Positions 1 to 64,000 of a stretch of DNA of 64,000 bases are shown here, in pieces. The notes beneath the pieces are model-generated. The model had not been told where the DNA came from and made no database searches. It saw only the letters and a program-made list of their open reading frames with translations. The number at the start of each line of letters is the position of its first letter. The stretch's first letter is position 1. Source of the DNA: an uncultured Nostoc sp. (lineage in GTDB: Bacteria; Cyanobacteriota; Cyanobacteriia; Cyanobacteriales; Nostocaceae); contig NZ_CALMFY010000162.1 of assembly GCF_937863485.1 (NCBI RefSeq), positions 7,377 through 71,376 on the forward strand. Direction: 5' to 3'. The translations under genes and the position numbers were made by a program.

Positions 1-19
1 GCCAAGTATAAGCGATCGC

Positions 20-478
20 TTACAATACACTCAGATAAGTTTGCTCAGAATTCATCGGTAAAATCCGCAACTTACGATTTTTTAGGTCTGGTTCTAACCC
101 TAAAACTTCCATTGGCGTCACACCAAAAAGGGCATAAGGTACTTCTGTGAGTTCCAGACAATCAAAGGTTCCTTGACGCTCTGCAATACTAAGTTCAACA
201 TCTCGGAAAATTCGCCCCTGCTTTACTCCAGCCGCAGTCTCTACCTGAGCTTCTCCACCTTGGACTAAACCTAGTTGACTAATAATGCTAGTAGGTAAGC
301 ATAGCAAAGTTGCACCCGTATCAACTAAAACATCATCCAAAGTACAACAGCGAACTTCCGCCGGAGAAATGAAGCCTCGTTGAGCCAAAACTTGATCAAT
401 TCGATTGGTGACAGTGAGGGTAACTATTACTTGCCCCATTTGCTTACCCTGAAGATTTGGCAGTACCAACTTACCCAT
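20..478 (-). CDS. Retropepsin-like aspartic protease (clan AA) family protein
   Basis: A 152-residue protein with the single-copy aspartic protease signature VDTGAT near residue 52, followed by hydrophobic segments typical of retropepsin-like folds. Proteins of this size carry one catalytic Asp and act as dimers; many cyanobacterial members have no known substrate. No signal peptide is visible, so a cytoplasmic location is likely. It lies 104 bp downstream of secA on the same strand, separated by a hairpin, so co-transcription is uncertain. Family assignment rests on the DTGA motif and size; function is not known. Confidence 0.75.
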   Translation of the reverse strand: MGKLVLPNLQGKQMGQVIVTLTVTNRIDQVLAQRGFISPAEVRCCTLDDVLVDTGATLLCLPTSIISQLGLVQGGEAQVETAAGVKQGRIFRDVELSIAERQGTFDCLELTEVPYALFGVTPMEVLGLEPDLKNRKLRILPMNSEQTYLSVL

Positions 479-530
479 TTCAGCAAACTCCTGAAAACAA
501 AATATTTATGAGAGATGCCTTAAAACACAA

Positions 531-562
531 AGACGCAAAAACGCTTCTGCGCCTTTGCGTCT
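531..562 (-). terminator. Hairpin downstream of secA, possible terminator
   Basis: AGACGCAAA at 531-539 pairs with TTTGCGTCT at 554-562, and the loop can pair further (GC-rich core). It sits 21 bp after the secA stop and before the protease gene. The sequence resembles a common dispersed Nostoc repeat, so its role as terminator is an inference. Confidence 0.45.
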
Positions 563-582
563 CTGCATAAGATATTCCCTAT

Positions 583-3375
583 CTACACCATCTCTGATTC
601 TGCCTGCATCATCTGCTGAGGCTGCGGTTGGAACATGAACAACGAATAAACCACATCTCGGCGAATGTTAACCATCATATCCAAGAAGAGTTCGTAACCC
701 TCGCTCTTATACTCAATTAGCGGGTCTTTTTGACCATAACCACGCAATCCCACCGATTCGCGTAAGGCATCCATTTGTTGCAGGTGTTCCCGCCACAGGG
801 TATCAATGCGTTGCAAGATAAAAAAGCGTTCAGCTTGGCGCATCAGTCCGGGCTGAACTTGGTCAATCTGCGCTTCTTTGAGATCGTAAGCAATTCGCAC
901 CTGTTCATGGAGGAAGGCTTTAATCTCACTGACTGACATATCCTCTAATTGACTTGGCTGCAAATCCGCTAACAGATAAACGAATTCTTTGACTTTCTCA
1001 ACCAACTTTTCTAACTCCCACTCTTCCGAGGGTAAGTCTACGTTGATATAGTAGTCAACGATGTCATCCATCGTTTTTTCAGCGTACTTGATTACCTGTT
1101 CTTTCAAATCTTGACCTTCTAACACTCGGCGGCGTTCAGCATAAATAGCACGACGTTGATTATTCATCACCTCGTCATACTCAAATACCTGTTTACGGAT
1201 GTCGTAGTAGTAGGTTTCAACTTTTTTCTGTGCGCCTTCCAAACTACGGGTAAGCATCCCAGATTCGATGGGCATATCTTCTTCCACTTGGAAGGCATTC
1301 ATTAACCCAGCAACGCGATCGCCACCAAAAATCCGCAGTAGGTTATCCTCTAAACTGAGGAAGAATCTCGTGGTTCCTGGGTCACCTTGTCTTCCTGCAC
1401 GTCCCCGCAGCTGGTTGTCAATCCGCCGCGATTCATGGCGTTCTGTACCAATTACGTGTAAACCGCCGATTTCCACTACTTCATTGTGTTCGCGGGTAGT
1501 AAATTGTTCATATTCCTGCTTAACGCGGTTATATGCTTCCCGCAATTTCTGAATCACAGGGTCATCGATGGGAGCTTTTTCTGCTGCTATAGCTACCTTG
1601 TCTTCTGCTTCCAATTCCGGTAAGCTGCGATCGCCATACTCACGCACTGCAATTTCTACTGCTTCTTTAAGCAGTTTTTCTGTTTCTTTTGTCAACTGGG
1701 TGGGGAAAATTTCTGGTGAAGCCCGCCAAGTTTTGACTTTTTTGCCAGGGACAAAGCCTTGACCACCGCCGTGTCCTGTAGGCAATCCGGCTGGCCTTTG
1801 AACACCAAAGGTGTCTTCATCTTCTGGCATGACGATCCGGGGCATGAAGTATTCCCGCAGCTTCAAACGTGCCATATATTCGGAGTTTCCACCCAGGATG
1901 ATGTCTGTACCTCTACCAGCCATGTTAGTAGCAATAGTCACAGCACCCTTCCGTCCAGCTTGAGCAACGATTTCTGCCTCACGCTCGACGTTTTCCGGTC
2001 GGGCGTTGAGTAATTCGTGGGGAATCTCCAGCTGCTTCAGCAGTCGGCTGAGAAGTTCGGATTTTTCCACACTAGTGGTTCCTACTAATACAGGTCTGCC
2101 GAGTTCGTGCATTTCGGCACATTCTTTAGCGATCGCACCCCACTTGCCTGGTTCTGTCTTAAAGACCATATCAGACAAATCTTCCCGTCTTCTGGCTTGG
2201 TTGGTGGGAATTACCGCAACTTCCAGTTTGTAAATTTTTTCAAATTCTGGTTCTTCTGTTTTTGCTGTTCCGGTCATTCCACCGAGTTTTGGATACAGCA
2301 AGAACAGATTTTGATAAGTAATTGTTGCTAAAGTTTGAGTTTCTGGCTGAATTTCTACGTGTTCTTTGGCTTCAATAGCCTGGTGTAGTCCATCACTCCA
2401 ACGCCGTCCCGGTAGCACCCGACCGGTAAATTCATCCACAATTACCACTTCCCCATTGCGGACGATGTAATTTACGTCCTTGAGAAAAAGTTCTTTGGCT
2501 TTAATCGCATTGAAAACGAAGTGCGCCCAAGGATCTTCTGGGTCAAATAAATCTGTGACTCCCAAAAGATTTTCGGCTTCAGCAAAGCCTTCATCAGTCA
2601 GTAGCACGTTACGAGCTTTTTCATCCACATCGTAATGCTCGTCTTTTTTGAGTGTGAATGCTATTTCAGAGGCTTGCAGATACTTTTCTGTGGGCCTTTC
2701 CACCTGCCCAGAAATAATCAGTGGTGTCCGCGCTTCATCAATTAAAATCGAGTCCACCTCGTCAATCACGCAAAAATTGAACGGGCGTTGCACCACATCT
2801 GCCATTGATGTCGCCATGTTATCCCGCAGGTAGTCAAACCCTACCTCGCTGTTGGTGACATAGGTAATATCGCAATCGTAATTTTTCTGGCGTTCACTGG
2901 GAGTCATGCTTGACTGGATTAGCCCCACACTCAGCCCCAAGAACCGATGCACCTGTCCCATCCATTCCGCATCCCGACGAGCCAGGTAATCGTTCACGGT
3001 GACGACGTGTACACCTTTACCAGTAAGGCCATTTAAATAACTCGGTAAGGTTGCCACGAGCGTTTTTCCCTCACCGGTTTTCATTTCGGCAATTTGCCCT
3101 ATATGCAAAATGATCCCGCCAACGAGTTGGACATCAAAGTGCCGCAAGCCTAAGACTCGCCGTCCTGCTTCCCGGACAACGGCGTAAGCTTCTGGCAAAA
3201 TGTCATCCAGAGTTTCGCCTTTGGCAAGCCGTTGTTTAAATTCAGCGGTTTTACCTTTTAACTCCTCATCGGAAAGAACCTTAATTTCTTCCTCTAAAAG
3301 GTTAATTTCAGTAACAGAAGGTTGGTATTTTTTAAGCTTACGAGCGTTGGGGTCGCCCAACAAAAGTTTTAACAT
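583..3375 (-). CDS. secA: Preprotein translocase ATPase SecA
   Basis: ATPase motor that drives unfolded precursor proteins through SecYEG in the plasma and thylakoid membranes. The 930 residues are the normal cyanobacterial length. Visible motifs: Walker A in MKTGEGKT (residues 98-105), DEAD-type Walker [10 protein letters not shown] near residue 207, helicase motif [11 protein letters not shown], and the C-terminal helical wing and scaffold ending in a Gln/Met-rich tail. The C-terminal Cys-rich zinc-binding motif of proteobacterial SecA is absent, as expected in cyanobacteria. The start at 3375 gives the canonical N-terminus ([10 protein letters not shown]). It is monocistronic or leads into the downstream protease gene. 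Confidence 0.98.
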
Positions 3376-3675
3376 GGCAGGTTATAGAACTGAATCAAGG
3401 GGGATGGGGATTAAAGGTTCGGTATTGATTATAAACATTTAACCCAACCCAACCGTCTTGGTCGTGGATGGGTGTAACCGAGAATTAACTCAAAAACAGG
3501 AGAAAAACTAGCCAATCATTTAGTAAACTGATTGCTTTTAACTCTTATCTTATATTTAGTCTTTCTTCATAGTATCATTTTGCCCCCAGATAGGGCCAGA
3601 GAGGGAGTGGGGGAATAGACTTATAAGATATGAGTTATGAATTTTTCAACTCCTAATACCGTTTCACTTTAATAA

Positions 3676-3800
3676 TTAGGACTTACGCACAGTCCACGAA
3701 TTTTTCTCTACGAGACGCTGCGCGTTGGCGGTAGCCTGCGGCAAGCCACTACGTGTCTACGATAAATTAAGCTTTTGGGCGATTTTTGCGTAAGTCCTAA
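3676..3800. repeat. Miniature inverted-repeat element, 125 bp
   Basis: A perfect 14-bp terminal inverted repeat, TTAGGACTTACGCA at 3676-3689 and TGCGTAAGTCCTAA at 3787-3800. The interior holds heptamer-style repeats of the GGTAGCCTGCGGCAAGCC kind. A shorter relative with nearly the same ends lies at 4764-4808. No coding capacity, so non-autonomous. Confidence 0.7.
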
Positions 3801-3803
3801 CAA

Positions 3804-4067
3804 TGATACAAATACGTTAGTAGGGGCACGGCAATGCCCATGCGTGTCAACTAAAGCTAAAACTCTTTTAAAACCTCGTTAAAAGCCTCTGGCTGGAAAT
3901 GCTCTTCAATTGCGGCTCTACCGCTAGTGTTGAGGCAGAGCCTCTCATTAGGCATTCCCAGTCGGAGACTTCTTTTCGAGGCACCTCTAAAAGCTTGTTC
4001 TAGGCTTTTGCCTTAAGTTGACACGTATGGGCAATGCCGTGCCCCTACGATAAATCTATATGTATCA
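3804..4067. repeat. Miniature inverted-repeat element, about 264 bp, with nested repeat
   Basis: Ends TGATACA and TGTATCA, followed inward by long imperfect inverted repeats containing TAGGGGCACGGCAATGCCC on the left (from 3821) and its complement on the right (to 4047). The inner part (about 3880-4000) shares blocks such as TTTTCGAGG and GGCATTCCCAGT, in inverse orientation, with the repeat at 19225-19325. A lone degenerate end of the same family is at 12844-12875. It abuts the element at 3676-3800. Confidence 0.7.
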
Positions 4068-4100
4068 GGGTTTGCGTGAAATGCTATAATTCCTAACTCT

Positions 4101-4718
4101 TCACTTCCACTCTGGTGTCAGGCGGCGGAAATTGTAATCACTAGCACTGGGATGACAGCTAACACAACTGCCAAGCTGGACAGGACGTGGTAACTTAACT
4201 CCTGGATGTAGAGCTTTGAAATAACGCGAGTTGTTGAGGCGATAGGGTGTTTCTTCGTCGTCTAGCTGCACACGGGAGAAAGTCGAAAGATATTTCCACA
4301 CCAAGATGCGTGGCGGATCGACTAAAGGCTTTAGTTGTGCGCCGTAGTGCTGCGAGTCTTGCAGGAGATTTTTCCAAGTTTGGGTGGGTAAAACGGCTGG
4401 TGGTAAGGCGATGTGGCATGTGGAGCAGTTTTCCAAATAGAGTTCTTGCCCTAGTTGGTACTGTGCAGGAACTACGTCAACTGTGCCAATTTCGGCAGGG
4501 GGAGTAGCACTGTGGGCATTAGTTGCCAAGGCTAGAAGCCAGCCCATAGCTAGGCTCCACGTTACAATTACCAAAAGTAAACCGAAAAATTGGCGCTTAA
4601 ATTGGCGTTCGGCGCTTTGCTGTAGCACTTGGCGATCGCTACGTCCCGCCCGTAGCCCATCGCTGTTAGGCAGGCGCTTTTCGCCATTGTGGGTTTTGCG
4701 CTTAACAAAAATTGACAT
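4101..4718 (-). CDS. Dihaem cytochrome c family protein
   Basis: A 205-residue protein with one N-terminal membrane anchor or uncleaved signal (about residues 45-70, ending near HSA) and two haem-attachment motifs, CSTCH near residue 97 and CVSCH near residue 186. This fits the cyanobacterial dihaem cytochrome c (DHC) family, a lumenal or periplasmic electron carrier. No oxidase or photosystem gene is adjacent, so its redox partner is unknown. The intergenic regions on both sides are crowded with repeats, which suggests a single-gene transcript. Confidence 0.8.
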   Translation of the reverse strand: MSIFVKRKTHNGEKRLPNSDGLRAGRSDRQVLQQSAERQFKRQFFGLLLVIVTWSLAMGWLLALATNAHSATPPAEIGTVDVVPAQYQLGQELYLENCSTCHIALPPAVLPTQTWKNLLQDSQHYGAQLKPLVDPPRILVWKYLSTFSRVQLDDEETPYRLNNSRYFKALHPGVKLPRPVQLGSCVSCHPSASDYNFRRLTPEWK

Positions 4719-4763
4719 TCCTCACATTCCCAGATATTTAGAAGTAGCGCTAGTGTTAATCAT

Positions 4764-4808
4764 AGGACTTACGCAGTCTTGGCAGTGTTTCACATTTTGC
4801 GTAAGTAC
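4764..4808. repeat. Short inverted-repeat element
   Basis: AGGACTTACGCA (4764-4775) faces TGCGTAAGTACT (4798-4809) across 22 bp, the same ends as the element at 3676-3800. It lies 46 bp upstream of the dihaem cytochrome start, so it could influence that promoter. Confidence 0.55.
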
Positions 4809-4809
4809 T

Positions 4810-5218
4810 TTTAGTAATGTGGCGATGTTTATTGGCAAGCCGCTCTGCGTCTGTGCCTCTCTCCATGCATAACAGTAATATAAATGTCTATTCAGCGCAC
4901 TACTGACTATACAAGGAAAAATATTCTGACAGTTTTAACCTGACTCACTAGAAAAATCAGCTAAAATACCTCGGATTTCATTTACACCAATATCTTCTCA
5001 GTTAGACTTAAAATAAATCGTTAGTAACAAAATACTTGTAGGTGACTCAACTTGATAAATCAATCAGTATCCAGCACTTTTACTTTTTTGGATACTACTG
5101 TTTCTCACCTTGTAAATAATATAATCCTCACCAATAACTTATAACTGTAGTAGTTGTGGATAGGGATTTAAACGCCGCCATTGTGTGCGATTCGTTCAGT
5201 CGAAACCGAGCAATCGGG
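4810..5218. other. Non-coding stretch, nothing recognised
   Basis: AT-rich sequence between the repeat upstream of the cytochrome gene and the 155-bp repeat. No plausible gene, RNA or hairpin stands out. Confidence 0.5.
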
Positions 5219-5373
5219 CTGACTTTTCACGGTATGTAGAAAAGGTTATTTTGAGGGTTTCCCAAGCCCTGATTTTTCCGTTAGCTATTTTCATTAACTA
5301 AAAGCTATTGAGAATTAAACTGTGGAAAAAGCCACGCTTTTTCGGGGCTTGAGGACTTACCGTGAAAAGTCAG
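5219..5373. repeat. 155-bp miniature inverted-repeat element, copy 1
   Basis: Terminal inverted repeats CTGACTTTTCACGGTA and TACCGTGAAAAGTCAG enclose a conserved 155-bp unit with an internal palindrome GAAAAAGCCACGCTTTTTC. A second copy of identical length and about 90% identity by eye lies at 29029-29183. The right end lies 3 bp before the stop of the sigma factor gene, where it may supply a terminator. Confidence 0.85.
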
Positions 5374-5375
5374 GT

Positions 5376-6026
5376 TTATAACAATCCCTCCAATTCAGCG
5401 AATTTACGCAAACGTGGTAGACACTGCCGCTGATAAAAACTGCTTAATGTCGGAATTGACAGCCCAAATTCCTCAGATAATTCTCTCCAACTGACTTCCG
5501 GGGGTAGGCGTTTGAGAATTAACACCTGACAATTCACATCTGGACGCCCTTTAATGTAAGTACGGCGCAGTTCTCCTTCGGAATCTGTCTTAGCCCATAT
5601 CTCCAAGTCTTCCAGAATAGGAGGTGGTTGGGGGGTAGCTGGGAGGTTATCTACAGGATCAATGGTTTCCCCGATTCCACCTGATGTAGACTGACGAACC
5701 CAAAGAGGGACTGTTGTGGCTTGTTCTCGGTTCTGGTTAGTGTAAAAGTCTTGTAGTCTCCGTTTTAGGTAAGCATTCAGCCAAGTGATGACACTGCCAT
5801 AGGTGGAGTCATAGATTTGACCTGTCAAACCTTCACAAACATTGCGGCAGAAATACAACCAAGTTTGTTGTAGTGCATCTTGATAGTAGGGAGTACTTTC
5901 CCTCCAAAGTCTACTTGCTGTCAAGCGAATAATTTGCGTGAGCAGCTTCTGACGCTGAGGGCTTCCAGGTGGGTGTCCACAGGCTTCGCTAACTAAGCAG
6001 CGTAGCTGTTCATCGAATTGAACCAT
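5376..6026 (-). CDS. Sigma-70-like RNA polymerase sigma factor, short
   Basis: A 216-residue protein with the layout of a small alternative sigma factor. The N-terminal half resembles region 2 (helix around TPYYQDALQQTWLYFC and an Arg-rich segment AYLKRRLQDFY), followed by a Pro-rich linker (about residues 110-140) and a C-terminal HTH resembling region 4 (ELSEEFGLSIPTLSSFYQRQ). It presumably redirects RNA polymerase to a small regulon. No anti-sigma gene is adjacent. The call rests on remembered resemblance to cyanobacterial proteins with this annotation and on the HTH. Confidence 0.6.
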   Translation of the reverse strand: MVQFDEQLRCLVSEACGHPPGSPQRQKLLTQIIRLTASRLWRESTPYYQDALQQTWLYFCRNVCEGLTGQIYDSTYGSVITWLNAYLKRRLQDFYTNQNREQATTVPLWVRQSTSGGIGETIDPVDNLPATPQPPPILEDLEIWAKTDSEGELRRTYIKGRPDVNCQVLILKRLPPEVSWRELSEEFGLSIPTLSSFYQRQCLPRLRKFAELEGLL

Positions 6027-6127
6027 GACAATCTTGGGGCAGAAAGCAAGAATATCTTAGTATTGCCTATAACAACCCCCTAAAAAATTACCTTTGGTCA
6101 AGATGCAGTATTTTTTTTCAAATCCTC

Positions 6128-7507
6128 TCAATATAATTTTACCCAGGATAATAAATTTTCCCACCAGGAATATGTCAGATTACCAATACTCAGCTTCATT
6201 TTGTTGCGAATGTCTTGGATATTCCAGTTGGTTAGTTTAGCTAGAGTTTGCGCCTCTTGTTCAAAACGCTTGGGCAAAGACTGCTTATATTCTCTACCTG
6301 CCTGACATTTGAGTTCCCCTTGGAAGGGATGTTGCAAAACATAACGCCCTTGAAAAGATTCACTGTTTGCAGTTTGTTGGAATATCAGGTCTTCAGGGAA
6401 TTTGTCGCGGGTGTAGCGGACATGCAGCCGGGAGATGAAGACGTTACTTCTAGGAGAGGGACGACGAAAGCTGGGGGATGCTGGCAGATTACTTTCAGAA
6501 TTATCATCTAGCCAAAATACGCCTGCTTGCTTTAGTTCATCTTGGGTTAGGGGATCAGCAGAACAGGGATCGCAACTACTCATGTCCCAAGCGTATTCCA
6601 AAAAACCAACTTTCCTATCTTCTTTGGTGTAGACAGTTTGAAACATAGATTTGTAGAATTCACCAAATTCATCTTTGACAAACAAAGGAATGTTCGTGTT
6701 AGAAGGGATTTTCACTGTCCGGTAATTAGTGATTTCTGCCTGTCCTTGGGGCGAGAGGATGTAGACAATCAAATCCTGCTCTGTTGTAGCATTGATCATG
6801 CCTAAACGAATTGGCAGCATGAATTTGGGTGACTGGTAGGAAATTTGTAACGGACGAAGGAACTGGTAGCCAGATTTCTCGAATTTATCCAAGTTGACTT
6901 TGGCAACAAAGAATTTCATTGAGGAGCGGATGTAGGGCTTTAATAACTGTTTCGCACCTCTGGGAATTTTGTAGCCATTGCCTTTGAGCCAAGTTTCTAG
7001 TCCCCCAGATTCTTTGGCACTAAGGATCACGATGTCGTATTCGCCGACGTTGAAACGTGCTTCGACTGTTACACCCAAACTAGCATCACCGCGTCTCCTA
7101 CTCTCTGGCTCATTGCTTGCGCGTCCTCTAGGTGCCGCAGCAGGTAGATTTACCGAATCAGTAATAGCACAAGGATCTGAGTCAAAATATTCTACCAATC
7201 GCGGCGCACTAAAAGCATCCAAGCGCTCGATAATTTTCGGTTCAGTTACGCGAACTTGCTCTTTTTGCAGCACCGTTGGCACAGGTACTACTATTGCAAA
7301 ATCTTTGACTTCGCCTTGAAAGTCGTTTGCCATTGTTAGGACAGTGCGTTCCTCATCCCGTGCTATCACGACCTGAGAAGCTTTGTTATACAGTTTTGTA
7401 TCAGCCTTCGCTACATAAAATCCACAAAATGCCCAAGCTGCGGGTGCGAAGCATAAAACAGCTACAATTGTCAACAATAATGGTGTTAAGAGTCGAAAAA
7501 ACTTCAT
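6128..7507 (-). CDS. DUF2330 domain-containing secreted protein
   Basis: A 459-residue exported protein. A signal peptide ends at AWA before the first mature residues FCGFYV (cleavage near residue 26). The body matches the DUF2330 family, including the characteristic start region with a conserved Cys and the segment FAIVVPVPTVL; a CDPCS motif near residue 315 suggests further Cys pairs. A C-terminal hydrophobic, Trp-rich tail (YSWWENLLSWVKLY) may associate with membrane. Biochemical function is unknown. The RnfD-like gene lies immediately upstream on the same strand, separated by tandem palindromes. Confidence 0.8.
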   Translation of the reverse strand: MKFFRLLTPLLLTIVAVLCFAPAAWAFCGFYVAKADTKLYNKASQVVIARDEERTVLTMANDFQGEVKDFAIVVPVPTVLQKEQVRVTEPKIIERLDAFSAPRLVEYFDSDPCAITDSVNLPAAAPRGRASNEPESRRRGDASLGVTVEARFNVGEYDIVILSAKESGGLETWLKGNGYKIPRGAKQLLKPYIRSSMKFFVAKVNLDKFEKSGYQFLRPLQISYQSPKFMLPIRLGMINATTEQDLIVYILSPQGQAEITNYRTVKIPSNTNIPLFVKDEFGEFYKSMFQTVYTKEDRKVGFLEYAWDMSSCDPCSADPLTQDELKQAGVFWLDDNSESNLPASPSFRRPSPRSNVFISRLHVRYTRDKFPEDLIFQQTANSESFQGRYVLQHPFQGELKCQAGREYKQSLPKRFEQEAQTLAKLTNWNIQDIRNKMKLSIGNLTYSWWENLLSWVKLY

Positions 7508-7539
7508 TTTATACCTCTACTTTTTTAGTGCTGAGTTAG

Positions 7540-7601
7540 GAGACGCGATTAATCGCGTCTGTACAGGAGCGAGGAGAGACGCGATTAATCGCGTCTGTAC
7601 A
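7540..7601. repeat. Tandem pair of dispersed 26-bp palindromic repeats
   Basis: Two copies (7540-7565 and 7576-7601, period 36 bp) of a unit built on the palindrome GACGCGATTAATCGCGTC followed by TGTACA. Other copies are at 22540-22564 (inside a gene) and 40983-41007 (inside the secretion cluster). A member of the short dispersed palindromes common in Nostocales. Confidence 0.85.
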
Positions 7602-8427
7602 AGAGGGGTGAGTAAGAAGTTCTCCCCCCTGCTACCTCATCTCCCTCTTGCCAAGCAAACCGTGGAGCTACCCAGAGAACATCTAGCAGAATGGTCAATG
7701 GTGCAAGGGCAAACAGTGCCCAGAAAACTGCTGTGGAAACAAAGAAATAATTCCGCAGGATAAAAGTTAATCCGGCGATGCAAACTGCCCAAACTACACG
7801 CCCAAGTTGAGAATTGGGGATCGATCGCGGATCTGTAATCATAAATAGGGCGAACAGCAGCAAAGACCCGCTCATCAATCGATGCCAGTAAACATCCCAA
7901 GTCCAACCCAGCCAGAGATTGCGAATCGCCTCCAGCAAGGAGTAGCTACCCAAAAAAGCTGCTGTGGTGTCCCAACGACCAAGGCGCTGCAAAATCATGC
8001 CACCAGTTCCGGCAAATAATAGCCCATACCACCATTCTTCACCCCATTGTCCCGGCGAAACCCAAGCATCGGGGGTGAGAATCAAGGCAGAAATGATCCC
8101 AAAATTGGCGGGATTAAAGAAATGCTTATCACCGATTTGGAAGATAAATTTGCTGGCAATCGCAATTGCTGCGGCTATTGCCATTGTTGTCCAGTGGTCA
8201 GCCCGCAACAGCAGGGACAGTCCCAGTGAGGTAATTAAAGCACTCCGAAGATTCGTCATTTGTTCTTTGCCAGTAACTAATGACAATATCCATTGGGTCG
8301 CAAGACTTGTGGCGATCGCTACTCCAATCAACTCTGGTCGCAGCGTCCAATCTCGTGTACCGATTCCCACGACTAGGAACAAGCCCAGAAATAGAATTTG
8401 ATAATCTCGTATATCTTTGAGCAACAT
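7585..8427 (-). CDS. RnfD/NqrB-like membrane protein
   Basis: A 280-residue polytopic protein with about eight hydrophobic segments. It contains the family signature HFFNPANFGI near residue 104, resembling the flavinylation region of RnfD/NqrB. In Rnf and Nqr complexes this subunit carries FMN and takes part in ion-coupled electron transfer, but no other rnf or nqr subunit is nearby, so a stand-alone role is likely. Its 3' end reaches into the downstream palindromic repeat pair, which therefore encodes or borders its last codons. It precedes the DUF2330 gene, and they may be co-transcribed. Confidence 0.75.
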   Translation of the reverse strand: MLLKDIRDYQILFLGLFLVVGIGTRDWTLRPELIGVAIATSLATQWILSLVTGKEQMTNLRSALITSLGLSLLLRADHWTTMAIAAAIAIASKFIFQIGDKHFFNPANFGIISALILTPDAWVSPGQWGEEWWYGLLFAGTGGMILQRLGRWDTTAAFLGSYSLLEAIRNLWLGWTWDVYWHRLMSGSLLLFALFMITDPRSIPNSQLGRVVWAVCIAGLTFILRNYFFVSTAVFWALFALAPLTILLDVLWVAPRFAWQEGDEVAGGRTSYSPLLYRRD

Positions 8428-8588
8428 TACCCTTTCATTCAGGGTTTCCCCGTAGATTTGTCATCAATCTAGACGAGTGCTAACTCAAATAGTATTTCTG
8501 TTACAGATTTTGTTACAAAGCGTCCCCACTCTTTGCGTCTTCTTGGTAAAACGGAGAGAGGTTTGGTGTAGAAGTATGTCACAAGCTC

Positions 8589-9050
8589 ATGAACTCAAAT
8601 CAGCCCAGCATCAAACACACTTGTATTGACGGTCAAGAAATATTATTTCCCAGCCAAGAAGACTGGGAAACTTTGCGATTAAACGCCTTCATTGATGATC
8701 TACCACTGGCTATTTTAGATTTGCTTTGGTCAGCACTTGAGTTTACTCAGAAATACCCTGAGCTTCACTTGGGACTTGGAAAAATATCGATGAGGAAAAA
8801 GGAATGGATGCCATATATTTTTGTTGAAATAGAATCAAACTTCCAAAGAGTTCATTTGGAAACGTTAACCTGTAATTCTTGTAATTGGCGAGGAAAAACA
8901 GCCAATCCTATGCTTATCGATCCATATTTTGGAGATGGGATCAATCAAGATCATTTCACTCTTATGAAAGCTGCTGAAAGATATCCTGTGCTTCCTTGCC
9001 CCTTCTGTGACAATCGCTTACCAAGGCATCCAATTTGGGTAGAATATTGA
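8589..9050 (+). CDS. Hypothetical protein with paired CxxC motifs
   Basis: A 153-residue protein not recognised as a named family. It has two zinc-knuckle-like pairs, CNSC near residues 95-98 and CPFC near residues 137-140, suggesting a zinc ribbon in the C-terminal half. The N-terminal half is acidic with a helical stretch. No membrane segments. It reads in the same direction as the deacetylase 25 bp downstream, so the two may share a transcript. Confidence 0.65.
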   Translation: MNSNQPSIKHTCIDGQEILFPSQEDWETLRLNAFIDDLPLAILDLLWSALEFTQKYPELHLGLGKISMRKKEWMPYIFVEIESNFQRVHLETLTCNSCNWRGKTANPMLIDPYFGDGINQDHFTLMKAAERYPVLPCPFCDNRLPRHPIWVEY

Positions 9051-9074
9051 GGCATTGTATGCGGTGCTTTAAAT

Positions 9075-9854
9075 ATGCTTTATTGCCAGAAGCATCACCG
9101 AATAGCCCGTCGCAGACATCGCAGTTTCGCAAGCAACACCGACAAAAAGTTGTCAGCAGCAGATAAACGCAAAATGCAGCTAGCTCCCCTGTTCCCAATT
9201 TTATACCGGATTCTCCAGCCAAGCTTTCCCAACTGCCTTTGGGCTGGAAATCCCCATTCTAAAGCGATCGCCCTCACATTCGATGATGGGCCCCATCCGC
9301 AATACACACCCGAAGTCTTGGCGGTGTTAGATCGTTACAACATTACTGCCAGTTTTTTTTGGTTGGGTGTTTGCGTCAACCGTTCACCAGCCATTGCTAA
9401 AGCCGTTAGCGAGCGTGGACACTGGATCGGATTGCATGGCTATGATCATCGCTCTTTTGCCATGCTTTCCCCAAATGACCTGAAGGACAGTTTAGAAAAA
9501 AACCAAGCTGCCATCTACAATGCTTGCAACCTACAACCAGAACAAGTGCGGGATGTCCGCCCCCCCAATGGTTTATTTACACCTGCTACTTTAAAATTAT
9601 TTTTTCAGTGGAATTACCGCCCAGTTATGTGGAGTGTTGTACCAGAAGACTGGGTGCGACCAGGTGTCACTACCGTGGTAGAGCGAGTTATGCAGCAGGT
9701 CAAAAATGGTTCAATAATCGTTTTGCATGATGGTGCTTGCGGAGGAGAAGATGTTGCTGCCACAATTCAAATCCTGATTCCGCAACTTCTACAACAAGGC
9801 TATAAGTTTGTGACTGTTGATACTCTGTGGCAACGAGTTAAGACCAACCATTGA
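9075..9854 (+). CDS. Polysaccharide deacetylase family protein (NodB domain)
   Basis: Carbohydrate esterase family 4 enzyme expected to remove N-acetyl groups from chitin-like polymers, peptidoglycan or extracellular polysaccharide. Motif 1 TFDDGP (near residue 69) supplies the catalytic base and a metal ligand; motif 2 HGYDHRS gives the two metal-binding His; motif 3 is RPPNG; the later motif VLHDG supplies the catalytic His. The annotated start gives a basic 33-residue leader; an internal ATG at 9174 (MQLAPLFPIL) is an alternative and would begin closer to the domain. No clear cleavable signal peptide. Confidence 0.88.
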   Translation: MLYCQKHHRIARRRHRSFASNTDKKLSAADKRKMQLAPLFPILYRILQPSFPNCLWAGNPHSKAIALTFDDGPHPQYTPEVLAVLDRYNITASFFWLGVCVNRSPAIAKAVSERGHWIGLHGYDHRSFAMLSPNDLKDSLEKNQAAIYNACNLQPEQVRDVRPPNGLFTPATLKLFFQWNYRPVMWSVVPEDWVRPGVTTVVERVMQQVKNGSIIVLHDGACGGEDVAATIQILIPQLLQQGYKFVTVDTLWQRVKTNH

Positions 9855-9918
9855 CTATTACACATTTAATAATAGGTGAAGTTAATAATTTCCTCTAAAT
9901 CAGGCTTTCGCATAAATT

Positions 9919-10122
9919 ATGCCAGAGCAGTTTCCTATCATTGATGTTCCCCTAGATGCCCTGGAGGCTGATGAGGATTTGGGAACAAAAGAAAAGTTCT
10001 GGTTTCGTCATCAGGATCTAGGTCGTTGTCTATTCAAGAAAGCTAGACCAAACACAGGAGAAGATTGGGCAGATAAGATTGCAGCCCAGTTGTGTGAGTT
10101 GCACAAAAGATATTGGAGTTAA
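9919..10122 (+). pseudogene. Truncated HipA-like kinase, N-terminal fragment only
   Basis: The 67 codons begin like the N-terminus of a cyanobacterial HipA-like protein (IDVPLDALEADEDLGTKEKF, then ARPNTGEDWADKIAAQLCEL). Reading stops with TAA after HKRYWS, just where the family normally continues into the nucleotide-binding and catalytic domain; nothing resembling that domain follows. The HIRAN-like partner starts 28 bp later. I infer a deletion that removed the kinase domain. Family comparison is from memory; a free-standing short protein cannot be excluded. Confidence 0.6.
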
Positions 10123-10150
10123 ATCAAAGTAAGCTGCTGGACACCCTACT

Positions 10151-10915
10151 ATGAAAACACTTTTTTTAGCTTGGCAAGATCCTAAAAGTCGCGCTTGGCT
10201 TCCCATTGTTCGCTTAACATTTGACGGAAAAAAATATCAGTTTGTATATACGCAAGGTGCTATTAAAGCTCAAGCTGAACATAATTTTCAGCTATTGTAT
10301 TCCTTCCCAGACTTGAACAAAGAATACGCATCAGTTGAACTATTCCCCTTGTTTTCTAATCGATTAATGCGACGCTCTCGCCCTGATTACAAAGATTATA
10401 TTGAATCGCTAAATATTTCTGAAGGAGAAGACGATCCAGTTAGTATTCTTTCTCGGAGTGGTGGACGCAAGGTAACAGATTATTTTGAAGTTTTCCCTTG
10501 TCCAGAACCAGATGAAAATGGTTTATACCATATCCATTTTTTTGCACATGGATTACGACACCTTCCTGCTTGTGTAACTGAACGGATTAGTCATTTACAA
10601 ACGGGTGAAGTATTATATTTAGCTAACGAATTTCAAAATCCCTATGACTCGCGTGCATTACTTTTATGCACTGAGGATCATTATATCGTAGGTTATTGCC
10701 CTCGATATATTGTCGATGATGTTTTTAAACTCAAAAACAAAAATCCTGAACTTGTAAAAGTACACGTTGAGCGCGTTAACCCAGTACCGACACCTCTCCA
10801 ACTACGTTTATTGTGCAATATGACCGCAGAATGGCATGAGGATTTTCGTCCATTTTCTAGTCGGGAGTATCAGCCTTTGGTAGCTGATATCCCGATGACT
10901 TATGCTAGTTCCTAG
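10151..10915 (+). CDS. HIRAN-like domain protein, partner of a HipA-like kinase
   Basis: A 254-residue soluble protein. Residues about 145-205 resemble a HIRAN domain: a start like ERISHLQTGEVLYLANE, then NPYDSRALLLC, then IVGYCPRYI. HIRAN domains in other proteins bind DNA ends or stalled forks. The N-terminal region (MKTLFLAWQDPKSRAWLPIV) resembles a cyanobacterial family usually encoded beside a HipA-like protein, as here. Its stop codon overlaps by 4 bp with the convergent sugar-kinase gene. Role unknown; regulation of or partnership with the kinase is an inference. Confidence 0.6.
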   Translation: MKTLFLAWQDPKSRAWLPIVRLTFDGKKYQFVYTQGAIKAQAEHNFQLLYSFPDLNKEYASVELFPLFSNRLMRRSRPDYKDYIESLNISEGEDDPVSILSRSGGRKVTDYFEVFPCPEPDENGLYHIHFFAHGLRHLPACVTERISHLQTGEVLYLANEFQNPYDSRALLLCTEDHYIVGYCPRYIVDDVFKLKNKNPELVKVHVERVNPVPTPLQLRLLCNMTAEWHEDFRPFSSREYQPLVADIPMTYASS

Positions 10916-11889
10916 AGTTGATGTGCGGCTAGAAAAGCTTCGACTTCAGCATTTGTAGGTTGGGAAGCGATCGCACCTGCTTTAATGGTAGTCAGCGCTC
11001 CAACAGCACTGGCATATGTGACAATGCGTTTTGCTGTTTCTGCATCTCGCAAGCTGTGGATGCCGTGCTGACTCAGTTGGTAGATGAATCCTGCCAAAAA
11101 GCTATCACCTGCACCAGTTGTATCAACTACGGGGATGGAAAACGCAGATAATTTGCCTTCGTTCTCACCCAGACAGTAGGTGCAACCGTTTTCACCATCT
11201 GTCACTAATACTCCTTCAATTGAACCTAGACGGTAAGTGATGGCTCCGGGATCTGCGCTTTCAAATAGCCATTCAGCTTCTTCTTTAGAGAGTTTGAGGA
11301 AATCGACTCGCTTAAATAATTCTGGAATTTTTTGATGAGCGATGTTTGGCTCGTCCCAAAATACAGGACGCCAGTTGACATCTAGCATAATCTTTAAGTC
11401 GTAATGTTCTGCTAACTCTAGGGCGCGGTAAATTGCCTGTTCACTTTCAGGATAGGCTAATTCCAAAGTACCCAAAACCAGAAAATCTGCCTCTTGAAAC
11501 AACGAATTTGGCAATTGTTTAGCTTGCAGACAAGTATCAGCAAATTCTGCGGTATCATACTGACCAAATCCGGCGAAGGTGCGATCGCCAGCTAGATCCC
11601 GTGTAACATAAACTTGCCGCGTTGGTGCTGTGGGATGGCGTTGTACCCCCGTCGTCTCTACACCTACATCTTGTAATAGCTTGACCAGTGCATTCCCTGG
11701 TTCATCTTCGCCAACGGCTCCGATAAAGCCGGCTGATGTCCCCAGCTTGACTAAAGCACAGGCTACGTTAGCTGGTGCCCCTCCTGGGTAGGGAGTCCAA
11801 GATTTCACTTCTTCCAGCTTTAGCCCCAATTGATCGGCTAAACAATCAAACAAAATTTCACCAAGGCACAAAACACGGGGATTGCTCAT
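10912..11889 (-). CDS. PfkB-family carbohydrate kinase, probably fructokinase
   Basis: A 325-residue ribokinase-fold enzyme. The N-terminal substrate motif is PGGAPANVACAL; the C-terminal signature DTTGAGDSFLAGF (near residue 258) contains the catalytic Asp and anion hole. Length and overall sequence best fit bacterial fructokinase, which phosphorylates fructose released from sucrose, but PfkB substrates are hard to assign from sequence. It converges on the HIRAN-like gene with a 4-bp overlap and appears monocistronic. Confidence 0.85.
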   Translation of the reverse strand: MSNPRVLCLGEILFDCLADQLGLKLEEVKSWTPYPGGAPANVACALVKLGTSAGFIGAVGEDEPGNALVKLLQDVGVETTGVQRHPTAPTRQVYVTRDLAGDRTFAGFGQYDTAEFADTCLQAKQLPNSLFQEADFLVLGTLELAYPESEQAIYRALELAEHYDLKIMLDVNWRPVFWDEPNIAHQKIPELFKRVDFLKLSKEEAEWLFESADPGAITYRLGSIEGVLVTDGENGCTYCLGENEGKLSAFSIPVVDTTGAGDSFLAGFIYQLSQHGIHSLRDAETAKRIVTYASAVGALTTIKAGAIASQPTNAEVEAFLAAHQL

Positions 11890-12251
11890 CTCATTTTTAA
11901 TTTTAGATTTCGATTTGGATTAGGAATTTACAGTATAAAATCTACAATAATTTTTACTAATCTGTCGCCAGTCCTTCATAGAATTAAATAGCAATTTTTA
12001 CTACTCCATAACATCTATATGCTTCTAAGCATCGCCTAAATTATCTAAATATTTTTACTAACTTTTAAAAATAAATAAGTGTTATATAGTACTTATATAT
12101 TGTCATGATTTATATTCTTGCCAACTTGAAATCCAAAGAAAATATTGACAATGGTATTACTGCTAACACTTGAAACCCCTACCAACAAAAGAATCTTCTA
12201 GAATTAGAAAGAGCGATTAAGTACATATACCAAGCGAGGATAGAAATAGTC
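11890..12251. other. AT-rich intergenic region between divergent genes
   Basis: About 360 bp between the sugar kinase (minus strand) and the LuxR-type gene (plus strand). It must hold both promoters. No clear operator or RNA structure was found; a stretch AAGTGTTATATAGTACTTAT near 12076 is a weak inverted pair that could be an operator. Confidence 0.4.
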
Positions 12252-12515
12252 ATGGCTGGTGGCAAGTCTGAGACCCCCGTTAGTCTGTCAGACAGAGAAC
12301 TGCAAATTATCGACTTAGTGGCCACTGGCTTAACTAACCAAGAGATTGCAGGAAAACTGGAGATTAGCAAGCGTACAGTTGATAACCATATCAGTAATAT
12401 TCTGACTAAGACCCAGACAGAAAATCGAGTAGCTCTTGTCCGCTGGGCTTTACAGTGGGGAAAAGTCTGTTTGAATGATGTTAATTGTTGTCTTCTGCCT
12501 AACCAGATCGAATAA
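12252..12515 (+). CDS. HTH-only LuxR-type transcriptional regulator
   Basis: An 87-residue protein that is almost entirely a GerE/LuxR DNA-binding domain: LSDRELQIIDLVATGLTNQE followed by IAGKLEISKRTVDNHISNIL. There is no receiver or ligand-binding domain. Free-standing LuxR-type regulators of this size are known in cyanobacteria (PedR of Synechocystis, a redox-responsive regulator); the Cys pair near residues 76-81 (CLNDVNCC) could support redox sensing, but that is speculation. A GAGGA at 12236-12240 is a possible ribosome binding site. Confidence 0.8.
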   Translation: MAGGKSETPVSLSDRELQIIDLVATGLTNQEIAGKLEISKRTVDNHISNILTKTQTENRVALVRWALQWGKVCLNDVNCCLLPNQIE

Positions 12516-12983
12516 ACAATTTATTTGGTAGCAACGTAATTGCTCTGGTCTGGTATACTGACAAGCCAATTTTCAGGTTTACTGATTTTTCCCCTCCTCA
12601 CGCCTAAGTTTTCAGTGTGAACACTCTACCAAAAGTTCCGAGTCCTTCACTCAGCCGGAGTTTATGTTAGTGGAGCCAGCTGACCCTCGGACTCGGAAAC
12701 TATAAAGATCAGAATTGCTTTCCAAATTCAGCAGAACAGATTTAGAACTTACGCAGAGGGGCACAGGGGCACAGGAGAATAATTATAGGACTTAGGCATT
12801 GACAGGAAAGACCAAATATGGATGATTTGAAAATTACATTTGTATTAGGGGCACAGCATTGCTCATGCGTGTCAATGCCCAAACTCAATAATCATCCACA
12901 AAAATTAGCAACAATTCAGTGGTGCAAGCGTTACATTTGAAAGAAATCTATGTTGCTCCATCGGCTTGGAGAGCAGTGTTCCA
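12516..12983. other. Intergenic region with hairpin and repeat remnants
   Basis: Contains a 10-bp perfect inverted repeat TTCCGAGTCC (12636-12645) and GGACTCGGAA (12689-12698) enclosing 43 bp, fragments of the ACTTACGCA repeat family (near 12750), and at 12844-12875 one degenerate end of the element found at 3804-4067. No gene seen. Confidence 0.55.
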
Positions 12984-13685
12984 ATGAATACTTCTGCTTC
13001 TTTTCAGACTGGCTCGTCTCCCTTTGAATTTTTTAAGTTTGATCTTACGACACCTGTATCTGAGAAAGTTTCGACCCCAGAATACCGACCCTTAGACTTT
13101 CCACAACCCAGACAAGATGCCGACTTACTCAGGCAGCTATCGTTTATTCCAGGATTGAAAGAAATTTTGATTATCCGGCAGGTTCACGCCTTAGAACACG
13201 CTACTGTTTGGGTTCTTGGCGAATCAAAAAGTGCCTATCCTGCCAAAAGAGAACCTACTAACGTTCAACTAGATAACGAACTATTAGGCGGTTTATCTAC
13301 TGAGCAGGGATTCTACCTCTATGGTGAGGTAAATATTAGTGATTTGCGGCGTGCGGTTACAATTGCTCGACATCGCCTCACCAGTGGAGAATGGGATTTG
13401 GCTGTACATCCCCGTTGCGGCACAAATTTATCAGTAGCAATGCTCTTAACAGCTGGACTAGCTGTCAGTGTACATCTGTTACTACCATTTCGACCAATCG
13501 AGCAAATTATAGGTTTGGGGTTAGCAGCGACGACAGCCGCTGAACTCGCACCTGATTTAGGTTCTATGGCACAGCGTTACCTAACAACTGCCATTCCTTT
13601 TAACCTAGCAATTGAAAATATTAGGCGTACACGCGACGTTTGGGGGCGTGAGGCACATTTTGTTAAAGTGGGCTGGCAAGACTGA
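12984..13685 (+). CDS. DUF6391 domain-containing membrane protein
   Basis: A 233-residue protein with the DUF6391-type core around HALEHATVWVLGE and the later AVHPRCGTN segment. Two hydrophobic stretches in the C-terminal third (about residues 155-195) could be membrane helices. The His-Glu-His arrangement (HALEHAT) could bind metal, but no activity is established. The ATG at 12984 (MNTSASFQTG) is preferred over an upstream TTG at 12966. It stands alone between repeat-rich spacers. Confidence 0.75.
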   Translation: MNTSASFQTGSSPFEFFKFDLTTPVSEKVSTPEYRPLDFPQPRQDADLLRQLSFIPGLKEILIIRQVHALEHATVWVLGESKSAYPAKREPTNVQLDNELLGGLSTEQGFYLYGEVNISDLRRAVTIARHRLTSGEWDLAVHPRCGTNLSVAMLLTAGLAVSVHLLLPFRPIEQIIGLGLAATTAAELAPDLGSMAQRYLTTAIPFNLAIENIRRTRDVWGREAHFVKVGWQD

Positions 13686-13887
13686 AGAGAGCAAGAGGCA
13701 GAGGGACAGTTTTTACTGCGAGCAGAGAGGAAAGAAGTAATTTTTCTTCTTCCCCTTGCCAATGCCCAATACAACTCTACCAGAGGCTGGCGCTTAGGGC
13801 GTAGCTATGCCGTAGGCTTTACAGCAACGTCTTCACAGTGAGCCTGTCGAACAGCTCAGTACAAGTACCCACTCCCCTAATAAAATT

Positions 13888-14886
13888 ATGAGAAAACTTT
13901 ACTTCTTACTCCCCGGTACAGATGGCAAATTTGCTTGTGGTGGTCTTTGGGCTGAGTTAAAAGCACTTAATTTAGTTCAGCAGTTCTGTAGTGCTGATGT
14001 TGTAACTTACCGTCAACGGGAAAAAGGTAAGCTTTTTATTGATGATTTGCTAAAAGAGAAAAATTTAAGTGATGTAATTTTTGTTATCAGTTGGGGATTT
14101 GATATAGCTCAACTCGTGGCTAAACTTAAGCAATACAATGTCGTTTACCATGCACATAGTGCAGGTTATCCATTTAGACTGCCTGCGAGTATTCCGGTCA
14201 TTACTGTTAGCCGCTATACAATGGGATATTGGGGAGAAAAATCACCCAATTCTCTCATTTATTATTTGCCCAATCAAATTTCTGATGAGTTTCAAAATTT
14301 AGGTCTTGAACGGGATATTGATGTTTTAGTTCAGGCTCGGAAATCTTCTGAGTATTTAATTAAAGAATTAATTCCAGCTTTGCAAAAACGTTGTAAAGTA
14401 TTGGTTGTTGACTCTTATGTAGAGGATTTACCTGGACTATTCAACCGAGCTAAGGTTTACCTCTATGATTCGGCTGAGTACTGGGCACAACAGCGTGTTA
14501 GTGAAGGATTTGGTCTGCAACCAATGGAAGCTCTTGCCTGTGGTTGTCAAGTATTTTCTAGTGTCAATGGTGGACTTGCAGATTACTTAGATCCTGGATT
14601 TAATTGCTATAAAATTGCTGGATATTCACAAGAATATGATGTCCAGCGGATTTTAAAGGTGATTGATATTTCAGGAGCTTTTAGTTTATCTGAAGAGTTT
14701 TTTGCTGAGTATCGAACTGAAAATATTATTAATCGTTTCCGAGTTATTCTAAATGAGTTAAATGAATTCTTTGATCATACTATGCAGCAGCCATCTAATA
14801 TTAAGAGTTTGACAGGAATACGTGTGGCAAAATTACTGGCTCAGAGGATATATGGAAAGCTGGAGAAGAAATACTTTAAGCAATAA
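13888..14886 (+). CDS. Glycosyltransferase, GT4-like
   Basis: A 332-residue GT-B fold transferase. The C-terminal donor-binding signature EGFGLQPMEALACGC (near residue 207) has the Glu residues typical of GT4 enzymes, and the N-terminal part has a Gly-rich acceptor region GKFACGGLWAELKAL. It probably transfers a sugar in surface polysaccharide assembly. A dTDP-glucose dehydratase gene follows about 320 bp downstream on the same strand, which supports a glycan role. Substrate cannot be told from the sequence. Confidence 0.8.
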   Translation: MRKLYFLLPGTDGKFACGGLWAELKALNLVQQFCSADVVTYRQREKGKLFIDDLLKEKNLSDVIFVISWGFDIAQLVAKLKQYNVVYHAHSAGYPFRLPASIPVITVSRYTMGYWGEKSPNSLIYYLPNQISDEFQNLGLERDIDVLVQARKSSEYLIKELIPALQKRCKVLVVDSYVEDLPGLFNRAKVYLYDSAEYWAQQRVSEGFGLQPMEALACGCQVFSSVNGGLADYLDPGFNCYKIAGYSQEYDVQRILKVIDISGAFSLSEEFFAEYRTENIINRFRVILNELNEFFDHTMQQPSNIKSLTGIRVAKLLAQRIYGKLEKKYFKQ

Positions 14887-15209
14887 AAACGTAAACGCGT
14901 AGCGGTGAAGCAGCGCGGTCTTGGGAGTTTCCCCCATGAGCGACTGCTGAACCCGGAGGGCTTGTTGCAGGCTACCGCAGAGGCAAGGCAGTGCGCCCTT
15001 CTCCCTTGGCGCTAGCCTCTCCCTTTGGGAGAAGGGGAGAGGCTTTAGCGCATAGCGCAGCGGTAGCGAGCCTGCGTTCGCGTAGCGTCTCGTAGAGAGC
15101 GTCTGCGGTTCCCCGACTTGTACCCCTACGAGGATCTTGCTACGCGCAGCGTCTCCCTTAGGAGAAGCAACTGCTGCGCTGAGAACACAGAGAGAAGAGA
15201 GGCAATTGG
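14887..15209. repeat. Cluster of heptamer-type and palindromic dispersed repeats
   Basis: A GC-richer spacer packed with short repeated blocks: GGTAGCGAGCCTGCG, GCGTAGCGTCTCGTAGAG, and the palindrome CCTCTCCCTTTGGGAGAAGG followed by GGGGAGAGG. No open reading frame or RNA gene is apparent. Such blocks mark many intergenic regions in this window. Confidence 0.65.
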
Positions 15210-16271
15210 ATGAATCGGCGGTTATTAGTTACGGGGGGTGCGGGGTTTATTGGGGCGAATTTTGTGCATCACTGGTGTCGAGTTTATCCAGATGACCGGG
15301 TGGTGGTGTTGGATGCTCTTACCTATGCGGGAAATCGTCTGAATTTGGCGCTGGTTGAGGGAGGAGAAAATTTTCGATTTGTCCAGGGGGATATTTGCGA
15401 TCGCACCATTGTAGATCAGTTACTAGTATCTGAAAATATAGATACCATCGCCCATTTTGCCGCTGAATCTCATGTTGATCGTTCAATTCTTGGGCCAGCA
15501 ACTTTTGTGCAAACTAATGTAGTGGGAACTTTCACGCTGCTGGAAGCTTTTCGGCAACATTGGGAGGCAAAAGCACAGCCATCTGATTATCGTTTCCTGC
15601 ACGTTTCTACGGATGAAGTCTACGGTAGTCTGGGCGCAGATGATGCGGCTTTTTGTGAAACTACACCCTACGCTCCCAATAGTCCCTATTCAGCCTCAAA
15701 AGCTGGTAGTGACCATTTAGTGCGTGCTTATTATCATACTTACAACCTGCCGACAATTATCACAAACTGCTCTAATAATTACGGTCCTTATCAGTTTCCC
15801 GAAAAGCTAATTCCTCTGATGTGCATCAATACTTTGATAGGGAAACAATTACCTGTTTATGGCGATGGTAAAAATGTGCGGGATTGGCTTTATGTGGGCG
15901 ATCATTGTCTGGCTCTGGAAGCGGTAATTAATCATGGTAAACCAGGAGAAACATATAATATTGGTGGCAATAATGAGGTAGAAAATATTAACCTCGTGCA
16001 ACTTTTATGTCAGATGATGGATGAATTAGCACCTGATTTACCAGTACGTCCAACAGAGCAATTGATTACTTTTGTCAAGGATAGACAGGGACATGACAGA
16101 AGATATGCAATTAATGCCAACAAAATTAAAACTCAGCTTGGTTGGACACCTTCAGTAACGATTGTTGAGGGTTTAGGTTTAACTGTTGAATGGTATCTCA
16201 ATCATCGTAATTGGTGGGAACCTCTGCTATCTGCGGAATATCAAGCCTACTATCGCAAAAATTATCTATAG
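15210..16271 (+). CDS. rfbB: dTDP-glucose 4,6-dehydratase
   Basis: Converts dTDP-glucose to dTDP-4-keto-6-deoxyglucose on the route to dTDP-rhamnose and other deoxysugars. The 353 residues have an NAD-binding GGAGFIGANF motif at 8-17, the catalytic TDEVYG segment, and YSASK (near residue 160) with the short-chain dehydrogenase Tyr and Lys. Other rml genes are not in the window. It lies downstream of a glycosyltransferase on the same strand, consistent with surface glycan synthesis. Its 3' end abuts an antisense pseudogene fragment. Confidence 0.93.
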   Translation: MNRRLLVTGGAGFIGANFVHHWCRVYPDDRVVVLDALTYAGNRLNLALVEGGENFRFVQGDICDRTIVDQLLVSENIDTIAHFAAESHVDRSILGPATFVQTNVVGTFTLLEAFRQHWEAKAQPSDYRFLHVSTDEVYGSLGADDAAFCETTPYAPNSPYSASKAGSDHLVRAYYHTYNLPTIITNCSNNYGPYQFPEKLIPLMCINTLIGKQLPVYGDGKNVRDWLYVGDHCLALEAVINHGKPGETYNIGGNNEVENINLVQLLCQMMDELAPDLPVRPTEQLITFVKDRQGHDRRYAINANKIKTQLGWTPSVTIVEGLGLTVEWYLNHRNWWEPLLSAEYQAYYRKNYL

Positions 16272-16437
16272 AATAATCTAAAATTGGGCTAACTCTAACG
16301 AGTAACTTCCTCAAATTTTTATAGTGAACTAATTCATCATAATGTAAGCGACCAAGAATTATGCCTGGATGTCTATTTTGATTTTGAGCAAATTCTTCAA
16401 TCGCTTTCCGAGAAAAGGCTTTTTTACTACTGATTGA
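16265..16437 (-). pseudogene. C-terminal remnant of a HigA/ImmA-IrrE-like gene
   Basis: On the minus strand one frame without its own start reads KKAFSRKAIEEFAQNQNRHP and then GIILGRLHYDELVHYKNLRK, which resembles the last 50 residues of XRE proteins carrying an ImmA/IrrE metallopeptidase domain. An in-frame stop lies just upstream (16438-16440). The matching N-terminal XRE part lies about 1 kb away at 17370-17636 in the same orientation. I infer one gene split by loss of its middle and gain of the DUF5648-like gene. Homology is from memory. Confidence 0.55.
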
Positions 16438-16492
16438 TTAACAGGCATTATGGATGGAGTTTGTGCGATCGCAGAACTTTTCGGTCTACTAA

Positions 16493-16538
16493 AAATGTTG
16501 AATTAAAATTTTGGCATAAAAATTTTAATTCAACATTT
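16493..16538. repeat. 20-bp perfect inverted repeat, AT-rich hairpin
   Basis: AAATGTTGAATTAAAATTTT (16493-16512), a 6-base loop, then the exact complement (16519-16538). It lies just past the stop side of the repeat-protein gene and beside the ImmA-like remnant. It could act as a bidirectional terminator or mark the edge of an inserted segment. Confidence 0.8.
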
Positions 16539-16611
16539 GAAACAGTATTGCTTGCTTTTTTCAAAGCCAGTGCCTTACACAGTCGTATTCGATATTGGGC
16601 ATGATGACCTC

Positions 16612-17271
16612 TTACTTAGAGGGGATAACGTAACCTGCAATACCTTCAAACACATACCCATTCTTACCACCACCCAGCTCACTAAAATTAGTAGTGTAGA
16701 AGTGGTCTGTACCTGCGGAGCTGTAATATCGATATACAGGAAGAGTATTTGTAATAGGTCTAGGATAAACATAACCTGCAATACCTTCAAACACATACCC
16801 ATTCTTACCACCACCTAGCTCACTAAAATTAGTAGTGTAGAAGTGGTCTGTAGCTGCGGAGCTGTAATATCTATATAGAGGAACAGTTCCAGCGTATGGT
16901 AGTTTAGAAATATAGGCGGCAATTCCTTCTGAGATATATCCGCCCTTACCATTTCCTAGTTCATCAAAATTAACCGTATAAAAGTGGTCAACAATTGATG
17001 GATTATAGTAACGGTAAAGTGGGTATGCCGTAACTACTGCACCATTAATTGTTCGAGTAATAGAAGGAACCTGAGCAATTAGTAGATTTTCTGAGCTACT
17101 TTTGCCTTTGCTAATAGTTAACTGATTGCTGTTCTGGAGTTTAGAAGAATTTGATGTCGCTAAAGCTAGATGGTCACTGTTTAAGTAGTTAACTGTACTA
17201 ATACTTGCAATGCCAACAGCCAAACTACCAAAAGTTTTTAAGACTTTACCCCAAGACCAATTACTAAGCAT
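16612..17271 (-). CDS. Secreted DUF5648-like repeat protein
   Basis: A 219-residue protein with an N-terminal hydrophobic segment (KVLKTFGSLAVGIASISTV), probably a signal or anchor. Residues 80-219 are three tandem repeats of about 47 residues, each with Y-R-Y-Y, then DHFYT-N, then ELG-GK-GY and EGIA-YV. This pattern fits the DUF5648 family found in secreted bacterial proteins, function unknown. The last two repeats are nearly identical at DNA level (period 141 bp), indicating recent duplication. The gene sits between two pieces of an antitoxin-type gene. Confidence 0.7.
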   Translation of the reverse strand: MLSNWSWGKVLKTFGSLAVGIASISTVNYLNSDHLALATSNSSKLQNSNQLTISKGKSSSENLLIAQVPSITRTINGAVVTAYPLYRYYNPSIVDHFYTVNFDELGNGKGGYISEGIAAYISKLPYAGTVPLYRYYSSAATDHFYTTNFSELGGGKNGYVFEGIAGYVYPRPITNTLPVYRYYSSAGTDHFYTTNFSELGGGKNGYVFEGIAGYVIPSK

Positions 17272-17369
17272 AAAGTATCTCCTTAGCTTGATATAAAACA
17301 GATGTATAGTATCATACTAGTTTTAGTAAAACAAGAGATTAAGAGTAAAAGACTGTAATGCCTATCAAA

Positions 17370-17636
17370 TCAAGTTTTTTGGGAAACCACTAGATGAACT
17401 TGATACTTTGCTTCAAGGTTTGTCCAAAACTCAAAAGAAGTACTCAAGGCTTGGGAGAGTTCAATAGCTGTTTCAGGTGTAATTTGCTTGCTTCCCTGAA
17501 TAATTTCATTGATGGTTTGAACTGGATGCCCCATAATTTCTGCTAAATCTTTCTGTGTCCAGCCACGGGCTTCTATTTATCGACTTAAAATTTTTCCTGC
17601 TGTTGGTATTCTTGCTGGTACTAGCTTCTGGCTCAT
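17370..17636 (-). pseudogene. HigA-like XRE antitoxin N-terminal part with in-frame stop
   Basis: Translating from ATG at 17634-17636 gives an XRE helix-turn-helix region: RGWTQKDLAEIMGHPVQTIN then EIIQGSKQITPETAIELSQA and FEFWTNLEAKYQ. A TAA at 17577-17579 interrupts the frame after LSR, ahead of the HTH. The reading ends at 17370 soon after EAKYQVHL, where XRE-ImmA relatives would continue into a peptidase domain. The upstream gene's TGA overlaps this ATG (ATGA). Both nonsense mutation and loss of the C-terminus indicate a dead gene. Confidence 0.75.
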
Positions 17637-17875
17637 ATTGCTGTCTCCTCTGCTGACGCTTTTTGCAATCCCCTTCGTGTCGTCATACCTGTTTGCTCTG
17701 CTACCTATACAATTCCTTGTACACTGATAAAAACGCGCAAGGATGCCAACAATGCGCCAGAATCGTTGTTTTCTGAATATTCCTGAAAAATCTCGGTCAA
17801 ATAATCGTCGATTTCTTCCGGGTGCTTAAGGAAGTACTCTTGTTCAAATTCATCGAGTGTTCTAAATTTTCTCAC
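17633..17875 (-). pseudogene. Addiction-module antidote-like protein with in-frame stop
   Basis: From GTG at 17873-17875 the frame reads RKFRTLDEFEQEYFLKHPEE then IDDYLTEIFQEY and GALLASLRVF, which resembles the N-terminus of small XRE-type addiction antidote proteins. A TAG at 17705-17707 breaks the frame; past it the same frame continues VAEQTGMTTRRGLQKA, which matches the HTH part of the same family. It ends at TGA 17633-17635, overlapping the HigA-like start. Reading through the stop restores a coherent protein, so this is a decayed gene. Confidence 0.7.
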
Positions 17876-17988
17876 GGCTTAGGTACTCCTTTTTCAATAA
17901 ATTATCTGGCTCACACAGTTTTCTTAGATAATGACTATCCTTAAATAATAAGGAAATCAGATCAGCGTAAATTGCCAGCAGGTGTAAG

Positions 17989-19182
17989 ATGCTGCAACCA
18001 GAACAGATATTACAAGACCGTTATCAAATCCAGCGCCAACTCGGCAACAATGGAATTCGTCAAACTTGGCAAGCATTGGATTTACAAGCCTCTGATGGCG
18101 AAAATTCGACCGTTGTGGTCAAACTTTTGGCCTTTGGCGGTACTGTACAGTGGGATGACCTGAAACTTTTTGAGAGGGAAGCACAAATTCTTAAACAGCT
18201 AAATCATCCCCGCATTCCTCGATATATAGATTATTTTTGTATCGACGATCGCACACTCTGGTTTGGCTTAATCCAAGAATATATTCCTGGTGAGTCGCTT
18301 AAGGAAAAACTTGCTCTTGGCAAAAGGTTTACTGAAAAGCGAGCTAGAAAAATCGCCGATGAGATTTTAAATATTCTCATGTATCTACATGAGTTAAATC
18401 CAGGAGTGTTACATAGAGATATTAAACCGAGTAATTTAATCTGGGGTGAAGATAATCAGATTTATTTAGTTGATTTTGGCGCAGTTCAGGACAAAGCGGC
18501 AAGAGAAGGCGTTACTTTTACCGTTGTGGGTACTTATGGTTATGCCCCAATGGAACAATTTGGTGGTCGGGCGGTTCCAGCTTCAGACCTTTATGCACTG
18601 GGTGCAACTTTAATTCATTTGTTAACTGGGACTTCCCCCTCTGATTTACCCCAGCAGGATTTACGACTGCAATTTACAGACCGAGTTAACCTCAGTCCTA
18701 GTTTTGTCAGTTGGCTGCAAAAGTTGATAGAACCCGCTCCAGAACAACGATTTACTAGTGCTAGCCAAGCACTAAGTTCTCTCAAATCTGGTTTAGCTGT
18801 CAAATCTGCAAATAAGAATCAGCTTTTACCGCTAAAAGAAATAATCAACAATTCTGGGTGCGGGATAAATAATCACAATGAAACAGTCCCAGAGGAAATT
18901 CTTGGTTGGAACTGGGGCGCGTTTCTCATGCCTTGGTTGTGGATGTGGCCGAATCAAGTGTGGTATGGGCTATTCTGTTTTATACCCCAGATTTCGGGGT
19001 TCATGGCGATCGCACTTGGTGCCAAAGGCAATGAATGGGCTTGGAAAAGTAGACGGTGGCACAGTATTGAACAATTCAAAGCCCATCAAAGAGGCTGGGC
19101 GATCGCTGGTATACTAATTGGAGCGCCTATTAGTATTGTATTGTGGGTCAGTGCGATCGCTTTGCTCAAAGCTGCACTGTAA
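17989..19182 (+). CDS. Serine/threonine protein kinase with C-terminal membrane domain
   Basis: A 397-residue eukaryotic-type (Hanks) kinase. HRDIKPSN (near residue 142) and DFG (near residue 163) are intact and an ATP-anchoring Lys is present in VVVKLLAF. The glycine-rich loop is degenerate (LGNNGIRQ instead of GxGxxG). After the kinase domain (to about 265) a Trp-rich membrane region begins with WNWGAFLMPWLWMWPNQVWY and ends with a hydrophobic helix, an arrangement frequent in cyanobacteria. It presumably phosphorylates proteins at the cytoplasmic face; targets unknown. Confidence 0.88.
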   Translation: MLQPEQILQDRYQIQRQLGNNGIRQTWQALDLQASDGENSTVVVKLLAFGGTVQWDDLKLFEREAQILKQLNHPRIPRYIDYFCIDDRTLWFGLIQEYIPGESLKEKLALGKRFTEKRARKIADEILNILMYLHELNPGVLHRDIKPSNLIWGEDNQIYLVDFGAVQDKAAREGVTFTVVGTYGYAPMEQFGGRAVPASDLYALGATLIHLLTGTSPSDLPQQDLRLQFTDRVNLSPSFVSWLQKLIEPAPEQRFTSASQALSSLKSGLAVKSANKNQLLPLKEIINNSGCGINNHNETVPEEILGWNWGAFLMPWLWMWPNQVWYGLFCFIPQISGFMAIALGAKGNEWAWKSRRWHSIEQFKAHQRGWAIAGILIGAPISIVLWVSAIALLKAAL

Positions 19183-19215
19183 TTCAGGAGTCAGGAGAAA
19201 GTACTTATTCTCCCC

Positions 19216-19330
19216 CCTGCCGCCTTTTTCCTCGAAAAGAAGCCTCTGACTGGGAATGCCTGAGTCCACGCTCTGCAATGAAAGAGCATTTCCAGGTCGA
19301 ACCTGGAAACGAGGTTTCAAAGGGATTTTC
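19216..19330. repeat. Dispersed repeat related to the core of the 3804-4067 element
   Basis: Blocks CCTCGAAAAGAAG, GACTGGGAATGCC and AGAGCATTTCCAG occur here and, in inverse orientation, at about 3880-3985. It fills the gap between the convergent kinase and msrA genes and includes a short palindrome CCAGGTCGAACCTGG that could end transcription from both sides. Confidence 0.6.
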
Positions 19331-19366
19331 GCTTAAGTTGATCGCAATGACAGCTGTGCACTCCTA

Positions 19367-20032
19367 TCAACTCACTTGCGATTCAACTACGCCCACGGGA
19401 CAAGATACGTTTGTCCCTCCTAAACCACAATATCCGTTGGGATTTTTAGCAAGGTATTGCTGATGGTAAGCTTCTGCGTAGTAGAATTCAGGTGCATCCA
19501 GGATTTCTGTAGTAATCTTGCCATAACCTGCACCGTTGAGAGCTTGTTGATAAGCTTCCCGCGATGCTTCTGCTAGCTGCTTTTGACTTTCAGAATATAC
19601 ATAAATTCCTGAACGATACTGAGTGCCAGCATCATTACCTTGGCGCATACCTTGGGTAGGATTGTGGCTTTCCCAGAATACTTTGAGCAGTTCAGAATAA
19701 CTAATCACTTTGGGATCAAACACAACCAACACCACTTCATTGTGACCAGTTCGCCCACTACATACCTCTTCATAGGTGGGGTTGGGTGTTAACCCAGCAG
19801 CGTAACCCACTGCGGTAGTGTAAACTCCTTTAAGTTGCCAGAATTTACGTTCTGCACCCCAAAAACAACCCAAGCCAAAGATTGCTTTCTCTAATCCATC
19901 GGGATAAGGAGGTTTCAGGGGATTCTTATTGACATAATGAGCAGCGGGTACTGACATAGACTGTGCCCTTCCTGACAAAGCTTCCTCAGGCGTGGGCATA
20001 ACTTGCTTTTTGCCAAATCCAAATAACGCCAT
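19367..20032 (-). CDS. msrA: Peptide methionine-S-sulfoxide reductase MsrA
   Basis: Reduces the S epimer of methionine sulfoxide in proteins, repairing oxidative damage. The 221 residues contain the catalytic signature GCFWGAE (near residue 54) and a C-terminal resolving-Cys region [14 protein letters not shown]. The N-terminal extension of about 45 residues (including [11 protein letters not shown]) is the form common in cyanobacteria. It is convergent with the Ser/Thr kinase gene and divergent from the DUF202 gene. Confidence 0.95.
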
Positions 20033-20200
20033 TGATTTTGACTCTGATATACATCTTTACCTTACTTACTATTGTAAAGATTCTAGCGATCGCTTGGGGT
20101 TTTCTGAAAGTCCTCACTGGATTGTCTTCACCCTTACAGATGCGTCTGGGTGTTTGTTTCACTAGTTAATGCTATATCAAGGGGAACTTGGCGTCACAAG

Positions 20201-20725
20201 ATGGATAAAATACCGAAAATTGACCGTCAAAGGGAGCATCAAGCGAACGAACGGACTTTTCTTGCTTGGCTACGCACTTCTATTGCATTGATTGGCTTCG
20301 GTTTTGCGATTACGCGATTTGGTATATTTCTGCGCCAGTTGAATATTGCGATTACTCAACGAGAACCTCCGGTAAATCCATTATCCAACTCGGAAAATTT
20401 GGGTCTAGCTTTGGTAATTTTTGGAATTCTGGTTATTGCATTAGCTGCGTGGCGATACAACCAAGTTTTCTGGCAAATTGAACGAGCAGATTATAGACCA
20501 AACAGGTTAATGGTTTGGATAATGACCGGAGTAGTAATTATTTTGGGGTTTCTCAGTATTCCTTTGCTCTTAAGGCGTGATCAAGTCCCTTCTCATTCTC
20601 CTGTTCCAATTCAACCACAGTCCCAAAAGTTGCAAAGATCAACCCCAAACCTTAATGTTAAAAAGGGGACAATTACTACTATATACAAACAAATATTTTT
20701 GTTTTTTCAAGTCGAGGTAAGATAG
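20201..20725 (+). CDS. DUF202 (YidH-like) membrane protein
   Basis: A 174-residue inner-membrane protein with the DUF202 signature REHQANERTFLAWLRTSIAL followed by three hydrophobic helices (about residues 22-42, 60-85, 100-122). The C-terminal tail is Pro/Ser/Gln-rich and looks cytoplasmic and unstructured. The ATG at 20201 (MDKIPKIDRQ) is preferred over an upstream GTG at 20150 because the domain begins at once. Function of the family is unknown. Confidence 0.78.
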   Translation: MDKIPKIDRQREHQANERTFLAWLRTSIALIGFGFAITRFGIFLRQLNIAITQREPPVNPLSNSENLGLALVIFGILVIALAAWRYNQVFWQIERADYRPNRLMVWIMTGVVIILGFLSIPLLLRRDQVPSHSPVPIQPQSQKLQRSTPNLNVKKGTITTIYKQIFLFFQVEVR

Positions 20726-20762
20726 TATTCAAAAAGTTGATTTATCTAATAAGGCAGTTTTT

Positions 20763-21662
20763 ATGAAAATAGCATATGTAATTTTGGCGCATAAATATCC
20801 AGAACAATTATTACGTCTTATTCATCAACTAAATACAGATGATATTTCATTTTTTATACATATAGATAAAAAAGCTGATGATAAAATTTATCATCAGGTA
20901 CTGACTCAACTCAAGGATTTTCCAAATGTCTCTTTCATAAAGAGACACAGTACAGCGTGGGGAAGTTTTGATATTGTCAAAGCTAGTCTTGAAGGAATAA
21001 AATCAATAGTTGAAACAGGTACTTACTTCGATTATGTTATATATTTATCGGGTCAAGACTATTTGATCAAGTCAAATGAACAGATTAAGAAGTTTTTCCA
21101 AGAGAATAAAGGTAAAGAATTTATACAGTGTTTCCCACTACCTACTCCTGGCTATAGCTTAACAAGATTAGAATGTTGGTATTTTCCTGGGAAAAATAGA
21201 GGTTTTCGTATCCCTGGAGAGGATAAGTTTAAATCTGGTATTAACTCTTTCTTATATTCATTGTTGATTTTGCTAGTACCGAAAAGACGTAAATTCCCTA
21301 AAGGCTTTGCTCTTTATGGAGGTTCAGCATTTTGGTGCTTAACAGGAGAATCCATAAAATGGATAAATGATTTTGTTAAGCAAAATCCTAAGTTTATTAA
21401 TCGTTTTAATTACACTTATTGTCCAGATGAATTGTTTTACCAAATCCTCATTAGAAATTCACCTTTTAAAGAGAAAATTATTAACACTCGCTTGACATAT
21501 CTAGAGTGGCCTAACGTTAATGCCTTTCATCCCAAAATTTTAGAAAAAAATGATTTTGATAAAATTAGAGAGTCAGAAAAATTATTTGCTAGAAAGTTTG
21601 ATATGATTATAGACCCGGATATATTAGATATGATTGATAAAATGATATTGAGTCAATCTTAA
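20763..21662 (+). CDS. Core-2/I-branching beta-1,6-N-acetylglucosaminyltransferase-like (GT14)
   Basis: A 299-residue glycosyltransferase. The N-terminus IAYVILAHKYPEQLLRLI and the segments FFIHIDKKAD and YFDYVIYLSGQDYL are typical of bacterial GT14 proteins, with a later GGSAFWCL motif. It probably adds a sugar branch to capsule or exopolysaccharide. The gene is visibly more AT-rich than its neighbours and is flanked by unrelated genes, so acquisition by transfer is plausible. No other glycan gene adjoins it. Confidence 0.8.
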   Translation: MKIAYVILAHKYPEQLLRLIHQLNTDDISFFIHIDKKADDKIYHQVLTQLKDFPNVSFIKRHSTAWGSFDIVKASLEGIKSIVETGTYFDYVIYLSGQDYLIKSNEQIKKFFQENKGKEFIQCFPLPTPGYSLTRLECWYFPGKNRGFRIPGEDKFKSGINSFLYSLLILLVPKRRKFPKGFALYGGSAFWCLTGESIKWINDFVKQNPKFINRFNYTYCPDELFYQILIRNSPFKEKIINTRLTYLEWPNVNAFHPKILEKNDFDKIRESEKLFARKFDMIIDPDILDMIDKMILSQS

Positions 21663-21746
21663 AAAAGCAAATAAATTTTGAATTTTGGTCGTAGAGAAGA
21701 AATAATAAATGTTCTCGACTATTGAACTTTAGACAAAGGATAAGCT

Positions 21747-23924
21747 TTATATAACGGAATGCGTTACACAGGCATTCACTAAAGGTAACAGCGGCCCTAG
21801 TTGTTCTTGTCCATTCACTGCTAAATCGCTGTGACACAAATAAACTCTCTCGGATACACGAGATAGTAAATCGGTCAAAATCCTTCGCAGTCGTTGTTCT
21901 TCTGCCAATTTCTCGTCTTCTGCTGTCCAAGGTTCGCCTAACCTGTCTCGCAGGAAAAACGGCGCACCAAACAAAGTCGCCGCCCCACCTTTTGCCCACA
22001 GGGGTGAACCAGCATCCAGCCAAAAATGCCAGCGGTGCGATCGCCTACTAGATCGATATTGAAATATAGTTGCTAAGGTGACAGCCCTTCTGGTTCCACC
22101 GATGGGGCGCACAGGGTAAGGGTTGGCGGTAATAGTACCACGTCGCAGTAGTTGAATGAATTGGATAATAGTTGTGTAAGGCGTTGTTTCATCCGGGGCA
22201 ATTTGCCGTAATCTGGTGTCAATTTCCCAGTAGTGTTGGGCGGTTTCTAATAATTCCCGTAATGCTGCTAGTTGTTCGTATGGGAGATTGCTACCATTCC
22301 ACAAAAAACGCTGAATTGCCCTATCTAAAAGGGAAATGGGACTGGGAATTAAACGCAGTTCTTGTTGCGATCGCTGCTGTTCTAACCACTGTAATATCTC
22401 ATTATAAGCTGTAGTCGCCGCATAGCCGATTCTATCCCAGCGCTCGAAGGTTGACACTGGCAGCAAATTGGGGCGATCAGGATGCGGTACAAAGCAGTAA
22501 TCTGCAATTAAACCAGCCCGTACCGGGTCAATATCAGTAGAGACGCGATTAATTGCGTCTGTTAGGAGTGAAGAGTTTTCTGGTGCTTGTTGTTTTCTGC
22601 TCAATACAACCAGCATCTCTGCCACGGCATCCCGATCTACGAGGCGTCCCAAGCCGGGATAAACTAGTGCCAGCATGGTGAGTAAGGCGCGAATGACGGG
22701 TGAACTAACTAAGGGACGTTGGTCATTCAGCGATTCTACTTGGATGTTTTGCTTGATCAGGATTTCTACTAGAGTATAACGAGCGATCGCATCTAAACCT
22801 GGTGCAATAATCGCCACTTGTTCTGCTTGCACTTGCTGTGATTGGATGGTATTAGCAATTACCTCTGCTGTTTGCCGCAATAATTGGGCGCGGGAGGTGG
22901 TTTGAATTGAATGCACCATTTTTGGTAAACTCAACAGTACCATCGGTTCTGTGACTAATTCCACCATCTGTTTAGTAAGTTCCTCACCAAGGGACTCTGA
23001 AGGCGGCCCGGTTAAGATTTCTACTCGACAACGCTCTGCTAACCCTTCTAGATAGTTGGGATCTGCTCCCAATCCCAATCGCACTGCACCATCGGGATTG
23101 TAGCTAAAGGCCCCGACTGCACCTTGATCCAACAACAACTCAAACAAAAGACGCGCTACGCTAGGATAATCATCTACATCATCCGCCAGTACCGCCTGAT
23201 AGCGTTTAGTTAGGTGCTGCTGGTAATTGCGATCGCTTAACAAATATTGACTATAAAGTTCAGTAATAATCCCATAACTTAGTAACCCCCTCTCTAAACA
23301 CCAGTTACGCCAATCTAGGAGCAAAGAGGCTAGAAATTCCGGCTCTAAAGTTGTAGTATTATCCCCCAGACCCTTTGCCAAAATCTGGGCAATATCTTCG
23401 CAACGTACACCACTGTAAGCTGCTAATTGCAATAAGTCTAGAATGCGACGCACCAATCGAGACTCATTCACTCCCGCAATCCGTAAAATTTCTTCGTCTA
23501 ATTGGGGACGCCAGAGTTTGGTTGCTAACTCTTGTTCCGTTTCTGGTCGCAATCTTACCGGAAACTGTGCCTTCAGGCTCAACGAGTTAATTAGCAACGG
23601 CCAAAATAAAATAACTTCATCCTGGAAAAAACCTAGGGGTGTTTTGGCACGAACCGGATATTTTCCTAAGGTAGATGTAACAATTATATCTCCCAATTCT
23701 CGACGATTATCATCATTGGCAGCTAAGACTAAAACTCCTGGCTCTGTTTGTTTAAGATATAAAAATTCCGGTATGCGTTCGGCTTTTTTTCGTCCAGGCT
23801 TTTTAGTATAAAATGATTCAGTAAGCTGTTTTTCCGGTTGTACCCAACTACAAAATTGCTCTACCAAGCGAGCCGTCTTACCACTGCGGCTAGTGCCAAC
23901 AATCCAAACCGAATGAGAAACCAC
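21747..23924 (-). CDS. Helicase-like ATPase (UvrD/RecB/AddB-like), often called recombinase family
   Basis: A 725-residue protein beginning with a P-loop, VGTSRSGKTARL (residues 9-20). Later segments such as AVLADDVDDYPSVARLLFEL (a Walker B-like DD) and IAIIAPG-type motifs recall superfamily-1 helicases of the AddB/RecB kind, though several canonical motifs are weak. A copy of the dispersed palindrome lies inside the frame at 22540-22564 and encodes about nine residues (TDAINRVST) without breaking it. Probably acts in DNA repair or recombination; this is inferred from fold-level resemblance only. Confidence 0.6.
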   Translation of the reverse strand: MVSHSVWIVGTSRSGKTARLVEQFCSWVQPEKQLTESFYTKKPGRKKAERIPEFLYLKQTEPGVLVLAANDDNRRELGDIIVTSTLGKYPVRAKTPLGFFQDEVILFWPLLINSLSLKAQFPVRLRPETEQELATKLWRPQLDEEILRIAGVNESRLVRRILDLLQLAAYSGVRCEDIAQILAKGLGDNTTTLEPEFLASLLLDWRNWCLERGLLSYGIITELYSQYLLSDRNYQQHLTKRYQAVLADDVDDYPSVARLLFELLLDQGAVGAFSYNPDGAVRLGLGADPNYLEGLAERCRVEILTGPPSESLGEELTKQMVELVTEPMVLLSLPKMVHSIQTTSRAQLLRQTAEVIANTIQSQQVQAEQVAIIAPGLDAIARYTLVEILIKQNIQVESLNDQRPLVSSPVIRALLTMLALVYPGLGRLVDRDAVAEMLVVLSRKQQAPENSSLLTDAINRVSTDIDPVRAGLIADYCFVPHPDRPNLLPVSTFERWDRIGYAATTAYNEILQWLEQQRSQQELRLIPSPISLLDRAIQRFLWNGSNLPYEQLAALRELLETAQHYWEIDTRLRQIAPDETTPYTTIIQFIQLLRRGTITANPYPVRPIGGTRRAVTLATIFQYRSSRRSHRWHFWLDAGSPLWAKGGAATLFGAPFFLRDRLGEPWTAEDEKLAEEQRLRRILTDLLSRVSERVYLCHSDLAVNGQEQLGPLLPLVNACVTHSVI
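22540..22564. repeat. Dispersed palindromic repeat inside a coding sequence
   Basis: The same unit as at 7540-7601, with one base changed in the right arm (GACGCGATTAATTGCGTC then TGTTA). It is read in frame on the minus strand by the helicase-like gene near residue 454-462. Confidence 0.85.
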
Positions 23925-24011
23925 AAACTTTCTCCTTGTAGATTTGCTAGTATACCTCGTGCGTTAACTTAAGGTTAAGAATCACCAAATAATGCTGGAT
24001 GATTGTCTGCA

Positions 24012-25358
24012 ATGAAAAACTCTGCTTTTAGCCAAAAAATCTATTCCTTCTTACTTGCTGCTTATCGACGGTACTTACAGACTCCTGAACGTTCTTTACA
24101 TGAAGCTTACGATGCAGCATTAAAGATTCAGGAAATAGAAAATAAGCATTTCAATGGTAATAAAATAGACACTGATTCAGCCATGTACAGTAACAGTGTG
24201 ATGGATTATTTTGAGTCAGACCTCAAGAAGCTATTAAAAATTGTCAGAATGCGGCTGACGGAGTTTAGAGCAAGCCGTTGGTTTCTAAATGAAGAAAATC
24301 AAAAAGCTGCTCAGAAAGCAGGTATAGAGCATCCAAGTCCTTCTTTGATTTTGGAAAAGCTAAACTTTATCGATCAAGTTATATCCAAATACACAACAAA
24401 TTCTGATCAAATAACTTCTAAAGCTTTAGTAGTCAAACCTGCAAATCTACCAGTTAACTCTTCTGTAATATCGGACAACAAGTCGTTGCTCGTTAATACT
24501 CCAACGTTACCACCCAAAATACCAACTCAAGACTCGCACAAAAAACCAAAACTGCGTAAAGTCGATACAACAGGTGTTTTACCGCGCTCTATTTTAAGTA
24601 CTATCACTCGTCTGCAAGTTGAATTAGATCCTAATTCTGAAAAAGAAGTAATTCAGAGTTTTCGTCAGGCTCAAAGAAGAACAATAATATCTATCAGATT
24701 TATTTTACTATTAATTATCGTACCACTTTTGACGCATCAGATAGCAAAAACTTTCGTAGTCGGCCCATCTGTTGAGCGGTTTAGAAGCAGTGAGCAAATG
24801 CAGATATTCCTCAATTCAGAAATGGAAGAGGAAGCACTTGCAGAATTACAAAGATTTGAAGAAAAGCTCAAGTTTGAAAATTTCATTAGAAATGCCCCTC
24901 CACTGTCGTCTGAACAGATGGAAATTGAAATGACACATAAGGCTGTAGAGCTTGCTGAAGAATTTCGTCACGAAAGCTCTAATGCTATCAAAAATGTTTT
25001 TGCAGATATTTTCTCGGTGGGCGCTTTTATCTGGCTTTTGGTTGTCAGTAAGTCTTCTATTGCTGTACTCAAAGATTTCTTTGATAATATTGTCTATGGA
25101 CTTAGTGATAGTGCCAAGGCATTTATCATCATTTTGTTTACTGATATATTTGTGGGATTCCACTCTCCTCATGGGTGGGAAGTACTTCTAGAAGGTGTAT
25201 CGCGTCATTGGGGATTACCAGCAAATAGAGATTTTATCTTCTTATTTATTGCTACATTTCCAGTGATTTTAGATACCATTTTCAAATACTGGATATTCCG
25301 ATATTTGAACCGGATATCGCCTTCAGCAGTTGCCACTTACCGTAATATGAATGAATAA
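24012..25358 (+). CDS. pxcA: Proton extrusion protein PxcA (CemA family)
   Basis: Plasma-membrane protein needed for light-induced proton release and linked to inorganic carbon uptake; homologue of chloroplast CemA. The 448 residues have a long soluble N-terminal region (about 1-220) and four predicted C-terminal membrane helices. The family signature around IVYGLSDSAKAFIIILFTDI then FVGFHSPHGWEVLLEG is clear. The ATG at 24012 is preferred over a TTG at 24003. A pair of hairpins follows at 25461-25532. Confidence 0.92.
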   Translation: MKNSAFSQKIYSFLLAAYRRYLQTPERSLHEAYDAALKIQEIENKHFNGNKIDTDSAMYSNSVMDYFESDLKKLLKIVRMRLTEFRASRWFLNEENQKAAQKAGIEHPSPSLILEKLNFIDQVISKYTTNSDQITSKALVVKPANLPVNSSVISDNKSLLVNTPTLPPKIPTQDSHKKPKLRKVDTTGVLPRSILSTITRLQVELDPNSEKEVIQSFRQAQRRTIISIRFILLLIIVPLLTHQIAKTFVVGPSVERFRSSEQMQIFLNSEMEEEALAELQRFEEKLKFENFIRNAPPLSSEQMEIEMTHKAVELAEEFRHESSNAIKNVFADIFSVGAFIWLLVVSKSSIAVLKDFFDNIVYGLSDSAKAFIIILFTDIFVGFHSPHGWEVLLEGVSRHWGLPANRDFIFLFIATFPVILDTIFKYWIFRYLNRISPSAVATYRNMNE

Positions 25359-25460
25359 AGAATTGGGCATTGGTGAGCTAGTGGCTTAGTAGTTTCTCTC
25401 GCTTGTAGCAACTGGCGTCAAAAATAAACAACAAACAATCTTTGATAATGTTTTGCTTTA

Positions 25461-25532
25461 TTGCCGTCTACCTAGTAGACTGTGGCAATAGTTTGCCTAC
25501 CTTTAACAAGGGATTTTGCCCCTTGTTAAGTC
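25461..25532 (+). terminator. Two hairpins downstream of pxcA
   Basis: First hairpin GTCTAC-CTA-GTAGAC flanked by TTGCC/GGCAA (about 25461-25490). Second TTAACAAGGG and CCCTTGTTAA separated by seven bases (about 25503-25531). No long T run follows either, so they may be attenuator-like or repeat-derived rather than classical terminators. Confidence 0.45.
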
Positions 25533-25734
25533 TGGTTAATTAAGATGGTAGCTGGATTTACGCGCCCGCTGTATTAGTAGTCTGTGTGATTAATTTTCAC
25601 AGGTTCGTAGTGAGTGATAAATCGCTCAATTTCAAAGGCTATATCTGCTGAGTGCGAACTTTCACAACCTATCAACACTAATGACATAAACCGCAATTTG
25701 GTGGAGTATGGGAAGGCAAAAATTTTGAATTTTG

Positions 25735-27018
25735 ATGAAAAATACACTTACTAGGTTAAGAAAGTTCAACAAAGTTATCTGCATCAGCTTACCTGTGGTT
25801 TTGTCGATTTTGCTGGTGCGGATGCAATCTTTGGTGCATCGAGAACTGAGTCCGCCAGAATGTCGTGTTAAAAAGTGGGATATACCACTTTCTTTGACTG
25901 CTGAAAATCAAAATGCATTTACACAAAAGCAAAAAGCAGTATTAATTCAGAGATTACCAGTTACTTGTTGTCAGGGTGATACCTCTTGTTTAGATGAAGT
26001 TCTATATGGAGAAATACCAGACAAAAAGGCGCTGGTGAGTGCGATCGCTCGCAGTCTCCAATATCTGCAAACAGTTAATGCTGTGGCTGCTTATCAAAAC
26101 TATCAGGTAGCTGAGATTAAACGCGATCGCGTGTTCAAAAGCTTGAAAAGATTCCGCGAACTCCTATTAAAAACTAATTCTGCAACCGAATTACATCAAG
26201 CCATCGAGCGGGAATTTGTTCTTTACCAGTCAGTTGGTAAAGACAATAAAGGTTCCGTTTTATTCACCGCCTATTATGAACCGCTTTACGCAGCCAGTCG
26301 CGTCCCTACACCAGAATATCGTTATCCTGTTTATCGATTACCTCCTGATTTAAACTCCTGGTCTAAGCCTCATCCTACACGCCTGGAGTTAGAAGGAGCA
26401 GATGGTTTACAAGCTGCAAAAGGGAAATTGCGAGGATTAGAGTTATTTTGGTTTCGCGATCGCCTCGAACCATATCTAGCTCAAATTGAAGGTTCAGCGA
26501 GACTTCAGCTTCCCAATGGGACTCAAACAACAATCGGCTATGCTGGTAATAACGCTTATAACTACAAAAGCATTGGGCGAGAATTAGTGAATGATGGCAA
26601 ATTACCGCTAGAAGGTATAACTATGCCAATTATTCTTAACTATTTCCAAAAGCATCCCCAAGAATTAAATATTTATATTCCGCGCGATCGCAGTTTTGTT
26701 TTTTTTCAAGAAAACCACGGTGAGCCAGCCCAAGGTTTTATCAACGTACCACTAACAGCAGAGCGTTCTATCGCTACAGATAAATCCCTCATGCCTCCTG
26801 GTGCTTTAGCGTTGATTCACACTTCTATTCCCTTTGTTAATCCTACTGGAAAAATGGAGGAGCGCATCGTTAGTCGGTATGTTCTTGACCAAGATACCGG
26901 AGGTGCAATTAAAGGCGCAGGTAGGGTAGATTATTTTTTAGGTACTGGGAAATTAGCAGGCGATCGCGCTGGTGTCACAGTTAGCAATGGACAATTATTT
27001 TATCTATTACTCAAGTAG
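25735..27018 (+). CDS. mltA: Membrane-bound lytic murein transglycosylase MltA-like
   Basis: Cleaves the glycan strands of peptidoglycan to anhydromuropeptides. The 427 residues have an N-terminal signal or anchor (about 10-30, VICISLPVVLSILLV), the MltA domain with FTAYYEPLYAASRVPTPEYR-type motif near residue 180, and a C-terminal 3D domain with the three conserved Asp (VLDQDTGGAIKGAGRVDYFLG). Start chosen at ATG 25735; a TTG precedes it. Apparently monocistronic. Confidence 0.9.
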   Translation: MKNTLTRLRKFNKVICISLPVVLSILLVRMQSLVHRELSPPECRVKKWDIPLSLTAENQNAFTQKQKAVLIQRLPVTCCQGDTSCLDEVLYGEIPDKKALVSAIARSLQYLQTVNAVAAYQNYQVAEIKRDRVFKSLKRFRELLLKTNSATELHQAIEREFVLYQSVGKDNKGSVLFTAYYEPLYAASRVPTPEYRYPVYRLPPDLNSWSKPHPTRLELEGADGLQAAKGKLRGLELFWFRDRLEPYLAQIEGSARLQLPNGTQTTIGYAGNNAYNYKSIGRELVNDGKLPLEGITMPIILNYFQKHPQELNIYIPRDRSFVFFQENHGEPAQGFINVPLTAERSIATDKSLMPPGALALIHTSIPFVNPTGKMEERIVSRYVLDQDTGGAIKGAGRVDYFLGTGKLAGDRAGVTVSNGQLFYLLLK

Positions 27019-27159
27019 TTAACTTAACCTGAAATCTGCGGTTTATAGGCGCATCTACACAGTCAAAACCCGCCTGCGCGGGTTTCAAACTTTTGATTTT
27101 CCATTAACCCAGGTCGGTGTAGCTCTCGTTTGTATAGCCACGAATTTCATTCGCCAGGG

Positions 27160-27405
27160 TTAGGCTTCAATATCCATATCAGCATCATCATCGTCATGAT
27201 CGTAAGGGATATCGTCAAGGTCGATCATTTCTGAAATTTCTTCTACTTCATTTAGATACTCAGATTCTTGATGTTCACGCTCGATGAGACGACCAGTTGA
27301 CTTTAGCCATTCCAAGAGAATAAACTCATTACTTGTACGAATTACAGGCGCTCGCTGATTACGAGGTTCTTCACGTAAGGGACTTATAGGCATAAAAAAA
27401 CTCAC
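27160..27405 (-). CDS. DUF3134 domain-containing small acidic protein
   Basis: An 81-residue cyanobacterial protein. The N-terminal half SPLREEPRNQRAPVI then LLEWLKSTGRLIERE matches the DUF3134 pattern; the C-terminal half is extremely acidic (a run of Asp after IPYDHD). Function unknown. The acidic tail suggests binding to a basic partner, which is speculation. Confidence 0.8.
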   Translation of the reverse strand: MSFFMPISPLREEPRNQRAPVIRTSNEFILLEWLKSTGRLIEREHQESEYLNEVEEISEMIDLDDIPYDHDDDDADMDIEA

Positions 27406-27594
27406 TTTGAATTATGGGTCACTGTACAAAAACAGGAAAGTTGTACATTAAGGTTAAAAGGCTTGTTATACAAGACTTTTCTGAATAGATGAAATATGAA
27501 CTATTGAGTTTTTTATCTCTAGTCCGTCTAGTTACTTACCATTAAAATGTCTTTGTGTCAGTCCTAAATAATAAATATTCAAGTGGACGCGATA

Positions 27595-28023
27595 TCACAA
27601 GGCATTTGGCAGCTTGGCGAGAGTTTCATACATACTAGAGGGTAATGCAGACAATCTGTTCGCGACAGCGACTGCATCAGTTAAGTTGCTAAATTGACAC
27701 CGGACAATCTCTTGTCCATTTCCTGAGGGGAATCGCTTCCTAGCTTTGTTAGATACAGCACAAATAATCGCTAAAGCTTTGGCGAACCCATCTTTTGTCA
27801 ATATTGTTTCTTTAGCGAACCCTTCAACAGGGATAAGGCAAACCTCAAACCGATAGCCAGGTCTGGGAGAAACAGCTAGGTCAATATAGGGTTTATCTTC
27901 TTTCCTGATTCTGCGTAAATATTGGGCTGTCGAATTAGCATCGTGTAAATCAGTGCCAAGGGCGTAAGTAAAGAAACAATCTTCTGTCAGGGATTCAGGA
28001 CGGGTAATTATATCCGTTGCCAT
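27595..28023 (-). CDS. Hypothetical protein, 142 aa
   Basis: Not recognised. A soluble protein without signal peptide or membrane segments, with two Cys and a middle section YIDLAVSPRPGYRFEVCLIP rich in beta-strand residues. It lies upstream of the DUF3134 gene on the same strand with 189 bp between them. Coding is supported by length, a normal start, and codon use like the neighbours. Confidence 0.6.
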   Translation of the reverse strand: MATDIITRPESLTEDCFFTYALGTDLHDANSTAQYLRRIRKEDKPYIDLAVSPRPGYRFEVCLIPVEGFAKETILTKDGFAKALAIICAVSNKARKRFPSGNGQEIVRCQFSNLTDAVAVANRLSALPSSMYETLAKLPNAL

Positions 28024-28526
28024 AAGTTCAAGTACTAACCGTATATTATTTGGGCTTGTGACACATTAAACTTGTCCGTTCTTCTTAGCACATTTTTGGA
28101 CAGTGAGATATACCAGTTTTACACGAGGTATTCCAATACAGTTTGGCTAACTAAAAATTTTAATTTTTGCAATACTGAAGACTCTCATCTCTAAAAGGAT
28201 AGATTGCCAATATCAACTAACATAAAACACCTTCACAATCTAAGGGTGTAGAGATTTAGATTCGCAGAGGCGTCTATTATAGTCAGTTATATGACCGAAA
28301 ATATTTCTCAACTATCTAATTATAACATTATAACATAGTTGACGGTTGAACTTTTTTCAACTACTCTGACCCATAGATATTAGGCCACTAACAACAGTAA
28401 GATTGTATTCAATTCCGACTTTTAGATAACTAAATACGTTGATTAACTAGTTATAATTATTACCGCAGTAATATAAAAAGCAATGATAAATACTTAGGAT
28501 GATTGCCTTATCTCATAAAGTAAACT
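28024..28526. other. Non-coding AT-rich region, nothing recognised
   Basis: About 500 bp upstream of the 142-aa protein. No convincing frame; only AT-rich sequence with scattered stops on both strands. Confidence 0.45.
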
Positions 28527-28695
28527 AGGCACTGTTTTCGGTTTGCTCAAATCCTTATTTTTAGATTGTAGTCAGTGCCCAACCCCAGATTACCATGCGG
28601 GTTCTCCAAAGGAGTACAAGCCCACAGCAGTTGGGAGATTCATCCATTCGGTTATCCCAAGACTGCCTTGTTCACCTTTTTTGGTGGTTATAAAC
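28527..28695 (+). ncRNA. Candidate structured RNA of unknown family
   Basis: Several complementary segments lie close together: GGCACTG (about 28530) with CAGTGCC (about 28574); GTAGTC with GACTGC (as a closing stem); a hairpin GGGTTCTCC-AAA-GGAG..AAGCCC; and TTGGGA with TCCCAA. It ends with CACC-T6-GGTG. This GC-richer island in AT-rich spacer looks like a folded transcript, but it matches no RNA family I can name, and strand is a guess. Confidence 0.3.
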
Positions 28696-29028
28696 TCCTA
28701 AAATTACTAGACAGCACTCAAATTAGCTCGCACAATAATATCTATCGTTAAAATCTTTGTCACCAGCACTTGCTAAATCCTCAAAGCCAAAGGTGCTATT
28801 CCCTAACGGTTAGGTGGGTTAAGTTTCGAGGGTTTTGATGTTAATAACGATACTTTTCAAACATCCTTTAAGAGCGATCGCAATCACAAACCATCTGGTA
28901 TTTAATTTATACTAGTTTATTTATTGCCTTATATTTTCTAAAAATTAAGAGTATCTTTAGGAGTTATTGAGATAAATAATTGCCTAAATAAATCCCCAGG
29001 ATTGTAAATATAATCCCGGGGCATCATC

Positions 29029-29183
29029 CTGACTTTTCACGAGATGTGGAAAAGGTCATTTTGAGGGTTTCCCAAGCCTTGATTTTTGCGTTAGATATTT
29101 TCATTAACTCAGAGCTATTGAGAATTAGACTGTGGAAAAAGCCACGCTTTTTCGGAGCTTGAGGACTTACCGTGAAAAGTCAG
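29029..29183. repeat. 155-bp miniature inverted-repeat element, copy 2
   Basis: Same length and ends as the copy at 5219-5373 (CTGACTTTTCACG and CGTGAAAAGTCAG). It lies 103 bp downstream of the PstS-like gene stop and its right end merges with a direct repeat that flanks that gene. Confidence 0.85.
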
Positions 29184-29258
29184 AATTTCATGAATCTTTT
29201 AGGACTGCAATAGCTAATAGCTGTTAAAGTTTCTCAACAGAATTAACAGCTATTTTCT
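29179..29258. repeat. Direct repeat A flanking the PstS-like gene
   Basis: GTCAGAATTTCATGAATC...TTTTAGG and TAGCTAATAGCTGTTAAA here recur at 30817-30880 in the same orientation with a few differences. The pair brackets the PstS-like gene. Confidence 0.6.
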
Positions 29259-29285
29259 GGTAGTCTCCTAGGTTAATTTATAAAC

Positions 29286-30314
29286 CTAAGGAACAGAACC
29301 ATATCCGAGAGATGGAGCTAAAGCTTTTGCAGCTGTAATGAACCCTTTAAAGTCTAAGTCTGAGTAATACAAGAAATAAGTTGCTCCGGAAATGGGATAA
29401 GCACCTGCACTCTTAGGATCGGTCAAATTATCAATTCTAGTCAGCTGCTTATTAGTACCGTATGTTACAACAGTCCCATCTTTAATAGCCGCTGTAATTG
29501 AAGCTGGTGAGACAGCAATATACTTACCTGCCTTGTTAAGTAAGAGTGCGGCAGGTAGCTTTTTAGTTAAACGGGTAGCATTATCCACATAACCAATTGC
29601 ACCTTTAGTACTTGCGATCACATCGCCTACCTTTCCGCCACCAGTAGCGCTAAGGAAAGTGCTTGTCCAATTAACAGTTGTACCCACTCCTCCCTTCCAT
29701 ACATTAGCTGCTGGAACACCTGGAGTCTTACATGCAGCATTGAGATGACTGCTTAAAACAAAAGTGCTACCACTTGAGTCAGCACGACGTACAACTTTGA
29801 TGGGTAGATTGAGTGCTATTTGGCGACCGTTATCTGCACTAATGCTCTTATCGTTCCAATTTTTGATGCTACCGTTCAAAATACCACAGTAACTAGCTCG
29901 TGAAAGCTTAAGTCCTGCTGGTAGACCACTAGTGTTGTTAAAAGCTAATGTGATTCCGACACTTACCACAGGCACTTGGACGTAACCACGACCGCCAGTA
30001 ACTTTTTCTGTTCCTGCTACAGGGTCGTCACTAGCTGCAAAAGTGAGTGGGCGAGGAGTACCAGCTGGTGGAGTTTGAGTGAAAAAAGCTTTTAACCCTG
30101 CGCCACTACCATTTGCAGTATATGTGAATGCGAACTTCGATTTTAGATCTGTAAATAAAGCACTTACAGTACTTGCACCTACACCATTACCTATATTGGG
30201 CGCAGCTAGAGATATCAGAGTAGCAGATTGAGCTACTACTAAACCAGTTGCTATAGCAAGTACAGAAATTGAACTTGCCAAGTAGGTCAATGGACGATCG
30301 CGATAAAAAGCCAT
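29286..30314 (-). CDS. pstS: PstS-like phosphate-binding ABC transporter substrate protein
   Basis: Periplasmic high-affinity phosphate binder. The 342 residues have an N-terminal signal segment (YLASSISVLAIATGLVVA) and the PstS pattern: GAGLKAFF (near 68), FAASDDPVA, ILNGSIKNWND, RADSSGSTFVLSSHL with the phosphate-contacting Ser/Gly loop, and GAIGYVDNA. Start at 30312-30314 is chosen over an ATG 15 bp upstream because AGGAG lies 6-7 bases before it. No pstC, pstA, pstB or phoU is adjacent, so this is an orphan copy. Confidence 0.82.
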   Translation of the reverse strand: MAFYRDRPLTYLASSISVLAIATGLVVAQSATLISLAAPNIGNGVGASTVSALFTDLKSKFAFTYTANGSGAGLKAFFTQTPPAGTPRPLTFAASDDPVAGTEKVTGGRGYVQVPVVSVGITLAFNNTSGLPAGLKLSRASYCGILNGSIKNWNDKSISADNGRQIALNLPIKVVRRADSSGSTFVLSSHLNAACKTPGVPAANVWKGGVGTTVNWTSTFLSATGGGKVGDVIASTKGAIGYVDNATRLTKKLPAALLLNKAGKYIAVSPASITAAIKDGTVVTYGTNKQLTRIDNLTDPKSAGAYPISGATYFLYYSDLDFKGFITAAKALAPSLGYGSVP

Positions 30315-30329
30315 GTCTTGCTCCTTCAA

Positions 30330-31394
30330 ATTAATTTCCGGTTCAACACCTTATCAAATCAAAATCAAGTGTCAAACTGGCGATTCTAAATAACCTTATA
30401 TAATGACAAACAATTTGCATTATAAAGATTATCAGTAAATCAAAAGTTTTCACAAAGCTCTGAAGAATTTAGAGTAAACTCAAGGTAAAGTTTTCAAAGA
30501 TGTAGAGGGCATTTAGCTATTGCTAATTGACCCTATTACATAATTTTTCGCTCCTTAAAAATTTTCCATTTATAAGTAAGTTTTTAGAAATAAATCTTGA
30601 GGGGCTTTATTATCAGGAAGTGTGGTTACTAGGTACTATGAGTCATACCTCAATTCCCATTCTCAGTCCTTATTCCCTTTTAAAAAGCCATGTTTAATTC
30701 TACCTACTTACTTATTTGGGATGGCAATTTTATCTGAGATTATGAAAATCACTATCTTTAAATGTACATGCCCAGCAGTTTGCCACAAGCTACCGCTAAG
30801 GTGCTAAGTAAAGAAAGTCAGTATTTCACAAATCTTTTAGGTAGCTAATAGCTGTTAAAATTGGCCAACGAAATCAACAGTATAATCTCAAGGTAAAGTT
30901 CAAGTAATGATTGCATTATGGAATGATTAAAAAACTTAAATATATTTCTGGAATTTAGAGGTGTTTGAAAAGTGGTTTTTGTCGCAGTTTTTTATTCTCT
31001 ATCCAGAGTAAAATCTGAACTTTTCGCTTATATATGGTTTTACTTAATTAAGCTTTTTTTAGAAGTGTTAATAAGTATTTAATATAGTTTACGCAGTTGA
31101 CAAATTAATCAGCGCATGTATTCACAAAAATACGTTGTTTTAGCATTTTATCAATCATCCTTTTATTAGTTGCATAGGCGTAGCCTAACCCAGACGTCGC
31201 AAAAAAATAGCTGGAAAATCTAGTTATCATACCAGAAACTCATATTTCATATTTAGTGTTTTATGTCAATGGGTAAGTCATAGTATTAGCCCTTTCAAAG
31301 GGGATAAAAATTTTGCTCAAGAAACTCCTTTTTAAGCTCTTAATGTGGTTAAATAAGATGCTTTTGTGTCCCAGCAGTAAACAGGGCTGGATGC
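30330..31394. other. Long non-coding region upstream of pstS
   Basis: AT-rich. It holds the second direct repeat (30817-30880) and a 14-bp repeat CTCAAGGTAAAGTT at 30479-30492 and 30887-30900. It must contain the pstS promoter; I could not identify a convincing Pho box. Short frames here have poor codon use and are not called. Confidence 0.5.
30817..30880. repeat. Direct repeat B flanking the PstS-like gene
   Basis: GTCAGTATTTCACAAATC...TTTTAGG then TAGCTAATAGCTGTTAAA, matching repeat A at 29179. The AAAGTCAG just before the match resembles the last bases of the 155-bp element. Confidence 0.6.
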
Positions 31395-31495
31395 AATACT
31401 TTTGGGTTAAGGATTTTTGGTATTGATTTTAGGTATATAGACACGTTGCCTTGCAACCTCTCTACAAAAGATTTCGGGCTTAACCCAAGCGTATT
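31395..31495. repeat. 101-bp miniature inverted-repeat element
   Basis: Ends AATACTTTTGGGTTAAG (31395-31411) and CTTAACCCAAGCGTATT (31479-31495), 15 of 17 bases complementary. The interior has a degenerate form of the Nostoc palindrome related to GACGTTGCATGCAACGTC. Confidence 0.65.
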
Positions 31496-31833
31496 GGGGC
31501 TGGATGGGTTGGATGTCTGTCTTGGACACCTTTAATTTGACGAGGGGTTAATTAAATAGGCGATCGCTTGGCTGTTATACCAATTGGAGTAATCATTAAA
31601 TATCTTTCGTAAAAGTATTGTTTTAAAAGCATTTGAGATTATTCTCTCATCAAAGTAATAAAAAAGCTTTATTTTGTCAAAATTTAGGGTTTTTTCCCAT
31701 TTTTTGTGTTGATCACGACATCTATAAAAAAAATAGTTATTTATGCTACTAAACGAAGTCATCAACGAGGTCAATTTTACGTTATTGACTTAAGCCCTAT
31801 ATCCAGTCTCATCAAATTTTTTCTAGGTTTTAA

Positions 31834-33069
31834 ATGAATAAGACTAATCTGTACAAACAACGTCAAAACAAAAACAGGGTATCAATTTTAACTTCCGTGG
31901 CTGTTTTGGCTTCTCCATTGGTATTGCCTTTACATCAAGCTGTTGCTGCATCATTGACTACTGTTGCAAATTTCAACGGTGCTAATGGATCTGCGCCAAG
32001 AGCTGGTGTATTTCAAGGTAAGGATCTCAATCTTTATGGAACCACTTCTGCTGGTGGCTCATCTAACAACGGAAGTGCATTCAAGTTGAGTGGTGCCGGT
32101 TTCAGTACTCTGACCACACTGATCAACTTTACGGGAACAGCCCTACCCAACAGAGGGACTAATCCAATCGCTAGATTATTCCAGGCAAGCAATGGCAATT
32201 TATATGGGGCGACCTTTACAGGTGGCGCAAGTAACCTCGGTACATTGTTTAGCTTGGCATCACCAGCTTTTACAGGTCTGACAACTTTTGTGAATTTTAC
32301 TGGCATCAGTAATGGAGCTAACCCAGCAGGCCGACTGATTGCGGATAGCACTGGCAAGGTTTTGTGGGGGACAACCTCGGCAGGTGGGGCCAGTAATAAA
32401 GGAACTATATTCAATGTTCCGCTGGGTGGCAGTCCAGTCACCACTGTAATCAGCTTCACCGGTACTAATGGAGCAACCCCATTAGCAAGATTGCAACTGG
32501 TGACTACCAATGGAAGCTACTATGGCACTGCCTCTTTAGGTGGAGCAAGTAATAAAGGAGTTGTATTCAAGTACACTCCTGCTAATCCTATTGCTACTAG
32601 GTACAGTTTTTCTAGCTTTACTGGCGCTAATGGGGCAAGTCCAGAGGCTGGATTAACTGTATTTAGCGGATTCCTCTACGGCACTACTAGGCTAGGTGGA
32701 GCCAGCAATGTAGGTGCTATATTCAGAGTTCCAATTGGAACAGCCACCAGTCCTATCGGTGCACCGGTTTTAGTTGCCAGTTTTAGTGGCGCTAATGGGG
32801 CCAACCCAAAGGCTGCGCTTACACCAGGAGCAAGCAGTGGTATCTTCTATGGCAGAGCTTCTACTGGCGGGGCAAATAACAAAGGAGTTGTCTATAAATT
32901 GAATGTTGGAACTACTTCAACTTCAACTATCACCCAGTTGATTAATTTTAATGGCACTAATGGGGCAACGCCAGAGTCCACGCTAATTCCGGTCGGTACT
33001 GATTATTACGGTACTGCCTCTGCTGGTGGCACTTCTGGTAAAGGAACTGTATTTAAATTTACACCATAG
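31834..33069 (+). CDS. Secreted GloVer-type tandem repeat protein
   Basis: A 411-residue exported protein. A signal peptide (about 1-38) ends at AVAAS. The rest is about eight repeats of roughly 45-50 residues, each with FNGANG or FTGTNG, then a short spacer, LYGTT or YGTAS, then GGASNKG and a V/I-F-K strand. This matches the choice-of-anchor tandem repeat (GloVer) family, probably a beta-propeller or solenoid. No PEP-CTERM or LPXTG anchor is visible at the C-terminus. Function unknown; a surface or extracellular role is likely. Confidence 0.8.
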   Translation: MNKTNLYKQRQNKNRVSILTSVAVLASPLVLPLHQAVAASLTTVANFNGANGSAPRAGVFQGKDLNLYGTTSAGGSSNNGSAFKLSGAGFSTLTTLINFTGTALPNRGTNPIARLFQASNGNLYGATFTGGASNLGTLFSLASPAFTGLTTFVNFTGISNGANPAGRLIADSTGKVLWGTTSAGGASNKGTIFNVPLGGSPVTTVISFTGTNGATPLARLQLVTTNGSYYGTASLGGASNKGVVFKYTPANPIATRYSFSSFTGANGASPEAGLTVFSGFLYGTTRLGGASNVGAIFRVPIGTATSPIGAPVLVASFSGANGANPKAALTPGASSGIFYGRASTGGANNKGVVYKLNVGTTSTSTITQLINFNGTNGATPESTLIPVGTDYYGTASAGGTSGKGTVFKFTP

Positions 33070-33078
33070 CCTGAAGAT

Positions 33079-33229
33079 ATAGCGCTTCTCGTTTGGATGC
33101 AATACACTCTGACCTCACTTCCATTCCTCTCTCCTTAAAGGAGAGAGGCTTTGAGGCTTACTCCCCAACGCCACAAGGGTTGGGGCTGTTCTTGTTAGGT
33201 CTGTATTCTATGCAATTGAGAACCGCTAT
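33079..33229. repeat. 151-bp miniature inverted-repeat element
   Basis: Imperfect 28-bp terminal inverted repeats: ATAGCGCTTCTCGTTTGGAT at 33079-33098 and, on the opposite strand from 33229, ATAGCGGTTCTCAATTGCAT. The interior has a strong palindrome CTCTCTCCTTAAAGGAGAGAG. It starts 10 bp after the GloVer gene stop and may serve as its terminator. Confidence 0.75.
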
Positions 33230-34128
33230 AATCTACGTGCAAAATAAATAGTAAAACGTAGATTTGAAAAATGTTGATTAATTACTTTTAGATAGTCAGG
33301 AAGCATGGCTATCTGAAAGTAATTATGGACAGTGGGAGAAACTAAATTTCCTAAAATGGAAATAAAATTGCTGCAATTAATGACGTTATAATAATTTATA
33401 CATAATTTCTCTGAGATTATCTCCGTCTAATTGCCCATAATTAAGACAACCTCATCCCGCCTATAGCTAAAGCTACAGGCTCCATGCCTCTAATCCCCAC
33501 TTCGTAGGGGCATTGAGTTTCACTACTAGGGGAAGGGCTGCTCTTGAGAGGTCACGCACGAATCACAAGTAATTTGCCAGACATCATATGAAATGCCTAA
33601 TAATGCCCAATCAGCTTTAAGAGGTTATCAGTGATAGCATAGATAGTAATAATTTAATTCAACATAAATCCCTTTTAATTTTTCTCTGGAGGGGATTTTA
33701 TTCCTTAAATGATCTCGTTGCGATCGCCTGAATCAATAACTGGCAACTTGGGTTAGTAGTACATCCTATCAGGATAATATCTTACAAAACGGTTGCTTGT
33801 AGAGAATAAAATGTTTTTCTATAGAAGCTGTAACTATCGCTATTGATGACTCTGGTGAGATAATAACGAGTTTAAACGATGAAGTCAGATTTGTCAGGGA
33901 ATTAGCGATACCTGGCGGCAAGCCCTACGGGTGACGCTCGTACCTTTATACTTAATTAAAGAAATATTAATGCTTTCTTAACTTAACTTAATACGAATTT
34001 ATGTATAGTATAGAACTTTGCTAAACTTTATAAGTTGAGGAAAAATGAGTATTCAATCATGTAAAATTGGAAACGATTGTAAAATTTTAGACAACCAACA
34101 CTCAAGTACATTATAGGAAAATTAGCAA
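33230..34128. other. Non-coding leader of the secretion cluster
   Basis: About 900 bp without a credible gene. Contains a hairpin GCCTATAGCTAAAGCTACAGGC near 33459, a heptamer-type repeat near 33908 (CCTGGCGGCAAGCCCTACGGG), and AT-rich sequence just before 34129 where the promoter of the cluster should lie. Confidence 0.45.
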
Positions 34129-34746
34129 ATGTCTAGACAAAGTTCTCACAAGAGAAACTTTTTCAAAGCTTTAACTGGTAGCGCTGTCAAAGGATCTCAG
34201 AAGTTAAGACTGGGACTGGAATCCAGCTTGATTATTCTGGTTGAATCTATACCTTTTTTGATTGCTTGTGCTGTATTTATAAGCGTTATCAGCCTAAAAA
34301 GTCCTATCCTGCTTTTTTGTTTACTAGTTGGTAGTTTAATTGCAGTCATTACCCAGCAAATTGGGCAGCAGGTGAATTTACCAAAGCGCTCGCTAATATT
34401 ATTACAAATTTTAGCAGCAGCTATCATTCTGAGTTTGTATTGGTTAGACTGGTTTGCAGCCCCCGCACAAGCACAGTTTTTTGGGGAAGCTGAAAAGTTT
34501 TTCAAAAGAAACTTGGGTGGAGCACAGGCAGCTGGTGGTGGTAGTGAGACAGCAATAAGTTTGATATTTAATGTGTTGCGGGCGATTTATTTACTCTATA
34601 TTGCAATTTCTCTGGTTGGTGTGATTAACGCAGTGCGTAAAGATGAAGATTGGCAAAGCATTGCTAGAACTCCCCTATTAGTTGTTGTTGCTGTTACCAT
34701 TGCTGATGTACTCACACGCTTTGTAATTGGTCCACAAGGGCAGTAA
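34129..34746 (+). CDS. VirB2-like pilin candidate, first gene of a type IV secretion-like cluster
   Basis: A 205-residue, very hydrophobic protein. Three N-terminal membrane segments (about 33-54, 60-80, 88-109) are followed by an AxA-type cleavage site, PAQAQFF, near residue 116. After a Gly-rich linker come two further helices (about 150-170 and 183-200) joined by a short charged loop VRKDEDW. The processed C-terminal part has the size and hairpin topology of VirB2/TrbC pilins. The extended N-terminus is unusual. Assignment comes from topology plus the VirB3/VirB4-like genes directly downstream. Confidence 0.55.
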   Translation: MSRQSSHKRNFFKALTGSAVKGSQKLRLGLESSLIILVESIPFLIACAVFISVISLKSPILLFCLLVGSLIAVITQQIGQQVNLPKRSLILLQILAAAIILSLYWLDWFAAPAQAQFFGEAEKFFKRNLGGAQAAGGGSETAISLIFNVLRAIYLLYIAISLVGVINAVRKDEDWQSIARTPLLVVVAVTIADVLTRFVIGPQGQ

Positions 34747-34764
34747 ATAATTCAGATATTTCAA

Positions 34765-35136
34765 ATGTCTCAAGAGCGGGAACAAGAATTTCGTCCAGTC
34801 AATCAGGTTCTAGGAAGCCAACCTTCATTAGGACCAATCCCTGCTGATCAAATTCTTCCTTGGACGGTAATTGCCTTAGCCTCCTACTTTATTATCAATG
34901 GAATTTTTGGGGGGATTTTCCAAGAAGAGTTTCAAAAATGGTTGTGGACAATACTCATGACTGGTTGGGGAATCGGAACTTGGTGGATCTTAACTGGTGG
35001 TAGAAGTTGGAGTTTTTTAAGTAAATTTATTGGTGTTCCCGCTTGGACAAGAGGCTTTGCTCGTTATCAAAGCTTACTGGAAGTTAACCATGAAGCAAAA
35101 AATCGGAAAACAAAGCGTCAGCGTCGCCGGAAATGA
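34765..35136 (+). CDS. VirB3-like small membrane protein
   Basis: A 123-residue protein with two adjacent membrane helices (about 32-54 and 60-78) and a strongly basic C-terminal tail (KNRKTKRQRRRK). Small size, two-helix topology and position immediately before the VirB4-like ATPase match VirB3/TrbD, which links the pilin to the ATPase in type IV systems. It begins 18 bp after the pilin-like gene, and its 3' end overlaps the start of the next gene by about 47 bp. The sequence itself shows no diagnostic motif. Confidence 0.5.
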   Translation: MSQEREQEFRPVNQVLGSQPSLGPIPADQILPWTVIALASYFIINGIFGGIFQEEFQKWLWTILMTGWGIGTWWILTGGRSWSFLSKFIGVPAWTRGFARYQSLLEVNHEAKNRKTKRQRRRK

Positions 35137-37837
35137 AAGTAGATTAACACCATTTGAAGATGCCTTACACTTGGCGACAATGCTACGTGTAGCAATGAAT
35201 GGACGTGATATTGGCGCTTACCTTTTGACAAAAGGCACTCAAAAAGATAGGTTCTGCTTTGTTTTTGGTTTTGACTGTAAGGGAATCCATCCCACTTTAA
35301 GACCGGAACAAATAGATACACTTTTTAATAACATTGAAGCAGGATTGAAAGATATCCCTAGCGGTGAAAGAATGACACTGCATTTGGGATCTTTTAGTTC
35401 CGACAAAGAGCGCCAAAAAGAATTAGCAACATTAATCAGAAATGCGCCATCACGAGATATCAAATATTTGTTGATGGCGGAAAGAGCTAGAGTTAAAGAA
35501 CTTACTATTTCTGGTGTTCGGAAGCCAAAATTTTTACGAATTTACGTCACTTACACGATTGAATCTAACTCGCAACATGCAGACGATTGGATAGAGAAAC
35601 TTTTAGTCAAAGCTGAATCATGGTGGTTGAAATTCAAAGGGGATCTCTCAGAAGTAGAAAACCAACGCATTGAAACCTTGATCACAAATGCTTACAAACA
35701 GGGTTTTCTCCGTTGGGAACAAATTTTATCTAACCAAATGGGATTGGATGTCAAGCCTTTGAGAGCTGATGAACTCTGGAAGGAGATATGGAAAAGGTTT
35801 AATGATACAGAACCAATAGAGATTCCCCAGTTGATGACTTTAGATGAACAAGGACTACATGAGCAAGTTAATTCAGATTTAGCTAGTACTAAATTGCTTA
35901 TAGACAATATCCACGGCACAACTTTGCTGATGGAGTCTAGCGTACCTTGTGCCGATCGCCGCTGGGTAAATGTTAACAATCGTTATATTGGCGCACTGTC
36001 ATTTCTGGAAAAACCCGGAGGTTGGCCCAATAAGTCTGCTCAACTGCGCTATTTATGGGAACTGTTGGCCAGAGAAAGAGTAGTAGATACAGAGATTTTT
36101 TGTGAGTTGACGGCGGCAAATCCAGCATTAGTGAAAACTACTTTGCAACGAGTCTTGAAACAGTCAAACATGACGACAATCATGGCTCAAGAAAAAAGTA
36201 AAACTATTGATGTCAACGCTCAATTAAAGTTGAAGAAATCGGTAGCAGCACAAGAACAATTATTTGAAGGTGCAGTACCAATCTATACGAGCATAGCTAT
36301 TTTGGTACATCGTCCAACTGTAGAGAAATTAGATGAGGCAACAAGATATATTGAAAACTGTTTTCAACGTCCAGCAAGGGTAATTAGGGAAACTGAGTAC
36401 GCCTGGAAAACTTGGCTGCAAACTCTACCGATAGTTTGGGAGGGTTTGTTAGCAACACCCTTCAACCGTCGCCAGCTATATTTAACAAGTGAAGTTCCCG
36501 GATTAATGCCTTTAGTTTTAACTAAACAAGGTGATAGACAAGGCTTTGAGTTGATTGCTGAAGAAGGCGGAACACCCGTACATTTAGATTTATTTAATCA
36601 ACACAAAAATTTAGCTTTGTTTGCCACAACTCGTGCTGGGAAATCGGTGTTGGTATCAGGGATTTTAACTCAGGCTTTGGCGCATGGCATTCCTGTAGTG
36701 GCGTTAGATTTCCCTAAACCCGATGGCACATCTACTTTCACTGACTACACAGAGTTTATGGAGGGGAATGGAGCCTATTTTGATATCTCTAAACAATCGA
36801 ATAACTTATTTGAACAGCCAGACTTACGATCGCTAGAACCAGAACAACAGCGCGATCGCTTTAACGATTATACCGCCTTCCTAGAATCAGCTTTAATGAC
36901 AATGGTTTTAGGATCATCGACTGAAAGTCAAATTTTATCGCAAACCGTGCGATCGCTGCTTAACTTAGCATTAGAAGCCTTCTTTGCTGATCAGGGCATA
37001 AAAGAGCGATATATACAGGCGATGGCAGGGGGATTTGGCACTCAGGCTTGGCTGAAAACTCCTACCTTAAAAGATTTTCTGTTTTTCTGTTCATCAGAAC
37101 ACTTGCAGCTAAGTTCTTTAACTGGCAGAGTAGAAGATGCCCTCAGTCAAATTCAGCTGCGCTTGCGGTTTTGGCTTTCTAGCCGCGTGGGACAAGCTAT
37201 TTCTGCACCATCCAGCTTTCCTACCGATGCACAACTTTTAGTTTTTGCTCTCAGAAACCTATCAGATAGTGAAGATGCAGCCGTACTATCTTTGAGTGCC
37301 TATTCAGCAGCATTACGACGCGCACTCAGCAGCCCAGCTTCTATATTCTTCATTGATGAAGCACCAATTTTATTTGAATTCGAGCAAATTTCTGACTTAG
37401 TTGGCAGAATTTGTGCGAACGGTGCTAAAGCCGGTATCAGAGTCATCTTATCAGGACAAGATCCTGATACTATTGCCAAATCTAAAGCTGCATCTAAAAT
37501 TTTGCAAAACCTGACAACACGATTGATTGGACGCATTCAGCCAGTTGCAGTGGATAGTTTTGCAGACATCTTAAAGTATCCCCGCCAAATTATTTCTCGT
37601 AATGCGTCGGAAAGCTTTTTTCCCCGCAAAGAAGGCGTTTATAGCCAATGGCTGCTAGATGATAACGGTATTTATACATTCTGTCGTTACTATCCAGGTT
37701 ACGAACAATTGGCAGCAGTTGCTAATAACCCCTCTGAACAAACTGCACGCAGTAAAATGATGCAACTTCACAGCAATAAATATGAAGCAATTTCTGCATT
37801 TGCACGTCAGTTAGTGGCTACTCTACGTAGTAGTTAA
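35090..37837 (+). CDS. VirB4/TraC-like type IV secretion ATPase
   Basis: A 915-residue ATPase that would energise assembly of, and transport through, the channel. Walker A ATTRAGKSVL lies near residue 513; Walker B IFFIDEAPILFEF near residue 753; a downstream ILSGQDPDTIAKS segment fits the VirB4 sensor region. The N-terminal 450 residues resemble the VirB4/TraC oligomerisation domain. The start at 35090 (MKQKIGKQ) is preferred over an ATG-less extension at 35030. It overlaps the VirB3-like gene, indicating translational coupling. This is the best supported component of the cluster. Confidence 0.85.
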   Translation: MKQKIGKQSVSVAGNESRLTPFEDALHLATMLRVAMNGRDIGAYLLTKGTQKDRFCFVFGFDCKGIHPTLRPEQIDTLFNNIEAGLKDIPSGERMTLHLGSFSSDKERQKELATLIRNAPSRDIKYLLMAERARVKELTISGVRKPKFLRIYVTYTIESNSQHADDWIEKLLVKAESWWLKFKGDLSEVENQRIETLITNAYKQGFLRWEQILSNQMGLDVKPLRADELWKEIWKRFNDTEPIEIPQLMTLDEQGLHEQVNSDLASTKLLIDNIHGTTLLMESSVPCADRRWVNVNNRYIGALSFLEKPGGWPNKSAQLRYLWELLARERVVDTEIFCELTAANPALVKTTLQRVLKQSNMTTIMAQEKSKTIDVNAQLKLKKSVAAQEQLFEGAVPIYTSIAILVHRPTVEKLDEATRYIENCFQRPARVIRETEYAWKTWLQTLPIVWEGLLATPFNRRQLYLTSEVPGLMPLVLTKQGDRQGFELIAEEGGTPVHLDLFNQHKNLALFATTRAGKSVLVSGILTQALAHGIPVVALDFPKPDGTSTFTDYTEFMEGNGAYFDISKQSNNLFEQPDLRSLEPEQQRDRFNDYTAFLESALMTMVLGSSTESQILSQTVRSLLNLALEAFFADQGIKERYIQAMAGGFGTQAWLKTPTLKDFLFFCSSEHLQLSSLTGRVEDALSQIQLRLRFWLSSRVGQAISAPSSFPTDAQLLVFALRNLSDSEDAAVLSLSAYSAALRRALSSPASIFFIDEAPILFEFEQISDLVGRICANGAKAGIRVILSGQDPDTIAKSKAASKILQNLTTRLIGRIQPVAVDSFADILKYPRQIISRNASESFFPRKEGVYSQWLLDDNGIYTFCRYYPGYEQLAAVANNPSEQTARSKMMQLHSNKYEAISAFARQLVATLRSS

Positions 37838-37922
37838 TCGGGTTCTGTAAGCAGTTAACAGTGTTTAAAAAAGTTATAAATCATAGTTAAAAAGCTAAAT
37901 TACCTTTTTCAGGCACAAATGT

Positions 37923-38798
37923 ATGCGAAAAACTACCATTTTTACTCTGACGTTGCTATCTCTGGCAATCCTACCAGCAATGGCACAAGTTCAACTGGGA
38001 GGTGGATTAGGCGAGGTTTGGACTAATTTTAAATCATATTCCACAGATATGGGAAAATACTTTCAAAATAATCTGAGCGAAAACTTAAACCCTGTAGAAA
38101 CACAGAGCCGAAATGCTCTTGATAGTGCCAAGGGAAATACAGAATTGAAGATACCTAACCCCGTCGATGCGGGGCAAAATGTTCGTGATAACATTATCAA
38201 CGAATCTTATCGTTCAGAATCTAAAGCAAGCCGCTTTGAAAATAATGCAGCAGTACGGGCAAATTTAGTTAGTAATGAACTCAATCGTTTTATTACTCGT
38301 GGAGCAGCAGAAGCTATTCTTGGTAAAGATGGACAAAATCGGACACAAGTAAAGTTAGAAAATACTGAAAATACACTAAAAGATATTGACGCAATTAGCG
38401 ATACGGCGGGGGCAGGGAACAACCTAGATAGTGTTAGATTTGATAATTTAAGTAAGGGATTAAAGCAAGCTGCAATAGATGCGGGTGCAGTAGCGACTCT
38501 TTCGGGTTTATCAGAGTTAGGAAAAATCCTAAATGAAAATAACTTGCAAACTATTAAGATTCAACGGGCACAATCAGCAATTATAGGTGAAACATTTGCT
38601 CAGACAATACAAACGAATCAGTCTTTGCAATATTCTAATTTAAATTTAGCAAACATTTCTCAGCAGGCAGAAGAGGCGAATCGCGCTCGCAGAGTAGATA
38701 CATCTACAGAAGCAGCGCGACTTTTACGAGCTACTTCTCAACTAGATTTGTTTGGCAGAAAAGTTGGTAAGTCGGATTTTAGGATAAAAAAACTCTAA
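37923..38798 (+). CDS. Secreted helical protein, VirB5/TrbJ-like by position
   Basis: A 291-residue exported protein with a clean signal peptide (cleavage near AMA-QVQ, residue 22). The mature part is rich in Asn, Ala and Gln and predicted helical, with coiled-coil character around residues 60-130 and 215-270. VirB5/TrbJ proteins are periplasmic helical bundles that sit at the pilus tip or assemble the channel, and the gene lies in the matching place between VirB4- and VirB6-like genes. There is no diagnostic motif, so the role is inferred. Confidence 0.45.
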   Translation: MRKTTIFTLTLLSLAILPAMAQVQLGGGLGEVWTNFKSYSTDMGKYFQNNLSENLNPVETQSRNALDSAKGNTELKIPNPVDAGQNVRDNIINESYRSESKASRFENNAAVRANLVSNELNRFITRGAAEAILGKDGQNRTQVKLENTENTLKDIDAISDTAGAGNNLDSVRFDNLSKGLKQAAIDAGAVATLSGLSELGKILNENNLQTIKIQRAQSAIIGETFAQTIQTNQSLQYSNLNLANISQQAEEANRARRVDTSTEAARLLRATSQLDLFGRKVGKSDFRIKKL

Positions 38799-38846
38799 TT
38801 TTCCATACAATTTTTAAAATTCTTAAAGTTTTTACAAACCAACAGT

Positions 38847-38955
38847 AAATCTAAAAAAACGGTTTGCTAGGGTGCTTTAGCGACAGCCTAACGCACCGAA
38901 AGCATCCTGGATGGTGCGTTACGTTCCTAACGCACCCTACGAAATCTAAAAAAAC
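38847..38955. repeat. Repeat insertion flanked by a 14-bp direct repeat
   Basis: AAATCTAAAAAAAC occurs at 38847-38860 and again at 38942-38955. Between them are 81 bp with terminal inverted repeats (TAGGGTGC...GCACCCTA) and an inner palindrome of CTAACGCACC with GGTGCGTTAC. This looks like a mobile miniature element with its target duplication, inserted just before the VirB6-like gene. Confidence 0.75.
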
Positions 38956-38971
38956 AGCCCATCAACTCAAA

Positions 38972-40033
38972 ATGCAACTTGCTATTCAACTAATTTTTGC
39001 CCAAGTAGGTGTCCAAGTAGGCATTGATGAGGTTCTCGATAATGGTGCCGTAACTTCTCTAAGTATTGCCGAAGGTTGGAATAAACAATGGCTGGATTTA
39101 TTACAAAATAATACCAGTAATAACTTGTATGGAGCGCTGACAAATCTGGGTATTTTTTTTGCGGTAGGAACCCTGTTATTTTTTATGATACAATTCCTCA
39201 AAGACTTAATATCCTACGAATATAGTCGTCCAATATCAGCTTTAATTTGGCCTTTTGTGGTGGTGATCCTTTTAAGTAATTCAGGGAAGGGAAGTATCCT
39301 TTCTAATCTGACACTGGGAGTCAGGGATTTTTTAAACACTGTGAATCAGCAAGTAGTGGTATCAGCAGATGCGGGTAAAATGTACCAACAAGCACTGAAT
39401 ATGAGTGTTGCTGAAGAAGTAACTGGTTCTTTTCTGCGTCCTTGCCAATCGCTAACTGGCGCTCAACAAAGTCAATGCTTTGTCAGCGCTGCCGATAAAG
39501 TCAATATTCTCTTGCAGAAATATAGAAATACATACGGAAGTAAAATTTGGATATATAGGCTACAAACTAAGTTAGATAATATTAGATATAACAAAGGCTT
39601 TGTATCAGAAACCTCATTTAATTCTTTGTTAGGTTCTACAGTCCAAACAAGCATCAAAAACTTTTTAGTTTCCTTACAATATGCCTTCCAGAATTTGATA
39701 GAAGCTACTATGTTGCTGATAGCGGTTTTAGGGCCAATAGCCGTAGGTGGGTCTTTACTGCCTGTAGCTGGTAAACCAATTTTCGCATGGGTGACGGGAT
39801 TTTTATCTATTGGAATCGCCAAAATTTCATTCAATATTATTGCTGTGCTGACTGCCGCAGTTATTGTAAATGGGCCAGGCCAAAATGCTAATGCTGATCC
39901 AGACTTAATGTGGTTCATAATTTTTCTGGGAATTTTAGCACCAATTTTATCATTACTTGTGGCTGCTGCTGGCGGTTTTGCAGTCTTCAGTGCTATCAGT
40001 AATACGGCTTCTTTAGTAAAGGAGAGGATATAG
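38972..40033 (+). CDS. VirB6/TrbL-like polytopic membrane protein
   Basis: A 353-residue protein with an N-terminal segment resembling a signal (LAIQLIFAQVG), a membrane helix pair around residues 55-105, a large extracytoplasmic loop (about 110-220, with a Cys pair), and at least four C-terminal helices ending in a Gly/Ala-rich hydrophobic stretch. This is the layout of VirB6/TrbL, the inner-membrane core of type IV channels. The ATG at 38972 is preferred because the upstream extension lies in the inserted repeat. Confidence 0.6.
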   Translation: MQLAIQLIFAQVGVQVGIDEVLDNGAVTSLSIAEGWNKQWLDLLQNNTSNNLYGALTNLGIFFAVGTLLFFMIQFLKDLISYEYSRPISALIWPFVVVILLSNSGKGSILSNLTLGVRDFLNTVNQQVVVSADAGKMYQQALNMSVAEEVTGSFLRPCQSLTGAQQSQCFVSAADKVNILLQKYRNTYGSKIWIYRLQTKLDNIRYNKGFVSETSFNSLLGSTVQTSIKNFLVSLQYAFQNLIEATMLLIAVLGPIAVGGSLLPVAGKPIFAWVTGFLSIGIAKISFNIIAVLTAAVIVNGPGQNANADPDLMWFIIFLGILAPILSLLVAAAGGFAVFSAISNTASLVKERI

Positions 40034-40050
40034 GAAATTCCAAATTCCAA

Positions 40051-40146
40051 ATGAATAAAATTTTGGCAAGTGTCGTAATTGCTGAATTATATGCAAATGA
40101 TAATTTATATAGAATAGCTGAAGTTTTTTGCGGAAGAGGTGAGTAA
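40051..40146 (+). CDS. Possible 31-codon open reading frame abutting the next gene
   Basis: ATG at 40051 to TAA at 40144-40146 encodes 31 residues starting MNKILASVVIAELYA; the next gene's ATG follows with no gap. The position between VirB6- and VirB8-like genes is where small VirB7-type lipoproteins occur in other systems, but there is no lipobox, only one Cys near the end. It may instead be a leader region. Weakly supported. Confidence 0.3.
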   Translation: MNKILASVVIAELYANDNLYRIAEVFCGRGE

Positions 40147-40971
40147 ATGGTGCGTTTACTGGAAAAAAGACAATCAATAGCAAGTGTTTTGACACTTTTT
40201 GCGATCGCAACCTTCGGTTTACATATATTAGTTTTATTTTTCTTCTTATTACAAGGGCTAAATATTCGCCAACTCAGTCTGAGAAAACCTCCCAACTTTG
40301 TGCAATTAATCGACGGTAAACCAGTAGGTAATATCGATGATTTAGCAAGAGATCCAGAAGCAATTCGCCAATTCATCAGCAAAACGATGATATCAATGTT
40401 TAGCTGGTCTGGAACCTTGCCACCACAAAATATCGAAGAAGTTGCAAACCCCAAACCAGATTTAGGAGTTCTTATTCAAACACCTCAAGCGAGTAGCCAA
40501 AAAGTTAGTACCAGCAGTTGGATAGCTAGTTTTGCCTTGTCCGAAGACTTTCGCAAAGGTTTCTTAAGCACAGTTGCAGAAATGACACCGCCAGAAGTTT
40601 TCTCTGAAAATCCCAGCTTAGCTATGACATCACAATTAGTTATTAAGCGGGTTTATCCGCCAAAACAAATTGCACCAGGAAAGTGGCGAGTGGGTATGGT
40701 AGCTGACTTAATTCAAAAAAACCGAGTTGGTGGTGCAAAACTCATAACTCCTTTTAACAAAGATTTACTTGTACGTGCAGCAGATTATTTTGGTAATCCC
40801 CAAGGCGACAATGGTACAGACTTGCAAAAAGCAATTTATAGTGTCCGCGCTGATAGATTAGAAATTTATGAAATTCGGAACTTATGTTTGCTAGATGGCA
40901 ACAACGGACTTAACAATGATAAATTTACACAATGCGGCGCTGGACAAACATCTGATAGCTTTATCAGATGA
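40147..40971 (+). CDS. VirB8-like bitopic membrane protein, copy 1
   Basis: A 274-residue protein with one membrane helix near the N-terminus (about 12-36) and a periplasmic domain. Segments PEAIRQFISKTM near 75 and GKWRVGMVADLI then FNKDLLVRAADY recur in the next gene. VirB8/TrbF proteins have the same topology with an NTF2-like periplasmic domain that scaffolds the channel. GGAAGAGGTGAG upstream supplies a strong ribosome binding site. Assignment by topology, position and pairing. Confidence 0.5.
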   Translation: MVRLLEKRQSIASVLTLFAIATFGLHILVLFFFLLQGLNIRQLSLRKPPNFVQLIDGKPVGNIDDLARDPEAIRQFISKTMISMFSWSGTLPPQNIEEVANPKPDLGVLIQTPQASSQKVSTSSWIASFALSEDFRKGFLSTVAEMTPPEVFSENPSLAMTSQLVIKRVYPPKQIAPGKWRVGMVADLIQKNRVGGAKLITPFNKDLLVRAADYFGNPQGDNGTDLQKAIYSVRADRLEIYEIRNLCLLDGNNGLNNDKFTQCGAGQTSDSFIR

Positions 40972-40982
40972 GTAGGTAGACA

Positions 40983-41007
40983 GAGACGCGATTAATCGCA
41001 TCTGTAC
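40983..41007. repeat. Dispersed palindromic repeat between the VirB8-like genes
   Basis: The same unit as at 7540-7601 with one change in the right arm (GACGCGATTAATCGCATC then TGTAC). It lies 12 bp after the stop of the first VirB8-like gene. Confidence 0.85.
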
Positions 41008-41106
41008 TGGGGAGTAGGGAATCAGCCTTTTCGAGTTGTACAGAGTTTTTTAAAAAATCAAATAAGACCTATAGATTTATAATTCACTAATTTTATATAA
41101 ATATAA

Positions 41107-41811
41107 ATGCAAATACTCAAACCAGAAAATAGGAAAAATAACCCATTGCCACTGTTGGCAGTCGGAACATTTGGGTTAAATGTATTTACCCTGCTTTTAC
41201 TACTATTTAACGGGTCTATGTTACAGCAATTAGGTCGTCAACTCACACCTCAAAGTTTAGTGCAGCTTGTTGATGGTCGCACTATAACCGTAGACCCCCA
41301 ACCAAATTTAGAGCGACAGCCAGAGGCGATTCGGCAGTTTGTGGGTGAAACTATGAGCTTAATGCTTACTTGGTCAGATCAACAGCCGCCAACGCAAGTC
41401 TGGGAAATTACCTCCCAACTGGTAGCTGATAATTTTAAACAAAAACTTAAGTCAGAACTTACCAATTTAAATCCAGATAGCCAATTTGAAAATGTTAATA
41501 GAGGAGCAGAAAATGTATTAGTAATTCAAAAAATCTCTCAACCTACAAAAATAGGTGATGGACAGTGGAAAGTGGAGATGTTTGCTAATCAATTAGTTTT
41601 TAACGGTTATGATAGGTTGGGAAAATCAATTTCGTTTAATAAACAAGTTTTAGTTAGAGCAATAGATGAACCCGCAACTTCCCTACCAAATGCATCACTA
41701 CCATTGCACTTCGCAGCTTACCGTCTTGGTGAAGCCAGACTAGAAATTTATAATGTATGTAATATCAAAGATAAAAATTGTTCTGGAAATCCCAACCAAG
41801 CTTTACCATGA
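41107..41811 (+). CDS. VirB8-like bitopic membrane protein, copy 2
   Basis: A 234-residue paralogue of the preceding protein: membrane helix at about 17-38, then matching motifs SLVQLVDGR, PEAIRQFVGETM, GQWKVEMFANQLV and FNKQVLVRAID. It ends with a Cys-containing tail (CNIKDKNC). The TGA overlaps the ATG of the VirB10-like gene by one base pattern (ATGA), showing translational coupling. Two tandem divergent copies are unusual for type IV systems. Confidence 0.55.
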   Translation: MQILKPENRKNNPLPLLAVGTFGLNVFTLLLLLFNGSMLQQLGRQLTPQSLVQLVDGRTITVDPQPNLERQPEAIRQFVGETMSLMLTWSDQQPPTQVWEITSQLVADNFKQKLKSELTNLNPDSQFENVNRGAENVLVIQKISQPTKIGDGQWKVEMFANQLVFNGYDRLGKSISFNKQVLVRAIDEPATSLPNASLPLHFAAYRLGEARLEIYNVCNIKDKNCSGNPNQALP

Positions 41812-43412
41812 CTAAATACTCAATTCCTGCGGAAACACCTCCTCAAAATGGATTTACTCTAACCACCGATGCTCACCAACAAGATGTAGAATCTTTTGAT
41901 TGGGAATCGCGGATGTCAAGGTTGGTCGGCTTTGAAGAAGAATTTTCTACCGATACCCAAGGATCAGAAGACTCTGCAACGCCGCAAGAGTCGCTTTCTC
42001 AACCACAAGAAGTTCAGACTAAGCAAGCCCTCTCATCTAATCCCTTTGCAAAATTAGGCTTGGTAGGGGCTGCTACCTTAGCGATAGTTTTGGTGGGTGG
42101 TGTGTTTTTGTCCCAGTTGATGAGTAGCAGCAATTCAAAGCCAAAAAATATTGTTTCTCCACAAGTATCATCGCAGCCAACTAATGAATCTAGCTCTCAA
42201 CAGCTAGAAACAGATTTAGATACTTACAAAACTAAATTAGCCCTGACTGAACAAGCAGAGTCAGTGAAAGCCGCCCAACAACAGCTCAGAATTGCTAAAT
42301 CAACGCCGACAGTAGCCTTAAAAGCAGAACCGTCAGTTTCTTCCAGAGGTAGAGAGAGAGTGATCCCAACACCTCCACCAACAGTTTACCCACCTCGGAC
42401 AGTGACAGTTGAGCGCATCGTTAAAGTACCTGCTTCTCAACCTTTGCCATCACCCCAAATACCAGTTGTGCAGCCAAACACTCAACCCGTAGTCAATATA
42501 ACTCCACCATCTCCACCAACCCCATTACAAGAGTGGGCAAGGTTAGCAAAGTTAGGTAGCTACGGTCAAGTAAGTCTCACTGATCAACCTAATAACATCG
42601 CAGCTGCTCCTGAGCCTGCAAACAATACGCAGCCGCAGGAACAGACACCACAACCGGAAACTCCTGCTCCTGTGGTCAGCCAAGCGCAAGAGAAGGGAGA
42701 GAAATCTGTAGCAGTAGGAAGTAGTGCTAAAGCTGTGTTAGCAACAGCGATATTTGGGGAAACTAATACTAAATCAGGCGGTGGTGATGAAACAGGTGAA
42801 CAGAAAAACGTATTTGTGATCCGATTGAAAGAACCACTAAAATCTACCGATGGTTCGATTGCTCTACCTGCAAACACCGAATTCCTCGCTGAAATTGGTT
42901 CCCTTTCCGAACAAGGTCTTTTGTCCATGAATGTAGTCAAAATTATCTCGCATAATGATGGCAACCTTACAGAACGAAGCTTACCTAACAATACAATTAT
43001 TCTTCGCGGTACCCAAGGTAAACCTTTAATTGCAAATAAATTTCCCAGTTCAAGTTCGTCGATAGCATCGATGGATGCAGGACTATTCGTTTTGGGAGGT
43101 ATTGGTAAAGCAGCAGAGTTAGTAAATCGTGCTGATACTGAATACCAACTAGTTAATACTGCACCAGTTGTCACTACCGACGGCACTCCTACTACCACCA
43201 ACGTCCAACCATACCAACAGCTTATTCCTGTCACTAAGAACAGACGCAATCTTGCAGCTGCGGTTCTGGAAGGTGGTATGAACTCTGTAGTTCCCCAGAT
43301 TGCCCAACGTAATCAACAATCGATCGCCCAAATGTCACAACAAACTAATGTTTGGTTTTTGCCAGCCGGTACAAATATTGAAATATACGTTAATCAAGCA
43401 ACCCAGTTTTAA
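41808..43412 (+). CDS. VirB10/TrbI-like channel protein
   Basis: A 534-residue protein: cytoplasmic N-terminus (about 1-80), one membrane helix (LGLVGAATLAIVLVGGVF, about 84-104), a coiled stretch, a Pro-rich periplasmic linker (about 175-290), and a C-terminal beta domain with ALPANTEFLAEI and the final WFLPAGTNIEIYVNQ. This is the VirB10/TrbI architecture, the protein that spans the envelope and transmits the ATP signal. The start at 41808 overlaps the previous stop. Confidence 0.68.
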   Translation: MTKYSIPAETPPQNGFTLTTDAHQQDVESFDWESRMSRLVGFEEEFSTDTQGSEDSATPQESLSQPQEVQTKQALSSNPFAKLGLVGAATLAIVLVGGVFLSQLMSSSNSKPKNIVSPQVSSQPTNESSSQQLETDLDTYKTKLALTEQAESVKAAQQQLRIAKSTPTVALKAEPSVSSRGRERVIPTPPPTVYPPRTVTVERIVKVPASQPLPSPQIPVVQPNTQPVVNITPPSPPTPLQEWARLAKLGSYGQVSLTDQPNNIAAAPEPANNTQPQEQTPQPETPAPVVSQAQEKGEKSVAVGSSAKAVLATAIFGETNTKSGGGDETGEQKNVFVIRLKEPLKSTDGSIALPANTEFLAEIGSLSEQGLLSMNVVKIISHNDGNLTERSLPNNTIILRGTQGKPLIANKFPSSSSSIASMDAGLFVLGGIGKAAELVNRADTEYQLVNTAPVVTTDGTPTTTNVQPYQQLIPVTKNRRNLAAAVLEGGMNSVVPQIAQRNQQSIAQMSQQTNVWFLPAGTNIEIYVNQATQF

Positions 43413-43531
43413 GAGGTAGGATTTATACTAATTTTAGATTTTGGATTGGGTAATGGTAATTGGTAATTAGTTTTCCTTCTATCTTTCCCATCTCCCCTTA
43501 TTATATCTACCAATCTACCCCATTTGCAATC

Positions 43532-44104
43532 ATGAAAAATAATACTAACTTGTCAGGAAATACCTCAAATAATTATTATTTCCTACCTATAGCTTCCTTA
43601 ATTTTCTCGGTTGCTATGTTTTTGTTAGTAGGTCGTGCTGTAGCTAATAATGCTGTTCTGCGTTCCGTATTTTCTTGCCAAGCACAGGGTTTAGGGGGAC
43701 TAATACCTACTATCAACGTTTGGTATCAACAAGGAACAAACTTAAGTTTTATTCCGGCTGGAGAAGTAATTAAAAAAGTTTGGTTAAACGATCCATCACA
43801 GGTAACTATGGATTTTGATGGCCCAGTATGTATGCAGTTTGGTCAAGATCCTAATACTAGTGGAGGAGATTGTAAAAACTCAGCAGCGAATGTCATTCAA
43901 CTTAGACGAATTAAAAAACTGGATATTCGTGGATTTCCTCCCACTAGCAATACACTTTTAACAGTTGTTACCGAAGCACAAGGTAAAAATAAGTTGTATA
44001 CTTTTCGAGTGTTATATGGAAAAGATAACCCTGAATATCACACTTTAGCAATTTTTCCCGATCCTCCTGGTCAGGAAGGAGCTTGTGCGAGAGTTTCACA
44101 ATAA
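43532..44104 (+). CDS. VirB9/TrbG-like periplasmic protein candidate
   Basis: A 190-residue protein with an N-terminal hydrophobic segment (about 20-40). The body has features seen in VirB9 N-terminal domains: LSFIPAGEVIKKVWLNDPSQ, an IQLRRIKKLDI strand, and TLLTVVTEAQ followed by LYTFRVLYG. VirB9 forms the outer-membrane core ring with VirB7 and VirB10. The order here (after VirB10) is reversed from the classical virB operon. ATG at 43532 is preferred over the TTG/ATG upstream extension. Four Cys may form disulfides. Confidence 0.45.
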   Translation: MKNNTNLSGNTSNNYYFLPIASLIFSVAMFLLVGRAVANNAVLRSVFSCQAQGLGGLIPTINVWYQQGTNLSFIPAGEVIKKVWLNDPSQVTMDFDGPVCMQFGQDPNTSGGDCKNSAANVIQLRRIKKLDIRGFPPTSNTLLTVVTEAQGKNKLYTFRVLYGKDNPEYHTLAIFPDPPGQEGACARVSQ

Positions 44105-44211
44105 ACTTCTAGCAAAAGTACCAGACGACAACTACTGAAGTTTCCCTCCACAAAAAGCGCTGATGGTTACGTATATCTGCTTTGTGTCTTTTCAAAAGCC
44201 TTGCTCTAATT

Positions 44212-44230
44212 CCCTCTTTAGAAAGGAGGG
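44212..44230 (+). terminator. Candidate terminator of the secretion cluster
   Basis: CCCTCTTT pairs with AAGGAGGG across a 3-4 base loop; T-rich sequence (TTTTTTTC) follows about 28 bases on. It is the first strong hairpin after the last gene of the cluster. Confidence 0.4.
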
Positions 44231-44455
44231 TTAGGGAGGATCTAAGTCTTTTAGCAGTTTTTTTCTTTATAGAGTACGGTTTAAGATAGAAAATAGAGAA
44301 TGGTGTAGTTCAATCAATTAAAAAATGCTATAACTTAACCCTCTTAACTGACTCAGGCGTTTTCAGCCTACATCTTTATAAATCTTTAAATAAAAACTAA
44401 CTACAAATCCTAAATCCGTGCAAATATAAAGAAAAGCTTAAGAGGTTACAGACTC
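44231..44455. other. Non-coding spacer, nothing further recognised
   Basis: AT-rich sequence between the cluster and the 79-aa gene; probably carries that gene's promoter. Confidence 0.4.
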
Positions 44456-44695
44456 ATGGTGACTGCTAAAATGATGCAACAGCTCTGGGCTATAATCGAA
44501 TCTACCCAGGTCAGCACCCTGCTCCAGTTTGACGATGCTGCTTTAGTACAATTGCTCCTCCAGCAGTTAAAAGTTAAGCAGGGGATTGATGCCCAGGCAG
44601 ATAGCACCCTCAATACTTATATAGAATCTAAACTGCCCCTGATTCGCGATACAGCTGAAGGTCGATTATCCTTCGGGCAAGGCGGTAATGATTAG
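44456..44695 (+). CDS. Conserved hypothetical small helical protein
   Basis: A 79-residue all-helical soluble protein (MMQQLWAIIESTQVSTLLQF; LPLIRDTAEGRL). It resembles a short protein I associate with cyanobacterial genomes, but it has no named function. It is followed 63 bp later by another small gene on the same strand. It is probably not part of the secretion cluster because a hairpin and 350 bp intervene. Confidence 0.65.
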   Translation: MVTAKMMQQLWAIIESTQVSTLLQFDDAALVQLLLQQLKVKQGIDAQADSTLNTYIESKLPLIRDTAEGRLSFGQGGND

Positions 44696-44758
44696 CACGA
44701 GAAATCAAATAATTGCTCACTGCCAAGCATACGCTCATAGTTCAAACAGTGGAATATT

Positions 44759-45016
44759 ATGAATCACTGGCTAGTAATTGCCCTGGTAGCTTATCTAATT
44801 GGAGCAGCGATTGAAGGGGTGAGTACAGCCAGTCAGTTATCTCATTCAGTGCCAGAACTAGCTAAAAGTACACAAGCTCATCCTTCAGATTCTGCTACTC
44901 CGCCTAGTTCGAGTTGGCGAGTTGTAGCCGCCATCGCCTCAGTAAGTATCTGTGGAGCTTTTTTGTGGCCTTGCCGTCTTTTCCACCGTTTAATTAAAGG
45001 GAACGTTCATTCATAA
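44759..45016 (+). CDS. Hypothetical small membrane protein
   Basis: An 85-residue protein with an N-terminal helix (about 4-22, LVIALVAYLIGAAIEGV), a Ser/Pro-rich middle and a second hydrophobic stretch (about 58-75). Not recognised. It converges on plsY, with 54 bp between stops. Confidence 0.6.
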   Translation: MNHWLVIALVAYLIGAAIEGVSTASQLSHSVPELAKSTQAHPSDSATPPSSSWRVVAAIASVSICGAFLWPCRLFHRLIKGNVHS

Positions 45017-45070
45017 GCCTAACTCGGCTGAAGCATGGGGCAAAAAATATATCTATTTGCGGTTGGTTAA

Positions 45071-45748
45071 TTATCCAATTTGTTCTGGTGTCTCTACATT
45101 TTGCCCAATTTTTGGCTCTGTTCCCGCAAGCAGTCGTTCAATATTAGTGCGATGGCGCAAAATCACATACAATCCACCGGCAATCCCAAATAGAACATAG
45201 GGTAACGGTTGATGCAAAAGTATCATGAAAATGGAAACAGTGATCGCACCTGCAATTGAACTCAAAGAGACAAGCCGTGATATCGCCACAACGACGGCAA
45301 ACACACCCGCTGTTGCTAAACCTACCTGCCAACTCATTGCCAATAAAATTCCCAGGCTAATAGCAACAGATTTACCACCGGTAAAGCCCAAAAAAATCGA
45401 TTTACTATGTCCCAGGATGGCAGCTAACCCTACTATTGTTACCAACCAGGGTTGCCACACTTGTGCATCTACCGTTGAGGGGATAAAATTTTGACTGGGT
45501 GCAAAATTGAATAACCAATAAACTAGAGCGATCGCTAATACTCCCTTTAAAGAATCAAGTACTAAAACCAATGCTCCTGGCCCTTTCCCCAAGGTTCTTA
45601 GTACATTAGTTGCACCAGTGGAACCTGAACCAACTTCCCGAATATCAATACCTTTTAACTGCTTCACAGCAATGTACCCAGTGGGAAAAGAACCCAGCAG
45701 GTAGGCTATGACCACAATTGCCCCACATCCGGTTAACCAAATAGCCAT
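45071..45748 (-). CDS. plsY: Acyl-phosphate:glycerol-3-phosphate acyltransferase PlsY
   Basis: Catalyses the first acylation of glycerol 3-phosphate from acyl phosphate in membrane lipid synthesis. The 225 residues have five to seven membrane helices and the PlsY motifs: GSFPTGYI near 19, GSGSTGATNVLR near 41 (phosphate-binding), GHSKSIFLGFTGGKSVA near 112, and a final RHRTNIERLL. Upstream lies the DUF3086 gene on the same strand with 77 bp between, so they may be co-transcribed. Confidence 0.95.
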   Translation of the reverse strand: MAIWLTGCGAIVVIAYLLGSFPTGYIAVKQLKGIDIREVGSGSTGATNVLRTLGKGPGALVLVLDSLKGVLAIALVYWLFNFAPSQNFIPSTVDAQVWQPWLVTIVGLAAILGHSKSIFLGFTGGKSVAISLGILLAMSWQVGLATAGVFAVVVAISRLVSLSSIAGAITVSIFMILLHQPLPYVLFGIAGGLYVILRHRTNIERLLAGTEPKIGQNVETPEQIG

Positions 45749-45825
45749 AATAAAATTTAAAATTCACTCATTCAAAATTCAAAAAAGTCCAGAGAAATAG
45801 CTTTTAGCTCTGGACTATTGACTAA

Positions 45826-47106
45826 TTAAAAGTCATCATCATAGTTTCTCACGGTTTTAGGGTCAGGGGCAAAGGCTAACCACAGAGGAAATTGCAGTAG
45901 TGACAAACTGATTTGCTCCTCTGAATCGTCAATGATAATTAAGGGCAGTTGATTGGCCTTCGTCAATCGGTCTGCTTTCTGAGCCAGAGCATCAGACGCC
46001 TCAAATAATACCACACCTCGGTCTGGTCCGAAATCTGGGCGACCGATTCCCAGACAGTCTTGCAAACCGCGCCGCCATTCACCTAATCGCTCCGGTGTAT
46101 TAGCTAAAACTAAAGTACGAACGCGATCGCCATACAGCTTGTGTAATATCGAAATTGCGGCTGAGGCAATTAGGATATTCTGTAAGCGGCTCCCCATTGT
46201 CCGTAAACCACCCCGTCCCCCTTGGGTAAAAAACCAGTTGGAGACTCGTTCTGCGTGGATTGGTTCAAAGGTTCGGCGTAGTTGCCACGCTGGCCCGTAG
46301 TAATCTGGTTTGTTGCGATATTGGTCAATTAGGCGGCGAATTTGCTTTGTAGTATCTTGAAATTGCTGTTGGGCAAATTGGGGTATTCCAGGTTGGGGTT
46401 CAACTGGTTTAGCCTCTTTTACAGATGGTTTTTCTCGTTCCACTACACTTGGTGTCAGTTGCAACTGTTCAGCGGCTGCGGCCAAATCCTGTAAGCTACC
46501 TGTGAGATAGTCTTTAAAACCCTGCACCCGAATTGCCAAGTCTTGGGATGCTCCGGCAAAAGTGGTTCGCATCTCGTTGCGGATACGTTCTTGACGGCGT
46601 TCTAGCTGTTCTACAGAAATTTGCAGCGCTTGTTTGCGTTGTTCTAATTGCACCAGTGACTCTTGCACAAGCCGTCCCAGTGAGGTTTGAGTTTCAGTCA
46701 CTTGTGACTGAAGGTTTTTGTAAGAAGCTTGCAGCTTGGCTATTTCTTCCTTGAGGGCAGCTTCAGCGCTCTGCAACTCTGCCACTCGCTGCTCTGCCTC
46801 TGCGTATAATGAATTATTTCCTGATCCGATTTTTGACCCCAGTCCGACATTTCCTGCTTCTAACTGTGCTACAAACTCGCCATTTGAATTTTCTGTTAGC
46901 TCTACTGTAGAATCTACCACTTCTGCATTGGAGATGAGTGGCTCAAAAGTTGCGTAGTCTGGTGATGAGCTAATGGCTGCTGTTTCTACCACTAACTCAA
47001 CAGATGGATTTACTGGATGTTCAACTGCATTGTTCTGTTCTTGTTTTTCTGCCAACCGCTCATCAATTGGTTCTGGGGTTTGAGATTCCTCTGGGTTCAT
47101 AAACAA
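45826..47106 (-). CDS. DUF3086 domain-containing protein
   Basis: A 426-residue cyanobacterial protein. The N-terminal 95 residues are acidic and low-complexity; residues about 105-205 are a strong coiled coil (Glu/Gln/Leu heptads); the C-terminal 200 residues form the DUF3086 domain with TKQIRRLIDQYR, ERVSNWFFTQGGRG and IIIDDSEEQISLSLLQFPLW. Function is unknown. An alternative start at 47100 is possible (MNPEESQ). Confidence 0.85.
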   Translation of the reverse strand: MFMNPEESQTPEPIDERLAEKQEQNNAVEHPVNPSVELVVETAAISSSPDYATFEPLISNAEVVDSTVELTENSNGEFVAQLEAGNVGLGSKIGSGNNSLYAEAEQRVAELQSAEAALKEEIAKLQASYKNLQSQVTETQTSLGRLVQESLVQLEQRKQALQISVEQLERRQERIRNEMRTTFAGASQDLAIRVQGFKDYLTGSLQDLAAAAEQLQLTPSVVEREKPSVKEAKPVEPQPGIPQFAQQQFQDTTKQIRRLIDQYRNKPDYYGPAWQLRRTFEPIHAERVSNWFFTQGGRGGLRTMGSRLQNILIASAAISILHKLYGDRVRTLVLANTPERLGEWRRGLQDCLGIGRPDFGPDRGVVLFEASDALAQKADRLTKANQLPLIIIDDSEEQISLSLLQFPLWLAFAPDPKTVRNYDDDF

Positions 47107-47332
47107 TAGTGTAATTCCTATGACGCGAATAAATAGCTTTCAGAAATATTACAATTGACCTGCCATAAAAGTCCTGAGTCATGAGTGCTGAGTTACGAGT
47201 CTAGAGCAAAACGACTCAGCACAGATGGTACTTATACCAATTATTTGTGAAGCTGCACAAAATCAAGCTTGGTCAGACTTGGGGATTTTGCCCCAAGTTC
47301 TGGGGCAACCTCATAGGTAATCAATATCAGCA

Positions 47333-47749
47333 CTAAGTACGTGGACAACGTTGTTCTAAGCAATTTTTCAAGGTATTGGGGTCAAATAAAATCGGCAAAA
47401 AGTGAATGCTTTTAATTTCTTTAAAGTAAAACAGGATGGGGACTCCACTCCAAAATATCCGCCAGTTTTGCCATTCCTGGTAGGGAAAGCGCCGAATCCA
47501 TTTTTCGCCTCTGTAAATATCTAAGTCGGTGGCGGTAAATTGTAAACGCAGCGTTAACGCCTGAAACATGAGAAACAAACCAAACAGTGTGAAAACGGAA
47601 CCTACCAACGGTTGTACCAACAGTAGTGGAATGGCGGCAATCACCAATACTATAGGTATATTGTAACTAGGCTTAAGTTCCACAGTTGATGTGGAGTTAG
47701 GAGCAAATGAACTGGTCACAGTCTTAAATCCTGCTTTATTAGTAGGCAT
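47333..47749 (-). CDS. DUF3119 family membrane protein
   Basis: A 138-residue protein with two membrane helices (about 28-70) and a C-terminal PH-like region (IYRGEKWIRRFPYQEWQNWR). It lies downstream of the MlaE-type permease on the same strand, a neighbour relation I remember as common in cyanobacteria, which suggests a link to envelope lipid transport. That link is an inference. Confidence 0.78.
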   Translation of the reverse strand: MPTNKAGFKTVTSSFAPNSTSTVELKPSYNIPIVLVIAAIPLLLVQPLVGSVFTLFGLFLMFQALTLRLQFTATDLDIYRGEKWIRRFPYQEWQNWRIFWSGVPILFYFKEIKSIHFLPILFDPNTLKNCLEQRCPRT

Positions 47750-47787
47750 CTCTCCTATTTTAAGAGTTAGGAGTAAGGAGTTTTAAC

Positions 47788-47856
47788 TCATAACCGGAGG
47801 CGGAGCGTCTCCGGCTCCGCTCTTAACCGGAGGCGGAGCGTCTCCGGCTTTGCTCC
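47788..47856. repeat. Tandem GC-rich palindromic repeats
   Basis: Two copies of CCGGAGGCGGAGCGTCTCCGG about 36 bp apart between the lipid permease and DUF3119 genes. A related degenerate copy lies near 50748-50780 after sppA (GGAGCGGAGCCAAAGACGCT). Each can fold into a hairpin and may attenuate the operon. Confidence 0.75.
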
Positions 47857-47862
47857 TAACTT

Positions 47863-48660
47863 TTATAGGCCTTGCAAGAATGCACTGCCAGTCCCCTGAA
47901 ACATTAACCAAGAAAGAAAGAAGTTGCTAACAAATATAATCAGTAAGGCAGTCACAACAGCAGTTGTGGTTGACTGTCCTACACCTTTGGCTCCTCCTGT
48001 TGTCGTCAACCCCCAACTGCAACCAATTATGGCGATTAAAATGCCAAAGCAACACGCCTTAATCATGGCGCTCAAAATATCCCAGATACCAAGAAAGTTA
48101 CGGGCTGAGTCTAGAAATACCGTATCAGACAGGCTGTAGATATTTATCGCAATTATTAATCCCCCGAACATCCCTGTTACCAAAGACAAGAGGGTTAAAA
48201 TTGGTAGCATTAAACAGCAAGCAAGGACGCGGGGGATAACCAGGTAATCGATTGGATCTGTTCTTAACATCAACATGGCATCGATTTGTTCTGTGACCCG
48301 CATGGTACCGATTTCGGCTGCAAAGGCAGAACCAACTCGCCCCGCCAAAACCACTGCTGTCAACACGGGAGCGAGTTCTCGTGTCAACGCGACAGAAAGC
48401 ACTCCGCCGATAATGTTTCCTGCGCCAAAGTTGATAAATTCCCGCGCCACCTGAATGGTAAACACTGCGCCAACGAAAATAGCCGTCAATAGAGCAATAA
48501 ATAGGGAATCTGGCCCAACTGCTGCCATTTGTTGCAAGGTGTTGCGCCGATGGATTTTGCCCCTCAATAGGTGAACTAGTACTTGCCCACCCAGAAAAAT
48601 CGCTGCCAGCAGCCGCTGACTCCATTCTCCTAAACTGGATTTGGATGTAGTCTGGTTCAA
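47863..48660 (-). CDS. MlaE family lipid ABC transporter permease
   Basis: A 265-residue membrane permease with about five helices. The signature AAEIGTMRVTEQIDAMLMLRTD (split by family as EIGTMRVTEQIDAL) identifies the MlaE/TGD1 family, which moves phospholipids between membranes with an ATPase and an MCE substrate-binding protein. Neither partner gene is adjacent, as is usual in cyanobacteria. The DUF3119 gene follows downstream. Confidence 0.9.
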   Translation of the reverse strand: MNQTTSKSSLGEWSQRLLAAIFLGGQVLVHLLRGKIHRRNTLQQMAAVGPDSLFIALLTAIFVGAVFTIQVAREFINFGAGNIIGGVLSVALTRELAPVLTAVVLAGRVGSAFAAEIGTMRVTEQIDAMLMLRTDPIDYLVIPRVLACCLMLPILTLLSLVTGMFGGLIIAINIYSLSDTVFLDSARNFLGIWDILSAMIKACCFGILIAIIGCSWGLTTTGGAKGVGQSTTTAVVTALLIIFVSNFFLSWLMFQGTGSAFLQGL

Positions 48661-49078
48661 TGTTCTGTAGCTAACTCGGTAACTGCCTTAAGAATAGCGG
48701 AAGTCGTTGAGAATAGGGAATGGGGACTGGCGACTGGGGCATTGGTTATTTCCCCCATCTCCCTGATCTCCCCATACCCCCAACGGGGTTGAATATTAAC
48801 TTAGATTAAAGATGCTCTCAGAAAATGAAGCTGTTGTTAAACATACTGCAAACCAATAAATAGGTACTAGCCTTGGCTATAACCTTGAGTTTACAAGGTT
48901 TTCGTAGATTTAAGTCATTTTTTATATCCCCAGCATGTGCTGTAACTGGTAGCCGTTTCTTTTAATGAAAACTTAAGATTTTTGACAGATTGTCTGCTCT
49001 GAAGCGATCGCACGTATTGTAGAAAATGACAAACCGCTATCGAGCTATTGTCATCTCTACTTACGGAGTTTGTCCTAA
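48661..49078. other. Divergent promoter region, no gene seen
   Basis: About 420 bp between the permease (minus) and the 98-aa protein (plus). AT-rich with one HIP1 site; no RNA or operator recognised. Confidence 0.45.
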
Positions 49079-49375
49079 ATGACTATTTTCATTAACTTTC
49101 TCCGCTCTTTACTACTTACGATCATTTTTAGTTTTGTCGCTCCCATGTTACTCGTTGGCGGCGGATTGTTCCTTTTATCCCTCATCGGTCACTTCCCCGG
49201 TTTACAAGAGTTAACTGAGGCGATCGCTACTCAGATTATGCATTTTCTCGCCACCTTTGGCAGTGGAACTCCCCTCCGGGGATTATTTGTGATTAGCTTG
49301 ACCTGGAGTTTCGTCGGGGCACTGTTTGATATGTACGCTTATTATCGGTGTCAAATTTTACGAATTGATTCATAA
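49079..49375 (+). CDS. Hypothetical membrane protein, 98 aa
   Basis: Two long hydrophobic helices (about 7-36 and 68-88) joined by a short helical loop with HFPGLQELTEAIATQIM. Not recognised as a named family. It stands alone, upstream of sppA by about 540 bp. Confidence 0.65.
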   Translation: MTIFINFLRSLLLTIIFSFVAPMLLVGGGLFLLSLIGHFPGLQELTEAIATQIMHFLATFGSGTPLRGLFVISLTWSFVGALFDMYAYYRCQILRIDS

Positions 49376-49919
49376 GTAGTGCAAATTCCTTCGTCAGGTG
49401 CTCATAGGCTGTACAACAAAAGAAAAAGTGATATTTCCAAAAGTGAAAGTACTACTGGTCTTAACCTAAATAGGGATTAGTGTTGCTGAATGAATTTTTA
49501 TTGATTAAATTAAGTACCAAAATTCTTGACTAAATACTTATTATTCATTAGTTATTAGTTATTAATTACTGACGACTAGTACAGGTGCGCGACCGTAGCA
49601 AATCAATTATCAAGAGGTCAAAAAGATAAATTATCAAGGGTTTTAAAATTTTGAATTCTGCAAAACCGCTAAAAAAGTCTGTGCTAAATTACCACGTTTG
49701 ACGCTAAACTAGAGTTTGGCATTTTGTGTTAGCTAAAATCTTTAAGGACTTGATTAGTATTTATCGAGAATATCAAAAAAAACTCCCTGTAAAATATAAA
49801 AATTTCCTTAAAATCCTGACCAGCACAGTGCCGACTCATGTTTCTTAACAGAGCAAAGCAAGTCGTGTGACCTCTGGGCATCTTATATTGAATTATATTA
49901 CGAGGTATGTTGACAACTC
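49376..49919. other. Non-coding region before sppA
   Basis: AT-rich; contains short direct repeats TTATCAAG (about 49606-49640). No credible reading frame or RNA. Confidence 0.45.
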
Positions 49920-50741
49920 ATGATTTGGCCGTTTAAGCCCAAGTTTAGAAAACAAATTGCGCGGATTGAAATTACTGGTGCGATCGCCGGTGCTACTCGC
50001 AAACGCGTCCTAGAAGCCCTGAAAACTATAGAAGAAAAAAAGTTTCCGGCATTATTGCTACGTATTGATAGTCCTGGCGGTACAGTCGGAGATTCCCAAG
50101 AAATCTACAGCGCCTTGAAGCGTTTGCGCGAAAAAATTAAAATCGTCGCTAGCTTTGGCAATATTTCGGCTTCTGGAGGAGTCTACATCGGCATGGGAGC
50201 CGAACACATCGTAGCTAACCCAGGTACGATTACAGGTAGTATCGGTGTGATTTTGCGTGGGAATAACTTAGAACGCTTGCTAGAAAAAATCGGTGTTTCC
50301 TTCATGGTAATTAAGTCTGGCCCTTATAAAGACATTTTGGCTTTTGACCGGGAACTGACTCAACCAGAAGCAAACATCCTGCAAGAGTTGATTGACACAA
50401 GTTATCAGCAGTTTGTCCAAACGGTAGCTGATGGCCGTTCTTTAGCAGTAGAAACTGTGAAAAGTTTCGCCGATGGTCGGATTTTTACTGGACAGCAAGC
50501 CCTAGAGTTGGGTGTTGTAGACCGCCTGGGTACAGAAGAAGATGCCCGTCGCTGGACAGCAGAACTGGTCGGTCTTGATCCGGAAAAAACTCTCTGCTAT
50601 ACCCTAGAAGAACGTAAACCTTTATTGAGTCGCCTTTTACCAGGAAGTCGTCAGGTTTCATCAGGAATTGGGGCTGGTATTGATTGGCTCGAATTTGAAA
50701 TGTCTACCAGTGGTTTACCGTTGTGGTTATATCGACCCTAG
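49920..50741 (+). CDS. sppA: Signal peptide peptidase SppA
   Basis: Membrane serine protease that degrades cleaved signal peptides, of the short (single-domain, S49) type. The 273 residues show RIDSPGGTVGDSQEIY near residue 48, the nucleophile Ser in ISASGGVYIGMGA (near 82), and the general-base Lys in SGPYKDIL (near 134). No N-terminal membrane anchor is evident, unlike the long thylakoid SppA1. A spaced aroH follows. Confidence 0.93.
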   Translation: MIWPFKPKFRKQIARIEITGAIAGATRKRVLEALKTIEEKKFPALLLRIDSPGGTVGDSQEIYSALKRLREKIKIVASFGNISASGGVYIGMGAEHIVANPGTITGSIGVILRGNNLERLLEKIGVSFMVIKSGPYKDILAFDRELTQPEANILQELIDTSYQQFVQTVADGRSLAVETVKSFADGRIFTGQQALELGVVDRLGTEEDARRWTAELVGLDPEKTLCYTLEERKPLLSRLLPGSRQVSSGIGAGIDWLEFEMSTSGLPLWLYRP

Positions 50742-50868
50742 TATGAGTTAGGAGCGGAGCCAAAGACGCTCCGCCTCTGGTTATGAGTGAGGAGTTATGA
50801 GTTAAAAATCTTACTTCTCATTCTTAACTCCTAACTCCTCACTTTTGTGTTTTAAGGAGGATTTTGGC

Positions 50869-51282
50869 GTGGACTGGCAAATGCGGGCTATTCGCGGAGC
50901 AACAACTGCTTCAGAAAATACTGTTGAGGCAATCCGAGAGGTGGTGACAGAACTACTAGATGAGCTGGAAAACCGGAATCAATTCCAGCTGAGGGACATG
51001 ATTAGTGTGACTTTCTCTGTGACACGTGATTTAGACGTAGTTTTTCCAGCTGCGATCGCTAGAGCGCGTCCTGGTTGGGATAATGTGGCCATGTTGGATG
51101 TGCAGCAAATGCATGTCGAAGGCAGCTTACAGCGCTGCATTCGGTTCCTAATCCACACCTATCTGCCAGCCTCCGCCTCAATTCATCATATCTATTTACG
51201 CAACGCCGCTAGCTTGCGTCCAGACTGGAGTTTGCCCCAGACTTTACAAGCATCACAGCAAGCAGTTAAGTCAAAAGTGTAA
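50869..51282 (+). CDS. aroH: Chorismate mutase, AroH type
   Basis: Rearranges chorismate to prephenate for Phe and Tyr synthesis. The 137 residues fit the monofunctional AroH fold: MRAIRGATTASENT at the N-terminus, then SVTFSVTRDLD (active-site Arg), ARPGWDNVAMLDVQQM and a final IRFLIHTY and YLRNA. A GTG start at 50869 is chosen because AAGGAGG lies at 50854-50860 with 8-base spacing; the ATG five codons in is an alternative. Confidence 0.93.
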   Translation: MDWQMRAIRGATTASENTVEAIREVVTELLDELENRNQFQLRDMISVTFSVTRDLDVVFPAAIARARPGWDNVAMLDVQQMHVEGSLQRCIRFLIHTYLPASASIHHIYLRNAASLRPDWSLPQTLQASQQAVKSKV

Positions 51283-51380
51283 AATACTCATATTAATAAA
51301 TAAAAGCGAACTGCTAAGAACGCCAAGGAAACGAATCGTCATCATTTATAGAGAATTGGTATTAGAGCGATGTAGATTTT

Positions 51381-51561
51381 ATGACTCAACGCTTAGATTT
51401 CAGAGTAGATATTGAAGAAGCCATAAAAACGCTAAACCTTTCTTGCAGTGATTTCTGACTGAAAAGATAGAATACTTAAAATCAAATCGTGAAAACGTCA
51501 AATCGGTTCAGCATTTTTAAACAGCCAACCACTTTTCAAACAACCTCTAAGACAACTATAG
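51381..51561 (+). pseudogene. Frameshifted remnant of a small protein gene
   Basis: An ATG frame reads MTQRLDFRVDIEEAIKTLNL and stops at TGA 51456-51458. A +1 shift near the stop gives LTEKIEYLKSNRENVKSVQH, and a second shift near 51517 gives LNSQPLFKQPLRQL. The joined reading is one coherent polar protein, so I infer two single-base indels. The family is not recognised and chance cannot be excluded. Confidence 0.3.
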
Positions 51562-51601
51562 CTAGGATAAGAAGGTAGTCTGTCGCAGACAAGCTAACTA
51601 T

Positions 51602-51871
51602 ATGACATCCACATCACGTGTTGTTCATAGCGACCCTGATATATTGGGAGGAACACCTGTTTTTATTGATACTCGTGTGCCGATAAAAACCTTGCTTGAT
51701 TACCTAGAAGCGGGTGACTCACTGGATGAGTTTTTAGATCACTTTCCCAGTGTCAGCCGTGAGCAAGCGATGTCTACGACGGGCTACGCCTACGCCACTC
51801 TCGAATTAGCAAAGGAAATGCTGACCGCCTATGGCGAATTCTGCTTGATGAGTGTGTTCCACGACCCTTGA
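51602..51871 (+). CDS. DUF433 antitoxin-like protein, altered C-terminus
   Basis: An 89-residue protein with the DUF433 pattern HSDPDILGGTPVF then TRVPIKTLLDYLEAG and FPSVSREQA, an antitoxin-like DNA-binding family paired with PIN-like toxins. Two oddities: a 21-bp insertion of heptamer repeat at 51767-51795 encodes STTGYAY between REQA and LELAKEM; and after LTAY a one-base insertion shifts the frame, so the ending GEFCLMSVFHDP is not the normal short terminus. It still could repress its promoter. Confidence 0.75.
   Translation: MTSTSRVVHSDPDILGGTPVFIDTRVPIKTLLDYLEAGDSLDEFLDHFPSVSREQAMSTTGYAYATLELAKEMLTAYGEFCLMSVFHDP
51767..51795. repeat. Heptamer-type repeat within the DUF433 gene
   Basis: GCGATGTCTACGACGGGCTACGCC plus TACGC, a block type otherwise seen between genes in this window (compare 3711-3760). 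It adds about seven codons in frame. Confidence 0.65.
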
Positions 51872-52158
51872 GGCGTGAACTCACTGATTATGAGGTACGT
51901 ACAGTTGTGGAAATGGGATGGTCAGGCAAAAAGAATGGTGAACTTTTGCAATTGATGGTGCAAGAGAGTTTCACGGTTCTCCTGACAACAGACCAAAACT
52001 TACGATATCAGCAAAATTTGCAACAGGCTGGAGTTGCAGTCGTTGTTCTGGTGGCGTTTAGTAATCGCCTGCTTGATTTGCTTCCATTGATACCCAGTGT
52101 TTGTAGTGTCCTAGAAAAGATCGCTCCGGGTGTGGTTGTTGAAATCAGAGATTTTTGA
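51868..52158 (+). pseudogene. PIN-like (DUF5615) toxin lacking its N-terminus
   Basis: The frame RRELTDYEVRTVVEMGWSGK then KNGELLQLM and FTVLLTTDQNLRYQQNL is the body of a DUF5615 PIN-like nuclease toxin. The expected N-terminus, RILLDECVPRP with the first acidic active-site residue, is present in this frame from 51837 but the family's ATG (at 51833) is out of frame by one extra G. Without that start, only weak TTG initiation at 51868 remains, which would lack the Asp. I infer an inactivated toxin. Confidence 0.7.
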
Positions 52159-52202
52159 CGCGTTGGGGTAGCCCGCCGTAGGCATCGCTTTATGCAACAA
52201 CT

Positions 52203-53102
52203 TTATTCTTTGTGGTGATCAAACCGAATTCCTAAAAAAATGTCATAAACAAACTCAAAAAAGTCCTTTTTTTGTAACAATCCTGAAGTTTGATAACATC
52301 CTTTTTTATCTAAAAGTGGCTTCATCACATAGTATGCAGGCTGGTAATTATACCAAGGAATAGAAGGCCATAGATGATGAATTAAGTGGTAATTCTGTCC
52401 CATAATCAGAATATTCAGAATTGGGTTAGGATAAACGCGAGCATTTTTCCAGCGATCGCGCTCCGCAAAAGGACGATGGGGCAAATAGTCAAAAAATAAT
52501 CCCAGTGCTATTCCCACCACAAAAGCCGGTATAAACCAAAAATTGAGAATATAACCCAAAAAGTGGTATTGCACTGATATATAAACAATTACACCAACAA
52601 TCAAGCGGCTGATGAACCATTCTAGTAGCTCATATTTACGCCACAGTCGCCGTTGAAAGAAAAACACCTCGTGGTACAAAAACCGCACCGCAATCAGCCA
52701 CAGCGGACCACCCGTAGAGACATAATGATCTGGGTCGTCCTTGGGATGGTTGACATGGCCATGATGCTGCAAATGCACCCGCGTAAACACTGGAAAAGCA
52801 AAAGCTAGCATCAATGCACTGCCATGCCCTAACATCGCATTTATTACCCGGTTGCGATGGGCAGATTGGTGACAAGCGTCGTGAATTACAGTCCCAGCAC
52901 AATGCAAGGCAATAGTATTAACACAAAAGCACAACCAGTGCGGCCATTCCCAAAGCCAGTAACCAAAGCTAGATAACACCAGCATTGCCACAGCTACGAA
53001 AAACAGCAGTAGCGTGCGATTGAAATCACCAGGAGGCGCTAAAAATTCCTTGGGTGGGATTGTCAGTGGCTTTTGTGCCTCCGATGCGATTTTCTCTAAC
53101 AT
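52203..53102 (-). CDS. crtR: Beta-carotene hydroxylase CrtR
   Basis: Di-iron membrane hydroxylase making zeaxanthin from beta-carotene (and acting on other carotenoids). The 299 residues have four membrane helices and the three His boxes of the fatty-acid-hydroxylase type: HDACHQSAH (near 78), HLQHHGH (near 114) and HLIHH (near 239). The start at 53102 (MLEKIASEA) is chosen over 53120 because AAGGAG lies 4-5 bases upstream. Overall sequence matches cyanobacterial CrtR rather than an acyl desaturase. Confidence 0.9.
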   Translation of the reverse strand: MLEKIASEAQKPLTIPPKEFLAPPGDFNRTLLLFFVAVAMLVLSSFGYWLWEWPHWLCFCVNTIALHCAGTVIHDACHQSAHRNRVINAMLGHGSALMLAFAFPVFTRVHLQHHGHVNHPKDDPDHYVSTGGPLWLIAVRFLYHEVFFFQRRLWRKYELLEWFISRLIVGVIVYISVQYHFLGYILNFWFIPAFVVGIALGLFFDYLPHRPFAERDRWKNARVYPNPILNILIMGQNYHLIHHLWPSIPWYNYQPAYYVMKPLLDKKGCYQTSGLLQKKDFFEFVYDIFLGIRFDHHKE

Positions 53103-53120
53103 TGACTCCTTCTTAACCAA

Positions 53121-53472
53121 ACATTACAAATATACGATAAAGATGAGGAAAGAATAAATTTTTGTAAAGTTTTGTATAGCAAGATTTATCTACAGCTTTG
53201 CATATCAGCAGATGAATAACGCTATGATTCCAGACAAAGCCTAGTCTTTACTGACAAGTAGGGGATGAAAATTCGTAAGAAGTTGATCGGATAAACTCCT
53301 TTGTTGGGAGGATGGATACAAGATTGATGTACTATATCTAGTCTATCCCACAGCCCCCACTCTCCCATAAACCCTCTCTAACTGCTTATATCTATTGATA
53401 TAGCAGTGACTGAAAAGGAGATGCCACTCAAGTTACGATGACTTCCCAGATAGCTCCCTAACTTCAGCCCCT
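53121..53472. other. Divergent promoter region between crtR and pyk
   Basis: About 350 bp, AT-rich. No riboswitch or clear operator seen. GAGATG near 53418 precedes pyk but no strong ribosome binding site is evident. Confidence 0.4.
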
Positions 53473-55242
53473 ATGCAATTAAGAGATTCTCTGCGCCGGA
53501 CAAAAATTGTCGCTACTATTGGCCCCGCCACTAGCAGTCCTGAAATGCTCAAGGCAATTATTGAAGCGGGAGCCACGACGCTGCGGCTAAACTTCTCCCA
53601 CGGAACTCATGCCGACCATCAGCGTAGTATTCGCTTAATTCGGCAAACCGCCTTTGAACTAAATCAGCCAGTGGCTATTCTCCAAGACTTGCAGGGTCCA
53701 AAAATTCGCTTGGGGAAGTTTGACAACGGATCTATAGTTGTGGCAAAAGGCGATCGCTTCACCTTGACAAATCGTCCGGTGGTCGGTACGCACGAAATTA
53801 GCTGCGTCACCTATGATTATTTAGCCGAAGAAGTCCCAGTTGGTGCAAAAATCCTTCTCGATGATGGACGAGTCGAAATGGTTGTGGAGGAGATCAACCG
53901 GGACAAAGGTGATTTGCATTGTCGGATTACCGTGCCTGGAAAACTTTCTAATAATAAAGGCGTAAACTTTCCCGGCGTTTACCTGTCAATTAAAGCAATG
54001 ACCGACAAAGACCGAGAGGATCTGATGTTTGGTCTAGATCAGGGTGTAGATTGGGTGGCACTTTCCTTTGTCCGCAATCCACAGGACATGATCGAAATTA
54101 AAGAGCTAATTTCAAGTACAGGCAAGCAAGTGCCAGTGGTTGCCAAAATTGAAAAGCATGAAGCCATCGAACAAATGGAGGCGGTTCTGGCTTTATGTGA
54201 TGGCGTCATGGTTGCCAGAGGCGATTTGGGCGTGGAATTGCCAGCGGAAGATGTCCCCGTACTCCAAAAGCGGCTAATTGCTACAGCAAATCGCTTGGGG
54301 ATTCCCATCATCACCGCCACCCAGATGTTAGACAGCATGGTGAGCAATCCCCGTCCCACTCGCGCGGAAGTGTCGGATGTGGCAAATGCAATTTTAGATG
54401 GCACAGACGCTGTAATGCTCTCCAATGAAACTGCTGTCGGCGACTATCCAGTAGAAGCCGTGGCGACGATGGCGCGGATTGCCGAGCGCATGGAGCAGGA
54501 GGAAGCCCAACACTTAAACTTACGTTCTTTGAGAGATGCCCGACGCTCTATTCCCAACGCTATTAGTCAAGCTGTGGGTCAAATTGCCGAACAACTAGGT
54601 GCAGCGGCAATCATGACGCTAACGCAAACTGGGGCAACAGCTCGCAATGTCTCTAAGTTCCGCCCCCAGACACCGATTTTGGCAGTGACACCCCATGTGA
54701 ATGTGGCGCGGCAGCTACAGATGGTGTGGGGAGTAAAACCGCTGTTGGTGCTAGGATTACCTTCCACTGGTCAGACATTTCAAGCTGCGATCAATGTGGC
54801 TCAGGAGCTTAAGTTACTGTCTGAGGGAGATTTAGTAGTAATGACCGCTGGCACACTCCAGGGAATTTCCGGCTCCACAGATTTGATTAAGGTTGAGGTG
54901 GTGACGGCAATACTAGGTCACGGAATTGGACTGGGACAAGGTTCAGTGAGTGGTCGCGCCCGGGTGGCTAATACTGGTATGGATGTTAGTAACTTTAATC
55001 CGGGAGACATATTAGTTGCACCCCGCACTAGTGCCGATTTTGTTGAGGCAATTCGGAAAGCTGCCGGGATTATTACCGAAGAGGAAAGTCTCACGAGTCA
55101 TGCAGCAGTCATTGGCTTGCGTCTGGGTGTGCCAGTGATTGTCGGCGTGAAGCAGGCAACGCAGGTGATTCGGGATGGAGCGATTATAACGCTGGATCTG
55201 CAACGGGGTTTGATTTACTCTGGGGCGGTGAGAACGCCTTAG
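53473..55242 (+). CDS. pyk: Pyruvate kinase with C-terminal PEP-utiliser-like domain
   Basis: Converts phosphoenolpyruvate and ADP to pyruvate and ATP. The 589 residues exceed the usual 470 because of a C-terminal domain (about 505-589) with TSHAAVIGLRLGVPVIVG, like the phosphohistidine domain of PEP synthase; this extended form is common in cyanobacteria and Bacillus. Core motifs: TIGPATSSPEM, LRLNFSHG, KIEKHEAIEQ with the catalytic Lys, and GVMVARGDLGVELP and TATQMLDSM. Monocistronic; convergent with the M61 gene. Confidence 0.97.
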   Translation: MQLRDSLRRTKIVATIGPATSSPEMLKAIIEAGATTLRLNFSHGTHADHQRSIRLIRQTAFELNQPVAILQDLQGPKIRLGKFDNGSIVVAKGDRFTLTNRPVVGTHEISCVTYDYLAEEVPVGAKILLDDGRVEMVVEEINRDKGDLHCRITVPGKLSNNKGVNFPGVYLSIKAMTDKDREDLMFGLDQGVDWVALSFVRNPQDMIEIKELISSTGKQVPVVAKIEKHEAIEQMEAVLALCDGVMVARGDLGVELPAEDVPVLQKRLIATANRLGIPIITATQMLDSMVSNPRPTRAEVSDVANAILDGTDAVMLSNETAVGDYPVEAVATMARIAERMEQEEAQHLNLRSLRDARRSIPNAISQAVGQIAEQLGAAAIMTLTQTGATARNVSKFRPQTPILAVTPHVNVARQLQMVWGVKPLLVLGLPSTGQTFQAAINVAQELKLLSEGDLVVMTAGTLQGISGSTDLIKVEVVTAILGHGIGLGQGSVSGRARVANTGMDVSNFNPGDILVAPRTSADFVEAIRKAAGIITEEESLTSHAAVIGLRLGVPVIVGVKQATQVIRDGAIITLDLQRGLIYSGAVRTP

Positions 55243-55245
55243 CAA

Positions 55246-55284
55246 TAGGGATTGGGGACTGGGAAAAAATTTTCCTAATCCCTA
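55246..55284. terminator. Bidirectional terminator between pyk and the M61 peptidase gene
   Basis: TAGGGATT (55246-55253) and AATCCCTA (55277-55284) enclose an inner GGGAAAA..TTTTCC stem. It lies between convergent stops 50 bp apart. Confidence 0.6.
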
Positions 55285-55292
55285 ATCCTTGA

Positions 55293-57074
55293 TCAAACAG
55301 TTGCGATCGCTACCCCAAGCCATCCAGCAAAGTTTTGCTGCTGCATGGAGTCAGGATGCTCAACAGGTTTTACCTGATATCGAGTCGGACGTGGTGAGGC
55401 GAGGATGATGGAATAGGTACGCAGTTCGTCTTGGTGGAAAACTGTGACTTCAATTGTATCGCTTGGTTGGTAATCTTTGAGGCGATCGCTTAAACTATTC
55501 CCCGTTACCTTAATCCGATCAATTGCTAACAACTCATCACCTGCATCAATTCCCCCTGCTTGTGCAGGTGAACCAGTCTCCACAAACTTAATGATCTCCC
55601 GCCCATTCTCTGTATTTATTCTCACACCCAAGTAAGGTTCTTCCTGCTGTTCAGCTACCAACTCCAAGCCAAAGGGTTCTAAGTACTGATTCAAGGGCAA
55701 ATCGTCAGTGCCATCAATGTAGCGTTTAAAGAAATCAGTCAAATCGATTCCTGCAACAGATTCTATAACTTCCTGCAACTGTTCTAGGGTATAGCCAATT
55801 TCAGCTTGCCCAAATTGCTGCCACATTTTCAGCATCACGTCATCGAGGGAGCGCTGATTATCGTGAGTGGAGCGAATCAGTAAATCCAGCAACAGGGATA
55901 CCATTTCTCCTTTTAAATAGTAGGAAATTTGGGAATTACCGCTATTGGCATCCGGGCGATAGAGTTTTATCCAGGCATCAAAACTCGACTCAGAAACGGG
56001 TTGTACCTTGCGCCCCGGTGTCGTTTCATATCTAGTAATTTCCTTGCCCAAGTTATTTAAATACGACTGAATATCAAAAATTCCTGCTCGCAAAGGAATT
56101 AACAAGTCGTAGTAACTAGTAGTACCCTCACAAAACCACAATGATGGTGTGTAGTTTTCCTGGTCGTAATCAAAAACCTCTAATGCTTTGGGGCGAATTC
56201 GCTTGACATTCCACAAGTGAAAGAACTCGTGTGCAACTAATTGGATAAAGCGATCGTACTTATCCTGAGCACGAAACCCAAAACGTTGGTAAATTAAGGA
56301 GCAAGAGTTTTTATGCTCCAAACCGCCAAAAGCTTGGCTAAATAAATGTAGCAGAAACACGTATCGTTCATAGGGCAAACCGCCGAACATCTGCGCTTCT
56401 ACCTGGACAATTTTTTGGATATCAGCAATCATCTGCTGGGCTTGGAAATTTCCCTGTCCCCAGATTGCCAGTTCATGGGGTTTTCCCAAAACCTCAAATT
56501 TATACAATTGGTGGCGACCAATCTCAAAGGGAGTATCAACAAGAGTATCAAAATCGCCAGCCAAGAAAGTATTCGTTTCTTTAGCAACGGGTGGCAGGGC
56601 AGTAGTTACCTGCCATTCCAGGCGTGGCGGTATGATAGTAACGCGAATGGGTTGCTTCTCACAGCCCGGTATTCTAAAAAATAGTGCCGCACCGTTGAAA
56701 TAACCGTGGGTGGCATCTAAGTGATTTGTCCGCACCGATAGCTCATTCGCAAAAATGCGGTAACGTACAGTTAATTCTGAAATACCCGTTTTGTCTACCT
56801 GCCAGTGATTTTTACTGATCTTGTGCCAAGGTAAAGGCTTATCCTCTGCAAAAGCCACAAAATCCTGTAAATTCTTAGCATATTCCCGAACTAAGTAGGA
56901 ACCGGGTGTCCACACCGGTAGTTTTAAATCGAGAATCGGCGAGGGGTAATCGACAAGGTGTAAAGTCACCTCAAACAGATGGGTTTCTGGTTGGGACATT
57001 TCCACCTGGTAATGAATCGTCGGCCTGGTTTCCTGAACGTTAGTATTGAGATGAGGTGCTGTTGCTTGAGTCAT
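55293..57074 (-). CDS. M61 family metallopeptidase with PDZ domain
   Basis: A 593-residue zinc aminopeptidase (glycyl-aminopeptidase family). Domains in order: N-terminal beta domain (about 20-190), catalytic region with HEFFHLWN (HExxH, near residue 283) and downstream EGTTSYY supplying the third ligand Glu, then a PDZ domain (about 470-560) with YLGVRI and GSPAQAGGIDAGDELLAID. No signal peptide is visible. It presumably trims peptides with N-terminal Gly or Ala. Confidence 0.93.
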   Translation of the reverse strand: MTQATAPHLNTNVQETRPTIHYQVEMSQPETHLFEVTLHLVDYPSPILDLKLPVWTPGSYLVREYAKNLQDFVAFAEDKPLPWHKISKNHWQVDKTGISELTVRYRIFANELSVRTNHLDATHGYFNGAALFFRIPGCEKQPIRVTIIPPRLEWQVTTALPPVAKETNTFLAGDFDTLVDTPFEIGRHQLYKFEVLGKPHELAIWGQGNFQAQQMIADIQKIVQVEAQMFGGLPYERYVFLLHLFSQAFGGLEHKNSCSLIYQRFGFRAQDKYDRFIQLVAHEFFHLWNVKRIRPKALEVFDYDQENYTPSLWFCEGTTSYYDLLIPLRAGIFDIQSYLNNLGKEITRYETTPGRKVQPVSESSFDAWIKLYRPDANSGNSQISYYLKGEMVSLLLDLLIRSTHDNQRSLDDVMLKMWQQFGQAEIGYTLEQLQEVIESVAGIDLTDFFKRYIDGTDDLPLNQYLEPFGLELVAEQQEEPYLGVRINTENGREIIKFVETGSPAQAGGIDAGDELLAIDRIKVTGNSLSDRLKDYQPSDTIEVTVFHQDELRTYSIILASPRPTRYQVKPVEHPDSMQQQNFAGWLGVAIATV

Positions 57075-57156
57075 CTTGTGTGCTGAGTTAATAGCAATGA
57101 TTAATGGGATTGGTGATTTCTCCTATCATGACAAATTCGGCTTTTAATTTTTGAGT

Positions 57157-58755
57157 TCAAATCAAGACGGCGGTTATTTGCTGTGGCTGGTAGTCAGAAC
57201 CAAGTTTATTGGCACAAAAGCCAGTATCCCGTACTTGATTTGGTTCAATTGTTTTTCCCCAGTCCAAAGGAGTCACTAGATACTGTATCGCTCCTTGCTG
57301 CTTAAAATCTGCGTTCCAAGAGTTATTAATCTTAGTTTGATTCATCTGAAACGCCAGTTGCCAGTTGTTAACCTTGACATTGCCCTGATTTATAATTTTG
57401 AACCTGACACAAAATCCGGTTTCCCAGTTGGAATAGATGTCAGTAGTAACTTTTAATTGGGCAGCACCAGTAGGAGATGGAGAGACAGAAGGAGTAAGAG
57501 TTGGGGAAACAGGAGGATTATTCGGTTGGTCTGGCTGTTGAAGTTGTACAGATGGAAGCAGTTGGGACAGTAATTGCTGCTTGGGTAGATCAACACTTTG
57601 CCAATCATCTAGTAAAATTCCGCCTGTATCACTACTATTAGGATTCCAACTCCAGTAAGTAAAGCTCAAGTTATTTTTTTGAATGTATTTCACTAACTCA
57701 TTTTGCCAAATTCCTTCTTGGGAATTTAAGTCTACTTTCCGTCCCCCAAACTCCCCAATCAAGATGGGAGCAATATTCTCACTAGCGATATAGTTAAATC
57801 CTATTTGCCAGCGTTCAATCAGATTTTGAGGGAAGTTAGAGGCAGAAAAGTAGGGCTGATTGTACACCCCAGCGCCATACTCATGAGGAGAATAGACTAG
57901 CTTATGAGAACGAGATAAACGTACTGGGTAGCGTTTCACACCTTCTAAATTTCCACCATGCCAATGCTGTGGCAGTTTTTGACCGGGGACATTCTTTTCC
58001 ACTCCTTCAACGACAATCAGCCAATTAGGATTAACACTGAGAATCGCATTGCCTGCGCGTTCTGCTGCTAATCGCCAGTCAGTATTGATGTTGTTATCAC
58101 CCCAGCTAGCTTGGCCGTGAGGTTCATTTTTTAAGTCTGCGCCAATAACGTTAGCTTGATTTTTGTATCTGATGGCTAACATTTTCCAAGTATCGATCCA
58201 GTCTGCTTCCGTAAAGCCGTCTCCATACCACAACTCTGGAATTTGCTGGTCGTTAAGGCGGTGGTTGTCAAGTAGAATTAGCAATCCTTGACGTTCTGCT
58301 TCCTGAATAAGTAAGTCCATTATCTCCAAGGGGGTTTTACCTTGAAGTTCTTTGTTGCTGCCAATTCCAAAGTCAATGCCACTTACATTAAGCGATCGCA
58401 ATCCTGCCACAGAATAAGGTAACCGGATGAGGTTATATCCCAAGCTTTTAATCTGCGCCAGCATTTCTTTATAATCTCGTTTCCATAAACCGTCAGGGGC
58501 GTGCGTATCAGTCTCCATACCAAACCAGTTAACACCTCTGGGCAATACAACCTTGCTTTTCGCATCCACAATTCTTCTACCAATTGTTGAAAGTGGTAGC
58601 TCTATTGGCGTCGCAGCCCTAGAAGCATCTAGCTGAATATTAACAGGTGCCTTAGTCAAAATAATTACTAAAAATACTACTAGACTTAGGGAAAATATCA
58701 GTAATTTCTTATGTAACCTCAATCTTCTTGGTTTATTTTTATGGATAACTTGCAT
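57157..58755 (-). CDS. GH5 glycoside hydrolase with C-terminal CBM2-like domain
   Basis: A 532-residue secreted cellulase-like enzyme. An N-terminal membrane or signal segment (LLIFSLSLVVFLVIIL, about 18-35) is followed by the GH5 domain with the acid/base Glu in DLKNEPHG and the nucleophile Glu in ILIGEFGG, then a Pro/Ser linker (PPVSPTLTPSVSPSPT) and a CBM2-type cellulose-binding domain with two Cys (GFCVRF, TGFCAN). The ATG at 58755 is preferred over a TTG at 58779. With the downstream TPR/barrel genes this suggests a cellulose-related locus. Confidence 0.88.
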   Translation of the reverse strand: MQVIHKNKPRRLRLHKKLLIFSLSLVVFLVIILTKAPVNIQLDASRAATPIELPLSTIGRRIVDAKSKVVLPRGVNWFGMETDTHAPDGLWKRDYKEMLAQIKSLGYNLIRLPYSVAGLRSLNVSGIDFGIGSNKELQGKTPLEIMDLLIQEAERQGLLILLDNHRLNDQQIPELWYGDGFTEADWIDTWKMLAIRYKNQANVIGADLKNEPHGQASWGDNNINTDWRLAAERAGNAILSVNPNWLIVVEGVEKNVPGQKLPQHWHGGNLEGVKRYPVRLSRSHKLVYSPHEYGAGVYNQPYFSASNFPQNLIERWQIGFNYIASENIAPILIGEFGGRKVDLNSQEGIWQNELVKYIQKNNLSFTYWSWNPNSSDTGGILLDDWQSVDLPKQQLLSQLLPSVQLQQPDQPNNPPVSPTLTPSVSPSPTGAAQLKVTTDIYSNWETGFCVRFKIINQGNVKVNNWQLAFQMNQTKINNSWNADFKQQGAIQYLVTPLDWGKTIEPNQVRDTGFCANKLGSDYQPQQITAVLI

Positions 58756-58779
58756 ACTATTACTTTTATTGGAGGACAA

Positions 58780-59319
58780 TATCTAAGTCAAATTAACAGA
58801 CAAATATGTAATGGTTTGTACAAAAAAATAATTTTTACAGTATCTTTACGTAAAAAGTATTTTTGTAAATATGATTTTTAGCTGACGATAAATATTCGTA
58901 GTCTGATTACAATGCATTTATTTTCCAGCTTTTTGTATTACTTAATTAACCTTCCATACGTTTAACCATCCTAATAGTATTAGAGCAATATTTAGCTACT
59001 ATTGTTTCTGTATCCGCAAAAATTGGATAGTGGAAATCAAAAACGCTAAAATCTTTGACTGGTAATACGGATAATTTTCTATCTATGTTTTGCATTTCCC
59101 TTTATACAATCTGCGGTAGTTACTTAATTTACAGAAAGTTTACGGAATTTACTGACTTCTTCATGAGTTGTCTATTGAAAACATCTCGGATCGAGAATAA
59201 CTTAGATATTAAGGCAGTACAGATATTGACTGACCGTAAAAACTCTTAGATGTTACAAGCGGTAATTAAATCTTCTGCAATCTGTCCATAGCCTTTTATT
59301 TAACAAAAGTTTTCTGAAT
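58780..59319. other. Non-coding AT-rich region
   Basis: Upstream region of both the GH5 gene (minus) and the next gene (plus). One short frame (59055-59249) has poor codon use and is not called. No RNA or repeat recognised. Confidence 0.5.
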
Positions 59320-60114
59320 ATGACACTTTCTGCACTGCAAAAATTCTTAGTACTACCTGCGATCGCTTCTCTAAGTGTATTTTCTTTAATGTCATTTCCC
59401 CTTGCTACACTAGGTGATAAACAAATAGACATCAAATTTCAGGAAGAACCTATTTTTGACGGGAAACTTAGAGATATTGCTATTCCTTACGTAGTTTTTG
59501 CAACTGTGCTTAGTATAGGGTCTGGAATTTCAGCACTTGCTTTTTGTGGTTGGCGAAATTCTTCTGACAAATCAGCAAAAATTCAGCAGGAATTATCTAA
59601 TCTAGATCTGCACTTACAGCAAAAGGAAGCATTACTAAAAGAATGGCAAGTTTCCGAGCCTCGATTGCAAGTTTCTGGATTGAGCGCTTTTTTAGATGAC
59701 GAAATGCCTTTTGATCAAGCTTTCAGTTCAAAAAACGCAATAACTGCATCTCAACCTGTTGAAGCGCAAATGCCGATGCACACACAGCTGATAAATCCTG
59801 TACCAGAGGTTGCAACTAAACAAAATACTACCACCATGACAAATGTTGCTGCTACTTCTGCGTTTACATCTGCCCAAACTTTCCTTGGCTATGCTCAAGA
59901 AAATCCGAACAGTACCAAAGAAGTTGCTGCTGCTCGTGAAGTAAATCAAACAGTAATCATGCCATCCGAATTTGAAGATTTGCAAAAACAAATTAAAGAG
60001 ATGATGTTACAAATGCAGGTAATGCAGGACAATTTACAACTAACGCCTCAAGCAACAAATGCGGAAGTAGATTCTACAGCTAAATTTCAGATCTACTATA
60101 ATACTGTTCTTTAA
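59320..60114 (+). CDS. Hypothetical membrane protein with coiled coil
   Basis: A 264-residue protein not recognised as a named family. It has two hydrophobic segments (about 10-29 and 53-75), with a short loop containing IKFQEEPIFDGKLRDI between them; then a helical, Gln/Glu-rich coiled coil (about 85-110), a low-complexity Ala/Thr section, and a final Met/Gln-rich helix (LQKQIKEMMLQMQVMQDN). Both ends of the chain probably face the cytoplasm. Context near polysaccharide genes hints at a role in export, unproven. Confidence 0.6.
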   Translation: MTLSALQKFLVLPAIASLSVFSLMSFPLATLGDKQIDIKFQEEPIFDGKLRDIAIPYVVFATVLSIGSGISALAFCGWRNSSDKSAKIQQELSNLDLHLQQKEALLKEWQVSEPRLQVSGLSAFLDDEMPFDQAFSSKNAITASQPVEAQMPMHTQLINPVPEVATKQNTTTMTNVAATSAFTSAQTFLGYAQENPNSTKEVAAAREVNQTVIMPSEFEDLQKQIKEMMLQMQVMQDNLQLTPQATNAEVDSTAKFQIYYNTVL

Positions 60115-60571
60115 AATCTGCTTAAATCTATTTATCAAAGAGCAAAAGCTGAAGATAAACAGGTTTAATGTTCATTACCTACATCTTTGCGTCATAGACA
60201 AATAAAACAAACAAGGCATTAGAGAAGCAGAGGAGAAGATTTAAATCACTCAAGTGCATAGGAGTATAGAGCAAGTGCCTTTAGGTATAAATTTCCTCTC
60301 TGTCTATTTTGTGAATCTTCCAAAATTGCCACAACTTTCTTAATGAGGACAAGCACTTTTATCTACAGACAATGACCACTAAATTGGTGGTTATTGGGTA
60401 ATTAATATCTGGATGCCAGCGCTCATATTGAGGCTGGTATTCTAGTTTTTATCTATTAAAAAGAGAGCGATGGAGGGTTACAGTACCCCGTCCTCAATCA
60501 AGTAGGAAGTAGAGTAGGGGTACATAAATATAGACAGGATTATTTTATAGGTTTTATGCCCATCTTAATTC
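60115..60571. terminator. Intergenic region with two hairpins between convergent genes
   Basis: CAATGACCAC (60370-60379) pairs with GTGGTTATTG (60387-60396), and ATGCCAGC (60413-60420) pairs with GCTGGTAT (60433-60440) followed by TCTAGTTTTT. The second has the layout of a terminator for the plus-strand gene. The rest is AT-rich without features. Confidence 0.5.
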
Positions 60572-61375
60572 TCACCTGAGAAACTCTGAAGGAGTCACAT
60601 AGGCATTCGTTTGCCTATTTTTAACTAATGGAAGTAGGGTAGTTTTAGAAGCTATGGATTGCGGCGGGATTTGATATCGGTTTCCCCAACCATTATTCAA
60701 GTCTTCCGGTTGTGAACGAGGTGGTATTGTTTTCCCCATAGGTAGGGGTATTGTTAAGGTTTGGCTAACTTGTAAATATTTTTCACCTTCGTTAGTAAAA
60801 CGAATCAACTTGCTTTCAATCTTTTCAAGCTTTTCAAGCTGTTGATTCTCTGACTTTAACTTTTGAGAGTTTTGATTATCTGCCTGTTCCCACTGACTAG
60901 CAGGATCGAAAATAGCTACAAATGTAACGCCACCTTCTGGAAACAGTCGTATTTGTGCTGGATTTGCTTGCCAGACTTCTTGGAAGCTACCATCGGGTGA
61001 AACTTGCCACAGATTTAGCGCAGCCTCCCATTGTCCCTGTTTCACTTCCACAATTTGACGAGCCAAAATTGAACGGTTAGTATTCGTATCTGAGTTCAGC
61101 AAAGCTTCTGCTTGTCCTGACACTGGACGCAAATAACGCACAGCAACCACTGTAATCTTGCTAGACTCAGGCAGATTGGTACTACCAACGACGTTGTATA
61201 CACCTTTACCTGATATAGGTTGTACATTTCTAATTTCCATCCCCACCTTTTCTTGTGCTTTTTGAACACAGCCATAACTGGCAGCTAAAAGCATAAGGCA
61301 AATGGCTGCCTGGAGATTACTAGTAGATAAAGCTTTAATTTTGGCAAAAATAGTCTTTAAATCAAGATTTTTCAT
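60572..61375 (-). CDS. Hypothetical exported protein, possible lipoprotein
   Basis: A 267-residue protein. An N-terminal hydrophobic segment (LQAAICLMLLAASYGC, about 21-36) ends at a Cys that could be lipidated, although the lipobox is poor. The body is beta-rich (VYNVVGSTNLPESSKITVVA; VEVKQGQWEAALNLW), with a coiled Lys/Glu stretch (about 165-195). It may sit at the periplasmic face. Not recognised; faces the barrel-protein gene divergently. Confidence 0.55.
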   Translation of the reverse strand: MKNLDLKTIFAKIKALSTSNLQAAICLMLLAASYGCVQKAQEKVGMEIRNVQPISGKGVYNVVGSTNLPESSKITVVAVRYLRPVSGQAEALLNSDTNTNRSILARQIVEVKQGQWEAALNLWQVSPDGSFQEVWQANPAQIRLFPEGGVTFVAIFDPASQWEQADNQNSQKLKSENQQLEKLEKIESKLIRFTNEGEKYLQVSQTLTIPLPMGKTIPPRSQPEDLNNGWGNRYQIPPQSIASKTTLLPLVKNRQTNAYVTPSEFLR

Positions 61376-61587
61376 GATAAGAGGCAGTTTATTGGCGTAT
61401 TTCCCAATAAATCAGATTTTTACCTATTATGCCCAATTTATTTTCATAAATAACAAGTTTTATCGACTCCTAATCGAATTAATTTAAAATTACGAAATTT
61501 ATTGTATGTAGTGGTTACTACTCATTTATTTTGCTAAAGTGGCGACATTCAATAACCTAAATATGTAGTTGTTACCCAACTAAGCTG

Positions 61588-63348
61588 ATGAGGCAAACAG
61601 TATTCGATTGTTATAAATTTACTTTTTCAAGTCAGTACCACAAGGTTTATCCACTGCTTTGCACTGTCGTCATCTCGATTTGCTGGGTACTGGCAGTGAG
61701 CGAAAAGTCTTCAGCTCAGGTCAACCCATCTCAGCTACAGAGTAGCGACTACCAATTGGGCTTAACAGAACCACTATCAGTGCCTAAATTACCTGTCAAG
61801 AAGAGTCAATCGCAGTCAGGGTCGCAAACATTGACTCCTCCACCCGTAACGACTGGTGTCGCAGTTGCACCGATCGCCAATCCAGTGGACAAAGTTGTGG
61901 AACCCAAACCAGTCAAGGATCTCCAACAACTGGAGAGTGTCTTCATCCAGCAGCAGGTAAGTGGAAAAGCCCCGGCAGCAGCACATAGTTCTGTTGCACC
62001 ACGAGTGACAGCAGGTGGGGACACTTCTGACCTTAATTTAGGATTGCAGGGACAGATGAACAACTCAAAGCCAGCAATTAGCTCAGTTGTAACTCCACTG
62101 CCACCACTCGCCAACTCGTCTGCAACACAAGAATTCACTGCACCAGCAGCACCAACTTTTAATCAACTACTCAGTTCCCAAACAGCCCCTCTGCCGCCAC
62201 TTCCCAACTTGCCTGCAACGCAAGAATTCACTGCACCAACAGCACCAACTTTTAATCAACAATTACTCAATCCACAGACAACACCATCAGTCCCTACTCC
62301 AACTCCCACACCAAATACAGCAGTATCAGTAACTACTCAACAACGCCGCCAGCTCACTAGCAGTAGTTTAAGGGAACCCTCTTTACAATTCCAAGGAGTT
62401 TATATCACCCAAGGCAGCGACACCACAGCCCGGGCGAGAGTCACGGGAGTCTACCCACTTTCTCCCCAAGCTTTGGTTGGGGCAACCCTGGACTTAACAA
62501 GCCAAGGCAGCAGCTTGGATGACTCCCGAAACGAGGGTTTGAACATCAACGAGCTTTATTTGGCGACTTCACTAGCAGGAATACCTAATCTGCGGTTAGT
62601 GATCGGTCAACTAGATTTAACGTCTTATTTTGATAACAACAGTTTTGCTAAAGATGGGGCCAGTCAATTCTTTAATCCGGTGTTTCAAACCAACCCAGCA
62701 CTGGCGGCGACAGGGATTAGTTCACGCACTGGTTTGTTAGCCGATTGGAGTGTCACCGACAATATTGAAGCCAAAGCAGCAGTATTTTCATCAGCAAACA
62801 AAATCGGTGAATTTTCTTTAGATGGATTTGCTGGAGAAATCGGCATCCGTTATGGCAATGCAATTATTCGTGGTACTTATGCCAGCGATCGCGACGCTGG
62901 TGTTCGTGATAGCTTCCTCGAAAGCTTTAGCATTGCCAGAGGTAACAATCAATTTGGCCCTGAAGCAAACGATCGCGAAGAAGCATATGGTGTCAACGCC
63001 GAAGTCTTTATTCCCAATCTGAAATTAGGTTTGTTTGGGCGCTATGGTCGCTACGAAAACCGCACTTTAGGAGAGGGTGCAAATACTTACGTTTTGGGAG
63101 CTAGTTTATTGGATCTGTTTACCCCAGATGACAAACTAGGAATAGCTTATGGACTTCCTCTCTCTAACGATCGCCTCCGTCGTGGAGACCGTCCAGATGT
63201 ATTAGAAATGTTCTATGATTTTAAATTTATTTCCAATTTCCGGCTAGGCTTTTCGGTTCAGGCACGTGATGATTTCTCCGAAACAGTCTTCGGTATCAGG
63301 GTGAAATCAGATTTTGATGTCACTCCCAGAGGGAGAATTGCTCAATGA
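61588..63348 (+). CDS. Outer-membrane beta-barrel protein with Pro-rich periplasmic region
   Basis: A 586-residue protein. A signal segment (about 19-44, ending SSAQVN) is followed by a long Pro/Thr/Ser-rich disordered region (to about 250) with a tandem repeat (AT-QEFTAP-APTFNQLL, twice). Residues 260-586 look like a beta barrel: alternating strands such as LRLVIGQLDLTSYF, IRYGNAIIRGTYA and LGLFGRYGRYENR, ending with DVTPRGRIAQ. It overlaps the next TPR gene by ATGA coupling. It could be the outer-membrane exit of an exopolysaccharide system; not assigned to a named porin family. Confidence 0.6.
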   Translation: MRQTVFDCYKFTFSSQYHKVYPLLCTVVISICWVLAVSEKSSAQVNPSQLQSSDYQLGLTEPLSVPKLPVKKSQSQSGSQTLTPPPVTTGVAVAPIANPVDKVVEPKPVKDLQQLESVFIQQQVSGKAPAAAHSSVAPRVTAGGDTSDLNLGLQGQMNNSKPAISSVVTPLPPLANSSATQEFTAPAAPTFNQLLSSQTAPLPPLPNLPATQEFTAPTAPTFNQQLLNPQTTPSVPTPTPTPNTAVSVTTQQRRQLTSSSLREPSLQFQGVYITQGSDTTARARVTGVYPLSPQALVGATLDLTSQGSSLDDSRNEGLNINELYLATSLAGIPNLRLVIGQLDLTSYFDNNSFAKDGASQFFNPVFQTNPALAATGISSRTGLLADWSVTDNIEAKAAVFSSANKIGEFSLDGFAGEIGIRYGNAIIRGTYASDRDAGVRDSFLESFSIARGNNQFGPEANDREEAYGVNAEVFIPNLKLGLFGRYGRYENRTLGEGANTYVLGASLLDLFTPDDKLGIAYGLPLSNDRLRRGDRPDVLEMFYDFKFISNFRLGFSVQARDDFSETVFGIRVKSDFDVTPRGRIAQ

Positions 63349-64000
63349 GTCAAAACAATATAGATAAAAGCCAAAAAGTAAAAGCTAAAAAAATTAAATA
63401 TCGTTCTCTTTTTACTTGTTCATTTTTCCTTTTTACTTACTTATTAACTGTGCCGCCCTTGGGCAGCATTGCCCCTGCTCAAGCACAGAACTTATCAGCA
63501 TCGGCACAAAAAGGTTTTGCATTATTAAAAAAAGGCTGGATTAATGATGCAATCGCAGCCTTCCAGCAAGCCCTCAAAAGTCAACCGCAATCTTCGCCAG
63601 TTAGGTTAGGACTAGCGATCGCTTATCGCAAGGCCGGACGTATTCCTGAAGCTTGGAGTGCTTATCAACAAGTACTGGCGGTAGACCCCAACAACCAACT
63701 AGCTTTAAAGACAGTTGGTCTACTGGCTACTTATCGTTCTGAGTGGAACTTAAAAGGAATTGAGGCTCTAACAACTTTATTAGAGTTAAATCCTAATGAC
63801 TCAGAAGGTCGTGGTTACCGTGCTCTACTCTACTCCTATCAAGGACAATTAACCGAGTCCCTGACAGACTACGAAATTGCGCTGAACAATAACCCCACAC
63901 CAGAGGCAGTCGTTGGTGCAGCTCAAACTTATAGTTACAGTGGGGATTTTCCGAAAGCACTGGAGTTATTTAACCGCTATCGCTCCACTGGCAAAGCGAT
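63345..64000 (+). CDS. TPR-repeat protein, 3' part beyond the window
   Basis: Starts at ATG 63345, overlapping the previous stop (ATGA), and is open to the window end (218 codons visible). A signal peptide (about 20-48, ending PAQAQN) is followed by tetratricopeptide repeats: SAQKGFALLKKGWINDAIAA, then VRLGLAIAYRKAGRIPEAWS and GRGYRALLYSYQGQLTESLT. Periplasmic TPR plus an outer-membrane barrel recalls the BcsC scaffold of cellulose export, here divided between two genes. This fits the cellulase nearby but needs the sequence beyond 64000. Confidence 0.75.
   Translation, partial: MSQNNIDKSQKVKAKKIKYRSLFTCSFFLFTYLLTVPPLGSIAPAQAQNLSASAQKGFALLKKGWINDAIAAFQQALKSQPQSSPVRLGLAIAYRKAGRIPEAWSAYQQVLAVDPNNQLALKTVGLLATYRSEWNLKGIEALTTLLELNPNDSEGRGYRALLYSYQGQLTESLTDYEIALNNNPTPEAVVGAAQTYSYSGDFPKALELFNRYRSTGKA

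What the first reader, a model, noticed from the sequence alone, without database searches (positions are those of the whole stretch)
34129..44104. Type IV secretion-like channel cluster without relaxase or coupling protein
Eight co-oriented genes with tight spacing and two start/stop overlaps show the succession pilin-like, two-helix, VirB4 ATPase, secreted helical, polytopic, two bitopic, VirB10-like, VirB9-like. VirB4 Walker motifs are seen directly; the remaining roles follow from topology and order. No VirD4, VirB11, relaxase, transposase or integrase lies within the window, and the neighbours are core genes, so this may be a domesticated channel for proteins, DNA uptake or cell-cell exchange in filaments.
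Basis: partly seen in the sequence, partly recalled or inferred. Interest (0 to 1): 0.88.

Follow-up and report, generated by a model that had tools for sequence, protein, structure and literature searches.

The report
Domesticated mating machine in Nostoc chromosomes
Nostoc-type cyanobacteria carry on their chromosome a stripped-down relative of bacterial mating machinery that lacks its DNA-handling parts yet is conserved, with one exported protein that changes unusually fast, perhaps because it now makes an attachment or recognition filament instead of transferring plasmids.

Summary
The cluster is real: nine co-oriented genes (34129-44104), homologous and in the same order to the mating-pair genes of cyanobacterial (MPF_C) conjugative plasmids: VirB2, B3, B4, B5, B6, two VirB8, VirB10, shortened VirB9. 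Such plasmids also carry VirD4, a relaxase and a protein I call X9; none was found near this cluster or in 80 related loci. It does not look like an ICE: full-length orthologues of VirB4 occur in 50 of 53 genomes of the genus and at least 42 of 71 of the family, often on megabase contigs, partly congruent with a GyrA tree, under purifying selection. In 18 of 48 holders three searches found no VirD4 genome-wide. VirB5 stands out: its middle segment is hypervariable, and its amino-acid divergence is several-fold that of plasmid VirB5 at matched VirB4 divergence. I infer a domesticated, coupling-protein-free machine that mainly builds a pilus with a variable, probably adhesive tip, like Bartonella Trw; two-step protein export remains possible. 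Relaxase-less T4SSs in cyanobacteria were noted in 2011; the rest I did not find in print in six searches. New variant of a known kind.

The parts
33909..34128 (+). upstream leader, partly conserved among Nostoc loci; presumed promoter/5' UTR
   Evidence: diversity falls from 0.58 at 33600 to 0.13 at 34050; alignment; promoter role inferred, no motif identified
34129..34746 (+). VirB2-like pilin, long N-terminal extension, likely signal-peptidase site ..APAQA|QFF (read by eye)
   Evidence: blastp to genes in the pilin position of two conjugative plasmids, E 3e-29 and 5e-30; alignment; only scattered unrelated Pfam matches
34765..35136 (+). VirB3-like small inner-membrane protein
   Evidence: E 3e-23 and 1e-31 to two conjugative plasmids; position next to VirB4
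35090..37837 (+). VirB4 ATPase (915 aa from ATG 35090), Walker A ATTRAGKS, Walker B IFFIDEA
   Evidence: NCBIfam VirB4_CagE 1.9e-11, TraC-F-type 5e-14, both below the curated cut-off; ATTRAGKS in 127 and IFFIDEA in 128 of 129 sequences, which include loci seen twice; dN/dS 0.06
37923..38798 (+). VirB5-like secreted helical protein (pilus-tip candidate)
   Evidence: weak, E 8e-7 to 1e-5 to three plasmid genes in the same position; alignment; hypervariable
38334..38558 (+). hypervariable middle segment of VirB5, residues 138-212
   Evidence: mean identity 0.38, gap fraction 0.13, pooled dN 0.591 / dS 0.822, against dN 0.08-0.21 in the other four segments; diversity peak 0.51 at 38400-38550
38972..40033 (+). 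VirB6-like polytopic membrane protein (frame open from TTG 38864)
   Evidence: E 3e-29 to 2e-52 to three plasmids; alignment; only scattered unrelated Pfam matches
40147..40971 (+). VirB8 copy a (N-terminal helix + periplasmic domain)
   Evidence: E 2e-28 to 1e-60 to three plasmids; model (pLDDT 61): the first 10 Foldseek rows are T4SS entries (VirB8, TrwG, IcmL/DotI, TraM, CagV, one R388 complex chain)
41107..41811 (+). VirB8 copy b, diverged duplicate
   Evidence: E 7e-18 to 4e-39 to the single VirB8 of each of three plasmids
41808..43412 (+). VirB10 (TrbI family), Pro-rich linker
   Evidence: PF03743 2e-6, below the curated cut-off; 23 of 23 members match PF03743 at E<=0.1
43532..44104 (+). 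VirB9-like secreted protein, lacking the C-terminal stretch of the plasmid forms (frame open from TTG 43460)
   Evidence: (E 8e-26 to 3e-28), alignment; fold comparison inconclusive

Best explanation
A type IV secretion machine of the cyanobacterial MPF_C lineage was captured on the chromosome, lost relaxase, coupling protein (VirD4) and X9, duplicated VirB8, and became a resident organelle of Nostoc and relatives. Most likely mechanism: VirB4 with VirB3, VirB8a/b and VirB6 in the inner membrane polymerises VirB2 pilin on a VirB6-VirB5 platform; the filament leaves through a reduced VirB10(/VirB9) passage with VirB5 at its tip; the variable segment of VirB5 binds a changing partner surface (other cells or filaments, symbiotic hosts, or a matrix). 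Shown here: homology, gene order, conservation, constraint, absence of a recognisable T4CP, VirB5 hypervariability. Inferred: that a pilus is made, that VirB5 is at the tip, and that it is adhesive.
For: Homology and order. Retention: 50 of 53 genomes of the genus with full-length chromosomal-type VirB4, 1 interrupted (G389), 2 without (G295, G422, the latter 85% complete); 42 of 71 family genomes, a lower bound because one search scored at most two candidates per genome. Vertical signal in the family: GyrA/VirB4 distance r 0.79 (highest of 2000 permutations 0.37), 17 of 38 splits shared (highest of 500 permutations 2). Purifying selection: median dN/dS 0.06 VirB4, 0.10 VirB3, 0.14-0.21 VirB6/VirB8. 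No VirD4 found in 18 of 48 genomes, 4 of them single-contig; X9 not found in the same 18. VirB5: window against G265 has VirB4 dN 0.002/dS 0.09 but VirB5 0.252/0.37; at matched VirB4 dS the chromosomal VirB5 median dN is 0.180/0.214/0.237 against 0.022/0.076/0.069 in 20 plasmid-type loci of the genus; 7 of 14 supported VirB5 splits conflict with supported VirB4 splits. Loss of VirD4 with pilus parts kept and a variable VirB5 parallels Bartonella Trw, for which an adhesive pilus is proposed (PMC12857230 section 20 read whole; PMC2883598 abstract and outline).
Against: No experiment; no pilus seen. The VirB5 assignment rests on position, signal peptide, helical look and weak homology; no Pfam or PDB support. 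Unlike Trw, VirB2 and VirB5 are single within the locus and VirB8 is duplicated. VirB10 (0.39) and VirB9 (0.32) also evolve fast in Nostoc, so relaxed constraint on exposed parts explains some of the pattern, and VirB5 dN/dS stays below 1 (highest pair 0.976). In genus g2 VirB5 is not extreme (0.16). Some close pairs keep similar VirB5 (L004 and L172: 99%). Six of the other seven genes compared with VirB4 also show splits in conflict with it. VirB4 itself shows signs of transfer between lineages. A phage using the filament as receptor could drive the same diversity.
Confidence: 0.5

Rival explanations
1. Two-step protein exporter (Ptl/Brucella-like): Sec-exported substrates, encoded elsewhere, are taken from the periplasm and released or delivered through the machine; VirB5 varies because of the target cell.
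For: T4CP-less exporters are known. Guglielmini 2011 (passages) suggested protein secretion for relaxase-less T4SSs, naming cyanobacteria. X9-type proteins with a toxin domain exist, one beside the basal relative L213.
Against: No recurrent neighbour that could be a substrate: 7 of 88 flanking families seen in two or more loci join Nostoc and other loci, at varying distance and side. X9 not found in the own genome or in the 18 VirD4-less genomes. VirB9 is shortened, or not found in some lineages.
Confidence: 0.22
2. Conjugation helper in trans: VirD4 and relaxase of a co-resident plasmid use the chromosomal channel to send DNA.
For: 28 of 48 genomes holding the cluster match the VirD4 profile elsewhere, 2 more by Pfam TraG-D_C; the own genome has parts of a plasmid-type system and a relaxase domain.
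Against: In six genomes that I compared by position (G382, G342, G327, G383, G361, G240) VirD4 starts 9.1-9.4 kb after a plasmid-type VirB4 on the same contig. 18 genomes keep the cluster with no VirD4 found.
Confidence: 0.1
3. DNA-uptake machine analogous to Helicobacter ComB.
For: Similar core set without VirD4 and VirB11 (for ComB; VirB11 here judged from the nine genes only).
Against: ComB has no VirB5, while here a VirB5-like gene is in the window and all 61 full loci and is the fastest-changing part in Nostoc.
Confidence: 0.06
4. Septal or filament-internal conduit for exchange between cells of one filament.
For: 42 of the 48 holders belong to one family, whose members are mostly filamentous (recalled).
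Against: Not found in 29 of 71 family genomes, and present in 5 genomes of family f8 and 1 of f33; an internal conduit would not predict a hypervariable exported protein.
Confidence: 0.05
5. Decaying remnant of an integrated plasmid.
For: One decayed copy (L054/G380), one interrupted VirB4 (G389), VirB9 not found in several lineages.
Against: Full-length VirB4 in 50 of 53 genus genomes, purifying selection; frame lengths of the genes found are close to the window's in most of the 48 genomes, the two very short VirB6 frames being extraction artefacts.
Confidence: 0.03

Closest known systems
MPF_C conjugation systems of cyanobacterial plasmids (reference pCC7120alpha: alr7199 relaxase, alr7206 virB4, alr7213 virD4; PMC8600333, passages)
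   Same: Nine homologous genes in the same order; VirB4 54-61% identical to three plasmid examples.
   Different: Chromosomal; no VirD4, relaxase or X9 nearby; two VirB8; VirB9 shortened (except in the basal G165); VirB4 forms its own clade against three plasmid outgroups. pCC7120alpha itself was not held.
Bartonella Trw T4SS
   Same: Derived from a conjugation system, lost the coupling protein, kept the pilus set, variable VirB5 (PMC2883598 abstract; PMC2610397 passages; PMC12857230 section 20).
   Different: Different T4SS lineage; Trw amplifies VirB2 and VirB5-B7, here VirB8 is duplicated and VirB5 is single; host adhesion shown for Trw, nothing shown here.
Helicobacter ComB, Bordetella Ptl, Brucella VirB (T4CP-less systems)
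   Same: No VirD4 (PMC12857230 section 20).
   Different: ComB and Ptl lack VirB5; no linked substrate genes recognised here.
Relaxase-less (MOBless) T4SSs of Guglielmini 2011
   Same: T4SS without nearby relaxase; cyanobacteria named among holders (passages).
   Different: That survey scored the lack of relaxase; here VirD4 and X9 are not found genome-wide in some species, and orthology and VirB5 diversification are followed.

Membership tests
Type IV secretion system, MPF_C lineage | VirB4 ATPase of the cyanobacterial type | tested here: met
Type IV secretion system, MPF_C lineage | neighbouring MPF genes in the plasmid order | tested here: met
   extra VirB8 copy. The published MPF_C profiles themselves were not available
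Type IV secretion system, MPF_C lineage | VirB8 fold | tested here: met
   low-confidence model of copy a only (pLDDT 61)
Type IV secretion system, MPF_C lineage | VirB9 fold | tested here: inconclusive
Conjugative element / ICE | relaxase near the T4SS | tested here: not met
   (one plasmid relaxase as query, window and 80 loci); PF03432 matches in the own genome lie on contig C19. Other relaxase families were not run
Conjugative element / ICE | coupling protein VirD4 | tested here: not met
   none near the cluster; none found genome-wide in 18 of 48 holders
Conjugative element / ICE | integrase at the element's edge | tested here: inconclusive
   one plasmid integrase used as tblastn query, no match; no general integrase profile was run
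Bartonella Trw-type adhesive T4SS | no T4CP | tested here: met
Bartonella Trw-type adhesive T4SS | several variant copies of VirB2 and VirB5 | tested here: not met
   one of each within each full locus; G379 has a second, partial locus; variation lies between strains
Bartonella Trw-type adhesive T4SS | adhesion to target cells | not testable with these tools
   needs mutants
ComB DNA-uptake system | no VirB5 | tested here: not met
   VirB5-like gene present in the window and all 61 full loci

The most novel reading that the evidence does not exclude
A near-core organelle of Nostoc: a VirB pilus, freed of coupling protein, with an outer-membrane passage reduced to VirB10 plus a shortened or absent VirB9, whose VirB5 tip alleles are exchanged between strains and act as a recognition code (kin, filament or symbiotic partner), possibly under phage pressure.
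Probability: 0.3. Interest if true: 0.82.

Novelty: new variant of a known kind. Interest (0 to 1): 0.62.

Why it matters
The T4CP-less T4SSs named in the 2025 review section are from animal-associated bacteria. A chromosomal one in a large group of free-living and plant-symbiotic cyanobacteria would show that conjugation machines become cell organelles outside pathogens. VirB5 variation gives a direct test of whether a pilus tip sets partner specificity, and genomes in which no VirD4 was found give clean strains for asking what a T4SS does without one.

Tried and rejected
Searching the solved-structure library with profiles of VirB9, VirB8a, VirB10, VirB6 and with the VirB4 sequence gave no matches; VirB5 gave 8 low-scoring entries, the best a designed coiled coil (0.0014, my reading of its name), none named as a T4SS protein. 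Pfam on members of the VirB2, B5, B6, B8a and B9 alignments gave only scattered matches that I take for chance. The VirB9 model gave no T4SS match in the 50 rows shown. Neighbour search for a substrate: of 88 flanking families seen in two or more loci, 7 join Nostoc loci with others, the largest 14 loci, on either side and at varying distance; ORFs were crude (ATG starts, 70 aa or more). Presence/absence of the cluster on a GyrA tree of 69 family genomes needs at least 8 changes, so loss or transfer happens; VirB4 of G381 and G191 is nearly identical although GyrA is not, probably a transfer. Literature: searches listed no paper whose title or shown abstract start describes this conserved Nostoc cluster, and the passages I read in some of them did not either; two key MPF classification papers were not held. 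VirB11 was not searched by profile.

Caveats on counts: counts were made by eye from the listings; one search scored at most two candidates per genome. VirB5 frames of L250 and L251 start at an internal Met (193 aa) and were left in. One search's 129 sequences and one search's 31 loci include loci fetched twice (L024 and L175 are identical). Two Nostoc loci without a VirB5 on the contig (L013, L025) were dropped, leaving 33; loci lacking any of the nine genes were dropped, leaving 30. In one search G229 and the second G379 copy had no GyrA partner, leaving 47 of 49; G229 and G142 had only the paralogue-like GyrA match. dN and dS are from my own Nei-Gojobori script; pairs are not independent.
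Full report
WHAT IS THERE. The window lies in a 7.5 Mb, 250-contig genome; its nearest VirB4 relatives among named genomes are Desmonostoc and Nostoc. Between 34129 and 44104 nine genes run on the + strand. Direct family matches are few: VirB4 to NCBIfam VirB4_CagE (1.9e-11) and TraC-F-type (5e-14), both under the curated cut-off, and VirB10 to Pfam TrbI (2e-6, under the cut-off), which all 23 members of the VirB10 alignment match at E<=0.1. The other roles come from comparison with plasmids.

COMPARISON WITH PLASMIDS. VirB4 has relatives in 114 plasmid records, 54 typed conjugative, 22 mobilizable, 38 non-mobilizable. I read three stretches of plasmids typed MOBV (Allocoleopsis pMIC7113.01, Trichormus variabilis plasmid A, Nostoc TCL26-01 plasmid B). 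blastp pairs the nine window genes with plasmid genes in the same order, not every gene in every plasmid, VirB5 only weakly. VirD4 is seen in two of the three stretches, confirmed by three Pfam families, and a Pfam Relaxase domain in plasmid A. All three have one further gene after VirB9, here called X9. Both window VirB8 genes match the single plasmid VirB8. The VirB8a model is of low confidence (pLDDT 61), but its first ten Foldseek rows are all T4SS entries of the VirB8/TrwG/DotI/TraM/CagV kind or an R388 complex chain. The VirB9 model is inconclusive; the alignment shows the window form and 17 relatives lacking the C-terminal stretch that the three plasmid forms and the basal G165 form have.

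CONSERVATION. In 80 loci of named genomes the full nine-gene block in the same order is found in 61; 19 deviate: 12 end at a contig end, 1 (L013) shows no VirB5 in the 934 bases left to the contig end, 4 lack VirB9, 1 is decayed, 1 rearranged. No VirD4, relaxase, X9, CyRepA or integrase match with the plasmid queries was found in the 80 or in the window. Of 88 flanking families seen in two or more loci only 7 join Nostoc loci with others, so the block is the conserved unit. Among 388 genomes of the order, VirB4 matches fall into a group of 70% identity or more (48 genomes including the own) and the rest at 63% or less (at most two candidates scored per genome, long list cut); 42 of the 48 are among 71 genomes of the family, 5 in family f8, 1 in f33. 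In the own genus 50 of 53 genomes have a full-length copy at 91% or more, one is interrupted, two have none (all candidates scored but for one genome). Of the 47 copies fetched, 18 lie on contigs of 4.9 to 8.6 Mb. In f8 all five loci seen, one of them on a Gloeothece plasmid, differ in gene order or orientation.

DESCENT AND SELECTION. GyrA and VirB4 trees of 41 family genomes agree far beyond permutation (r 0.79 against at most 0.37 in 2000; 17 of 38 splits against at most 2 in 500); over all 47 the signal is weaker (r 0.68 against at most 0.52; 18 of 44 splits against at most 2). Against a plain vertical reading: f8 members nest inside the Nostocaceae VirB4 tree, VirB4 of G381 and G191 is nearly identical while GyrA is not, more than half of the splits differ, and presence needs at least 8 changes on the GyrA tree. 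Median dN/dS in the genus set (14 genomes, two of them from other genera of the family) is 0.06 (VirB4), 0.10 (VirB3), 0.14 (VirB6), 0.17 and 0.21 (VirB8b, VirB8a), 0.23 (VirB2), 0.32 (VirB9), 0.39 (VirB10), 0.46 (VirB5).

NO COUPLING PROTEIN. A profile of two plasmid VirD4s finds matches in 28 of 48 genomes. Of the other 20, two match Pfam TraG-D_C and the remaining 18 match neither that nor T4SS-DNA_transf. Four of the 18 are single-contig, three more have 3 to 5 contigs. X9 is found in 27 of 48 and in none of the 18. The own genome has a VirD4 fragment at a contig start (C180) and VirB2-VirB3-VirB4 start at a contig end (C94), which I take for a second, plasmid-type system. A T4CP too divergent for these three searches cannot be excluded.

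THE VARIABLE TIP. Along 31 Nostoc loci nucleotide diversity is 0.05 to 0.26 in most of the cluster and reaches 0.51 in the middle of VirB5. Some pairs with 97-98% VirB4 identity have VirB5 at 75-78%, others keep similar VirB5. Window against G265: VirB4 dN 0.002/dS 0.09, VirB5 0.252/0.37. The raised dS points to allele replacement rather than fast point mutation alone. In residues 138-212 mean identity is 0.38 and pooled dN 0.59, against 0.08-0.21 in the other segments; dN/dS there is 0.72. Control: in 20 plasmid-type loci of the same genus, at VirB4 dS 0.02-0.15, 0.15-0.30 and 0.30-0.50, VirB5 median dN is 0.022, 0.076 and 0.069 (29, 28, 29 pairs), against 0.180, 0.214 and 0.237 (25, 90, 271 pairs) in 33 chromosomal loci. 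In the middle bin plasmid VirB5 also has raised dS (1.95 times VirB4), so plasmid alleles seem to be exchanged too. Seven of 14 supported VirB5 splits conflict with supported VirB4 splits; the other genes show 4 of 11 (VirB2), 0 of 4 (VirB3), 4 of 14 (VirB6), 3 of 10 (VirB8a), 4 of 10 (VirB8b), 5 of 19 (VirB10), 2 of 11 (VirB9). Not all lineages are extreme: in genus g2 VirB5 dN/dS is 0.16.

INTERPRETATION. The kept set (pilin, VirB3, VirB4, VirB5, VirB6, VirB8, VirB10) includes the parts of the R388 pilus-assembly model as described, with its own cautions, in the 2025 review (PMC12857230; section 20 read whole, other passages seen); the lost set (relaxase, VirD4, perhaps X9) handles substrates. 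Together with the variable VirB5 this resembles Bartonella Trw, for which an adhesive, variable pilus is proposed (PMC2883598 abstract and outline; PMC2610397 passages). Diversity and recombination of virB5 are also described for the Bartonella VirB/D4 system, which has a T4CP (PMC3391547 passages), so VirB5 variation alone does not prove absence of secretion. I put the pilus model at 0.5 and domestication as such at about 0.9.

NOVELTY. Relaxase-less T4SSs were noted in cyanobacteria in 2011 (PMC3158045, passages). In six literature searches (listings seen, passages of some) I found no account of this conserved cluster, of VirD4-free genomes carrying it, or of its VirB5 variation; most subscription papers are not held, so this is no proof of novelty.

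Noticed in passing
L213:6422-8773 (-) and 6060-6422 (-): Beside the most basal relative of the cluster (G165) a divergent ORF joins an X9-like N-terminus to an Ntox50 toxin domain (PF15542, 2.7e-24), followed by a 120-aa ORF that could be its immunity gene (position only).
   Followed up: partly
L086:21877-23076, L087:22280-24112 and 120 listed relatives: X9, the MPF_C protein between VirB9 and VirD4, has one N-terminal part and different C-terminal ends: of 120 listed relatives 35 carry PF01551 (peptidase M23), 2 Ntox50, 1 PF18451; others look lysozyme-like by eye (no Pfam match in the two plasmid forms). It may be a VirB1-like wall hydrolase carrier that sometimes carries toxins.
   Followed up: partly
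L214 (own genome C94) and L001 (C180): Parts of a second, plasmid-type MPF_C system in the same genome, at contig ends, with a 1298-aa ORF and an integrase-like ORF upstream (labels by eye).
   Followed up: partly
L078, L079, L080, L082, L212, L200, L207: VirB9 not found in the locus in several lineages; L080 has two extra small ORFs between VirB6 and VirB8a.
   Followed up: partly
L054 and L197 (G380): Decayed copy: VirB6, VirB8a and VirB9 not found, VirB8b reduced to a stub, while VirB4 is full length.
   Followed up: no
rows for G274, G379, G306, G220: Several plasmid VirD4 matches contain one in-frame TAG; whether it lies inside the gene is not known.
   Followed up: no
window 31834-33069 and 29286-30329: A repeat-rich secreted protein without Pfam match at E 0.1 and a phosphate-binding-like protein (label by eye) lie upstream; relatives of one or both recur upstream in several Nostoc loci, the second in up to three copies.
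   Followed up: no
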